43,855 bases of DNA from Caproiciproducens sp. MSJ-32. GTDB taxonomy: Bacteria; Bacillota; Clostridia; Clostridiales; Clostridiaceae. The stretch spans positions 1 through 43,855 of the forward strand of contig NZ_JAHLPS010000024.1 of assembly GCF_018918055.1 (NCBI RefSeq), read 5' to 3'. Both the position numbers and the translations under genes were made by a program. The notes beneath the pieces were generated by a model that saw only the letters and a list, made by a program, of their open reading frames with translations, had not been told where the DNA came from and made no database searches. This document shows, piece after piece, positions 1 to 43,855 of this stretch. The stretch's first letter is position 1; every line of letters starts with the position of its first letter.

Positions 1-129
1 TACTTTCTAAACAAAAAGATTTATAAATTTATTAAAAATATAAATCCAAATGTAATAGTAGCAACTCATCCCTTTGCTGTTCCTATAGCAGCAAATATAA
101 AAAATAAAAGAAATTATTTTACCAATTAA
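1..129 (+). pseudogene. Inverted internal fragment of a MGDG-synthase/UgtP-type glycosyltransferase
   Basis: The plus-strand frame from base 1 to the stop at 127-129 reads as an internal piece of a diacylglycerol glucosyltransferase: a helix resembling YFLNKKIYKFIKNINPNVIV, then ATHPFAVPIAANI, which matches the family's conserved region around 'PDIII.T.P' in UgtP. It lacks a start codon and a ribosome binding site, and it is cut by the window edge. The N-terminal part of apparently the same protein is on the minus strand next to it (121-354). The two pieces are therefore inverted relative to each other, with the junction near 115-125. Family identity is by motif recognition. That both pieces come from one gene is inference. 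Confidence 0.6.
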
Positions 130-354
130 TAATGTGTTAGAAATTTTATATAAAAAACCATAAGTCTTAGGGAAAAATGATGCAGATATTTCATATCCTT
201 TGATGAGTAAATTAGTCAATATTTTACTATTATTTTTTAAAAAATCATAGGTAATAACTTCGTAAGAATATTTTTTAAAAGTATCTGCTATTGAATTGGC
301 TGCTTGATTATGACCTTCTCCTGTAGAAGTTGTTAATACTAAAACTTTTTTCAT
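121..354 (-). pseudogene. 5' part of a MGDG-synthase/UgtP-type glycosyltransferase, interrupted
   Basis: The first 78 codons encode the N-terminus of a processive diacylglycerol glycosyltransferase (MGDG_synth family), which makes glucosyl-diacylglycerol on the inner membrane face. The diagnostic motif is KKVLVLTTSTGEGHNQAANS at residues 2-21 (GxGHxQAA, nucleotide-sugar fold). The frame stays open to base 7, but after about residue 78 it is the antisense of the plus-strand fragment at 1-129 and does not resemble the family. An upstream in-frame ATG at 376-378 would add eight residues; the start at 354 fits the family better. As it stands the gene cannot make a full enzyme. It may be a local inversion, an invertible segment or an assembly fold-back. 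Confidence 0.6.
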
Positions 355-485
355 ATCTTTATAACACTCGCTTTTCAATATTGCATAATAATTTTTATTA
401 TAAATAAAAGTAGCATTATTATTATAATATAAAATTACAATAGTATCAGTAATACTAAGAAAAAATTAAGAAAAGTTAAGAAAAA

Positions 486-522
486 TAATAGAAAAAATGG
501 GAAAGAATATATCTTTCCCAAA
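486..522 (-). terminator. Rho-independent terminator of rpmE
   Basis: On the minus strand the hairpin TGGGAAAGA/TCTTTCCCA (512-520 with 498-506) is followed by a run of T, directly after the rpmE stop codon. Confidence 0.85.
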
Positions 523-526
523 ATTC

Positions 527-730
527 CTATTTAAGATTAAATCTCTTATTAAATTTGTCGACTCTTCCGCCAACGTCAACGATTTTTTGTTTACCAGTGA
601 AGAATGGGTGGCATTTAGAGCATATTTCTACTTTTAGTTCGTCTTTAACAGAACCAGTTGTAAAAGTATTTCCACATGCACACTTAACTACAGCTTCGTG
701 ATTGTATTTTGGATGTATGCCTTCTCTCAT
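527..730 (-). CDS. rpmE: 50S ribosomal protein L31
   Basis: This is a 67-residue L31, a small protein of the large subunit that bridges to the 30S head. The N-terminus [12 protein letters not shown] is characteristic. Four cysteines in C-A-C and C-x-x-C arrangement (CACGNTF, CSKCHPF) mark the zinc-binding 'C+' form, used when zinc is sufficient. I chose the ATG at 730 because GAGGTG lies just upstream; an earlier in-frame GTG would overlap that ribosome binding site and add three residues. The gene has its own promoter and terminator, divergent from tdk. Confidence 0.95.
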
Positions 731-767
731 TTTTTTCACCTCTTTCGATTACTTCAATAACTATCTT

Positions 768-796
768 AATATAACATATGTAAATGCTTCAGTCAA
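768..796 (-). promoter_or_regulatory. Sigma-A promoter for rpmE
   Basis: Reading the minus strand, TTGACT (796-791) is followed after 17 bases by TATATT (773-768). This is close to consensus and about 38 bases upstream of the L31 start codon. Confidence 0.75.
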
Positions 797-819
797 GAAG
801 CTGCAGAGTTAAAATATTT

Positions 820-849
820 TTGATTAACTATAATATTCAATGATATAAT
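820..849 (+). promoter_or_regulatory. Sigma-A promoter for tdk
   Basis: TTGATT at 820-825 and TATAAT at 844-849 are separated by 18 bases, about 30 bases upstream of the tdk start. It is divergent from the rpmE promoter. Confidence 0.6.
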
Positions 850-880
850 TTTAATATATCTAACAAAAAGGAGAAGGATT

Positions 881-1468
881 ATGAGTAAATTATATTTTAG
901 ATATGGAGCAATGAATTCAGGAAAATCAACTCATCTTATGCAGGTTGCACACAATTATGAAGAAAGAGGAATGAGAGTAGCTCTTTTAAAACCATTAACA
1001 GATACTAAAGGTGGGGACAAGTTAGTATCTAGATTAGGTGTAGAAAGAAAAGTAGATTTAGTAATTTCAAATAAGGATAATGTTCTTGAAAAAATAAAGG
1101 CTTATATTGATGAAAAAGGAAAAATAGATTGTATTTTAGTAGATGAAACTCAGTTTTTAAAAGCAGAACAAATAGATCAATTATTTGAGATAGCAGTTTG
1201 TTTAGATATTCCTGTAATTTGTTATGGACTAAGAACTGATTTTAAGATGCAAGGCTTTGAAGGAAGCACAAGACTGTTATTATTAGCTCATAGCATAGAG
1301 GAAATGAAAACTATATGTAAATGTGGAAGAAAAGCAGTATTGAATGGGAGAAAAGTTAATGGTAAATTTGTTTTTGAAGGAGAACAAATTGCAATAGATA
1401 ATTCAGACAGTATTGAATACGAATCTTTATGCGGGAATTGCTATTATAAGTATAAAAATAATTTATAA
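881..1468 (+). CDS. tdk: Thymidine kinase (type II)
   Basis: This cytosolic enzyme phosphorylates thymidine to dTMP with ATP, for nucleoside salvage. It is 195 residues long, usual for the bacterial/type II family. The P-loop GAMNSGKST is at residues 9-17, Walker B is VDETQF with D88-E89, and a C-terminal zinc ribbon has CxC (CKCGRK) and CxxC (CGNCYY). The lid region FEGEQIAIDNSDSIEYESLC is typical. A GGAG-type site precedes the ATG. It starts a run of same-strand genes (tdk, DUF1385-prmC, prfA) with a 12-base gap to the next gene, so it is probably cotranscribed with it. Confidence 0.95.
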   Translation: MSKLYFRYGAMNSGKSTHLMQVAHNYEERGMRVALLKPLTDTKGGDKLVSRLGVERKVDLVISNKDNVLEKIKAYIDEKGKIDCILVDETQFLKAEQIDQLFEIAVCLDIPVICYGLRTDFKMQGFEGSTRLLLLAHSIEEMKTICKCGRKAVLNGRKVNGKFVFEGEQIAIDNSDSIEYESLCGNCYYKYKNNL

Positions 1469-1480
1469 AGAGGGGATTAA

Positions 1481-3241
1481 ATGAGAAAAACAAATGTTGG
1501 AGGTCAAGCTGTTATTGAAGGCGTTATGATGAGAGGAAGTAAGGGACAGGCAACAGCAGTAAGAACTCCAAGTAAAAAGATTGAAGTAACTTTTGAAAAG
1601 ATAGTTCCTATAACAAAAAAATACAAATTTTTAAATATTCCCTTTATAAGAGGAATATTTGTATTAATAGATTCTTTAAAAACTGGAATTAGTACCCTAA
1701 ATTACTCTGCATCTTTCTTTGAAGAGGAAGAAGAGGAATCAAAATTTGAAAAATGGATAAGTAAAAAGTTAGGTGATAAAAGTAATGATGTTTTAGTTAT
1801 CTTAACATTGCTATTATCTTTTGGATTATCAATAGCTTTATTTATAGCCATACCTACTTTTATAGCATCTTTATTTAGATTTTTAAATTTAACTCCAATA
1901 GTTTTGAATTTAATAGAATCTATTATAAGAATATTTATATTAATAATGTATATGTATTTTATAAGTAAAATGGAAGATATATATAGATTGTATCAATATC
2001 ATGGAGCAGAACATAAAACTATTTATTGTTACGAAGCAGAAAAAGAGTTGACAGTTGAGAATGTAAAGAAATTTAGCAGGTTTCATCCTAGATGTGGAAC
2101 TAATTTTATGTTTTTAACTATGTTCATAAGTATAATTATTTTTAGTTTAACAGGCTGGGGAAATATTATTGAAAGAATTATATTAAGAATTATTTTAATT
2201 CCCCTTGTTTCAGGAATTACTTATGAATTACTGAGATGGCTAGGAAAAAGTAATAGCATCTTATCTAGAATAATAGCTTATCCAGGTATAATGTTACAGA
2301 ATCTAACAACTAAGGAACCGGATGATGATCAGATTGAGGTGGCAATAATGGCGCTTATGAAAGCTGAAGGAATAGAAGAAAAAGAAAAGAAAATAGGAGA
2401 ATTAATAGAAAAAGGGATTTCTATATTAAAGGAAAATGATATTGAAACTTATAGGTTAGATACGCAATTAATTTTAGCTCATGTTTTAAAAAAGGATAAA
2501 TTGTATATAATGACTAACAGGGATGTTTCTGTATCAATAAAAAATGAAGAGGAATTCTTAAAACTTATTGAAAAAAGAGCAAATAAAATGCCTTTGAAAT
2601 ATATTCTTGGTGAAACTGAATTTATGGGATTAGATTTTATTGTAAAAGAAGGTGTTTTAATTCCAAGAAATGATACAGAAATATTAGTAGAAGAAGTATT
2701 AAAATTAATTAAAGATGAAGATGAATTAGAAGTATGTGATCTTTGTTCAGGAAGTGGGGCAATAGGTATATCTTTAGCTTATTATAAAAGGAAAATAAAG
2801 GTTGATGAAATTGATTATTATGATATTCCTGAAGAAGTAACTAAGAGTAATATTGCTAAACATAATTTGCAAGATAGAGTTAAATTTATAAAAAGCGATT
2901 TATTAAAAGAAATTATAAAAGAGAATAAAAAATATGATATATTAGTTTCAAATCCACCTTATATAAAAAGAGAGGAAATTAATCATTTAATGGAAGATGT
3001 AAAAGATTATGAGCCTCATACTGCATTAGATGGAGGAGAAGATGGCTTATTCTTTTATAGAAGAATAATAGAAGAAAGCAAAAAAGTATTAAAAGAAAAT
3101 TCATTAATAGCCTTTGAAATAGGTTATGATCAAGCTGAAGAAGTAAGTGAATTATTAGATTATAATGGCTTTAAAAATATAAAGATAATAAAAGATTTAG
3201 CAGGCCTACACAGAGTAGTGCTGGCAGAGTTTAAATATTGA
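1481..3241 (+). CDS. prmC: DUF1385 membrane protein fused to PrmC release-factor glutamine methyltransferase
   Basis: One uninterrupted 586-residue frame carries two proteins that are separate in many bacteria. Residues 1 to about 300 are a DUF1385/YqhQ-type membrane protein: the N-terminal GGQAVIEGVMMRG motif, hydrophobic segments around 105-165 and 205-250, and YHGAEHKTI plus HPRCGTNF between them. Residues about 305-586 are PrmC, which methylates the Gln of the GGQ motif in RF1 and RF2 using SAM. The SAM loop is DLCSGSGAIGISLA (420-433) and the substrate-binding motif NPPY is at 491-494. prfA, encoding its substrate, follows directly. No internal stop or strong internal ribosome binding site was seen at the domain joint. 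The fused methylase would be membrane-tethered (inference). DUF1385 function is unknown to me. Confidence 0.9.
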   Translation: MRKTNVGGQAVIEGVMMRGSKGQATAVRTPSKKIEVTFEKIVPITKKYKFLNIPFIRGIFVLIDSLKTGISTLNYSASFFEEEEEESKFEKWISKKLGDKSNDVLVILTLLLSFGLSIALFIAIPTFIASLFRFLNLTPIVLNLIESIIRIFILIMYMYFISKMEDIYRLYQYHGAEHKTIYCYEAEKELTVENVKKFSRFHPRCGTNFMFLTMFISIIIFSLTGWGNIIERIILRIILIPLVSGITYELLRWLGKSNSILSRIIAYPGIMLQNLTTKEPDDDQIEVAIMALMKAEGIEEKEKKIGELIEKGISILKENDIETYRLDTQLILAHVLKKDKLYIMTNRDVSVSIKNEEEFLKLIEKRANKMPLKYILGETEFMGLDFIVKEGVLIPRNDTEILVEEVLKLIKDEDELEVCDLCSGSGAIGISLAYYKRKIKVDEIDYYDIPEEVTKSNIAKHNLQDRVKFIKSDLLKEIIKENKKYDILVSNPPYIKREEINHLMEDVKDYEPHTALDGGEDGLFFYRRIIEESKKVLKENSLIAFEIGYDQAEEVSELLDYNGFKNIKIIKDLAGLHRVVLAEFKY

Positions 3242-3302
3242 TAGACTTGTAGTATTTTGATATAATAAATAGATGTTAAAAAATTTAGTACGGAGTGATA
3301 AG

Positions 3303-4388
3303 ATGTTATTAGATAAATTAGCTTTTACGGAAAATAAATATGAAGAATTATCAGCTAAAATATCAGATCCTGCAGTTATGGCTAACCAAAATGAATGGAG
3401 AAAGCTTTGCAAGGAGCATGCTGATTTAGAAATTTTAGTTAATGCTTATAGAGAATATAAAAGTGTAATGGAAGAGTTAGAAGCTAATAAAGAAATGTTA
3501 GCAGAAGAAAGTGACAAAGACATGAAAGAAATGATCGCTGAAGAAATAGCTTCATTAACAGAAAGAAAAGAACAATTAGAAAAGGAAATTCAAATTCTTC
3601 TATTACCTAAAGACCCTAATGATGATAAAAACGTCTTTGTTGAAATTAGAGGGGGAGCAGGTGGTGAAGAAGCAGCACTATTTGCAGCTAATCTTTTCAG
3701 AATGTACACAAGATATGCAGAAAAACAAAGATGGACTGTTGAAGTTATGAATGTTAACGAAACTGATATTGGTGGTTTCAAAGAAGTAGTATTTATGGTC
3801 AAAGGTCAAGGGGCTTATTCTAAATTGAAGTATGAAAGTGGAGTTCATAGAGTTCAAAGAGTTCCAGACACAGAATCAAGTGGTAGAATTCATACATCAA
3901 CAGCAACAGTTGCAGTTCTTCCAGAAGTTGATGATGTTGAAATAGAAATTAATGAGAAAGACATAAGAATTGATGTGTTTAGAGCTTCAGGTAACGGTGG
4001 ACAATGTGTAAATACTACAGATTCAGCTGTAAGAATTACACACTTCCCATCAGGTATAGTAGTTTCATGCCAAGATGAAAAATCACAGTTAAAAAATAAA
4101 GAAAAAGCTATGAAGGTATTAAGAGCTAGATTATATGAATTAGCTGAAGCAGAAAGAAATGCAGGAATTGCTGAAGAAAGAAAGAGCCAAGTTGGAACAG
4201 GAGATAGAAGTGAAAGGATAAGAACTTATAACTATCCTCAAGGTAGAGTAACTGATCACAGAATTGGATTAACTTTGTATAAATTGGATACATTCTTAGA
4301 TGGAGATATTGATGAAGTAATAAATGCATTAATAACAGCAGATCAAGCAGAAAAAATGAAATCAATGGGGAATACTGATTCTATATAA
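3303..4388 (+). CDS. prfA: Peptide chain release factor 1
   Basis: RF1 reads UAA and UAG stop codons and triggers peptidyl-tRNA hydrolysis. The protein is 361 residues from the ATG at 3303, chosen because GGAGTG lies at proper spacing; an ATG at 3273 would add ten residues without a good site. The catalytic loop is [18 protein letters not shown] with the GGQ glutamine that PrmC methylates. The codon-recognition loop is [13 protein letters not shown], the P-x-T form of RF1. It lies immediately downstream of the PrmC domain, an enzyme-substrate pairing conserved in Firmicutes. Confidence in RF1 rather than RF2 is high because the RF2 SPF motif is absent here and present at 34207-35305. Confidence 0.96.
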
Positions 4389-4390
4389 TT

Positions 4391-4422
4391 TAAAAGCCTT
4401 ACATTATTATGTGAGGCTTTTA
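4391..4422 (+). terminator. Hairpin after prfA, possible terminator
   Basis: AAAAGCCTTACAT pairs with ATGTGAGGCTTTT across a TAT loop (one G-T pair). The T run after it is short, so termination may be partial, with some readthrough into the next gene. Confidence 0.5.
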
Positions 4423-4439
4423 AAGTAGGTAAATGTAGT

Positions 4440-5027
4440 ATGAAGATAGAGAAAGCGTTAAAAAAAGAGCAGAAGAATATAAAAAGATTCTATATATTAA
4501 TGATTTTCTTATTTATTTCATTGCCTTTATTGCTCTTAATATCTCAAGTAAAATCTCTTTTTATTACAATTTATTTATATATATTGGAAATATTAATAGT
4601 AATCTCCTGTATATCTAAAGCTAACTACCATTATTTAAAATTTTCGGTTAAAAATAATAAGCTGAAATTTAAGAGCGGTTTATTTGGAAAAGAAGCGATA
4701 TTACTATGCGATAAGGTAGTGTTAGTTCATACAAATAAAGCTGAAGAAGATCTTAATATAGTATTAGTATCAACATCAAAGTTTAGAAATAATTATTTAA
4801 AACCTATAACAAAGACTTTTATGAAGAAGTATCCTGAAGCTTCAAATTTGTACATAAAAATAAAAAGAAATAGGCCGGAAGAAATATATTATTTTCAAGT
4901 AATAAAAAAAGGTGCTTTAAAAAAATATATTCTGCTTGATGAAGTTTTTAAAAATTGTGTAAAAGCACAGTATACTGCATCAGCAATAGAAAACATAAAA
5001 ATAGCCAGAGGTCAGATAGAATTATAG
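4440..5027 (+). CDS. Unknown membrane protein with two N-terminal transmembrane segments
   Basis: I do not recognise the family firmly. The 195-residue protein has a basic N-terminus and two adjacent hydrophobic segments at about 17-38 and 40-58, forming a hairpin anchor. The rest is soluble and basic (about 65-195), with beta-rich stretches such as LKFSVKNNKLKFKSGLFGKE that resemble bacterial PH-like domains; that resemblance is weak. A modest AGTAGGT site precedes the ATG. It sits between prfA and sua5 on the same strand, 18 bases before the latter, so it is probably part of that operon. No catalytic motif is visible. Confidence 0.75.
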   Translation: MKIEKALKKEQKNIKRFYILMIFLFISLPLLLLISQVKSLFITIYLYILEILIVISCISKANYHYLKFSVKNNKLKFKSGLFGKEAILLCDKVVLVHTNKAEEDLNIVLVSTSKFRNNYLKPITKTFMKKYPEASNLYIKIKRNRPEEIYYFQVIKKGALKKYILLDEVFKNCVKAQYTASAIENIKIARGQIEL

Positions 5028-5045
5028 AAGAAAGAAGGTAAACTT

Positions 5046-6095
5046 TTGGAAACAAGGGTAGCTATTATAAAAGATGTAAATAAAGATATTCAAAAGATTC
5101 AGGAAGCTGCAAAAATAATAAATAATGGTGGAACTGTTGTATTTCCAACAGAAACAGTTTATGGATTAGGGGCAAATGCCTTAGATGAAGAAGCGGTAAA
5201 AAAAATATTTGTAGCAAAAGGAAGGCCGCAAGATAATCCACTTATAGTTCATGTGGCTGATAAAGATATAACTCCTTTAGTTAAGGAAGTTCCAGAAGTT
5301 GCAAGAAAACTTATTGATAAATTTTGGCCAGGACCATTGACAATAATACTAAAAAAGAAAGATATTATTCCCAATATAACTAGTGCAAATCTTGAAAGCA
5401 TAGGAATAAGAATGCCTGATAATGATATTGCTTTAAAGTTAATTGAATTATCAGAAAAGCCAATTGCAGCTCCATCAGCAAATATATCTGGAAGACCAAG
5501 TCCAACTGATTTGGAGAGATGTGTTGAAGATTTAAACGGAAGGGTAGATTATATTTTAGGTGGAGAGAGAAGTAATGTTGGAGTGGAATCAACAATTGTT
5601 GATTGTACAACAAATCCACCAGTTGTTTTAAGACCAGGCGGTATAACTTTAGAAATGCTTAAAGAGATCGATTCAAGAATAGAGATAGATAAAGCAATTA
5701 TGGGTAAACCTAAAGAGGATTTGAAACCTAAAGCTCCTGGAATGAAATATAGGCATTATGCTCCTAAAGCAAAACTAAAAATAATTAAAGGAAATAAAGA
5801 AAAAACTATTGAAAAAATTCAAGAAATAGTGGAGAATTATATAGATATAAAAAAAGAAGTAGTAATTTTAACTACTGATGAATTTAAAAATAAATTTAAT
5901 AAAGGTAAAGTAATTTCCTTAGGAAATGAACAAGACCTTGAAGAAATAGCCAGAAACCTTTTTGAAGCATTAAGGACTTGTGATGATTTAGGTGCAGATT
6001 TAATACTGTGTCAATCCTTTGAAGAAAAGGGTGTAGGTGTAGCTATTATGAATAGATTAAATAAAGCAGCAGGGTTTGACATAATAGAAGTATAG
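5046..6095 (+). CDS. sua5: L-threonylcarbamoyladenylate synthase (Sua5/TsaC type)
   Basis: This enzyme makes threonylcarbamoyl-AMP from threonine, bicarbonate and ATP, the first step of t6A modification at position 37 of ANN-decoding tRNAs. The 349 residues include the YrdC/TsaC domain (about 10-205: FPTETVYGLGANA, KGRPQDNPLIVHV, SANISGRPSPTD) and the C-terminal Sua5 domain (about 230-349). The two are joined by the conserved linker PGMKYRHYAPKAKL. The start is TTG at 5046 behind AGAAGG. Two further t6A genes, tsaE and tsaB, are in this window at 41015-42189. The terminator at 6099-6131 follows. Confidence 0.95.
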   Translation: METRVAIIKDVNKDIQKIQEAAKIINNGGTVVFPTETVYGLGANALDEEAVKKIFVAKGRPQDNPLIVHVADKDITPLVKEVPEVARKLIDKFWPGPLTIILKKKDIIPNITSANLESIGIRMPDNDIALKLIELSEKPIAAPSANISGRPSPTDLERCVEDLNGRVDYILGGERSNVGVESTIVDCTTNPPVVLRPGGITLEMLKEIDSRIEIDKAIMGKPKEDLKPKAPGMKYRHYAPKAKLKIIKGNKEKTIEKIQEIVENYIDIKKEVVILTTDEFKNKFNKGKVISLGNEQDLEEIARNLFEALRTCDDLGADLILCQSFEEKGVGVAIMNRLNKAAGFDIIEV

Positions 6096-6098
6096 AGG

Positions 6099-6131
6099 GA
6101 AGAGGGAGGGGGAAACCTTTCTCTTTTTTTG
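6099..6131 (+). terminator. Rho-independent terminator after sua5
   Basis: AGAGGGAGG (6101-6109) pairs with CCTTTCTCT (6116-6124), including two G-T pairs, and is followed by a run of seven T. Confidence 0.75.
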
Positions 6132-6164
6132 TAATATTATACATATGTTTTAGGAGGTTATTTT

Positions 6165-6614
6165 ATGAAAATAGCGTTAGGCTCAGATCATGGTGGTTTT
6201 GAATTAAAAGAAAGCATAAAAAAGTTTTTAATATCAGAGGGCTATGAAGTAAAAGATTTTGGAACCACTTCAACAGAATCTTGCGATTATCCAGACTATG
6301 CCCTTCCAGTAGCAGAAGCAGTTTTAAAAAAAGAAGTCGATTTTGGAATTCTAGTTTGTGGAACTGGAATAGGAATAAGTATTGCTGCTAATAAGGTTCC
6401 AGGTATTAGGGCTGCATTATGTTCAGATACATTTAGTGCTCATGCAACTAGAGAACATAATGACGCAAATATATTGGCTTTAGGTCAAAGGGTTGTTGGA
6501 GAAGGATTAGCTTTAGATATAGTAAAAACATTTTTAAAGACAGAATTTCAAGGTGAAAGACATCAAAAAAGAATTGATAAAATAACCGAAATAGAAAAGA
6601 AATACTGTAAGTAA
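6165..6614 (+). CDS. rpiB: Ribose-5-phosphate isomerase B
   Basis: RpiB interconverts ribulose-5-phosphate and ribose-5-phosphate in the non-oxidative pentose phosphate pathway. It is 149 residues, the usual length for the RpiB/LacAB family. The N-terminal GSDHGGFELK (residues 6-15), catalytic Cys65 in CGTGIGIS, and His98 in ATREHNDANI are all present. A strong AGGAGG site precedes the ATG. It is monocistronic or the first gene of a unit with upp, and its product feeds ribose phosphate, hence PRPP, to the neighbouring uracil phosphoribosyltransferase. Confidence 0.95.
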   Translation: MKIALGSDHGGFELKESIKKFLISEGYEVKDFGTTSTESCDYPDYALPVAEAVLKKEVDFGILVCGTGIGISIAANKVPGIRAALCSDTFSAHATREHNDANILALGQRVVGEGLALDIVKTFLKTEFQGERHQKRIDKITEIEKKYCK

Positions 6615-6710
6615 CAATTTTTAATTCCGAATATTTAATTGCAAAAAGATTAATATTAATTAATAATTTGTAATTATTAAATATTAATTATATAAATTTA
6701 GGAGGAAAAA

Positions 6711-7340
6711 ATGAGTAAAGTAACAGAAATTAAACATCCATTAATATCACATAAGTTGGCAATAATAAGGAGTAAAGACACAGGATCAAAGGACTTTAGA
6801 GAGATAGTTGAAGAATTATCTATGCTTATGGCATATGAAGTTACTAGAGATTTAAGTACAGAAGAAGTAGAAATTGAAACTCCAATTTGTAAGGCAAAAT
6901 GCCGTATGTTATCAGGAAAGAAAATGGCTATAGTACCTATATTAAGAGCAGGTTTAGGAATGGTAGATGGTATGTTAAGATTAATACCTGCAGCTAAGGT
7001 AGGACATATAGGTTTATATAGAAATGAAGAAACTCTTCAACCAGTAGAATATTTTTGTAAATTACCTCAAGATATAGCAGAAAGAGATGTAATAGTTGTA
7101 GATCCAATGCTTGCAACTGGTGGATCATCAGCAGATGCTTTAACAATGTTAAAAAAGAGAGGGGCTAAGAATCTTAGACTTATGTGCTTAGTTGGAGCTC
7201 CAGAAGGAATTAAATATGTTCAAGAAAAACATCCTGATGTAGATATTTATTTAGCACAAATAGATGAAAAGTTAAATGAAAATGGATATATAGTACCAGG
7301 TTTAGGAGATGCTGGAGATAGATTATTCGGAACTAAGTAG
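6711..7340 (+). CDS. upp: Uracil phosphoribosyltransferase
   Basis: Upp converts uracil and PRPP to UMP in pyrimidine salvage. It is 209 residues, exactly the usual size. The PRPP-binding loop is [16 protein letters not shown], and the uracil-binding C-terminus contains the conserved [13 protein letters not shown]. The N-terminus [14 protein letters not shown] is typical of the family. AGGAGG lies just before the ATG. A clear terminator at 7392-7422 ends the transcript. Confidence 0.97.
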
Positions 7341-7391
7341 TTCAATGGATATTTAAGGAATAAACTCTGAAAGCTGCTTTGGAATATGAAA

Positions 7392-7422
7392 AAGAAGATT
7401 GCCATGCAATCTTCTTTTTTTT
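7392..7422 (+). terminator. Rho-independent terminator after upp
   Basis: A perfect 11-bp stem AAGAAGATTGC/GCAATCTTCTT with a CAT loop is followed by eight T. Confidence 0.92.
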
Positions 7423-7456
7423 AGAATTTTAGTTAATTTGAAGCTCTATAAAATGT

Positions 7457-7483
7457 CAATTGTTAATTCTCAATTGTTAATTG
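7457..7483. repeat. Short direct repeat, TCAATTGTTAATT twice
   Basis: Two copies of a 13-base unit (7457-7469 and 7471-7483) are separated by one base in the upp-wecB spacer. The AATTGT-type core resembles the repeat arms around the atp terminator (15613-15716), suggesting small dispersed intergenic repeats. Confidence 0.6.
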
Positions 7484-7501
7484 TTTTACTTGGTAGTATA
7501 A

Positions 7502-7530
7502 TTGAATATAATATATTTACAAAGTATAAC
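7502..7530 (+). promoter_or_regulatory. Sigma-A promoter for wecB
   Basis: TTGAAT (7502-7507) and TATAAC (7525-7530) are 17 bases apart, about 55 bases upstream of the wecB start. Confidence 0.55.
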
Positions 7531-7584
7531 AATAAATAAAATAGATTATTTATTTCTTATAAGTAGTATTAGGAGGAAAAAAAG

Positions 7585-8736
7585 TTGGAAAAGAAAAAGA
7601 TAATAACTATCTTTGGTACTAGACCGGAAGCAATAAAAATGGCTCCTCTAGTTAAGGAATTAGAAAAGAGGGAAGGGATAGTATCAAAAGTATGTGTAAC
7701 TGCACAGCATAGAGAAATGTTAGATCAAGTATTGGAATATTTTGATATAAAGCCTGATTTTGATTTAAATATAATGAAAAACAAGCAAAGTTTAACCGGT
7801 ATAACCAATAGAGTATTAGAGGGATTGGAAGAAATATTTTCAATTGAAAAACCAGATATGGTATTAGTTCATGGAGATACTACTACAACTTTCTCGGGAG
7901 CTTTAGCAGCCTTTTATCAACAAATTAAGGTTGGTCATGTTGAGGCTGGATTAAGAACTTACAATAAGTATTTTCCATTTCCAGAAGAAATGAATAGGAA
8001 ATTAACAGCTTCTTTAGCAGATTTACATTTTGCTCCAACTAAAAATTCAAAAGAAAATCTCATAAAAGAAGGAGTAAATGAAAAAAATATATACATAACA
8101 GGTAATACTGTTATTGATGCTATGATGCATACTGTTAAGGAGGATTTTAAATTTAATATTGATTTACTTAATAATATAGATTATGTAAATAAGAAGGTTA
8201 TTCTAATAACTGCTCATAGAAGAGAAAACTGGGGAGAAGGAATTAATAATATATGTGAAGCTTTAAATAGAATTATAGAAGAAAATAAAGATGTAGAATT
8301 AATATATTTAGTTCATTTAAATCCAGTTGTAAAAGATGTTGTTTATAAAAAATTAGGTAATAATGAAAGAATTCATTTATTGAAGCCCCTTGATACTAAT
8401 GAAACTCATAATTTAATGAATAAGTGTTTTATGGTAATGACAGATTCCGGTGGGTTGCAGGAAGAGGCACCACATTTAGGAAAGCCTGTATTAGTTTTAA
8501 GAGATGTAACAGAAAGACCTGAAGCTGTAGAATATGGCACAGTAAAACTTGTAGGAACAAATATTGAAAAAATAGTATCGGAGGCTAATAAATTAATAAG
8601 AGATAAGGATGAATATTTAAAAATGAGTAGAGCTACAAACCCTTATGGAGATGGTTATGCCTCAAAAAGAATAGCAGATATAATAGAAAACTATTTTAAT
8701 ATAAGAAAATTAGAGATAAAAGAATTTTTAAAATAA
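7585..8736 (+). CDS. wecB: UDP-N-acetylglucosamine 2-epimerase (non-hydrolysing)
   Basis: This cytosolic enzyme (also called MnaA) interconverts UDP-GlcNAc and UDP-ManNAc, giving ManNAc for wall teichoic acid linkage or other surface polymers. The 383 residues show the GT-B-like fold signatures: FGTRPEAIKMAPLVKEL at the N-terminus, VHGDTTTTFSG, VEAGLRT, FPEEMNR, TAHRRENWGEG, and DSGGLQEEAPHLGKPVLVLR with the active-site region ERPEA. The start is TTG at 7585 after a strong AGGAGG. It has its own promoter and terminator. It sits just before the atp operon, as in other clostridia. Confidence 0.95.
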   Translation: MEKKKIITIFGTRPEAIKMAPLVKELEKREGIVSKVCVTAQHREMLDQVLEYFDIKPDFDLNIMKNKQSLTGITNRVLEGLEEIFSIEKPDMVLVHGDTTTTFSGALAAFYQQIKVGHVEAGLRTYNKYFPFPEEMNRKLTASLADLHFAPTKNSKENLIKEGVNEKNIYITGNTVIDAMMHTVKEDFKFNIDLLNNIDYVNKKVILITAHRRENWGEGINNICEALNRIIEENKDVELIYLVHLNPVVKDVVYKKLGNNERIHLLKPLDTNETHNLMNKCFMVMTDSGGLQEEAPHLGKPVLVLRDVTERPEAVEYGTVKLVGTNIEKIVSEANKLIRDKDEYLKMSRATNPYGDGYASKRIADIIENYFNIRKLEIKEFLK

Positions 8737-8738
8737 AA

Positions 8739-8767
8739 AAAACTTCCTTTAGGGAGTTTTTTATTTT
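8739..8767 (+). terminator. Rho-independent terminator after wecB
   Basis: AAAACTTCC pairs with GGGAGTTTT across a TTTA loop and runs into T-rich sequence. Confidence 0.8.
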
Positions 8768-8933
8768 AAAAATGAGAATGGAAAATGAATAATAAAAATA
8801 TATAATTACTTTAATTTCTTAATTATACTTAGCAAATTGATGATATTTAGAAGTGAAGTAAGAAAATAGAACTAAAACTATTAAAAATGAAAAAATTACA
8901 TATATTATAGATTAAAATGGGCAAATACAAGAT

Positions 8934-8962
8934 TTTAAATTATTTTTTTATAGGACTATAAT
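8934..8962 (+). promoter_or_regulatory. Probable promoter of the ATP synthase operon
   Basis: A consensus -10 TATAAT lies at 8957-8962, with a weak -35 TTTAAA 17 bases upstream (8934-8939). It is about 28 bases before atpI and nothing better is seen in the 253-base spacer. Confidence 0.45.
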
Positions 8963-8989
8963 AACATAAGTTGAATGGGGTGTAGATAG

Positions 8990-9352
8990 ATGAGTAAGGA
9001 AATGAATAACTTATTTAAAATAATGATAAAATATGATTTAATAGGAGGATTTTTTCTTACAACAATTCTATCTATAGTGGTGAATATAAAATTTTCTATT
9101 ATTTTTTTATTTGGAGATTTAGTATCTTTGATAAATGCAGTATCTAGCGGTATTTTACTAGAATATGCTTTGAAAAAGGGTAAAGGTGTATTTCTTTTTA
9201 TTACTTACATAATAAGAATATTGATAATAGTAATTCTTGCAATCCCTTTTTTAAATAATCTTATGGAAATTATAGCTTATATATTAGGCTATATGCTTCA
9301 TTTTATTTTTCAAGTAATATATTGGATTAATGTTAGGAAGGAGGAGAGTTAA
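8990..9352 (+). CDS. atpI: ATP synthase protein I
   Basis: AtpI is a small integral membrane protein that assists c-ring assembly, and in some bacteria Mg2+ uptake, and is not part of the final enzyme. The 120 residues contain four hydrophobic segments (about 14-30, 33-48, 63-83, 86-108). Identification rests on size, topology and its place as first gene of the atp operon; the family is poorly conserved. The stop codon TAA is immediately followed by the TTG start of atpB, so translation is probably coupled. Confidence 0.8.
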   Translation: MSKEMNNLFKIMIKYDLIGGFFLTTILSIVVNIKFSIIFLFGDLVSLINAVSSGILLEYALKKGKGVFLFITYIIRILIIVILAIPFLNNLMEIIAYILGYMLHFIFQVIYWINVRKEES

Positions 9353-10054
9353 TTGGAACAGTTGGAGCCTATATGGTCATTTTCTCTTGGTCCTATAACT
9401 ATTGATATTGTTCCTGAAATAATAATACAATGGGCTATTATGCTAGTTATAATTTTACTTGCTTTATGGACAACTAGAGATTTAAAAATTAAGCCAGGCA
9501 AAAAGCAAGCTGTTGTAGAATTATTATATGAAAAGTTAAAAGATGTATTAGTTGCAAATATGGGAGAAAAAAATATAGAACTAATGCCATTCATAGGAAC
9601 ATTATTTATTTTCTTATTAATAATGAATCTTATGGGACTAACAGGCTTGCCTGTACCAACTAAAAATTTTAGTGTTACAGTTGGAATGGGGCTAATAACA
9701 TTCTTTATAGTGCAATATTATCCAATAAAAAAATATGGATTAAAAGAATATTTTGCGGCTTACAAAAAACCAACATGGATAATTACACCAATTAATATAT
9801 TAGAAAGAATAATGCTCCCTGTATCATTGGCACTAAGACTATTTGGTAATATACTAGCAGCTACTTTTTTAGTGGAGTTAGTTTATGAAGCTTTACACAA
9901 AGTAAGTTTCTTTGCTCAGCTAGTAATACCAGTACCATTACATGCATATTTTGATATATTTGATGGAGCTATTCAGACAGTTATTTTTGTTATGCTTACA
10001 ATGATAAATATTAAAATAACAGCAGAACATTCAAATCCAGAAGAAGAACATTAA
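9353..10054 (+). CDS. atpB: ATP synthase Fo subunit a
   Basis: Subunit a forms the ion half-channels beside the c-ring in the membrane. It has 233 residues with about five to six hydrophobic segments. The essential arginine is in the conserved helix SLALRLFGNILAATFL; the downstream GAIQTVIFVMLTMINIKI helix is also typical. The TTG start at 9353 directly abuts the atpI stop and has GGAGGAGAG upstream inside the atpI end. It is the second gene of the complete operon atpIBEFHAGDC. Confidence 0.93.
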   Translation: MEQLEPIWSFSLGPITIDIVPEIIIQWAIMLVIILLALWTTRDLKIKPGKKQAVVELLYEKLKDVLVANMGEKNIELMPFIGTLFIFLLIMNLMGLTGLPVPTKNFSVTVGMGLITFFIVQYYPIKKYGLKEYFAAYKKPTWIITPINILERIMLPVSLALRLFGNILAATFLVELVYEALHKVSFFAQLVIPVPLHAYFDIFDGAIQTVIFVMLTMINIKITAEHSNPEEEH

Positions 10055-10088
10055 AGAAAAAATTTATTTTTAAAGGAGGAATTTATTT

Positions 10089-10313
10089 ATGGAAATGAGA
10101 GCACTTGGAGCAGCAATAGCAGTATTAGTAGGTATAGGAGCTGCAATTGGAATTGGAAATGCAACAGCAAAAGCAGTGGAGGGAATAGCGAGACAACCAG
10201 AAGCTAGTGGTAAGATAACTACAGCTTTAATGCTAGGTTCAGCTTTTGCAGAAGCAACAGCTATTTATGGATTATTAGTTTCAATACTTTTAATATTTGT
10301 AGGTATAAAATAA
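10089..10313 (+). CDS. atpE: ATP synthase Fo subunit c
   Basis: This 74-residue proteolipid forms the rotor ring: two transmembrane helices (about 7-27 and 46-71) joined by the polar loop ARQPEASGK. The ion-carrying carboxylate is Glu55 in [12 protein letters not shown]. The positions that hold Gln (helix 1) and Ser (after the Glu) in Na+-type rings are Ile22 and Ala56 here, which favours H+ coupling (inference from Ilyobacter-type rings). A strong AAAGGAGG site fits the need for many copies. Confidence 0.95.
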
Positions 10314-10354
10314 ATGGTAAAAATAAATGATAATTATAGAAGGGAGCAGCAAAT

Positions 10355-10837
10355 ATGAGTATAAACCTAAGCACCCTTATAGCAACAATAATTAACTTTG
10401 TGATTTTATATTTAATACTTAAAAAGTTTTTCTTTGCAAAAATTGCTACAATTATTGAAGAGAGAGAGGAATTAATAAACGAAAAATTAGATAATGCTGA
10501 AGAAGAAATTACAAAGGCTAGAATACTTGCTATAGAGAATGAGAAAATTCTAAAGAAAGCTAGAGAAGAAGGTAAGTTGATAACTCAACAAGAAAAGGCT
10601 AAAGCTGATAAAATATATCATGAAATAATAGAAGAAGCAAATGAAGAAGCTAAGGTTATAATTTCAAGAGCTAGAAAGGAAATAGCTAGAGAAAGAGAAA
10701 AAGCAGAAGCTCAGTTAAAAACTCAAGTGGTAGATTTAGCTATGGAATTAGCTGAAAAGATTATTGAAAAAAATGTAGATGAAGACAAGAATAGAGAACT
10801 TATTGAGGATTTCATAAAAAAGGTAGGTAATTCATAA
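10355..10837 (+). CDS. atpF: ATP synthase Fo subunit b
   Basis: Subunit b is the peripheral stalk that holds F1 still against the rotor. The 160 residues have one N-terminal transmembrane helix (about 6-28), followed by a long charged, heptad-rich helix (about 35-145) forming the coiled-coil dimer. Only one b gene is present in the operon. The final A of its stop codon TAA is the first base of the atpH ATG, a one-base overlap showing translational coupling. Confidence 0.93.
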   Translation: MSINLSTLIATIINFVILYLILKKFFFAKIATIIEEREELINEKLDNAEEEITKARILAIENEKILKKAREEGKLITQQEKAKADKIYHEIIEEANEEAKVIISRARKEIAREREKAEAQLKTQVVDLAMELAEKIIEKNVDEDKNRELIEDFIKKVGNS

Positions 10838-11376
10838 TGTATGAATATTTAGACCGTAGATATGCTTTAGCCCTTTATGATATAGCAGAAAAAAAAGGCA
10901 ATGTGGACAAGTATATCCAAGACCTAAAAGAAATAAATAATCTTATTGAAAATAATAAAGAACTTAAAGAAGTAATTAAACATCCACAAATAAGTACAAA
11001 ACAAAAGAAAAAAACCTTTATTAGTATTTTTAAAGGCAAAATAGATGAGGAATTATTGACATTTTTACTATTATTGATAGAAAAGGATAGAATACTTTTC
11101 TTAAAAGAAAAAATTATTCAATTAGAAAAAATACAGTTAGAAAGAAAAAATACTATTAAAGGAATAGTAAAAACAACTATCCCTCTTACTGATAATGAAA
11201 GAAAGGAATTAATAGCCAAATTAGAAGCAAAATATAATAAGAGTATTATACTAGAAGAAATAATTGATCCTAGTATATTAGGAGGAATTTATTTAAGAAT
11301 TGATAATGATGTAATTGATGGAACAGTTAGATCTAAATTAAATGGAATAAAGCAATTAGTTACAAGAAGAGAATAG
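10837..11376 (+). CDS. atpH: ATP synthase F1 subunit delta
   Basis: Delta (OSCP) connects the top of the F1 hexamer to the b stalk. The 179 residues show the OSCP pattern: [15 protein letters not shown] near the N-terminus, and [27 protein letters not shown] at the C-terminus, the conserved signature. It overlaps atpF by one base and ends ten bases before atpA. Confidence 0.93.
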
Positions 11377-11386
11377 AGGTGAGGAT

Positions 11387-12901
11387 ATGCATATTAATCC
11401 TGAAGAAATTACTTCCATTATTAGGAAAGAAATAAAAAGATATGAAGAAAAGGTTGAAACAGTAGATTCAGGAACAATTGTTCAAGTTGGTGATGGTATA
11501 GCAAGAGTTTATGGATTAGATGACTGTATGCAGGGGGAACTTTTAGAATTTCCTAACAATGTTTATGGAATGGCTCTAAATTTAGAACAAGATAATGTTG
11601 GTTGTGTTTTACTTGGACCAGAAGATGAAGTCAAGGAAGGAGATATAGTAAAAAGAACCAATAAGATTGTTGAAGTTCCTGTAGGAGAAGCCCTTCTTGG
11701 AAGAGTTGTAAATTCACTAGGTGAACCTATAGATGGTAAGGGGCCAATAAATAATTCAGGTTATAGACCTATAGAGGTACCAGCACCAAGTATTATAGAT
11801 AGAAGTTCAGTAAATGAACCATTACAAACAGGTATCAAGGCAATTGATTCTATGATACCTATTGGTAAAGGACAAAGAGAACTTATAATAGGCGATAGAC
11901 AAACAGGTAAAACTGCAATTGCAATAGATGCCATAATAAATCAAAAAGGAAAAGATGTAATATGTATTTACGTAGCAATAGGACAAAAGCAGTCAACTGT
12001 TGCGCATATAGTAAATACTTTAGATAAGGCTGGAGCACTAGACTATACAATAGTAGTAAGTGGTACAGCATCTGAATCTGCACCTCTACAATATTTGGCA
12101 CCATATGCGGGATGCAGTATGGGCGAATATTTTATGCATGATGGAAAAGACGTTTTAATAGTATATGACGATTTATCTAAACATGCGGTTGCTTATAGAA
12201 CAATGTCATTATTATTAAGAAGACCACCAGGTAGAGAAGCTTACCCAGGAGATGTTTTCTATATTCATTCAAGACTTTTAGAAAGAGCGGCAAAACTTTC
12301 AGAAGAAAATGGTGGAGGTTCCTTAACAGCTCTTCCTATAATAGAAACATTAGCAGGAGATGTTACTGCATATATACCAACTAATGTAATTTCAATAACA
12401 GATGGGCAAATATTTTTAGATGCAGATTTATTTAGATCAGGACAAAGGCCTGCGGTAAATGCTGGTATTTCCGTATCAAGAGTTGGAGGAAATGCTCAAA
12501 CAAAGGCTATGAAACAGGTATCAGGTACATTAAGACTTGAACTTGCTCAATATAGAGAGCTTGAAGCTTTTGCTCAATTTGGTTCAGATTTAGATAAGGA
12601 TTCTAAAAAAAGATTAGAAAAAGGTAAAAGATTAGTTGAAGTATTAAAACAAGATCAATATGAACCAATGCCAGTTGAAAAACAAATAGTTATTTTATAT
12701 GCAGCAGTTAATAATTTCTTATCAGATATAAAAGTAAGTGCTATAAGAAAATTTGAAGGAGAATTTTTAGAGTACCTGGATACATATTATAGAGATTTAC
12801 TAAAGAAAATAAGAAATGAAAAAGTATTGAATGATGAAATAAAATTGGAAATAGAAAAATCCATAATAGAATTTAAAAAGATATTCTTACAAGATGCATA
12901 G
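11387..12901 (+). CDS. atpA: ATP synthase F1 subunit alpha
   Basis: Alpha forms the hexamer with beta and carries non-catalytic nucleotide sites. It has 504 residues, normal length. The P-loop GDRQTGKT is at 169-176; the conserved segment [17 protein letters not shown] (about 355-371) includes the arginine finger region. AGGTGAGG precedes the ATG. It is in the middle of the operon, followed by atpG with a 34-base gap that holds a strong AGGAGGTG site. Confidence 0.97.
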
Positions 12902-12935
12902 CTATTAGCTATGCAATTCTTTAGGAGGTGAAACC

Positions 12936-13793
12936 TTGGGAGCAGCAGGACTTATAGAAATTAAAAGAAGAATGAAGTCAGTAGAAAGTACAAGGAAAAT
13001 AACAAAAGCAATGAATATAGTGGCTACCTCTAAACTTAGAAAAGTAAGGAATGAACTAAATAAAAATGAAGATTATTATAATCTATCAAAGGAAATTTTA
13101 AAGAAAGTAGTAGCTTCACTTCCAGAAGATTATGAAAGTCCCTTCCTAAACAACCTTTCTAAGGATTTAACAGATAGTAAACTATATATAGTTATTAGCT
13201 CTGATACAGGATTTTGCGGAGGCTTTAACAGTAATATAATAAATACATTGAATGAATCTATTGAGAATAAGGACTCTACAAAATTTATTGTTGCAGGATT
13301 AAGAGGAATTCAGTATATGAAAAAGTGTGGTTTAAAAGCCCTTAAGGAATATATAGAAATACCAGATATCCCAACAACCAAGGAAGTAAGAGCTTTATAT
13401 GATGATGCTTTATTTATGTTTAAAAATAAAGAAGTATCAGAGGTTAATATAGTTTATACTGAATATAAATCTGCAGTTTCTCAAGAGATAAAAATAGAAA
13501 AAATATTTCCTGTTGATATAGAAAAAGAAGAACAAGAGGAGATAATTCTTGAGCCTGATTTAGAAAAAGTATTGAATTCCAGCTTAGACAATTATATAAA
13601 AAGTAAAATAAGAAGAGCCATGCTTCATTCAAAAGCAAGTGAACAAAATGCACGAATGAAAACTATGGATTCCTCAACAGATAATGCAAATGATATATTA
13701 AAAGCATTAACTATTAATTATAACAGAATAAGACAGGGAATGATAACTCAGGAAATATCAGAAATCGTGGGAGGAGCAGAAGCACTAAAATAG
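12936..13793 (+). CDS. atpG: ATP synthase F1 subunit gamma
   Basis: Gamma is the central rotor shaft. The 285 residues have the long N-terminal helix (GLIEIKRRMKSVESTRKITKAM, with the motif TRKITKAMNIVATSKLRK) and the conserved C-terminal helix MKTMDSSTDNANDILKALTI...RQGMITQEISEIVGGAEAL. The start is TTG at 12936, eight bases after AGGAGGTG. Eighteen bases separate its end region from the atpD start, with a further GAGGAGG site. Confidence 0.95.
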   Translation: MGAAGLIEIKRRMKSVESTRKITKAMNIVATSKLRKVRNELNKNEDYYNLSKEILKKVVASLPEDYESPFLNNLSKDLTDSKLYIVISSDTGFCGGFNSNIINTLNESIENKDSTKFIVAGLRGIQYMKKCGLKALKEYIEIPDIPTTKEVRALYDDALFMFKNKEVSEVNIVYTEYKSAVSQEIKIEKIFPVDIEKEEQEEIILEPDLEKVLNSSLDNYIKSKIRRAMLHSKASEQNARMKTMDSSTDNANDILKALTINYNRIRQGMITQEISEIVGGAEALK

Positions 13794-13796
13794 TGA

Positions 13797-15197
<1,401 letters not shown>

Positions 15198-15212
15198 TAG
15201 GAGATGAAAATA

Positions 15213-15611
15213 ATGAGTAATACTTTTACTGTAAATATTATATCTCCTGGAAAAGAACCTTTTGTAGCAGAGATAGAAAGTTTAAAAACAGTTTCTGAGG
15301 ATGGTGAATTTGAATTTTTAGCAAACCATGCAGCAATAATAATTAGTACAATTCCTACAACTACCGTTATAAGAACTGGGGAGAAAAGAGAAAAATTTTT
15401 CACGTCTTTTGGAATAATATATTTTAAAGATAATGTATTAAAATTTTGCTGTGATGCCTTTGAAAAAGCTTCTGAAATAGATCCAATAAGAGCAGAAACT
15501 TCTAAAAAGAGAGCAGAAGAAAGAATTAATAAAGGAACTAACATTGATATAGAAAGAGCTAAAAGGGCTCTTGCAAGAGCAAATGCAAGACTTAATACAA
15601 TTGAAGGATGA
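15213..15611 (+). CDS. atpC: ATP synthase F1 subunit epsilon
   Basis: Epsilon is part of the rotor foot and inhibits ATP hydrolysis. From the ATG at 15213 it has 132 residues; an ATG at 15204 would overlap the AGGAG site, so the later one is chosen. The N-terminal beta domain (about 1-85, with SEDGEFEFLANHAAIIISTIPTT) and the C-terminal helical hairpin ending RAKRALARANARL are both recognisable. It closes the operon, and the terminator at 15638-15668 follows. Confidence 0.93.
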   Translation: MSNTFTVNIISPGKEPFVAEIESLKTVSEDGEFEFLANHAAIIISTIPTTTVIRTGEKREKFFTSFGIIYFKDNVLKFCCDAFEKASEIDPIRAETSKKRAEERINKGTNIDIERAKRALARANARLNTIEG

Positions 15612-15612
15612 G

Positions 15613-15716
15613 AATTGACAATTTGGAATAGAATTTTAAGGTACGAGTTTAAATGCTCGTACCTTTTTACTTTTATCTTAGAAAAATTGTCTGTTTTCCA
15701 TTTATAATTGTCAATT
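15613..15716. repeat. Inverted repeat pair bracketing the atp terminator
   Basis: AATTGACAATT (15613-15623) and its exact reverse complement AATTGTCAATT (15706-15716) flank about 80 bases that contain the atp operon terminator. The arrangement looks like a small MITE-like intergenic repeat. Related arms occur near 7457. Confidence 0.55.
15638..15668 (+). terminator. Rho-independent terminator of the atp operon
   Basis: AGGTACGAG and CTCGTACCT form a strong stem followed by five T. Confidence 0.92.
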
Positions 15717-15839
15717 ATAATAGATTTTTGACATTTATTCACAAATTTCAACTTACTAAATATATTATATTATAGCTGCTTTTATTGAATAAAAAAAATT
15801 AATAGGACAATAATTAAAAAAAGAAAGGCAGGGAAGTAG

Positions 15840-16478
15840 ATGAGAAAATTATTAATTTTAATTTCTTCTATTGTTATTTCTTTTTTAATTATTGGAGCTA
15901 TACCTAAAAAAAATAAAAGTATAGATGAATTTAATTTATTAGCAACTGGACTAATAGAGATAAATAATTTTTTAGAAAATGGGGTTAGGGTTGAATATAA
16001 TACAAAAAATAAGCTTAGTCAGGAATATTATTTTATCAAAAATAATTTTATTAAAATCTTTGGAGAAAAAATAGAAGTTTCAGAGAATAGCATTGAATAT
16101 ATAGATGCTTATAAAAATGTAAAAGCATTATTTTGGACTAATAATGATACAAGCTATATTAGAATTGATTATTTTAATAATGATGAAAATATTGAAATTA
16201 TGGAAATAAGAAATATTTTGGAAGAAATTATAAATTATAAAAAAGAAAAAGTGAAATATTTTGACTTTATAAAGCTAAAAATAATAGAAGAAGAGAAAGA
16301 TGATACAAAAAAAATCATAAGGAATTATATAAAAGACAAGGAGTTTTTAAAAGTAAAAAATGGAATTATAGGGAAGGGAATACTAAAAGATAATACTAAA
16401 ATTAATGTTGGTTATATGCAATATACCACAGGAGAATATTTAATTATAGGAACACCGGTTATATTCGTAACATACTAA
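15840..16478 (+). CDS. YwmB-like (DUF1779) exported protein
   Basis: A 212-residue protein with an N-terminal signal or anchor (about 1-21: KLLILISSIVISFLIIGAI). The remainder is soluble and probably extracytoplasmic. Sequence identity to a family is not obvious to me. The place between the atp operon and murA-spoIID-spoIIQ matches ywmB in Bacillus subtilis, and the length and signal anchor fit that family (TATA-box-like fold, function unknown). The C-terminal TTGEYLIIGTPVIFVTY is a candidate family signature. The next gene, murA, begins 21 bases later, so the two are probably cotranscribed. Confidence 0.65.
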   Translation: MRKLLILISSIVISFLIIGAIPKKNKSIDEFNLLATGLIEINNFLENGVRVEYNTKNKLSQEYYFIKNNFIKIFGEKIEVSENSIEYIDAYKNVKALFWTNNDTSYIRIDYFNNDENIEIMEIRNILEEIINYKKEKVKYFDFIKLKIIEEEKDDTKKIIRNYIKDKEFLKVKNGIIGKGILKDNTKINVGYMQYTTGEYLIIGTPVIFVTY

Positions 16479-16499
16479 TAATTCATTGTGGAGGACAAT

Positions 16500-17762
16500 A
16501 TGGAAAAAATTATAGTTGAGGGTGGTAATAAATTAAGTGGAGAAGTAAATATAAGTTTAGCTAAAAATTCTATTTTACCAATAATGGTAGCTAGTATTTT
16601 AAGTTATAATGATATAATTATTAAAGAAGCACCAGATTTAGAAGATGTAATAGTATTAACTAATTTATTATCAGAAATGAATTGTACCATTAAAAAAGAT
16701 AATGGAGATTTAATAATAAATACTAGCAATATTAAATTAGGAGATCTGAATAGTGAATTAATAAGAAAGATGAGAGCATCTTTTCTAATTATGGGTCCAA
16801 TGTTGTCAAGATTTGGAAAATGCAAAATATCTATGCCAGGAGGATGCAATATAGGTACACGCCCAATTGATTTACATTTAAAAGGATTTAGGCTCTTAGG
16901 AGCAGAGATAGAAATTGGACATGGTTTTGTTGAAGCAAAGGCAGAAAAATTAATTGGCAATAGAATATATTTAGATTTTCCATCAGTAGGTGCAACTGAA
17001 AATATATTAATGGCCTCTGTTTTTGCCCAAGGCACTACAATAATAGAAAATGCTGCAGAAGAACCTGAAATATGGGATTTAGCAAATTTTTTAAATTCAA
17101 TGGGTGCCAAGATAAGTGGCGCAGGTACTGGAAAAATAACAATTGAAGGTATAAAACCAGGTTCTTTAACAGGAACAACTTATAGGGCTATTTATGATAG
17201 AGTTGAAGCAGGAACCTTTATGGTTGCTGCAGCAATAACTAATAGTAAAATAATAATCAATGGAGCTAATGAAGAGCACTTGAGACCAACTATAGAAAAA
17301 TTAAAGGAATGTGGAGTTAAATTTTCTAATATTGGAGAGAATAGAATTCTAGTTGATGGAACAGGGCATAAAAACCCTGTGGATATTAAGACTATGCCTT
17401 ATCCAGGTTTTCCAACTGATATGCAGGCTCAAATGATGACATTATTATCTGTAATAAGAGGGTCAAGTATAGTAACTGAAACAGTATTTGAAAATAGATT
17501 TATGCATGTTGCAGAACTTGTAATAATGGGAGCTAATATTAAAATAGATGGAAGAACTGCAATTATTGAAGGTGTTGATTCTCTGACAGGATGTGAAGTT
17601 AAAGCTACAGATTTAAGAGCAGGTGCAGCTATGATATTAGCAGGTTTGGTAGCAAAAGGCACTACTGAAATAAGTGATATATATCATATTGATAGAGGTT
17701 ATGTGGATATAGAAGAGAAATTTAGAAAATTGGGAGCTAATATATATAGGGTTAATAATTAA
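16500..17762 (+). CDS. murA: UDP-N-acetylglucosamine 1-carboxyvinyltransferase
   Basis: MurA transfers enolpyruvate from PEP to UDP-GlcNAc, the first committed step of peptidoglycan synthesis. From the ATG at 16500 (behind GGAGG; a GTG at 16488 is less likely) it has 420 residues. The catalytic loop PGGCNIGTRPIDLH contains Cys116, so the enzyme is of the fosfomycin-sensitive type (Cys rather than Asp). LRAGAAMILAGLVAKGTTEI near the C-terminus is typical. The order ywmB-murA-spoIID is as in Bacillus. Confidence 0.96.
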   Translation: MEKIIVEGGNKLSGEVNISLAKNSILPIMVASILSYNDIIIKEAPDLEDVIVLTNLLSEMNCTIKKDNGDLIINTSNIKLGDLNSELIRKMRASFLIMGPMLSRFGKCKISMPGGCNIGTRPIDLHLKGFRLLGAEIEIGHGFVEAKAEKLIGNRIYLDFPSVGATENILMASVFAQGTTIIENAAEEPEIWDLANFLNSMGAKISGAGTGKITIEGIKPGSLTGTTYRAIYDRVEAGTFMVAAAITNSKIIINGANEEHLRPTIEKLKECGVKFSNIGENRILVDGTGHKNPVDIKTMPYPGFPTDMQAQMMTLLSVIRGSSIVTETVFENRFMHVAELVIMGANIKIDGRTAIIEGVDSLTGCEVKATDLRAGAAMILAGLVAKGTTEISDIYHIDRGYVDIEEKFRKLGANIYRVNN

Positions 17763-17778
17763 ATATATCCATATAATA

Positions 17779-17807
17779 AAAAACTTAGATTTATTCTAAG
17801 TTTTTTA
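17779..17807 (+). terminator. Rho-independent terminator after murA
   Basis: AAAAACTTAGA/TCTAAGTTTTT with a TTTAT loop runs into T residues. Confidence 0.8.
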
Positions 17808-17844
17808 TTGTGGAAATAACTTTACATAAAAATAGGAAAATAAA

Positions 17845-17872
17845 GTATAATTAAGCAAAAAATACATATAAT
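17845..17872 (+). promoter_or_regulatory. Candidate sigma-E promoter of spoIID
   Basis: GTATAAT (17845-17851) and CATATAAT (17865-17872) are 13 bases apart and resemble the mother-cell sigma-E pattern (KMATATT, 13-14, CATAYAHT), which is expected for spoIID. The -35 has two mismatches. Confidence 0.4.
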
Positions 17873-17917
17873 TAAATATACTAAAAGCAAAAATAAAATT
17901 AGCTTAAGGAGAATATT

Positions 17918-18961
17918 ATGAAAAAGAAGTTTATTAATATTAATAAAAATTTATCTTCCCTTATAGTTTTTAGCACATTAGTATTAATACTTATGATTAT
18001 TATTCCAATCATTATAATTAAGCCAGCTGTTATAGCAGCAAATGCCCAAAATATTGAAGAAGAGCAAGAAGCGAATTCTCAAGAAAGTAATTTAATATCA
18101 ATAGATGGAAATGAAATAGTAAAAGTGCATATTACAGAAAGTAATGAAATAAAAGAAGTTGCGTTAGAGGAATATGTTAAAAGTGTTGTTTCAGGAGAAA
18201 TGCCTGTTAGCTTTAATATGGAAGCATTAAAGGCACAAGCTGTTGCTGCGAGAACTTTTGCTGTAGCCAAAATGCTAAATCCTTGTCCTAATGCAAATGG
18301 TGGAAATGTATGTGATACAACTCATTGTCAGGTATATATAGCCCAAGAAAAGAGAATTGAAAAATGGGGAGAAGCTGGTGAGGAATATTGGAATAAGATT
18401 TCAACTGCTGTGGAAGAAACTAGGGGAGAAGTTTTAACTTATAATAATGAATTAGTAAAATATCCTCAATTTTTTTCTACAAGTTCTGGAATGACAGAAA
18501 ATGCAATAGATGTATTTTCAGGAGATATTCCATATTTAGTATCAAAAGAAAGTAAGGGGGAAGAAATAGCTCCTAAGTATAGGACTGAATTTTCCTTTAA
18601 TGTTGATGAATTTGTATCAAAAATTAATTATAAATATCCAGATGCAGGTCTTGAAGCTGCCAATATAAATAGAGATATAGAAATATTAAGCAGAAGTGAA
18701 GCTGGGGGAGTTAAAGAAATAAGAGTAGGAAAAAAGGTTATTAAGGGATTAGATTTTAGATTAACTCTGGGATTAAGTTCAGCAAATTTTGAATTTATAT
18801 TAACTGGAAATGAAATTTTGTTTAAATGCAAAGGATATGGCCATGGTGTTGGTATGAGTCAATGGGGAGCTAATGTGATGGCTGGTGAAGGAAAAAGTTA
18901 TGATGAGATACTTAAACATTATTATACAGGAGTAGATATAAAAGATCTTAAATTCAATTAA
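17918..18961 (+). CDS. spoIID: Stage II sporulation protein D, peptidoglycan lytic transglycosylase
   Basis: SpoIID cuts denuded glycan strands at the mother-cell membrane during engulfment. It has 347 residues, with an N-terminal anchor at about 15-40. The SpoIID/LytB domain shows VVSGEMPVSFNMEALKAQAV with catalytic Glu94, the Cys/His region NVCDTTHCQVY, and the C-terminal GHGVGMSQWGANVMA motif. These are typical of the family. A GGAG site precedes the ATG. A candidate sigma-E promoter lies upstream. It is followed by spoIIQ, as in Bacillus, with a terminator between them. Confidence 0.95.
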   Translation: MKKKFININKNLSSLIVFSTLVLILMIIIPIIIIKPAVIAANAQNIEEEQEANSQESNLISIDGNEIVKVHITESNEIKEVALEEYVKSVVSGEMPVSFNMEALKAQAVAARTFAVAKMLNPCPNANGGNVCDTTHCQVYIAQEKRIEKWGEAGEEYWNKISTAVEETRGEVLTYNNELVKYPQFFSTSSGMTENAIDVFSGDIPYLVSKESKGEEIAPKYRTEFSFNVDEFVSKINYKYPDAGLEAANINRDIEILSRSEAGGVKEIRVGKKVIKGLDFRLTLGLSSANFEFILTGNEILFKCKGYGHGVGMSQWGANVMAGEGKSYDEILKHYYTGVDIKDLKFN

Positions 18962-19003
18962 TATGTGAATAGATTTTAATATATTGAATAATTTAATTAG
19001 AGG

Positions 19004-19036
19004 TGGAACTGTTATTAAGCAGTTCCATTTTTATTT
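19004..19036 (+). terminator. Rho-independent terminator after spoIID
   Basis: TGGAACTG (19004-19011) pairs with CAGTTCCA (19020-19027), followed by T-rich sequence. The rest of the 279-base spacer up to spoIIQ shows no clear further feature. Confidence 0.8.
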
Positions 19037-19240
19037 TATATTATTTTTTACTAATTAAATTATAAGAATAATAGCAAATTATGAATAATTTTTTATATTT
19101 GGACAAGAATTAAAATGTAATCGTTAAAAATTTGATTAATTTACTTGTGTTAAATTTTGTAGAAAATTGCTGAAAACAATTTTTTTCTTGATTGAATTAA
19201 TTTGGTATAAAGGGCAAGAATACAAGAAGGAGGTGTTGAT

Positions 19241-19972
19241 ATGGACCAAATAAAAAAAGACAAGATAAAAAACTTCTTTAGAAAGGAGGGCTTTTATTTA
19301 GTATTATTCCTTTGCTTATGTATTATTGCAACAGTTACTGTTGTTAATGTTAGAAAAAATAATGCTTTAAAAGAATCTTCTACTGTTGAGGATGAGTTCA
19401 GTTTAAATATTGAAGAAAAAACAACTTCAGAACTTCAAAAACAAAATGCTGAAAGGGTTGAAAATGGATCAAATGAAGAGTTAGCAGAAAATACTACTGA
19501 GGAATTAACTTCAGAAGAAAATTTAAATGTTTCTGCTGGAACAAATTATGAAGTTGTATTTAATAATCCATTAGAAGGTGAAATTGCAAGGGGATATAAT
19601 TATCCAAAACCACAAGAGCTAGCTGATGGAACTATTAGAAATATTAGAGGAATAGATATAAAAGCCAGTGTTGGAACTGAAGTTAGAGCTGCTGCTGAAG
19701 GGGAAGTTAAAGAAGTTTCAAGCAGAGTAGAAGATGGAACATATATAGTAATTGCACATGCAAATGGACTATATACAAAGTATTCAAATTTATCTCAAGA
19801 TACAAGAGTTAATGTTGGAGATAAAGTAACAGAAGAAACTGTTATTGGAACAGTAGGAAATACTTCAAAAATATTTACTAATGAAGAGTTTGGAGAACAT
19901 CTAAATTTACAAGTATTTGATTCAAATGGTAAAGATTTAGATCCAACAGCATATTTTACATTTAATGAATAA
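19241..19972 (+). CDS. spoIIQ: Stage II sporulation protein Q, degenerate M23 domain
   Basis: SpoIIQ is made in the forespore and forms the Q-AH channel with mother-cell SpoIIIAH. The 243 residues have one transmembrane segment (about 17-36), an acidic low-complexity linker (about 45-100), and an M23/LytM-like domain (about 110-243). In active LytM enzymes the first zinc ligand is the His of HxGxD; here that site reads IRGID (Ile135-Asp139). The final HxH is HLN (His220-Asn222). The domain should therefore be a non-catalytic scaffold. The position between spoIID and spoIIID supports the assignment. The forespore promoter was not identified with confidence. Confidence 0.88.
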   Translation: MDQIKKDKIKNFFRKEGFYLVLFLCLCIIATVTVVNVRKNNALKESSTVEDEFSLNIEEKTTSELQKQNAERVENGSNEELAENTTEELTSEENLNVSAGTNYEVVFNNPLEGEIARGYNYPKPQELADGTIRNIRGIDIKASVGTEVRAAAEGEVKEVSSRVEDGTYIVIAHANGLYTKYSNLSQDTRVNVGDKVTEETVIGTVGNTSKIFTNEEFGEHLNLQVFDSNGKDLDPTAYFTFNE

Positions 19973-19980
19973 ATAATAAA

Positions 19981-20013
19981 AATTCATCAGCCATTATTTA
20001 TGGCTGATGAATT
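19981..20013 (+). other. Perfect 14-bp hairpin between spoIIQ and spoIIID
   Basis: AATTCATCAGCCAT pairs with ATGGCTGATGAATT around a five-base loop. No T run follows on the plus strand; a T-rich tail exists only on the minus strand. It could terminate antisense transcription, or act as an attenuator or RNA-processing site between the two sporulation genes. Confidence 0.7.
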
Positions 20014-20045
20014 AATAAAGATTATTTTTAAGGGAGGTAAAAATA

Positions 20046-20297
20046 TTGAAAGATTATATAGAAGAAAGAGTATTAGAAGTAGCAAGATATATTATAGAAT
20101 CTAAAGATACTATTAGAAAAACAGCAAAAGTATTTGGAGTTAGTAAAAGTACAATACATAAAGATATGACAGAAAGACTTCCTAAAATAAATCCAGCAAT
20201 TGCAAAACAAACTCATTCCATCTTAGAATTAAATAAAGCTGAACGTCATATAAGAGGTGGAAAAGCTACTCAGGCTAAATATAAAGCTGCTAAGTAA
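20046..20297 (+). CDS. spoIIID: Sporulation transcription factor SpoIIID
   Basis: SpoIIID is a small DNA-binding regulator of mother-cell genes in the sigma-E regulon. The 83 residues match the family length. The helix-turn-helix is at about 23-44 (RKTAKVFGVSKSTIHKDMTER), followed by the conserved basic tail ERHIRGGKATQAKYK. The start is TTG at 20046 after GGGAGG. The gene sits between spoIIQ and the mreB-like gene, the same order as in Bacillus subtilis (spoIIID-mbl). Confidence 0.97.
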   Translation: MKDYIEERVLEVARYIIESKDTIRKTAKVFGVSKSTIHKDMTERLPKINPAIAKQTHSILELNKAERHIRGGKATQAKYKAAK

Positions 20298-20403
20298 TAA
20301 AAAATGCAAATATATTGAAGGTTTGTCATATTCCATATATAATAAAAATTAGGACGAAATTTGTAAAATTTATTTAAGTTTGAAGATTAGGAGTGAAATA
20401 TAA

Positions 20404-21441
20404 ATGTGGTTTTGGAATCAAAGGAGCGATTTAGGCATAGATTTAGGAACAGCTACTGTTCTAGTTTATGCTAAAGGAAAGGGAATAATTTTAAAGGAAC
20501 CTTCAGTAGTTGCTATTAACAAAAATAATAATAAGGTACTTGCCGTAGGGGAAGAAGCAAGGAGAATGATTGGTAGAACGCCAGGAAATATTATTGCTGT
20601 TAGACCTTTAAGAGACGGTGTAATATCTGACTATGATATAACAGAAAGAATGTTAAAAGAGTTTATTAGAAAGGCCTATGGCAAGAGTAAATTTACAGCT
20701 CCTAAAGTAATGATATGTGTACCTTCACAGGCAACTGAAGTTGAAAAGAGAGCTGTAATAGATGCAGCAAGAAATACAGGTGCTAAAAAGGTACATTTAA
20801 TAGAAGAACCCCTTGCAGCAGCAATCGGAGCAGGATTAGATATAACTAAGCCTAGCGGCTCAATGGTAGTTGATATTGGAGGAGGAACAACTGATATTGC
20901 AATAATTTCTTTAGGTGGAGTAGTTGTTAGATCATCAATTAAAGTTGCTGGAGATACTTTTGATGATGCAATAATAAAGTATGTTAGAAATAAATATAAG
21001 ATAATGATTGGTGAAAAAACTGCAGAAGAATTAAAGATAAGCATAGGTTCAGCTTTTAATGGATCAAAAGATGAGACTGCAACAGTCAAGGGAAGAAATT
21101 TAATTACAGGACTACCTGACGAAGTTATGATATCTGCGGCGGAAATTAATGAAGCATTAAAAGAAGCAGTTTCATTAATTGTTGATAACGTTAAATTAGT
21201 TTTGGAAAAAACACCACCTGAATTAGCTGCTGATATAATTGAAAAAGGAATTGTTATGACTGGTGGAGGAGCTTTATTAAATGGATTAGATAAATTAATA
21301 GAGCATGAAACTGGTGTTACAGCAGAAGTAGCTCCTAATTCAATAGAGGCAGTAGCGGAAGGAACAGGTAAGGTTTTATCATATTTAGATAAGCTGGATA
21401 TAGATTATTCAGATAGACAAATAGACTTAATAGAAGAATAG
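20404..21441 (+). CDS. mbl: MreB/Mbl-type rod-shape actin homologue
   Basis: This bacterial actin forms membrane-associated filaments that direct lateral wall synthesis. The 345 residues contain the actin-fold nucleotide-binding motifs DLGTATVLVYAKGKG (phosphate 1), DIGGGTTDIAIISLGG (phosphate 2) and TGGGALLNGL (adenosine). The N-terminal MWFWNQRSDLGID includes an aromatic patch that could insert into the membrane. I call it mbl because it follows spoIIID, as mbl does in Bacillus; in clostridia the same gene is often just called mreB. GGAG precedes the ATG. Confidence 0.93.
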   Translation: MWFWNQRSDLGIDLGTATVLVYAKGKGIILKEPSVVAINKNNNKVLAVGEEARRMIGRTPGNIIAVRPLRDGVISDYDITERMLKEFIRKAYGKSKFTAPKVMICVPSQATEVEKRAVIDAARNTGAKKVHLIEEPLAAAIGAGLDITKPSGSMVVDIGGGTTDIAIISLGGVVVRSSIKVAGDTFDDAIIKYVRNKYKIMIGEKTAEELKISIGSAFNGSKDETATVKGRNLITGLPDEVMISAAEINEALKEAVSLIVDNVKLVLEKTPPELAADIIEKGIVMTGGGALLNGLDKLIEHETGVTAEVAPNSIEAVAEGTGKVLSYLDKLDIDYSDRQIDLIEE

Positions 21442-21495
21442 TAAATTAAAATATAAAATATTTGAAAGGAAAATTATATTATTTTTATTAATATT

Positions 21496-21531
21496 AAAAG
21501 GGCTGTCTTAAACAGCCTTATATATTTTTCT
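21496..21531. terminator. Bidirectional terminator between mbl and yyaC
   Basis: GGCTGT (21501-21506) pairs with ACAGCC (21512-21517), with T-rich sequence on the plus side and A-rich sequence giving T on the minus side. It serves convergent genes. Confidence 0.7.
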
Positions 21532-22069
21532 TTTTATTTTCTTTTTTAAAGCTGTTATAGGCTTCTATTATAGCATTAGAGATAACTTCAGCCATATCAA
21601 AGACAAAGCTAAGTCGAACAGTGTGTACATGTATAAAATTAGAATGCTCATTACTATCAATTATTCCTACAATAGATACATCACCTACTTCAGGAAGAAT
21701 TTTTCCTACACCTTTTCCAGGATGAATTGGATAATCTCTAACATGAATTTCACCTATTGCTTTAAGTTCTCCAAGACAAGCGTCTATTCCAATAACAAAA
21801 GAATCGGGGTGAATTTTCATTATTTCTTTTAGAGTTCTTTTTAGATTTGCGGCATGAATTGGCTCTTTTATTGTTCCATAAACGGGAAGTTCTATATTTT
21901 TTTCCTTTAATATGGATCCAACTAAGGGTCCTAAGCAGTCTATTATACATCGATCGGTTCCTACACAGATTATAATAGTATTTTCTTTCATAAAATTTTT
22001 TAACAATTTAGATATTTCAATATGTGAATTATATGAATTATATAAAAATTTACTTTTCAAAAACTTCAC
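21518..22069 (-). CDS. yyaC: YyaC-like sporulation protein (DUF1256)
   Basis: This 183-residue protein belongs to a family restricted to spore formers. Its fold resembles the GPR spore protease and hydrogenase-maturation peptidases, and its substrate is unknown. Motifs: IIICVGTDRCIIDCLGPLVG at about residues 31-50, FVIGIDACLG (about 91-100), and HPGKGVGKILPEVGDVSIVG. The conserved acidic residues in GTDR and IDAC would correspond to the metal or substrate pocket (inference). It is encoded opposite mbl. A GGGGGTGAAG-type site lies upstream of the ATG at 22069. Identification is good and function is only by family. Confidence 0.9.
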   Translation of the reverse strand: MKFLKSKFLYNSYNSHIEISKLLKNFMKENTIIICVGTDRCIIDCLGPLVGSILKEKNIELPVYGTIKEPIHAANLKRTLKEIMKIHPDSFVIGIDACLGELKAIGEIHVRDYPIHPGKGVGKILPEVGDVSIVGIIDSNEHSNFIHVHTVRLSFVFDMAEVISNAIIEAYNSFKKENKKKNI

Positions 22070-22165
22070 CCCCTTATGAATATATGTAAGCTAAACAGAC
22101 AATATTATCATATGTATAAAATTAATAAAATTGGAAATTAATTTAATGAAGGGAGATGAATTTTT

Positions 22166-22606
22166 ATGAAAAAAATAATAATTTATTCTTTGACTATTAT
22201 AATAAGTGCAGCTATACCAATTTATTTTTTACTAATATGGGAACCTTTAAAGAGTACTGATGTAATAAGTGATAATGTGTTAGTAAATGACTATGAAGGC
22301 ATAAATAATAGTAATGAAGATAATAAAATATATATTATTAATAATTCAATTTCAAGGGAAGGAACACTTTCAACAATAACAAATCTTCCTCAGGAAAAAA
22401 GAGATAAACTTAATGTATTATTAAAAAATTTATCAATAGTTGATATTATAAAAATAAATAATTACTTCTCAGATATAAGTAATATTAAAAATATTGTAGA
22501 AGGTCTTGATTTAATAGAAAAAAGAATGTCAAAAGAAAATTATCAGGAATTTAAAAATATATTAGAAGATTATATTAATTTAGAGGAAATGAGGAATAAT
22601 GAATAA
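22166..22606 (+). CDS. Unknown exported or membrane-anchored protein
   Basis: I do not recognise this 146-residue protein. It begins with a hydrophobic signal anchor (about 3-26), then a polar Asn/Ser-rich linker, and ends with a helical region (about 75-146) rich in Leu, Ile and Lys. GGGAG is seven to ten bases before the ATG. It is divergent from the yyaC-like gene and lies next to sporulation genes, so a role in sporulation or the envelope is possible but unproven. No terminator was seen before the tRNA promoter. Confidence 0.75.
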   Translation: MKKIIIYSLTIIISAAIPIYFLLIWEPLKSTDVISDNVLVNDYEGINNSNEDNKIYIINNSISREGTLSTITNLPQEKRDKLNVLLKNLSIVDIIKINNYFSDISNIKNIVEGLDLIEKRMSKENYQEFKNILEDYINLEEMRNNE

Positions 22607-22691
22607 AAATGTTCTTAGTATTAATTTAAAGAAAAACGAAGAAATATAATAATAAGTAAAGTTAATTTCTTTTAAAGGATAAAAATAGGAC

Positions 22692-22720
22692 TTGAAATAT
22701 AAATGCAATAAATATATACT
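22692..22720 (+). promoter_or_regulatory. Sigma-A promoter of the tRNA operon
   Basis: TTGAAA (22692-22697), a 17-base spacer and TATACT (22715-22720) lie about 56 bases before the first tRNA. Confidence 0.75.
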
Positions 22721-22776
22721 AACTATTGTTAGTCGAGAAGACGACAAGATATTTTATAAAATAATGAATTGAATAT

Positions 22777-22862
22777 GGGGGAGTTCCCGAGTGGTCAAAG
22801 GGGGCAGACTGTAAATCTGTTACGTTATCGTTTCGATGGTTCGAATCCGTCCTCCCCCACCA
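22777..22862 (+). tRNA. tRNA-Tyr (GTA), copy 1
   Basis: An 86-base type II tRNA with encoded CCA. The acceptor stem is GGGGGAG/CTCCCCC and the anticodon GTA is at 22811-22813. The long variable arm is typical of bacterial tRNA-Tyr. This copy differs from the other two by paired changes in the acceptor stem and a G-T pair in the T stem. Confidence 0.97.
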
Positions 22863-22885
22863 TAAAATTCATTATTAAATAATGT

Positions 22886-22960
22886 GCTGGCATGGCTCAA
22901 TGGTAGAGCAGCTGACTTGTAATCAGCAGGTTGTAGGTTCGAGTCCTATTGCCAGCTCCA
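22886..22960 (+). tRNA. tRNA-Thr (TGT), copy 1
   Basis: 75 bases including CCA; the acceptor stem is GCTGGCA/TGCCAGC and anticodon TGT is at 22918-22920. It is identical to the copy at 23158. Confidence 0.97.
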
Positions 22961-22965
22961 CATAT

Positions 22966-23051
22966 GGAGGAGTTCCCGAGTGGCCAAAGGGGGCAGACTG
23001 TAAATCTGTTACGTTATCGTTTCGATGGTTCGAATCCATCCTCCTCCACCA
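22966..23051 (+). tRNA. tRNA-Tyr (GTA), copy 2
   Basis: 86 bases including CCA; the acceptor stem is GGAGGAG/CTCCTCC and anticodon GTA is at 23000-23002. It is identical to copy 3. Confidence 0.97.
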
Positions 23052-23065
23052 ATTTATTTTGTTTT

Positions 23066-23141
23066 GGAAGCATAGCTCAGCTGGGAGAGCACCTGCCTTA
23101 CAAGCAGGGGGTCACAGGTTCGATCCCTGTTGCTTCCACCA
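23066..23141 (+). tRNA. tRNA-Val (TAC)
   Basis: 76 bases including CCA; the acceptor stem is GGAAGCA/TGCTTCC and anticodon TAC is at 23099-23101. Confidence 0.97.
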
Positions 23142-23157
23142 CTTAATTAAATAATGT

Positions 23158-23232
23158 GCTGGCATGGCTCAATGGTAGAGCAGCTGACTTGTAATCAGCA
23201 GGTTGTAGGTTCGAGTCCTATTGCCAGCTCCA
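23158..23232 (+). tRNA. tRNA-Thr (TGT), copy 2
   Basis: Identical to the tRNA-Thr at 22886-22960, with anticodon TGT at 23190-23192. It is part of the duplicated unit. Confidence 0.97.
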
Positions 23233-23237
23233 TATAT

Positions 23238-23323
23238 GGAGGAGTTCCCGAGTGGCCAAAGGGGGCAGACTGTAAATCTGTTACGTTATCGTTTCGATGG
23301 TTCGAATCCATCCTCCTCCACCA
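23238..23323 (+). tRNA. tRNA-Tyr (GTA), copy 3
   Basis: Identical to tRNA-Tyr copy 2, with anticodon GTA at 23272-23274. It is the last tRNA before the terminator. Confidence 0.97.
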
Positions 23324-23325
23324 AG

Positions 23326-23355
23326 AAAAAATACAAGAAATTCTTGTATTTTTTT
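23326..23355 (+). terminator. Rho-independent terminator of the tRNA operon
   Basis: AATACAAG and CTTGTATT form the stem immediately after the last CCA, followed by a T run. Confidence 0.85.
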
Positions 23356-23356
23356 G

Positions 23357-23385
23357 TTGACTATTATAATTATAAATGATAAAAT
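23357..23385 (+). promoter_or_regulatory. Sigma-A promoter of metK
   Basis: TTGACT (23357-23362) and TAAAAT (23380-23385) are 17 bases apart, about 24 bases upstream of the riboswitch. Confidence 0.65.
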
Positions 23386-23408
23386 CAAAAAGAAAAATTT
23401 GATATTAA

Positions 23409-23513
23409 TTCTTATCAAGAGAGGTGGAGGGAAAAGGGCCCTGTGAAACCCGGCAACCTGCTTTATTAGAAAGCGTGGTGCCAATTCCTGCAATTAATTT
23501 TGCAAGATAAGAA
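23409..23513 (+). promoter_or_regulatory. SAM-I (S-box) riboswitch
   Basis: The S-box core is clear: AGAGAGGTGGAGGGA, GGCCCTGTGAAACCCGGCAA and GTGGTGCCAATTCC. The closing P1 stem is TTCTTATC (23409-23416) with GATAAGAA (23506-23513). It binds S-adenosylmethionine and controls metK, encoding the SAM-synthesising enzyme, by transcription termination at 23529-23560. Confidence 0.97.
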
Positions 23514-23528
23514 GCAGTGTTGTTATAT

Positions 23529-23560
23529 AATCTCTTCTTGTCGAAGAGATTTTTTCTTTT
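23529..23560 (+). terminator. Riboswitch-controlled terminator before metK
   Basis: AATCTCTTC/GAAGAGATT with a TTGTC loop is followed by T residues, just downstream of the S-box aptamer. It forms when SAM is bound. Confidence 0.9.
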
Positions 23561-23610
23561 ATCTGAATTTCTTTTAGAATTAATATCAATAAAAGAAAGG
23601 AGAGAGTAAT

Positions 23611-24786
23611 ATGAAAAGATTATTTACGTCAGAATCAGTTACAGAAGGACATCCAGATAAAATTTGTGATCAAATATCTGATGCTGTATTAGATAGTATA
23701 TTAGCACAAGATCCTATGGCTAGAGTTGCTTGTGAAACTGCTGTAACAACAGGAATGGTATTAGTAATGGGAGAAATATCAACTAAATGCTATGTTGATA
23801 TTCCTAAAATAGTTAGAGAAACAGTGAGAGAAATTGGTTATGATAGAGCAAAATTTGGATTTGATTGTGATACTTGTTCAGTTTTAACTTCTATTGATGA
23901 ACAATCAAGTGATATAGCAATGGGAGTTGATAAGGCATTAGAAGCTAGAGCGGGAGAGCAGGATGATGTAGAAGCAGTTGGAGCTGGAGATCAAGGAATG
24001 ATGTTTGGCTTTGCAACAAATGAAACTGAAGAATATATGCCAATGCCTATATCATTAGCACATAAACTTTCTAGAAGATTATCAGAAGTAAGAAAGAATG
24101 GAACTTTAAGTTATTTAAGACCTGATGGAAAAACTCAAGTTACTGTTGAGTATGATGATAATAAAGTAGTAAGAGTTGATACAATTGTAATATCAACACA
24201 ACATAGTGAAGATGTAACTCAAGAAAAGATAAAAGAAGATTTAATGGAGCATGTAATTAAAGCAGTTGTTCCTGAAGAATTATTAGATGATAAGACAAGA
24301 TATTTTATAAACCCAACAGGAAGATTTGTTGTTGGTGGGCCTCAAGGGGATAGCGGATTAACAGGAAGAAAAATTATAGTTGATACATATGGTGGATATG
24401 GCAGACATGGTGGTGGTGCTTTCTCAGGAAAGGATCCAACTAAGGTTGATAGATCAGCAGCTTATGCAGCAAGATGGGTAGCTAAGAACTTAGTAGCTGC
24501 AGGTGTAGCAGATAAGCTTGAAATTCAATTAGCTTATGCAATAGGTGTTGCTAAACCAGTATCAATAGTTGTGGATACTTTTGGAACAGGAAAGAAATCT
24601 GACGAAGAGATAGTTTCAATCGTAGAAAAAGTGTTTGATTTAAGACCAGGTGCAATAATAAGAGAGTTAGACTTAAGAAGACCTATTTATAAACAAACAG
24701 CTGCTTATGGACATTTTGGAAGAAACGATTTAGATTTACCTTGGGAAAAGCTAAACAAAGTAGAAGAAATAAAGAAATTACTTTAG
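23611..24786 (+). CDS. metK: S-adenosylmethionine synthase
   Basis: MetK makes SAM from methionine and ATP. It has 391 residues, usual size. Motifs: [20 protein letters not shown] with the ATP/phosphate-binding His, the flexible-loop hexapeptide GAGDQG, and the P-loop-like [16 protein letters not shown] with catalytic Lys and Asp. GGAGAG precedes the ATG. Expression is controlled by the SAM-I riboswitch upstream, so the product represses its own synthesis. SAM made here also serves PrmC (1481-3241). Confidence 0.98.
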
Positions 24787-24790
24787 TTAA

Positions 24791-24846
24791 TTAAGAAAAG
24801 CTTCAAATGGGCGTAATGAAAAAGGATAACTTTAAGCTTTTCTTAA
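24791..24846 (+). other. 13-bp inverted repeat with 30-base loop in the metK 3' region
   Basis: TTAAGAAAAGCTT (24791-24803) and AAGCTTTTCTTAA (24834-24846) are perfectly complementary and enclose CAAATGGGCGTAATG and an A-rich stretch. It lies between the metK stop and the convergent terminator. I see no T tract of terminator quality after it, and its role is unknown. Confidence 0.65.
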
Positions 24847-24859
24847 ACTTAAAAAATAA

Positions 24860-24905
24860 AAGAAAGCCTAATTGGAGTGAGACCAATTAGGCTCTTTATT
24901 TTATA
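24860..24905. terminator. Bidirectional terminator between metK and nagA
   Basis: AGCCTAATTGG (24865-24875) pairs with CCAATTAGGCT (24883-24893), with T-rich flanks in both directions for the convergent genes. Confidence 0.85.
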
Positions 24906-24919
24906 TTAGCTGAAATAAA

Positions 24920-26056
24920 TTAAGCGCTATAAACTTCCTTTCCGCCAACAAAAACTTTTTTAATATTGATTTCATCATCAAATAATAGTAAGTCTGCATC
25001 ATAACCTTCTTTTATAAGGCCTTTTTTATTATCAACTTTACAATGTTTTGCAGCGTTATAAGTAGCCATTTTAACTGCTTCATGTAGAGGGTATCCTACA
25101 TTTTTATATACATTATAAACTGCCTTATCTAATGTTAAAACTGATCCGGCTAATGATCCGCTTACAAGTCTTGCAGCTCCTTCCGTAACTACAACATCTT
25201 GCCCGCCAAGGGTATACATACCATCAGGCATGCAACAAGCCATCATTGCATCTGTTACTAAAAGAACCTTGTCTGTAGTTTTTTGTTTATAAGCTATTCT
25301 TAAAGAAGGATATGAAATGTGTATTCCATCTGAAATAGTTTCAGTAGTAATATCACTATCAAATATTGCACCAACAACACCAGGTTCCCTATGGGTAAAT
25401 GGTGTCATTGCATTAAATAGATGTGTAGCATGAGAAAAACCGCATTTTATTCCTTCCATAGCTTCACTATAAGTAGCTTTTGTATGTCCTATAGAGCAAA
25501 CTATACCTTTTCTGGAAAGTTCCTTAGCCAGTTCTTTTGCACCAGGAATTTCTGGAGCAATTGTAATTGAAACAACAGCATCTTCGCAATCTCCAACCAT
25601 AGCTTTAAAATTCTCTAAAGTAGGTTCAGCTAAAAAGTTTGGATTTTGAGCACCAATAGCTTTTCCACTAATGAAAGGTCCTTCAAGGTGAGCTCCTAGT
25701 ACATTTGCACCATCAGTACCATTTAATTTAGCTTCTTTTATAGCTTCCATTGATTTTCTTATGTCACTTATAGCAACTGTCATAGTAGTAGGAGTAAAAG
25801 AAGTAGTTCCGTGTTTTACTATTGTTTTAGAAATTTCATTTATAGCTTCATAAGTTCCATCCATGGTGTCATATCCTCCAGCACCATGAATATGAACATC
25901 TATAAAACCTGGTGAAAGATATAGGCCTTCCCCGTCAATTACTTCCACTGTGTTATAAGAAGCAGGGTTAATTGCTTTTATTTTACCGTTTTCAACTAAG
26001 ACAGAGCCTTTTTCTATTCTATCTAAATATATTATGTTACAGTTTTTTATAATCAT
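24920..26056 (-). CDS. nagA: N-acetylglucosamine-6-phosphate deacetylase
   Basis: NagA removes acetate from GlcNAc-6-P, giving glucosamine-6-P for amino-sugar use and wall recycling. From the ATG at 26056 (preceded by AGGAGGTG at good spacing; an upstream GTG would lie in that site) it has 378 residues. The amidohydrolase metal motif HIH is at 55-57 (PGFIDVHIHGAGG). The metal/substrate regions LEGPFI, GHTKATY and HLFNAMTPFTHREPGVVG are present. LVTDAMMA supplies the catalytic Asp. nagB is not adjacent, so this is a single-gene unit. Confidence 0.95.
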   Translation of the reverse strand: MIIKNCNIIYLDRIEKGSVLVENGKIKAINPASYNTVEVIDGEGLYLSPGFIDVHIHGAGGYDTMDGTYEAINEISKTIVKHGTTSFTPTTMTVAISDIRKSMEAIKEAKLNGTDGANVLGAHLEGPFISGKAIGAQNPNFLAEPTLENFKAMVGDCEDAVVSITIAPEIPGAKELAKELSRKGIVCSIGHTKATYSEAMEGIKCGFSHATHLFNAMTPFTHREPGVVGAIFDSDITTETISDGIHISYPSLRIAYKQKTTDKVLLVTDAMMACCMPDGMYTLGGQDVVVTEGAARLVSGSLAGSVLTLDKAVYNVYKNVGYPLHEAVKMATYNAAKHCKVDNKKGLIKEGYDADLLLFDDEINIKKVFVGGKEVYSA

Positions 26057-26181
26057 AAAAAACACCTCCTGTATAGATATCTTTACAAATATAGTTTAGC
26101 ACAAATTTTTATATAAAATTAATATTATGCTATAATAAATAATAAAAAATATTATAAAATTTTAAGGTTTGGAGCGTTAAT

Positions 26182-28416
26182 ATGGAAATTTTAAATGGAA
26201 TAGTTGATTCGATTGTATTCAAAAGTGATGATACAGGCTATGTTGTATCCAAAATAAGAACAGAAAAAGATAGTATAAGTGCTGTTGGGATTGCTCCATT
26301 CTTAAAAGAAGGCCAAAATGTAAAATTAAAGGGAGAATGGGTAATTCATAAACAATTTGGGAAACAGTTTAATATTGTAGAATATGAAGAAATACTACCC
26401 ACTTCTGTAGAAGGCATAGAAAGATATTTAAGTACAGGAATAATAAAAGGTATTGGCCCTATTACAGCAAAAAGAATAGTTAATAAATTTAAGGAAAAAA
26501 CTTTAGAAATATTAGATAATAATATAGAAAAATTATTAGAAGTTGAAGGTATAGGTGAAAAGAAGTATAAAATTATATACGAATCTTATTTGGAACATAG
26601 GGATTTAAAAGAGATAATAATATTTTTTCAAGGACATGGAATGTCTACAAATCAATGTATTAAGGTTTATAAAAAGTTTGGACCTCATGCAAAAGATATT
26701 GTAATGGAAAATCCTTATATTCTTTCAGATGAAATTTCAGGGATTGGTTTTATAACAGCTGATAGAATTGCTAGAAGTCTTGGAATAGAAAATAATTCTC
26801 CTTTTAGAATACAAAGTGGAATAAAATATATATTAAATCAATTTTCCGCCTCCGGTAATACATTTATGCCTAAGGAAATGTTGTTGTTGGAGGTTTCGAA
26901 AATATTAGGGGTAAAAACAGAAGAAGTTGAGGAGAATATATTAAATCTTGCTTTAGATAATAAAATAAAAATTGAGAATATAAATGGAATAGAGGCTGTT
27001 TTTGCCTTGCCTTACTATTATTGTGAGCTAGGTGTTACTAATAAAATAATAACTTTAAGTATAGAGAATTTTAGGACTATAAATACAGATGTAGAAGATG
27101 AAATAAGAACTTTTGAAAGGAAAAATAAAATTAAATTTGCTCCATCTCAAAAGGAGGCAATAATTGGAGCATTTGAAAATGGAATAGAAATAATAACAGG
27201 GGGACCTGGAACAGGTAAGACAACGATAATAAAAGCAATAATTGAAATATATGAAAATAATGGAATGAAAGTTTTACTTGGAGCTCCAACAGGAAGGGCA
27301 GCAAAAAGGATGACTGAATCTACTGGAAGGGAAGCTAAAACAATTCATAGGCTTCTTGAAATGGGAGTAAGTGATGATGAAGACAATTCCTATTTTATTA
27401 AAGGAGAATCAGAGCCACTAGAAGCTGATGTTGTAATAATAGATGAGGCTTCTATGATAGATGTTATGCTTATGCATAATTTACTTAAGGCAGTAAAACT
27501 TGGAACAAGGTTGATAATAGTTGGAGATGTGGATCAATTGCCTTCAGTTGGAGCAGGAAATGTCTTAAAGGATTTAATAGAAAGTGATTTTATTAAAGTT
27601 GTAAGGCTTACTGATATTTTTAGGCAGGGAAAGGAAAGTCTTATAGTAGTTAATGCTCACAAAATTAATAATGGAGAAATGCCTTATTTAAATAAAAGAG
27701 ATGGAGATTTCTTTTTTGAGAAAAAAGAAAATCCTCAAGATATATTATTTACAATAATAGATTTAATAAATAGAAGACTTCCTAATTTTAAAAATTCCTG
27801 GGATAAGCTTAGAGATATACAAATTCTAACGCCAACAAGAAAGGGAGAATTAGGCGTAATAAATTTAAATAATAAACTCCAAGAAATCTTAAATCCAAGA
27901 TCTAAAAGTAAAAGAGAAAAGGAATTAAAGGATGTTATTTTTAGGGAAGGAGATAAGGTAATGCAGACTAAAAATAACTATTCTTTAAGATGGGAAAGAG
28001 TAAATGGTGTTGGTGATAAGGAGGGTGTTGGAGTTTTTAATGGTGATATGGGATTCATTGAAAGTATAAATGAAGAAGAGAAAAATTTAACTGTAATTTT
28101 TGATGATGAGAGAAGAGTTGTTTATGATTTTATTTATTTAGATGAATTAGAACTTGCTTATGCAATTACAATTCATAAAAGTCAAGGTAGTGAATTTAAG
28201 GTTGTTATTTCTCCAGTGTTTATGGGAGCACCTTTACTAATGAATAGAAATCTATTATATACAGCAATAACAAGGGCTAAAGAACTTGTTGTAACAGTAG
28301 GAATGGAAAAAGCATTAAAGTATATGATTTCTAATACAAGAAGTATGGAAAGATATTCATCATTAAAATATAGAATTATGGAAATAACAAATAATAATAT
28401 GGTTACTGAGGAATGA
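26182..28416 (+). CDS. recD2: RecD2-type ATP-dependent DNA helicase
   Basis: RecD2 is a superfamily 1B 5'-3' helicase acting in DNA repair outside the RecBCD complex. It has 744 residues. Order: an N-terminal OB-like region (1-80), helix-hairpin-helix segments (about 90-200, with GIGPITAKRIVNKF and VEGIGEKKYK), and the helicase core. The core has the P-loop GGPGTGKTT (340-348), Walker B VIIDEASMID, GDVDQLPSVGAGNVL and the C-terminal ITIHKSQGSEF and YTAITRAK motifs. All catalytic motifs are intact. A TTG-started frame follows 13 bases later, so cotranscription with the ComFA-like gene and comFC is likely. Confidence 0.95.
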   Translation: MEILNGIVDSIVFKSDDTGYVVSKIRTEKDSISAVGIAPFLKEGQNVKLKGEWVIHKQFGKQFNIVEYEEILPTSVEGIERYLSTGIIKGIGPITAKRIVNKFKEKTLEILDNNIEKLLEVEGIGEKKYKIIYESYLEHRDLKEIIIFFQGHGMSTNQCIKVYKKFGPHAKDIVMENPYILSDEISGIGFITADRIARSLGIENNSPFRIQSGIKYILNQFSASGNTFMPKEMLLLEVSKILGVKTEEVEENILNLALDNKIKIENINGIEAVFALPYYYCELGVTNKIITLSIENFRTINTDVEDEIRTFERKNKIKFAPSQKEAIIGAFENGIEIITGGPGTGKTTIIKAIIEIYENNGMKVLLGAPTGRAAKRMTESTGREAKTIHRLLEMGVSDDEDNSYFIKGESEPLEADVVIIDEASMIDVMLMHNLLKAVKLGTRLIIVGDVDQLPSVGAGNVLKDLIESDFIKVVRLTDIFRQGKESLIVVNAHKINNGEMPYLNKRDGDFFFEKKENPQDILFTIIDLINRRLPNFKNSWDKLRDIQILTPTRKGELGVINLNNKLQEILNPRSKSKREKELKDVIFREGDKVMQTKNNYSLRWERVNGVGDKEGVGVFNGDMGFIESINEEEKNLTVIFDDERRVVYDFIYLDELELAYAITIHKSQGSEFKVVISPVFMGAPLLMNRNLLYTAITRAKELVVTVGMEKALKYMISNTRSMERYSSLKYRIMEITNNNMVTEE

Positions 28417-28429
28417 GAGGTTATTAATC

Positions 28430-29446
28430 TTGAATAATAGATTGATACGTATTGAAGAGTTAAATAAATATAATTACTTGCTAAATAAATGGTATAGGGG
28501 TAAAAGAAAATTATTAACTATTATAACTAGTCCCTATAACTCTCCATTGATATATAAAGAATTAATTTTCTTTTTATTAAAAGAAAATAAGCGAATTTTA
28601 TATGTATGGGATTCTGAAGAAATTAATAAGGAATTAGTATCTTCATTAAAAACTAATATAAAATTCACATATTCTTACATATCAATTGAAGAAGTAAATA
28701 GCCAGTTAAATTTTATAAATTTTAAGAATTTGAATAAAATAAAGCATCAATATGATTTTTGTATTATTGATGATGTAAGTTTATTTTCAAAGTTAACTAA
28801 ATCAAATATAAGAGAGGCTATCGAGCATTTATACTTATTTTGTAAGAAAATAAGCATATACTCAATTGAAAAAGTAATAAACAGTGGTGAAGTAATTTAT
28901 ATATCTGATTTAAGAAGAAATAGTCCTTTTATAGAACCTAGAATAATGAATACTAAAGTTAATTTAGAAGAAGAAGTCCCATATAAATTATATGATTATT
29001 TATTTTGGTTTAAACAAAATAAGAGTAAGGTAATTATTTTTGCCCCATATGAAGATAATGTGAATAAAATATATGAAAATTATACAGAATTATTAAAGGC
29101 TAAAGATACTAAAATAATAAAATTCTTAAAAAATGACGATAATAAAAAAATTGATGCTTTATATAAAGAAAAAAATAAAGCTATTTTTGTGATTACAAAT
29201 AATTTTAAAAGTTACTCAGATTTAAAGGGAATAAATATTAATATTATAGTTTTAATGTGTGATTATTCTATTTTTACTTATAAAAAATTAGTTTTTTTAT
29301 GTGCAGAAGCAGGTAAAAACAGTAATAAATCTTTGGGAGAAATAATTTTAGTATCAAAAACACTTACAGAAGATATGGAATTGGCTAAAAATATTACAAG
29401 GAATTATAATAAAGAAATATGGGAAAAGGGATTATTAAAATATTAA
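28430..29446 (+). CDS. Degenerate ComFA-like protein (pseudo-helicase)
   Basis: A 338-residue protein directly upstream of, and overlapping, comFC, the place normally held by the competence helicase ComFA. Its outline follows ComFA: a Walker A-like region at about 30-42 (TIITSPYNSP, where ComFA has TGxGKT), a Walker B-like CIIDDV with D114-D115 (ComFA: DEVDAF), a second RecA-like domain starting VIIFAPYEDN, and a tail with LGEIILVSKT. The nucleotide-binding Lys and the motif VI arginines (QIAGRVGR, here approximately LCAEAGKNS) are missing, and there is no N-terminal zinc finger. It probably lacks ATPase activity. The start is TTG at 28430 behind GAGAGG. ComFA homology is inferred from position and pattern, not from a search. 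Confidence 0.65.
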   Translation: MNNRLIRIEELNKYNYLLNKWYRGKRKLLTIITSPYNSPLIYKELIFFLLKENKRILYVWDSEEINKELVSSLKTNIKFTYSYISIEEVNSQLNFINFKNLNKIKHQYDFCIIDDVSLFSKLTKSNIREAIEHLYLFCKKISIYSIEKVINSGEVIYISDLRRNSPFIEPRIMNTKVNLEEEVPYKLYDYLFWFKQNKSKVIIFAPYEDNVNKIYENYTELLKAKDTKIIKFLKNDDNKKIDALYKEKNKAIFVITNNFKSYSDLKGININIIVLMCDYSIFTYKKLVFLCAEAGKNSNKSLGEIILVSKTLTEDMELAKNITRNYNKEIWEKGLLKY

Positions 29447-30063
29447 AAACAATAATAAATGAATTATTATATATAATTTATCCTCCAGATAATAAATGCA
29501 TAGTATGTGGTGAAGAATATATAGGGGTATGTCCTTTATGCTTAAGTAAAATACAAAGGGTTAAGGAGAATTCAGAAATATATTCTTATGCATATTATAG
29601 CGGAGTTATAAAAGAAATAATATTAAAATTTAAATATAAAAAAGTTTTTTTAGCTGGAAATATTTTAGCAGATTTTTTATATGAACTAATTCAGGAAAAT
29701 AAAATAGAAGCTGATGGTATATTATATGTTCCTTGCAGTAAAGAAACTTTGAGAAGAAGAGGTTTTAATCAATGTGAAATAATGGCGAGAATATTGGGGG
29801 AAAAATTAGATATACCAGTTTATAATGACCTAATAAAAATAAAAAATACAAAGGAACAGAAAATTTTATCAAGGGAAGAAAGATTCATAAATATAAAAAA
29901 TGCCTTTAAATTAAAAAATACCAATAATGTAAAAGATAAAAGAATAATTCTTATAGATGATGTAATTACAACTGGTGCCACTTTATTAGAATGCGAAAAA
30001 ATTTTAAAAGAAAACGGAGTCAAAGAAATAAAAATATTGACAGTTGCTAAAAGTTATATATAA
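29419..30063 (+). CDS. comFC: ComFC-family phosphoribosyltransferase-like protein
   Basis: ComFC is a cytosolic protein needed for handling incoming DNA in natural transformation; related proteins also occur in non-competent bacteria. The 214 residues have an N-terminal zinc ribbon (Cys27, Cys30, Cys38, Cys41) and a type I phosphoribosyltransferase fold with the PRPP motif IILIDDVITTGATL. PCSKETLRRRGFNQCEIMA is the other family signature. It overlaps the ComFA-like gene by 28 bases, with only a weak ribosome binding site, so translation is probably coupled. The 3' end of the gene carries the promoter of the downstream RNA gene. Confidence 0.93.
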   Translation: MGKGIIKILKTIINELLYIIYPPDNKCIVCGEEYIGVCPLCLSKIQRVKENSEIYSYAYYSGVIKEIILKFKYKKVFLAGNILADFLYELIQENKIEADGILYVPCSKETLRRRGFNQCEIMARILGEKLDIPVYNDLIKIKNTKEQKILSREERFINIKNAFKLKNTNNVKDKRIILIDDVITTGATLLECEKILKENGVKEIKILTVAKSYI

Positions 30064-30064
30064 T
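30037..30064 (+). promoter_or_regulatory. Consensus sigma-A promoter of the raiA-motif RNA
   Basis: TTGACA (30037-30042) and TATAAT (30059-30064) match both consensus hexamers, with a 16-base spacer. The -35 lies inside comFC and the -10 overlaps its stop codon. The expected transcription start, about seven bases downstream, is the first base of the RNA's closing stem at 30071. Confidence 0.85.
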
Positions 30065-30070
30065 AATAAT

Positions 30071-30276
30071 GTAAAGTTAGGTTTGTGGATGAAAGTCGAT
30101 GCTAGTCGCAGGCAAAACGATCCACGTAAGTTAGGAAAAATTCCTAATGAGCATGGTGCGGTATAGAAGTAAGTCCTACCAAGAAATTGAGAGGGTTAGT
30201 AGTGAGGGGGTAATTCCTAGTAGCAAAAGCTCCAGTAGGCGAGTGTGGGGGCAAAATCCAGGTCAAATAACTTTAC
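30071..30276 (+). ncRNA. raiA RNA: raiA-motif structured RNA
   Basis: About 206 nt of non-coding, comparatively GC-rich sequence between comFC and hpf. It is closed by a perfect 9-bp stem, GTAAAGTTA (30071-30079) with TAACTTTAC (30268-30276). Internal stems include GTGGAT/ATCCAC (30085-30090 with 30120-30125) and TTAGGAA/TTCCTAA (30131-30137 with 30141-30147). Size, structure and its place before the ribosome-hibernation gene (raiA/hpf) match the raiA motif reported in Firmicutes and Actinobacteria. It has its own consensus promoter and terminator, so it is probably an abundant free RNA, not a leader. Its molecular role is not settled to my knowledge. The alternative of a group II intron piece was rejected. 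Confidence 0.85.
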
Positions 30277-30280
30277 AAGA

Positions 30281-30318
30281 AAATCTCCATCAGTATTATT
30301 ACTGATGGAGATTTTTTT
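30281..30318 (+). terminator. Rho-independent terminator of the raiA-motif RNA
   Basis: A perfect 14-bp stem (AATCTCCATCAGTA with TACTGATGGAGATT, TTAT loop) is followed by a T run, five bases after the closing stem of the RNA. Confidence 0.95.
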
Positions 30319-30401
30319 GCGAAAAACAGTAAAATATAAAGAAAAAGTAAGTTATGTTAAGCAAAATAGAGAGAATTTTCTGTTAATTCAGAAAATAAAT
30401 A

Positions 30402-30430
30402 TTGTTAAAGGCTATCAAGGGAAGTATAAT
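30402..30430 (+). promoter_or_regulatory. Sigma-A promoter of hpf
   Basis: TTGTTA (30402-30407) and TATAAT (30425-30430) have a 17-base spacer, about 70 bases before the hpf start. It shows hpf is transcribed separately from the upstream RNA. Confidence 0.65.
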
Positions 30431-30498
30431 ATAAGTAACAAATATTAAATTTAAAAATTTAAATTTAATATTTAAATTACAGGAGAGGGGCGACCTAT

Positions 30499-31035
30499 AT
30501 GAAAGTTTCAGTAATAGCAAAAAACACTACAGCAACACCAGCTTTAAAGGAAATGATGGAGAAAAAACTTTCAAAAATTAAAAAATATTTCAATTTTGAT
30601 GTAGAAGCAAAGGTGAAGTTTTCTGTTCAAAAGGATAAACAAAGGGTCGAAGTTACAATACCTTTTAATGGAATAATTTTAAGGGCTGAAGAAGAAACTG
30701 AAGATATGTATAAATCAATAGATTTAGTTGTTAATAAATTAGAAAGAAGAATTAGAAAACAAAGAACAAAATTATCTAAGAGAAGTCATGAATCATTGAG
30801 ATTTCCAACATATGAAGATTATAATGAAAAAGATGATGTGGTTGAAACAAATGGAAAAGTAGTAAAAACTAAAAAGTTTGTAATAAAACCAATGACAATA
30901 GATGAAGCTGTATTGCAAATGGAACTACTTGGACATAACTTCTTTGTATATGAAGATGCAGATGCAAATAAAGTATCTGTAGTATATAAGAGAAATGATG
31001 GAGATTATGGCCTATTAGAACCAGAATACATTTAA
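30499..31035 (+). CDS. hpf: Long-form ribosome hibernation promoting factor
   Basis: HPF (also called RaiA or YvyD) binds the decoding region of idle 30S subunits and joins two 70S ribosomes into inactive 100S dimers. The 178 residues are the long form: an N-terminal domain (about 1-100, MKVSVIAKNTTATPALKEMM and a basic helix KLERRIRKQRTKLSK) and a C-terminal dimerisation domain (about 120-178, IKPMTIDEAVLQMELLGHNFFVYEDAD...VVYKRNDGDYGLLEPEY). GGAGAGGGG precedes the ATG. It has its own promoter and is followed by a terminator at 31112-31146. Confidence 0.96.
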   Translation: MKVSVIAKNTTATPALKEMMEKKLSKIKKYFNFDVEAKVKFSVQKDKQRVEVTIPFNGIILRAEEETEDMYKSIDLVVNKLERRIRKQRTKLSKRSHESLRFPTYEDYNEKDDVVETNGKVVKTKKFVIKPMTIDEAVLQMELLGHNFFVYEDADANKVSVVYKRNDGDYGLLEPEYI

Positions 31036-31036
31036 G

Positions 31037-31062
31037 TAGTTCACAATTCGCAGTTGATAATA
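31037..31062. repeat. Partial copy of a small intergenic repeat
   Basis: AGTTCACAATTCGCAGTTGA resembles the left arm of the repeat at 33964 (AGTTCACAAGGCACAGTCCG). It lies between hpf and its terminator. I see no matching right arm. The rest of the 31036-31369 spacer holds the hpf terminator, A+T-rich sequence and the secA promoter. Confidence 0.45.
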
Positions 31063-31111
31063 TAGATAATTTTAAGAGAATTGAAAAGCTATAAATATAG
31101 AGTGTAATTAG

Positions 31112-31146
31112 GAGCCATTACGAAGAATTTTGTAGTGGCTCTTTTT
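31112..31146 (+). terminator. Rho-independent terminator of hpf
   Basis: GAGCCATTAC (31112-31121) pairs with GTAGTGGCTC (31132-31141), with one G-T pair, and is followed by five T. Confidence 0.88.
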
Positions 31147-31166
31147 AATGAATAATAAAATTTTAA

Positions 31167-31198
<32 letters not shown>

Positions 31199-31275
31199 TA
31201 TTATTAATAAAATATTAATTTTTTAATATAAACTAACTAAAAAAACATAACTGATAATAAATATAGGGTAATTTC

Positions 31276-31305
31276 TTGAATTGAATTATAATATAATGGT
31301 ATAAT
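31276..31305 (+). promoter_or_regulatory. Probable sigma-A promoter of secA
   Basis: TTGAAT (31276-31281) and TATAAT (31300-31305) have an 18-base spacer, about 65 bases before secA. Confidence 0.5.
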
Positions 31306-31369
31306 TTATAAAATAGGAATATATTTTATACGTAATTAAAAATAAGTAAACAGCGGAAGGGAAATTAAT

Positions 31370-33895
31370 ATGGGAATATTAGAAAAAATATTTGGAACAT
31401 ATAGTGAAAGAGAAGTTAGAAAACTTGAAAAAATAGCTGATAAAATAGAAGCGCTAGATGAAAGTATGCAAAAGCTTTCAGATGCTGAGTTAAGAGCAAA
31501 AACAGATGAATTTAAGCAAAGATTAGCAAATGGAGAAACATTAGATGATCTTTTAGTAGAGGCTTTTGCTGTTTGTAGAGAAGCAGCTTCTAGAGTATTG
31601 GGAATGAAACATTATAGAGTGCAACTTATTGGTGGTATGGTTCTTCACCAAGGAAGAATTGCAGAAATGAAAACTGGTGAAGGTAAAACATTAGTTGCAA
31701 CATTACCATTATATTTAAATGCTCTTACAGGTAAGGGAGTACACTTGGTAACAGTTAATGATTACCTTGCAAAAAGAGACGAAGAGTGGATGGGAAAATT
31801 ATATCATTTCTTAGGTTTAACTACAGGCTGTATTGTACATGGTTTAACATCAAAACAAAGAAGAGAAGCTTATGCAGCAGATATAACTTATGGAACAAAT
31901 AATGAGTTTGGTTTTGATTACCTAAGAGATAATATGGTAATTTATAAGGAAGAAAGAGTTCAAAGAGAATTAAATTTTGCGGTTGTAGACGAAGTTGACT
32001 CTATTTTAATAGATGAAGCTAGAACACCCCTTATAATATCTGGTGTTGGAGATAAGTCTACAAAGTTCTATAGTGTGGCTGATAATTTTGTAAAACAGTT
32101 AATTGCAGAAAAGGACTTTACAATTGATGAGAAAGCAAATTCTGTAATGCTTACAGATGAAGGTGTTGCAAAGGCAGAAAGAGCCTTTGGACTTGAAAAC
32201 TATGCAGATGCTAGCAACTTAGAATTACAACATTATATTACTCAAGCCCTAAAAGCTAACTATGTAATGAAAAGAGATAAGGATTATATGGTAAAAGATG
32301 GGCAAGTAATAATAGTTGATGAATTTACTGGTAGACTTATGGAAGGTAGAAGATATTCTGATGGTCTTCACCAAGCAATAGAGGCTAAAGAAGGAGTTAA
32401 AATTGAAAGAGAATCAAAAACTCTTGCAACTATAACTTTCCAAAATTATTTCAGAATGTATAATAAACTATCAGGTATGACTGGTACAGCTTTAACAGAA
32501 GAAAATGAATTTAGAGAAATTTATGCCCTTGATGTTATAGTTATACCAACCAATAAACCTGTTGCTAGAATTGATAGAACTGATTTAATATACAAAAATA
32601 CTAAGGGAAAATATAAAGCTATTATTGAAGAAATAGTAGAAAGTCATAAAAAAGGTCAGCCAGTTTTAGTTGGTACTGTAAGTATTGAAAAATCAGAATA
32701 TTTATCTTCCTTATTAAAGAAAAGGGGAATTCCTCATAAAGTGCTTAATGCTAAGTATCATGAACAAGAAGCAGAAATAATATCTCATGCTGGAGAATTA
32801 GGAAGTGTTACAATAGCTACTAATATGGCTGGTAGAGGTACAGATATTAAACTTGGCGAAGGTGTTAGGGAAGTCGGAGGACTTAAAATAATAGGTACAG
32901 AAAGACATGAATCAAGAAGAATAGATAACCAGTTAAGGGGTAGAGCTGGCCGTCAAGGAGATCCAGGTGAATCAGTGTTCTATATATCTTTAGAAGATGA
33001 TTTAATGAGAATATTTGGATCAGAAAAAATTCAAGCTTTAATGGATAAACTTGGATTAGAGGATGATGAAGCAATAGATAATAAAATGGTTACTAAGGCA
33101 ATAGAAAATGCTCAAAAGAAGGTTGAAGGTAATAACTTTGATATTAGAAAGAATCTTTTAGGATATGACGATGTAATGAATATGCAAAGAGAAGTTATCT
33201 ATAAGCAAAGAGCAGAAGTTCTTGAAGGCAAGGATATAAAAGATCAAATTTTATCTATGACAAAAGATGTTGTGGAAGATGCTGTTAGAGGTCATTTAGA
33301 AGGTAATGTTGAAAATAAAGAAGAAGTTTCTAACAAGCTTATTAAATATTTAGAAGATATTTGCCTGCCTAAGGGAGTAGTTAAAGCTCAAGATATATTG
33401 AATTTATCAGTAAATAATGTAATTGAAAAATTATTAGAAATCTTATATAAGATTTATGATTCTAAGGAAGAAGAATTTGGCGCAGAAAGAATGAGAGAAT
33501 TAGAAAGAGTAATTCTTCTTAGATCAGTTGATAGAAGATGGATGGATCATATAGATAACATGGATCATTTAAAACAAGGTATGGGGCTAAGAGCTTATAA
33601 ACAAGTAGATCCAATTCAAGCATATCAAATGGAAGGTAGTGCTATGTTTGAGGAAATGATTCATGGAATTAAAGTTGACACAGTCAAATTCCTATTCCAT
33701 GTTCAAATCAAAAAAGAAGAACCTGTGGAAAGAGAAAGAGTTGCTCAAGTAACAGCAGCTCAACATGCAGGAAGCAGCAGTACTTCTGATACAAAGAAAC
33801 AGCCGGTTAGAAATGAAAACAAGGTAGGCAGAAATGATCCTTGTCCTTGTGGAAGTGGTAAAAAATATAAGAACTGCCATGGAAGAGAAGCGTAA
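31370..33895 (+). CDS. secA: Preprotein translocase ATPase SecA
   Basis: SecA drives secretory proteins through SecYEG with ATP. It has 841 residues. Walker A MKTGEGKT is at 100-107, Walker B is [20 protein letters not shown], the preprotein cross-linking domain lies at about 225-370, and the helicase-like motif is [14 protein letters not shown]. The C-terminal zinc site [14 protein letters not shown] (ribosome/SecB binding in other bacteria) is intact. The order hpf-secA-prfB is standard for Firmicutes. This is the canonical SecA1; no SecA2 features are seen. Confidence 0.98.
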
Positions 33896-33963
33896 AATAT
33901 TAAAGAATTATATACAAATTAATTCAGAGTTAAAACAGTAAAAATTAAATCTAAATAGTGCAT

Positions 33964-34119
33964 AGTTCACAAGGCACAGTCCGCAGTTAAGGAAATACTT
34001 CAGCTTAGTTTAGTAACAAATTTTTTACCAGCTACTTTTTAGTTGATGTGACTTAAATTTTAAAAACTAACTAGTAGTTTTATCCGAAATTGTGTACTGT
34101 AAATTGTGAACTGTGAACT
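33964..34119. repeat. MITE-like intergenic repeat, copy 1
   Basis: An element of about 156 bases in the secA-prfB spacer. The ends AGTTCAC and GTGAACT are inverted repeats. It shares the 20-base left motif CAGTTAAGGAAATACTTCAG (33984-34003) and the 17-base right motif ATTGTGAACTGTGAACT (34103-34119) with the element at 40444-40598. No reading frame is inside. It fills most of the 311-base gap 33896-34206. Confidence 0.7.
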
Positions 34120-34206
34120 TTTTTTATTAACATATAAAGGATTATTATTTTATTTATTATATATATAGGTGATTTAAGTAATAAAAATTAAAGTTAGGGT
34201 GGTAGA

Positions 34207-35305
34207 ATGATAGTTAGATTAGAAGCAGAATTATCTAAACTTAGTGACATAAAGAAAAATATAAAGGAAATGGGGGCTTCTCTTTGACAGGGAAGTACTT
34301 TTAAAGGAATTACAAGAGCTTGATTTAAAAATGCAGGAAAAGGATTTTTGGCAAGATATAAAAAGGGCTGAAGAAGTTACAAAGGAAAGTAAAAGAATTA
34401 AATATAAGCTAGAGAGATATGATTCTTTAAATAGAAGAGTAGAGGATGTTGAAGTTCTAGCAGAACTACTAGAAGATGATGATGAAGAAACAGTAAATGA
34501 GATTATAGCTGAGATAAGAAGTATTGAAAAAGAAGTAAATGCTTATAAAATAGAGTTGCTTTTATCTGGAGAATATGATGGAAATAATGCAATAGTTACT
34601 TTACATGCAGGTGTTGGTGGCACTGATGCAAATGATTGGACAGAAATGCTGCTTAGAATGTACACTAGATGGTGTGAGAAGAAAGGTTATAAGGTAGAAA
34701 CTCTTGATTATCTTGAGGGGGATGAAGCAGGAATTAAAAGTGTTACTTTAAAGGTAATAGGTGAATTTGCATATGGATATTTAAAAGCAGAAAAGGGAAT
34801 TCATAGATTAGTTAGAATTTCGCCTTTTAATGCCAATGGAAAAAGACAAACTTCCTTTGCTTCTGTGGAAGTATTACCTGAATTAACAAAAGATCAGGAT
34901 ATAGAAATAAAAGCTGAAGATATTAAGGTTGATACTTTTAGAGCAAGTGGAGCTGGTGGTCAACATGTTAATAAAACTGAATCAGCTATAAGAATTACCC
35001 ATTTAAAGACAGGTATAGTGGTGCAATGCCAAAGTGAAAGAAGTCAATTTGCTAATAAAGAAGCAGCAATGGCAATGCTTAAGGCAAAGCTGATTGAATT
35101 AAAAGAAAGAGCTCATAAAGAGAAGATAGAAGATTTAACAGGAGAACTAAAGGATATGGGCTGGGGAAGTCAAATAAGATCTTATGTATTCCATCCATAT
35201 AATTTGGTTAAAGATCATAGAACTAATGAAGAGACAGCTAATTTAAATGCTGTTATGAATGGTGAAATAGATAATTTTATTGTAGCATATCTTAAAAGTC
35301 AGTAG
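34207..35305 (+). CDS. prfB: Peptide chain release factor 2, expressed by programmed +1 frameshift
   Basis: RF2 reads UGA and UAA. The frame starts with ATG at 34207 and reaches an in-frame TGA at 34285-34287 after 26 codons. The site is CTT TGA C, preceded by the purine-rich AAATGGGGG that acts as an internal Shine-Dalgarno stimulator. Skipping one base (34285) continues in the frame that runs to 35305, giving 365 residues, the length of E. coli RF2. The RF2 recognition motif SPF is in LVRISPFNANGKRQTS and the catalytic loop is GAGGQHVNKTESAIRITH. Low RF2 lets the ribosome pause at UGA and shift, so RF2 regulates itself. Joined segments: 34207-34284 and 34286-35305. Confidence 0.96.
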
Positions 35306-35331
35306 TTTAGTATTTAGCTGTGAATTTTGAT

Positions 35332-35375
35332 CAGACAAAAAAAGAAGATTGTTTTCAATCTTCTTTTTTTGTCTG
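35332..35375. terminator. Bidirectional terminator between prfB and the M28 peptidase gene
   Basis: A perfect 20-bp stem with a TTTT loop (35332-35351 with 35356-35375), with internal A and T runs. It serves both convergent genes. Confidence 0.92.
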
Positions 35376-35381
35376 AAATTT

Positions 35382-36737
35382 TTAATTTGTTTTCTTTTCT
35401 TTTTTATTTAATACAAATGGAATTATAATTAGAATAACTAATAAAGTTGAGAATGCAATTATTGAAGATTTAGTATAAAAGAATATTGTCAAATTATCAT
35501 AGCAGGAATCATAAATCTTATTCTGAATAACTGAATAGGCACTTTTTATTGCCTTAGTACTTATATATTCAACTGTGTCATTAGGAGTATGAATTCTTCT
35601 TGTATCACTATGGCATAAGCTTAAAGCGTCAATTCCTGCATTATTAAAGCTTGCGTGGTCGCTAGCGTCTTCATATACTATTTCAGTTTTAACTTTATTA
35701 TCCTTAGCTATTTCTAATATAGAAGCTAATAATTTAGATTCTTTATCTTTTGAAGCAGTTCCAAGCATTAAGGTTAATGGATAATCTTCGCTTCCTATCA
35801 TATCAAAATTTATTACTTCTGCATCTTTTATAATATCATAATTTTTTTCTGCAAAACTCTTGGAGCCTAGCAAGCCAAATTCTTCAGCATTTAAGGCAAC
35901 AAATATAATATCACGTTTAGGTTTCTTGAAGCTGCTTAATGAACGTTGAAGTTCCAATAAAAATGAAGTTCCAGAAGCATTATCCAAGGCACCTTTATAA
36001 GTATTATTAAGTCCATCCTTGCCTAAATGATCAAAATGAGCAGTTAATATAAGAGGTGGAAGTTCATCTGATTTTCCTTCAATTACTCCTACTACATTGA
36101 ATAATTCTTTTTCAGTAGTTTTAAATGGTATATGGACAGAAATTGTTAAATTATTCCTAACTGCATCAAGAATTTTATTGTAAGTGTCAGTAGTAATAGC
36201 AATTAACATATCATAAGGAAAATCGCTCATAAAGGAACTTCTAAAGGAAAAATTATTATTTTTAGGTACATAAAATAAACAATTAGATTGATCAGTTATA
36301 ACTTCAAAAGAATTTGTATATATATTAATTTTATCTTCATTAGAAAAACTAATTGTGTTATTTCTAAAATTAAGCATATCTTCTTTATAATCTACTCCAT
36401 ATTTAAGAATTTCTATAACCTTGTCTTCTGATAATATCTTAATAAAAGGCATGGAATTTTCTTTAACTGGGCAAAGGGCTTTAAAGCTTTCTTTATAATC
36501 TTCATTTAGAGGAATTAAATTATTATTTTGAAAGTTTTGCTTTATTATTTCGCCAACTAGTATATTTCCATTAGTTCCTGGAAGCCTTCCCTCATAGGTT
36601 TCTGAAGAAAATAGGGCAATATTATTTTTCACATTATCAGCGTTAAAAGGTGAATATGTAAAATTAAAAAATACAGATAAACCTAGTAAGATGATAATTA
36701 TAAATAATGATGTAAAATAGATTAATTTCCTTTTCAT
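35382..36737 (-). CDS. Membrane-anchored M28-family metallopeptidase
   Basis: A 451-residue extracytoplasmic aminopeptidase-like protein. It has an N-terminal signal anchor (about 5-25) and a second hydrophobic segment near the C-terminus (about 423-443), so both ends should be in the membrane, with the catalytic domain outside. The M28 metal motifs are present: LTAHFDHLG (His and Asp), GALDNASGTSF (bridging Asp), NAEEFGLLGS (catalytic Glu and Glu ligand), FDMIG (Asp) and a final His in LCHSDTRRIHTPND. The substrate is unknown. It is convergent to prfB and followed upstream by a small membrane protein gene on the same strand. Confidence 0.88.
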   Translation of the reverse strand: MKRKLIYFTSLFIIIILLGLSVFFNFTYSPFNADNVKNNIALFSSETYEGRLPGTNGNILVGEIIKQNFQNNNLIPLNEDYKESFKALCPVKENSMPFIKILSEDKVIEILKYGVDYKEDMLNFRNNTISFSNEDKINIYTNSFEVITDQSNCLFYVPKNNNFSFRSSFMSDFPYDMLIAITTDTYNKILDAVRNNLTISVHIPFKTTEKELFNVVGVIEGKSDELPPLILTAHFDHLGKDGLNNTYKGALDNASGTSFLLELQRSLSSFKKPKRDIIFVALNAEEFGLLGSKSFAEKNYDIIKDAEVINFDMIGSEDYPLTLMLGTASKDKESKLLASILEIAKDNKVKTEIVYEDASDHASFNNAGIDALSLCHSDTRRIHTPNDTVEYISTKAIKSAYSVIQNKIYDSCYDNLTIFFYTKSSIIAFSTLLVILIIIPFVLNKKEKKTN

Positions 36738-36815
36738 ATACTTACCTCATAAATTAATTATAGTTAATCATATTAAATGAGGTTAAATAATATGAAAGTA
36801 AACTAAAAGAATTTT

Positions 36816-37157
36816 TTATGCCCTTCTATAAACTAATTCAATAAAGCAATATATTAGAGAAGAAATAATACATATATATATTAAAATATTAATTTGATTT
36901 GCTTGAATTGAAAATACTCCACCTGCTATTGAACAAAATAATATTATAAAATTAATAAATTTTGATAATCCAGATTTATTTAAAATTAATTCCTTGGTAG
37001 CAGAAATAAGAATTAAGATAAAAGTTAGAAAATATAAAATATATTTTACTGTATTAGAAAAATCTATAATATGATAATCATTTAAAATAATAAATATAAT
37101 GAAAAAAATTAATAATATGTTGATTAGTCTGCTAATAATAAAACCAAGCTTTTTCAA
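36816..37157 (-). CDS. Unknown small membrane protein
   Basis: I do not recognise this 113-residue protein. It has about four hydrophobic segments (roughly 5-27, 36-54, 64-83, 87-108 counted from the TTG start). The TTG at 37157 is chosen because AGAGGTG lies six bases upstream; a GTG at 37166 would be inside that site. The gene lies before the M28 peptidase on the same strand with a 78-base gap and may be cotranscribed with it. No functional motif is visible. Confidence 0.65.
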   Translation of the reverse strand: MKKLGFIISRLINILLIFFIIFIILNDYHIIDFSNTVKYILYFLTFILILISATKELILNKSGLSKFINFIILFCSIAGGVFSIQANQINILIYICIISSLIYCFIELVYRRA

Positions 37158-37322
37158 TACAATCACCTCTGGAAATATTTTACATTTAAATTATACTTGT
37201 AATTTACTTTTGTATCAATATGTATTCCTTTAATAAAATATAAATATTTTATTAAAGCTAAATATTGTATTATAATAACATTATGTAAATTTAAGGCTAA
37301 TAATTTTAACTAGGAGGAAATT

Positions 37323-39482
37323 ATGGTAGATATAGCAGGTAAGCTTTCATCAGAGCTTAAGATAAGTATAACTCAAGTAAATAATGTAATAGAACTCTTA
37401 GATGCTGGGAATACAGTACCTTTTATCTCAAGATATAGAAAGGAACAGACTGGTGGTTTAAGTGATGAAGTTTTAAGAGAATTTCATGAAAGGCTAATAT
37501 ATCTTAGAAATTTAAAGGAAAGAAAAGAAGATGTAAAAAGATTAATTGAAGAACAAGGAAAATTAACTGAAGAAATAGTTAAAGCTTTAGAAAATGCTTC
37601 ATCTTTAACAGAAGTTGAGGATATTTATAGACCTTATAAGCAAAAAAAGAGAACTAGGGCAACTAAAGCTTTAGAAAAGGGATTAAAGCCTTTAGCAGAT
37701 TTAATTTTAGATGGAAGCTTTAAGGGAAATATAGAAGAAGAAATAAAGAAATATATAGATGAAGAAAAAGAAGTAAATAATAAGGAAGATGCTATAAATG
37801 GAGCTTTAGATATAATAGCAGAAGTTATTTCTGATGAAGCTAAGTATAGAAAATGGATAAGAAGTTTAGTTTTAAAGGAAGGTAAAATAGAAACTAAAGG
37901 AGACAGTGAAGAAGATACTCCTTATGAGATGTATTATGATTATAGTGAAGAAGTAAGCAAAATACCATCTCATAGAATTTTAGCAATTAATAGGGCAGAA
38001 AAAGAAAAAGTTCTTCAGGTAAAAATAGTAGTAGATGAAGAAAAAATAATTAATTATTTAGAGAAAGAAATATTAAAATCAAATCTTATAACAGATGAAT
38101 ATTTAAAGCTGGCAATAAAAGATTCTTTAAAAAGATTAATATACCCATCTATAGAAAGAGAAGTTAGAAATGAACTTACAAATCGTGGAGAAGAAGGAGC
38201 AATAAAAATTTTTAAAGAAAACTTAAAGTCTTTATTAATGCAGCCTCCAATTAAAGGTAAAGTTGTAATGGGTTTTGACCCTGGTTTTAGAACTGGCTGT
38301 AAAGTTGCAATTTTAGATAGCACAGGAAAGTTTTTAGATAAGGCAACAGTATATCCAACAGCTCCACAAAATAGAATAGAAGAGACAAAGGAAATACTTA
38401 AGGGATTAATAAAAAAATATAATGTAGATGTTATATCTCTAGGAAATGGAACTGCTTCAAGAGAATCAGAAGAAGTTATTTCAGAAATCATTTCTGAAAT
38501 GAAAAGTGAAAGTGGCAAGGAAGTATCTTATGTTATTGTATCAGAAGCAGGGGCATCAGTATATTCTGCTTCAGAACTTGCATCTAAGGAATATCCTGAT
38601 TTAGACGTAACTATAAGAGGAGCAATTTCAATAGGAAGAAGACTTCAAGATCCTATGGCTGAATTAGTTAAAATTGATCCAAAAGCTTTAGGAATAGGAC
38701 AATATCAACATGATATCAGTCCTAAAAAATTAGATGAATCCTTAACTGGTGTAGTAGAAGATTGTGTAAATAAAGTAGGAGTAGATTTAAATATAGCTAC
38801 CCCATCTTTATTAACTTATATTTCAGGAATAAATTCTACTATAGCTAATAATATAGTTGAATATAGAAATGAAATAGGAGCCTTTAAAAATAGAAAAGAG
38901 CTTTTAAAAGTAAAGAGATTGGGATCAAAGGTTTTTGAACAATGCGCTGGCTTTTTAAGAGTTATGGAGAGTGATGAACCTTTAGACAATACTTCAGTCC
39001 ATCCAGAGTCCTATGACGTGGCGAGAAGCTTAATAAAGGAACTTGGATATACCATAGAAGATTTAAAAAATAGAAAGTTAACAGATATAGAAGATAGGGT
39101 AAAGAAAGTAGGAATAGAGAAACTTCTTGAAAGTCTAAAGGTAGGAGAGCCAACCCTTTTAGACATAATAAAAGAATTAAAAAAGCCAGGAAGAGATCCA
39201 AGAGAAGAAATGCCAAAGCCTATATTAAAAACAGGAATAATCAATATGGAGGATTTAACTCCAGGATTAGTATTAAAAGGAACTGTTAGAAATGTAGCTG
39301 ATTTTGGAGCCTTTGTTGATATAGGAGTTCATCAAGATGGTTTAGTTCATAAGAGTCAAATGTCTTATAAATTTATAAAACATCCTTTAGAGGTAGTTAA
39401 GGTTGGAGATATAGTTGATGTAAAAATAATAGATGTGGATGTTAAGAAAAAAAGAATTTCTTTATCTATGAAGGACTTGTAA
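37323..39482 (+). CDS. tex: Tex-family S1 RNA-binding transcription accessory protein
   Basis: Tex is a nucleic-acid-binding protein affecting transcription and RNA turnover; its exact mechanism is unclear. The 719 residues give the full Tex order: an N-terminal helix-turn-helix region, the signature SRYRKEQTGGLSDEVLREF (about 36-54), the YqgF/RNase H-like domain (about 318-440, MGFDPGFRTGCKVAILD), helix-hairpin-helix units (about 480-560), and a C-terminal S1 domain (about 643-715, PGLVLKGTVRNVADFGAFVDIGV). AGGAGG precedes the ATG. It appears monocistronic. Confidence 0.95.
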   Translation: MVDIAGKLSSELKISITQVNNVIELLDAGNTVPFISRYRKEQTGGLSDEVLREFHERLIYLRNLKERKEDVKRLIEEQGKLTEEIVKALENASSLTEVEDIYRPYKQKKRTRATKALEKGLKPLADLILDGSFKGNIEEEIKKYIDEEKEVNNKEDAINGALDIIAEVISDEAKYRKWIRSLVLKEGKIETKGDSEEDTPYEMYYDYSEEVSKIPSHRILAINRAEKEKVLQVKIVVDEEKIINYLEKEILKSNLITDEYLKLAIKDSLKRLIYPSIEREVRNELTNRGEEGAIKIFKENLKSLLMQPPIKGKVVMGFDPGFRTGCKVAILDSTGKFLDKATVYPTAPQNRIEETKEILKGLIKKYNVDVISLGNGTASRESEEVISEIISEMKSESGKEVSYVIVSEAGASVYSASELASKEYPDLDVTIRGAISIGRRLQDPMAELVKIDPKALGIGQYQHDISPKKLDESLTGVVEDCVNKVGVDLNIATPSLLTYISGINSTIANNIVEYRNEIGAFKNRKELLKVKRLGSKVFEQCAGFLRVMESDEPLDNTSVHPESYDVARSLIKELGYTIEDLKNRKLTDIEDRVKKVGIEKLLESLKVGEPTLLDIIKELKKPGRDPREEMPKPILKTGIINMEDLTPGLVLKGTVRNVADFGAFVDIGVHQDGLVHKSQMSYKFIKHPLEVVKVGDIVDVKIIDVDVKKKRISLSMKDL

Positions 39483-39554
39483 ATGGTTAAAAATTTTGCT
39501 TGTCAAAATAATAACTATAGCATATAATATAAGAGTAATAAAAATAAATAACAT

Positions 39555-39666
39555 TATCTTCAGGGCGGGGCGTAATTCCCCACCGGCGGTATAGCCCGCG
39601 AGCTAGTTTATAGCACGATTCGGTGAAACTCCGAAGCCGACAGTATAGTCTGGATGAAAGAAGGTA
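39555..39666 (+). promoter_or_regulatory. FMN (RFN) riboswitch
   Basis: The RFN element is unmistakable: TCTTCAGGGCGGGG, ATTCCCCACCGGCGGT, AGCCCGCGAGC, GATTCGGTGAAACTCCGA, GCCGACAGTATAGTCTGGATG. The P1 stem is TATCTT (39555-39560) with AAGGTA (39661-39666). It senses FMN and controls the downstream riboflavin transporter. Between tex and ribU (39483-39850) this element and its terminator are the main content. Confidence 0.97.
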
Positions 39667-39726
39667 TATGTGGTGAGATAGCTTAATTTAATTATTAATG
39701 CATCTTTCTTTTTGCATGTATGAAGC

Positions 39727-39757
39727 CCTGATGTAAATTTTACATCAGGTTTTTTTA
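39727..39757 (+). terminator. Riboswitch-controlled terminator before ribU
   Basis: CCTGATGTAAA (39727-39737) pairs with TTTACATCAGG (39739-39749), followed by seven or more T. It should form when FMN is bound. Confidence 0.92.
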
Positions 39758-39850
39758 TTGATAAAAGAGAAGGATTGTGTTAATAAAATATCACCAAATT
39801 ATTCTAATCTACGCCAGTTCCCTGAGACAATGAGTTTGGGAGGAGAAAGA

Positions 39851-40420
39851 ATGAAAAATTATCAAAATCAAAACTTAAACAAGTTTATCAAAATATCACT
39901 TTTAGGGGCAATGTCAGTAATATTAATGTATTTTGATTTCCCTATACCATTTTTTCCATTTCCATGGTTAAAAATTGATTTAAGTGATGTGACAGCATTG
40001 ATAGGGGGACTAGCATTTGGCCCGATGGCAGCAGTTGTAATTGAGCTTATAAAAAATTTACTTATCTTAGTAGTAAAAGGTACAAGTAGTGCTGGTGTAG
40101 GAGAACTAGCAAACTTTATAATTGGAGTTTCCTTGGTGTTGCCGCCAGCAATTATTTATAAGAGAAATAATACTAAAAAATCATTATTAATAGGAATGTT
40201 ATTTGGACTATTATCTGTTGAAATAATAGGGATATTAGCGAATGTATATATATTAATTCCTTTATATAGAATGCAAATGAGTCCGGAAGAAATGATTTAT
40301 TATGTCACCGCAGGTTTATTGCCATTTAACGGAATTAAAGCGGTAATTGTCGGTATAATAAACTATGTATTACACGAAAGACTTGAAAAGGCACTTTATA
40401 GAAAAGAAGCAAGAGCATAG
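39851..40420 (+). CDS. ribU: Riboflavin ECF transporter S component RibU
   Basis: RibU binds riboflavin and couples to the shared ECF energising module for uptake. From the ATG at 39851, with GGGAGGAGAAAG upstream, it has 189 residues; the frame is open to 39758 but that segment lacks a site. It has about five to six transmembrane segments. Family signatures: ISLLGAMSVILMYFDFPIPFFPFPWLKIDLSDV and GGLAFGPMAAVVIELIKNLL. The FMN riboswitch upstream supports the substrate. No riboflavin synthesis genes are in the window, so uptake may be the main source (inference). Confidence 0.93.
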   Translation: MKNYQNQNLNKFIKISLLGAMSVILMYFDFPIPFFPFPWLKIDLSDVTALIGGLAFGPMAAVVIELIKNLLILVVKGTSSAGVGELANFIIGVSLVLPPAIIYKRNNTKKSLLIGMLFGLLSVEIIGILANVYILIPLYRMQMSPEEMIYYVTAGLLPFNGIKAVIVGIINYVLHERLEKALYRKEARA

Positions 40421-40443
40421 ATTAGACATAAGTGTATTGTGCA

Positions 40444-40598
40444 CAGTTAAGGAAAATTTTCAGTAAGGATGAAAATATAAGTAAATAATGAAGAGTTATT
40501 CTATAGAGATTATTATAGAATAACTCTTTTGTTTTAGAATTTTTAGTTCTGATAAAAAGCATCAGTAGCTGTTGACTGTGGATTGTGAACTGTGAACT
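40444..40598. repeat. MITE-like intergenic repeat, copy 2
   Basis: It begins with CAGTTAAGGAAAATTTTCAG (40444-40463) and ends with ATTGTGAACTGTGAACT (40582-40598), the same end motifs as the copy at 33964-34119 but with different middle sequence. It contains the ribU/rimI terminator hairpin, and its right end lies inside the rimI reading frame. Confidence 0.7.
40491..40534. terminator. Bidirectional terminator between ribU and rimI
   Basis: A perfect 15-bp stem AAGAGTTATTCTATA/TATAGAATAACTCTT with an 8-base loop, followed by T on the plus strand, for convergent genes. Confidence 0.8.
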
Positions 40599-41031
40599 GC
40601 ATTAAAATTGCATCTTCTCCAGTATCTTGGTAATATCCTTTTCTTAATCCATTTTCAACAAAGGAAAATTTTTTATATAAATTTTGGGCTGGAATATTTG
40701 AGGCTTTTACTTCTAAATTAATTTTTGAGCAATTAAGATTTTTGCATAAAGTTATTAATGAAGATAAAAGCTTGCTGGCTATTCCAAGTTTCCTGTAGTC
40801 AGGGTGTACTGCAACATTCATAATATCTGCTTCACCAGCAATTATCCATGCACCTATAAAACCAATGACTTCATTGTTTGTGTTATCAATTGCAACTATG
40901 TATTTAGCAAGAGGATTATTAATTTCATTTGAAATTGAAGTTTTGCTCCAAGGTGTTTTAAAAGACAAAGTACTTACTTTAAATACCCCTTCCACATCTT
41001 TTTTACTCATTGTTTTATATGTTATGTTCAT
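40543..41031 (-). CDS. rimI: RimI-type ribosomal protein N-acetyltransferase (GNAT)
   Basis: A 162-residue GNAT acetyltransferase; RimI acetylates the N-terminus of ribosomal protein S18 in E. coli. Motif A, AVHPDYRKLGIASKLLSSLI (acetyl-CoA binding), and the C-terminal NLYKKFSFVENGLRKGYY with GEDAILM are typical. After ILM the protein carries about 16 extra residues (approximately QFTVHNPQSTATDAFYQN), encoded by the intergenic repeat at 40582-40598 and its edge, so the native C-terminus was probably replaced. It overlaps tsaB by 17 bases and belongs to the operon tsaE-tsaB-rimI. Confidence 0.9.
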   Translation of the reverse strand: MNITYKTMSKKDVEGVFKVSTLSFKTPWSKTSISNEINNPLAKYIVAIDNTNNEVIGFIGAWIIAGEADIMNVAVHPDYRKLGIASKLLSSLITLCKNLNCSKINLEVKASNIPAQNLYKKFSFVENGLRKGYYQDTGEDAILMQFTVHNPQSTATDAFYQN

Positions 41032-41731
41032 CTTTTAGAGCTAACCTCTTTTCTAATTCCCTTTGAGCTTGAGGCTTTTTTAGATAAAATGGAGCTGAAT
41101 TTGGATCATCAGCTTTATTTTCTAATAATAGTTTTAATCCTAGTTCTCCAAGAGATGAAGCCCTAATTATACTTAAATGATTAGGAGGGAAGTAACAGTT
41201 ATCAAGATTATTCATTAGATACTCCTTATGTTTTACTAGTCCATCACCAGTAAAAATAACTTTTTCTCCTTTTTCTTTTAAAAGAGTTACTAGCTCTTCT
41301 AAATCTAGAGCAGCATAATCCATTAAGGCTTCCAACTTTCCATTATTATTTTTGTAAAGGCAAGTATATACACTATCTCTTAAAGCATCCATAATAGGGC
41401 ATATAATACCATCAAAATTTATTAGGGAATAAGCTAAAGCATCAAGGCTTGATATACTTACATAAGGTTTATCAGCACCAAAGCTCAAGCCTTTAATTGT
41501 TGCCATTCCTATTCTTAAGCCTGTAAAAGAACCAGGGCCTTTAGATACTACAAAACCATCTATATTATCTATTGTTAAATTAGAATCCTTTAATAAATTA
41601 TCAATCATATCCATTAATAATACTGAATGTTCTAATTTATTATTTAAAGTATATTCTGCAATTAAGCCATTTTCATTTAAAACTGCTGTTGTTGCTACCT
41701 TTGAGGAAGAATCAATACTTAAAATATTCAT
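41015..41731 (-). CDS. tsaB: t6A biosynthesis protein TsaB
   Basis: TsaB is a partner of the TsaD transferase and of TsaE in making t6A37 on tRNA. The 238 residues have an ASKHA fold: MNILSIDSSSKVATTAV at the N-terminus, VSKGPGSFTGLRIGMATIKGLSF (about 63-85), and a degenerate C-terminal half, as in all TsaB. It overlaps tsaE by 4 bases and rimI by 17 bases, showing tight coupling. tsaD is not in this window. Confidence 0.95.
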   Translation of the reverse strand: MNILSIDSSSKVATTAVLNENGLIAEYTLNNKLEHSVLLMDMIDNLLKDSNLTIDNIDGFVVSKGPGSFTGLRIGMATIKGLSFGADKPYVSISSLDALAYSLINFDGIICPIMDALRDSVYTCLYKNNNGKLEALMDYAALDLEELVTLLKEKGEKVIFTGDGLVKHKEYLMNNLDNCYFPPNHLSIIRASSLGELGLKLLLENKADDPNSAPFYLKKPQAQRELEKRLALKDEHNI

Positions 41732-42189
41732 ATTTTCAACTCCTTTATATAATTGTATCTTTCTCCATAAGGAGTAATAGTTATTTTTCTAAAATTCTCT
41801 CCCTTTGATAAATCTTTTTCTATATAAATATGTAAAAATTCTTTTGGCAAGATTTCTTCTATATAATTTGCCCATTCTATTACAGAAACTCCATCGGAAA
41901 ATATGTATTCATCGAAACCAATTGCATAAATTTCATCTGGATCGCTAACTCTATAAACATCAAAATGATAGAATTTTAGCCTGCCTGAATCATATTCATT
42001 TACTATTGTAAAGGTTGGGCTTGTTATATGTTCTTCAATTCCTAAACCTTTAGCAATACCTTTTGTTATATGAGTTTTACCTGTACCTAAATCACCAGTT
42101 AAGCAAATGACATCACTAGGCTGTACAAGTTTACCTAGTAAAAATCCGATTTTAGTAGTTTCTTCTAAACTATTAACATAAAAAACCAT
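41728..42189 (-). CDS. tsaE: t6A biosynthesis ATPase TsaE
   Basis: TsaE is the ATPase that resets the TsaB-TsaD complex during t6A synthesis. The 153 residues contain the P-loop LTGDLGTGKTH (30-40), the switch region ITSPTFTIVNEY, HFDVYRVSDPDEIYAIGFDEY, and VIEWANYIEEILP, all standard for the family. It is the first gene of the minus-strand operon tsaE-tsaB-rimI. The GGATATTAAT-type region upstream has no strong consensus ribosome binding site. Confidence 0.95.
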   Translation of the reverse strand: MVFYVNSLEETTKIGFLLGKLVQPSDVICLTGDLGTGKTHITKGIAKGLGIEEHITSPTFTIVNEYDSGRLKFYHFDVYRVSDPDEIYAIGFDEYIFSDGVSVIEWANYIEEILPKEFLHIYIEKDLSKGENFRKITITPYGERYNYIKELKI

Positions 42190-42407
42190 AATTAATATCC
42201 TTTCTAAAGTATCTTATTAATATATTTTATCCAAAAAGATAAGAAAAAGAAAGATAAATGGGAATAATAAATTTTTGATAAAAGGAATTTTAAGGAATTA
42301 ATTAACATAAATGTAACCGAATTTTAAGAAAAAGAAATTGTATTTATGGTATTATAATGATAATATTAGTTCTAATGAACTATAGATATAGTTTTGGAGG
42401 AAGTTAA

Positions 42408-43855
<1,448 letters not shown>

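Follow-up and report, generated by a model that had tools for sequence, protein, structure and literature searches.

A raiA (ModT) RNA gene between comFC and hpf in Caproiciproducens sp. MSJ-32, with its predicted promoter in the end of comFC

The interval between comFC and hpf in Caproiciproducens sp. MSJ-32 (Clostridiaceae) contains a structured RNA directly ahead of a gene for a ribosome hibernation factor, which raises the question of whether this RNA is a leader of hpf or a gene in its own right. The analysis covered positions 1 to 43,855 of contig NZ_JAHLPS010000024.1, a stretch of 43,855 nucleotides referred to below as the window. A preliminary description had favoured the second possibility, had named the element a raiA-motif RNA on the grounds of position, size and structure, and had proposed a search with the corresponding Rfam covariance model. 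This search (cmscan) gave a full-length match to RF03072 at positions 30072–30275 of the plus strand (model positions 1–209 of 209; 190.4 bits, E = 7.4e-49), above the gathering score of 101.3 bits; a covariance-model search of the 2.5-Mb assembly returned no other raiA match. The name is thereby confirmed, and the refutation that the preliminary description had tied to the lack of a model match falls away. The RNA is a true member of a highly conserved family that is already known and now partly characterised. One extra G–C pair beyond the Rfam match, 30071–30276, completes a perfect 9-bp closing stem, P1. The features of the locus are collected in Table 1.

Table 1. Features of the comFC–raiA–hpf locus (window positions)
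Feature	Position	Strand	Basis
comFC, 214 aa; last codons hold the raiA promoter	29419..30063	+	ORF list; PF00156; TIGR00201; congener tails
−35 hexamer TTGACA, read in comFC as Leu-Thr	30037..30042	+	promoter scan, congener comparison
−10 hexamer TATAAT; 30061–30063 is the comFC stop TAA	30059..30064	+	sequence, promoter scan
raiA (ModT) structured RNA core, 206 nt	30071..30276	+	cmscan RF03072; outermost pair from sequence
P1 closing stem, 5' strand	30071..30079	+	sequence; two-sided changes in genus alignment
Long-range helix strand, partner of 30157–30162, most likely pk-1	30105..30110	+	Rfam model, genus alignment
Hairpin UUAGGAA-AAA-UUCCUAA (P5 region)	30131..30147	+	sequence; MFE fold
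Second strand of the probable pk-1 helix	30157..30162	+	Rfam model, genus alignment
Domain with variable arm (P6–P8 region), closed by 30175–30179/30235–30239	30175..30239	+	Rfam model, genus alignment
P1 closing stem, 3' strand, partner of 30071–30079	30268..30276	+	genus alignment
Intrinsic terminator, 17-bp stem 30279–30295/30300–30316, T run 30312–30318	30279..30318	+	sequence, fold, terminator search
CodY-like box AATTTTCTGTTAATT, 2 mismatches, upstream of hpf promoter	30375..30389	+	consensus printed in PMC6256015
Predicted hpf promoter TTGTTA-17-TATAAT	30402..30430	+	promoter scan, genus comparison
hpf, long hibernation-promoting factor, 178 aa	30499..31035	+	ORF list; PF02482, PF16321, TIGR00741

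The fold was assessed on an alignment of 64 raiA sequences from the genus (63 distinct), onto which 56 base pairs were projected, as given by aligning the window to the Rfam model. Standard pairs made up 85.7% of the total versus 31–46% after sliding the 3' partners by 1–3 columns, although the former figure is flattered by a structure that had in part been adjusted to the window itself. Two-sided changes were found in 18 pairs across the 63 distinct rows, compared with 4–11 in the slid controls. Those in P1 (A-T/T-A at 30073–30274; C-G/T-A/A-T at 30077–30270) are, judging from the alignment, firmer structural evidence than the pairing percentage. The 30105–30110/30157–30162 helix, drawn as nested by Rfam, most likely corresponds to pk-1 of the C. 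acetobutylicum raiA fold, which according to PMC11751092 was solved at about 3 Å and has two pseudoknots; a raiA structure is also described in PMC12286853. Six of the seven pairs of this helix are present, but they are invariant in the genus and hence lie outside the reach of covariation. Three Rfam-drawn pairs do not hold as drawn, namely 30104–30163 (A-A in 60 of 63 rows), 30125–30152 (C-C in all 63) and 30126–30151, and the register of the P5 hairpin differs from that of Rfam, with 30131–30137 pairing to 30141–30147. The P6–P8 labels were taken over by comparison with the structure papers.

In the published work raiA is ModT, described as an abundant trans-acting RNA on which timely exit from growth and sporulation depend, and which affects the growth transition, sporulation and c-di-GMP (PMC11706538). 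According to the same source, it was complemented in trans in C. difficile, where it has a σA promoter, and its orthologues can replace it in part or fully; C. acetobutylicum is said by the same authors to agree on the action in trans. The preliminary description had known of no established molecular role for raiA; a function is now in part reported for ModT (PMC11706538).

The C. difficile sporulation phenotype makes it conceivable that raiA acts chiefly by setting the level of c-di-GMP, and the assembly of the window indeed encodes Spo0A and has eight GGDEF matches. A sample of 293 genomes of the class was therefore searched for both outputs with profiles (Spo0A_C at E of 0.001, GGDEF at E of 1e-10), misses among raiA-bearing genomes being searched again at E of 0.01 and the assignments per genome being tallied by hand. 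Spo0A_C was found in 48 of the 67 raiA-bearing and 190 of the 226 raiA-lacking genomes, and GGDEF in 55/67 and 171/226, respectively; these genomes are not independent, and failure to match a profile does not prove that the protein is absent. Even at E of 0.01 no match to Spo0A was obtained in 19 of the 67 raiA-bearing genomes, none to GGDEF in 12, and none to either in eight (G164, G183, G198, G214, G226, G245, G286 and G323), which span four families; five of these eight genomes belong to one genus. Moreover, removal of dccA is reported to reverse the rise in toxin only partly (PMC11706538). A role chiefly through c-di-GMP is therefore unlikely. Since raiA occurs without GGDEF or Spo0A in some genomes, neither c-di-GMP nor sporulation looks like a universal target, and since it persists where both are missing, the two are more plausibly downstream effects in some species. 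We consider it probable that raiA is a general RNA or ribonucleoprotein which either senses the growth state or acts on it; the lack of the two known outputs in some raiA-bearing genomes narrows the search for its job.

How the RNA is made was addressed at its 5' end. The preliminary description had claimed a promoter with both consensus hexamers and a 16-nt spacer, and the σA-type promoter TTGACA-16-TATAAT at 30037–30064 matches the consensus at 12 of 12 positions. TTGACN-16-TATAAT was found once on the two strands of the window, the mean in mononucleotide shuffles being 0.12. Transcription is predicted to start at 30071, seven bases past the −10 hexamer and, again as had been claimed, on the first base of the perfect 9-bp stem (30071–30079/30268–30276). 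All 64 raiA loci of the genus sample have TTGACN, 16 nt and TATAAT, with TTGACA at 28, TTGACC at 20, TTGACT at 14 and TTGACG at 2, and the −10 hexamer stands exactly 7 nt from the first model position at 55 of them (4, 6, 8 or 9 nt elsewhere). A promoter scoring at least 11/12 at this position was thus present at 64/64 loci versus 0.09% of shuffles. Outside the genus the class sample has 61 loci, of which 59 were scored, the other two having too little upstream sequence; 27 reached at least 11/12 (shuffles 0.14%) and 38 at least 10/12 (shuffles 1.7%). A promoter at P1 is thus shared by every locus of the genus sample, and in other genera it is common but less strong; with only 27/59 non-genus loci reaching 11/12, not every raiA has a strong promoter directly at P1.

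An unusual feature of this promoter, correctly placed by the preliminary description in the end of comFC, is that it lies almost entirely within the coding sequence (30037–30064 versus 29419–30063). ComFC has the phosphoribosyltransferase domain PF00156 above the cut-off and matches the ComF model TIGR00201 (NCBI) with an E of 2e-36, yet at 126 bits it stays below the cut-off of 234 for that model. At 62 of the 64 genus loci the −35 hexamer is read in the comFC frame as Leu-Thr (TTG ACN), and the −10 hexamer starts two bases ahead of the comFC stop codon and encloses it. The same arrangement was found at 7 of 8 raiA-bearing loci in other genera of the family, while at two genus loci (L007 and L074) the overlap with comFC is gone and the promoter with its 16-nt spacer is retained. 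A pattern combining the promoter with the raiA core gave at least 116 loci in the genome_contigs collection, many of them from genomes shared with the genus sample. Among the pattern matches listed, 102 of the 115 with enough flank have a ComFC-like ending, LTxxKSxx followed by the stop codon, a count that tests the comFC frame and not the promoter, which the pattern itself demands; among the same matches L216, L224 and L242 have clear variants of this ending, and the upstream frame of a Paludibacteraceae record (L250) is not open.

Since a conserved ComFC protein sequence alone could create the promoter string, the choice of codons was examined. The −35 Leu codon is TTG in 62 of 62 genus comFC genes, compared with 30 of 347 codons in six further comFC columns where Leu is at least 90% conserved, and with 28 of the 304 Leu codons in eight genes of the window; the 62 overlap loci were picked by the placement of the −10 hexamer and not by the Leu codon, and being related they do not represent 62 independent events. 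The final Ile is ATA at 61 of 61 loci, and the third base of the Thr codon, corresponding to position 6 of the −35 hexamer, is free (27 ACA, 20 ACC, 14 ACT and 1 ACG). This codon usage points to selection on the promoter itself. Six relatives lack raiA and keep comFC and hpf in order, two in the genus (G011 and G034) and four in the family (G099, G144, G182 and G213; loci L129–L134). The best string with a 16-nt spacer at their comFC ends scored 9/12 in G011, 7/12 in G034, 10/12 in G182, 11/12 in G144, 10/12 in G099 and 8/12 in G213; TTG stands at the −35 place in one of the six (G099), and TTGAC together with TATAAT occurs at the comFC end in none of them. The old promoter place reads GTGACT-16-TATAAG in G011 and TTAACA-16-TATAAT in G144, the latter showing how closely a coding sequence by itself, or a remnant, may approach a promoter.

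Sharing the same bases offers a simple reason for the synteny of comFC and raiA in the Clostridium group; outside this group comFC, where found, ends further upstream of raiA, so the reason does not explain the synteny there. No mention of the overlap between comFC and the raiA promoter was found in the literature covered on the raiA motif, promoters and comFC. The −10 hexamer on the stop codon also differs from the arrangement in C. difficile, where the start site is described as intergenic (PMC11706538).

The proximity of the two genes could be taken to mean that raiA is a processed 3' untranslated region of the comFC operon mRNA, its own promoter being secondary: P1 begins 8 nt past the end of the comFC stop codon, which leaves no room for a terminator, and with none in between comFC transcripts must run into raiA. 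Nevertheless, the raiA promoter is near perfect, the codon choice argues for selection of its own, the promoter is kept at the two loci without the overlap, and a single transcription start site is reported for ModT in C. difficile (PMC11706538), all of which makes an origin by processing very unlikely. Under the preferred reading of raiA as a separate gene, the polymerase carrying the housekeeping sigma factor would initiate at about 30071, directed by the consensus promoter that the comFC end contains.

At the 3' end, the strong terminator previously described as following five bases after the stem is present, but it starts within 4 nt of P1. Its hairpin has 17 pairs in one fold and 19 in another, with a minimum free energy of −23.8 and a z-score of about −10 relative to 100 mononucleotide shuffles. 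A simple terminator scanner called no terminator near raiA, probably since the T run is taken up into the stem. Weak Rfam matches near or over the terminator were all below gathering and were discarded. With the hairpin included beyond the 206-nt core, the predicted primary transcript is about 246 nt long; the earlier size of about 206 nt is thus correct for the folded core and not for the transcript.

Terminators within 90 nt, accepted as hairpin-plus-T at P up to 0.05 with 60 mononucleotide shuffles each, were found at 54 of the 64 genus loci, of which a few may be chance at this threshold; 30 start within 10 nt of P1 and 24 further away, and the remaining 10 loci have no significant hairpin in this range. 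The loci with an adjacent terminator are poor in T after P1 (1.7 T per 10 nt against a background of 3.9 at these loci), while the other 34 are rich in T (5.0 per 10 nt, background 4.0, paired P = 0.016), which is a modest excess. The contrast between the two groups (P = 2e-7) is partly built in, because the groups were set by hairpin position and the adjacent hairpin opens with an A-rich arm. It suggests that in congeners without the adjacent hairpin a short form may end at P1 itself. In C. difficile, forms of 215 and 260 nt are reported, and C. acetobutylicum is said to have no long form (PMC11706538). Unlike C. difficile, the window has an A-rich linker of at most 4 nt between P1 and the terminator, P1 is not followed by a U run, and the form of about 246 nt is therefore predicted to be the primary one here.

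The product of hpf has both S30AE domains (PF02482 and PF16321) and the TIGR00741 HPF/YfiA match above the cut-offs, and both neighbours of raiA are thus what the preliminary description had named them. A 67-aa open reading frame (30245–30448) from the ORF list is taken as mechanical. The preliminary description had given hpf its own promoter 80 bases past the terminator; a 10/12 candidate lies 83 nt past it and is backed by a CodY-like box, although alone it is weak, the region having 28 promoter-like sites versus 17.9 in shuffles. A box with at most two mismatches is present in 52 of 63 genus raiA–hpf gaps compared with 1.2% of shuffles, and is followed after 9–16 nt by a promoter-like pair of at least 10/12 in 16 of these 52 (shuffles 0.5%). 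In S. aureus the CodY box of hpf is placed 15 nt ahead of a putative σA −35 hexamer (PMC6256015), versus 12 nt between box and promoter in the window, and the assembly codes for CodY itself. The conserved box suggests that ribosome hibernation may be under nutrient control in Clostridium, as is reported for S. aureus. In the relatives without raiA the box has one mismatch in G011 and G182, two in G144, three in G099 and G213 and four in G034.

The terminator, together with the predicted promoter and the CodY-like box that belong to hpf itself, argues at the level of sequence against joint transcription of raiA and hpf, and raiA is therefore taken to be a free RNA, not a leader of hpf. That raiA would be a cis-acting riboswitch or leader switching hpf through the terminator at 30279–30318 agrees with its position ahead of hpf at 63 of 64 genus loci and with its typing as a cis-regulatory riboswitch in Rfam, but it is extremely unlikely, considering that the longest complements of the terminator arms in the RNA body, 7 and 8 nt, do not exceed those of shuffled sequences (P = 0.62 and 0.71), that neither signs of an antiterminator nor a mutually exclusive expression platform were found, that the sequence, distance and even presence of the terminator differ among congeners, that hpf has the separate control elements just described, with the box at two mismatches or fewer in three of the six raiA-less relatives and weaker in the rest, and that ModT is reported to be complemented in trans (PMC11706538). 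A review likewise argues against a riboswitch (PMC11477304), and the locus argues that the Rfam label is misleading.

Taken together with family membership, the promoter and terminator conserved in the genus and the separate control region of hpf, all read from sequence comparison, support the free RNA of the preliminary description, and we consider it highly probable that raiA is a free trans-acting RNA gene of about 246 nt that times the exit from growth without controlling hpf in cis. The transcript would fold with its first nine bases paired to 30268–30276, and the adjacent hairpin would end transcription and release an RNA of about 246 nt. Most likely, this compact RNA, acting by itself or in complex with a protein, would be abundant in growing cells and would time their exit from growth, sporulation and c-di-GMP effects being downstream outputs; we infer the transcript ends in this strain, any protein partner and the molecular target.

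The window RNA resembles other RF03072/ModT members in its full-length and single genomic match, its σA-type 5' promoter, the lack of a detected expression platform and its neighbours, comFC before and hpf after. Like riboswitches, it is compact, highly conserved and often located ahead of a gene; unlike them, it has no mutually exclusive terminator pairing that could be found, the downstream gene has its own predicted promoter, and published trans complementation applies to its family. In being free and bounded by a promoter and a terminator it is comparable with 6S RNA and other housekeeping RNAs, kinship having been compared by Rfam scan alone, and ModT is counted among the 30 most abundant transcripts of C. 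difficile (PMC11706538), with raiA/ModT reported to rank among the most plentiful RNAs of some Clostridia. A further reading, which we put forward only tentatively and hold to be doubtful as a whole, is that raiA is a general housekeeping RNA machine whose target is some core process of growth, is physically locked to comFC in Clostridium and has two origins, and that transcription may be terminated by P1 and the U-rich stretch behind it in congeners that lack an adjacent hairpin. As the promoter and the coding end are shared, comFC mRNAs would also end in raiA, hence the two origins; if true, the core process would be common to spore formers and to bacteria that do not sporulate, whether or not they have c-di-GMP. 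The overlap with comFC, the split in terminators and the limits set by co-occurrence are modest additions to a known family, for which the locus provides a clean gene model.

The covariance-model search detected raiA in 64 of 68 genus genomes and in 67 of the 293 genomes of the class sample, the negatives of the latter resting on the stricter filters of Infernal. Two of the four genus misses look like assembly gaps, one (G047) being cut by contig ends with 60 nt left and the other (G058) also lacking hpf in an assembly 86% complete. The other two, G011 and G034, retain Spo0A and GGDEF proteins, and no divergent raiA was found at E up to 1 in the comFC–hpf gap of any of the six raiA-less relatives; the raiA-less congeners with intact neighbours are natural knockouts. 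No raiA match was found in 50,697 phage records, nor did viral contigs match one exact conserved raiA pattern, and the single “plasmid” match is a 2.6-Mb, chromosome-sized Acetoanaerobium record. Pattern matches outside Firmicutes (Psychroflexus, Prevotella, Sulfurovaceae and Saprospiraceae) were dismissed as chance, because none has a raiA model match, as were two loci of uncultured Clostridia (L170 and L194).

The size of the RNA varies in the class sample. Six loci of one family (L122–L127, family f2) have short RNAs of 164–178 nt, compared with about 205 nt; the four that were aligned (L122, L123, L125 and L126) keep the core and miss most of the arm corresponding to 30193–30232, and this is a natural minimal version. 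Long RNAs of 276 and 339–348 nt were found at L091, L093 and L114–L118, of which the aligned L091 and L116 carry an extra 72 or 135 nt in one hairpin loop, at the place of 30183–30186.

Elsewhere in the window, cmscan identified six tRNA genes at 22777–23320, whose recurring scores (75.2 twice; 54.4 twice and 54.3) suggest a duplicated tRNA cassette, a SAM riboswitch at 23409–23513 (86 bits) and an FMN riboswitch at 39552–39669 (115 bits).
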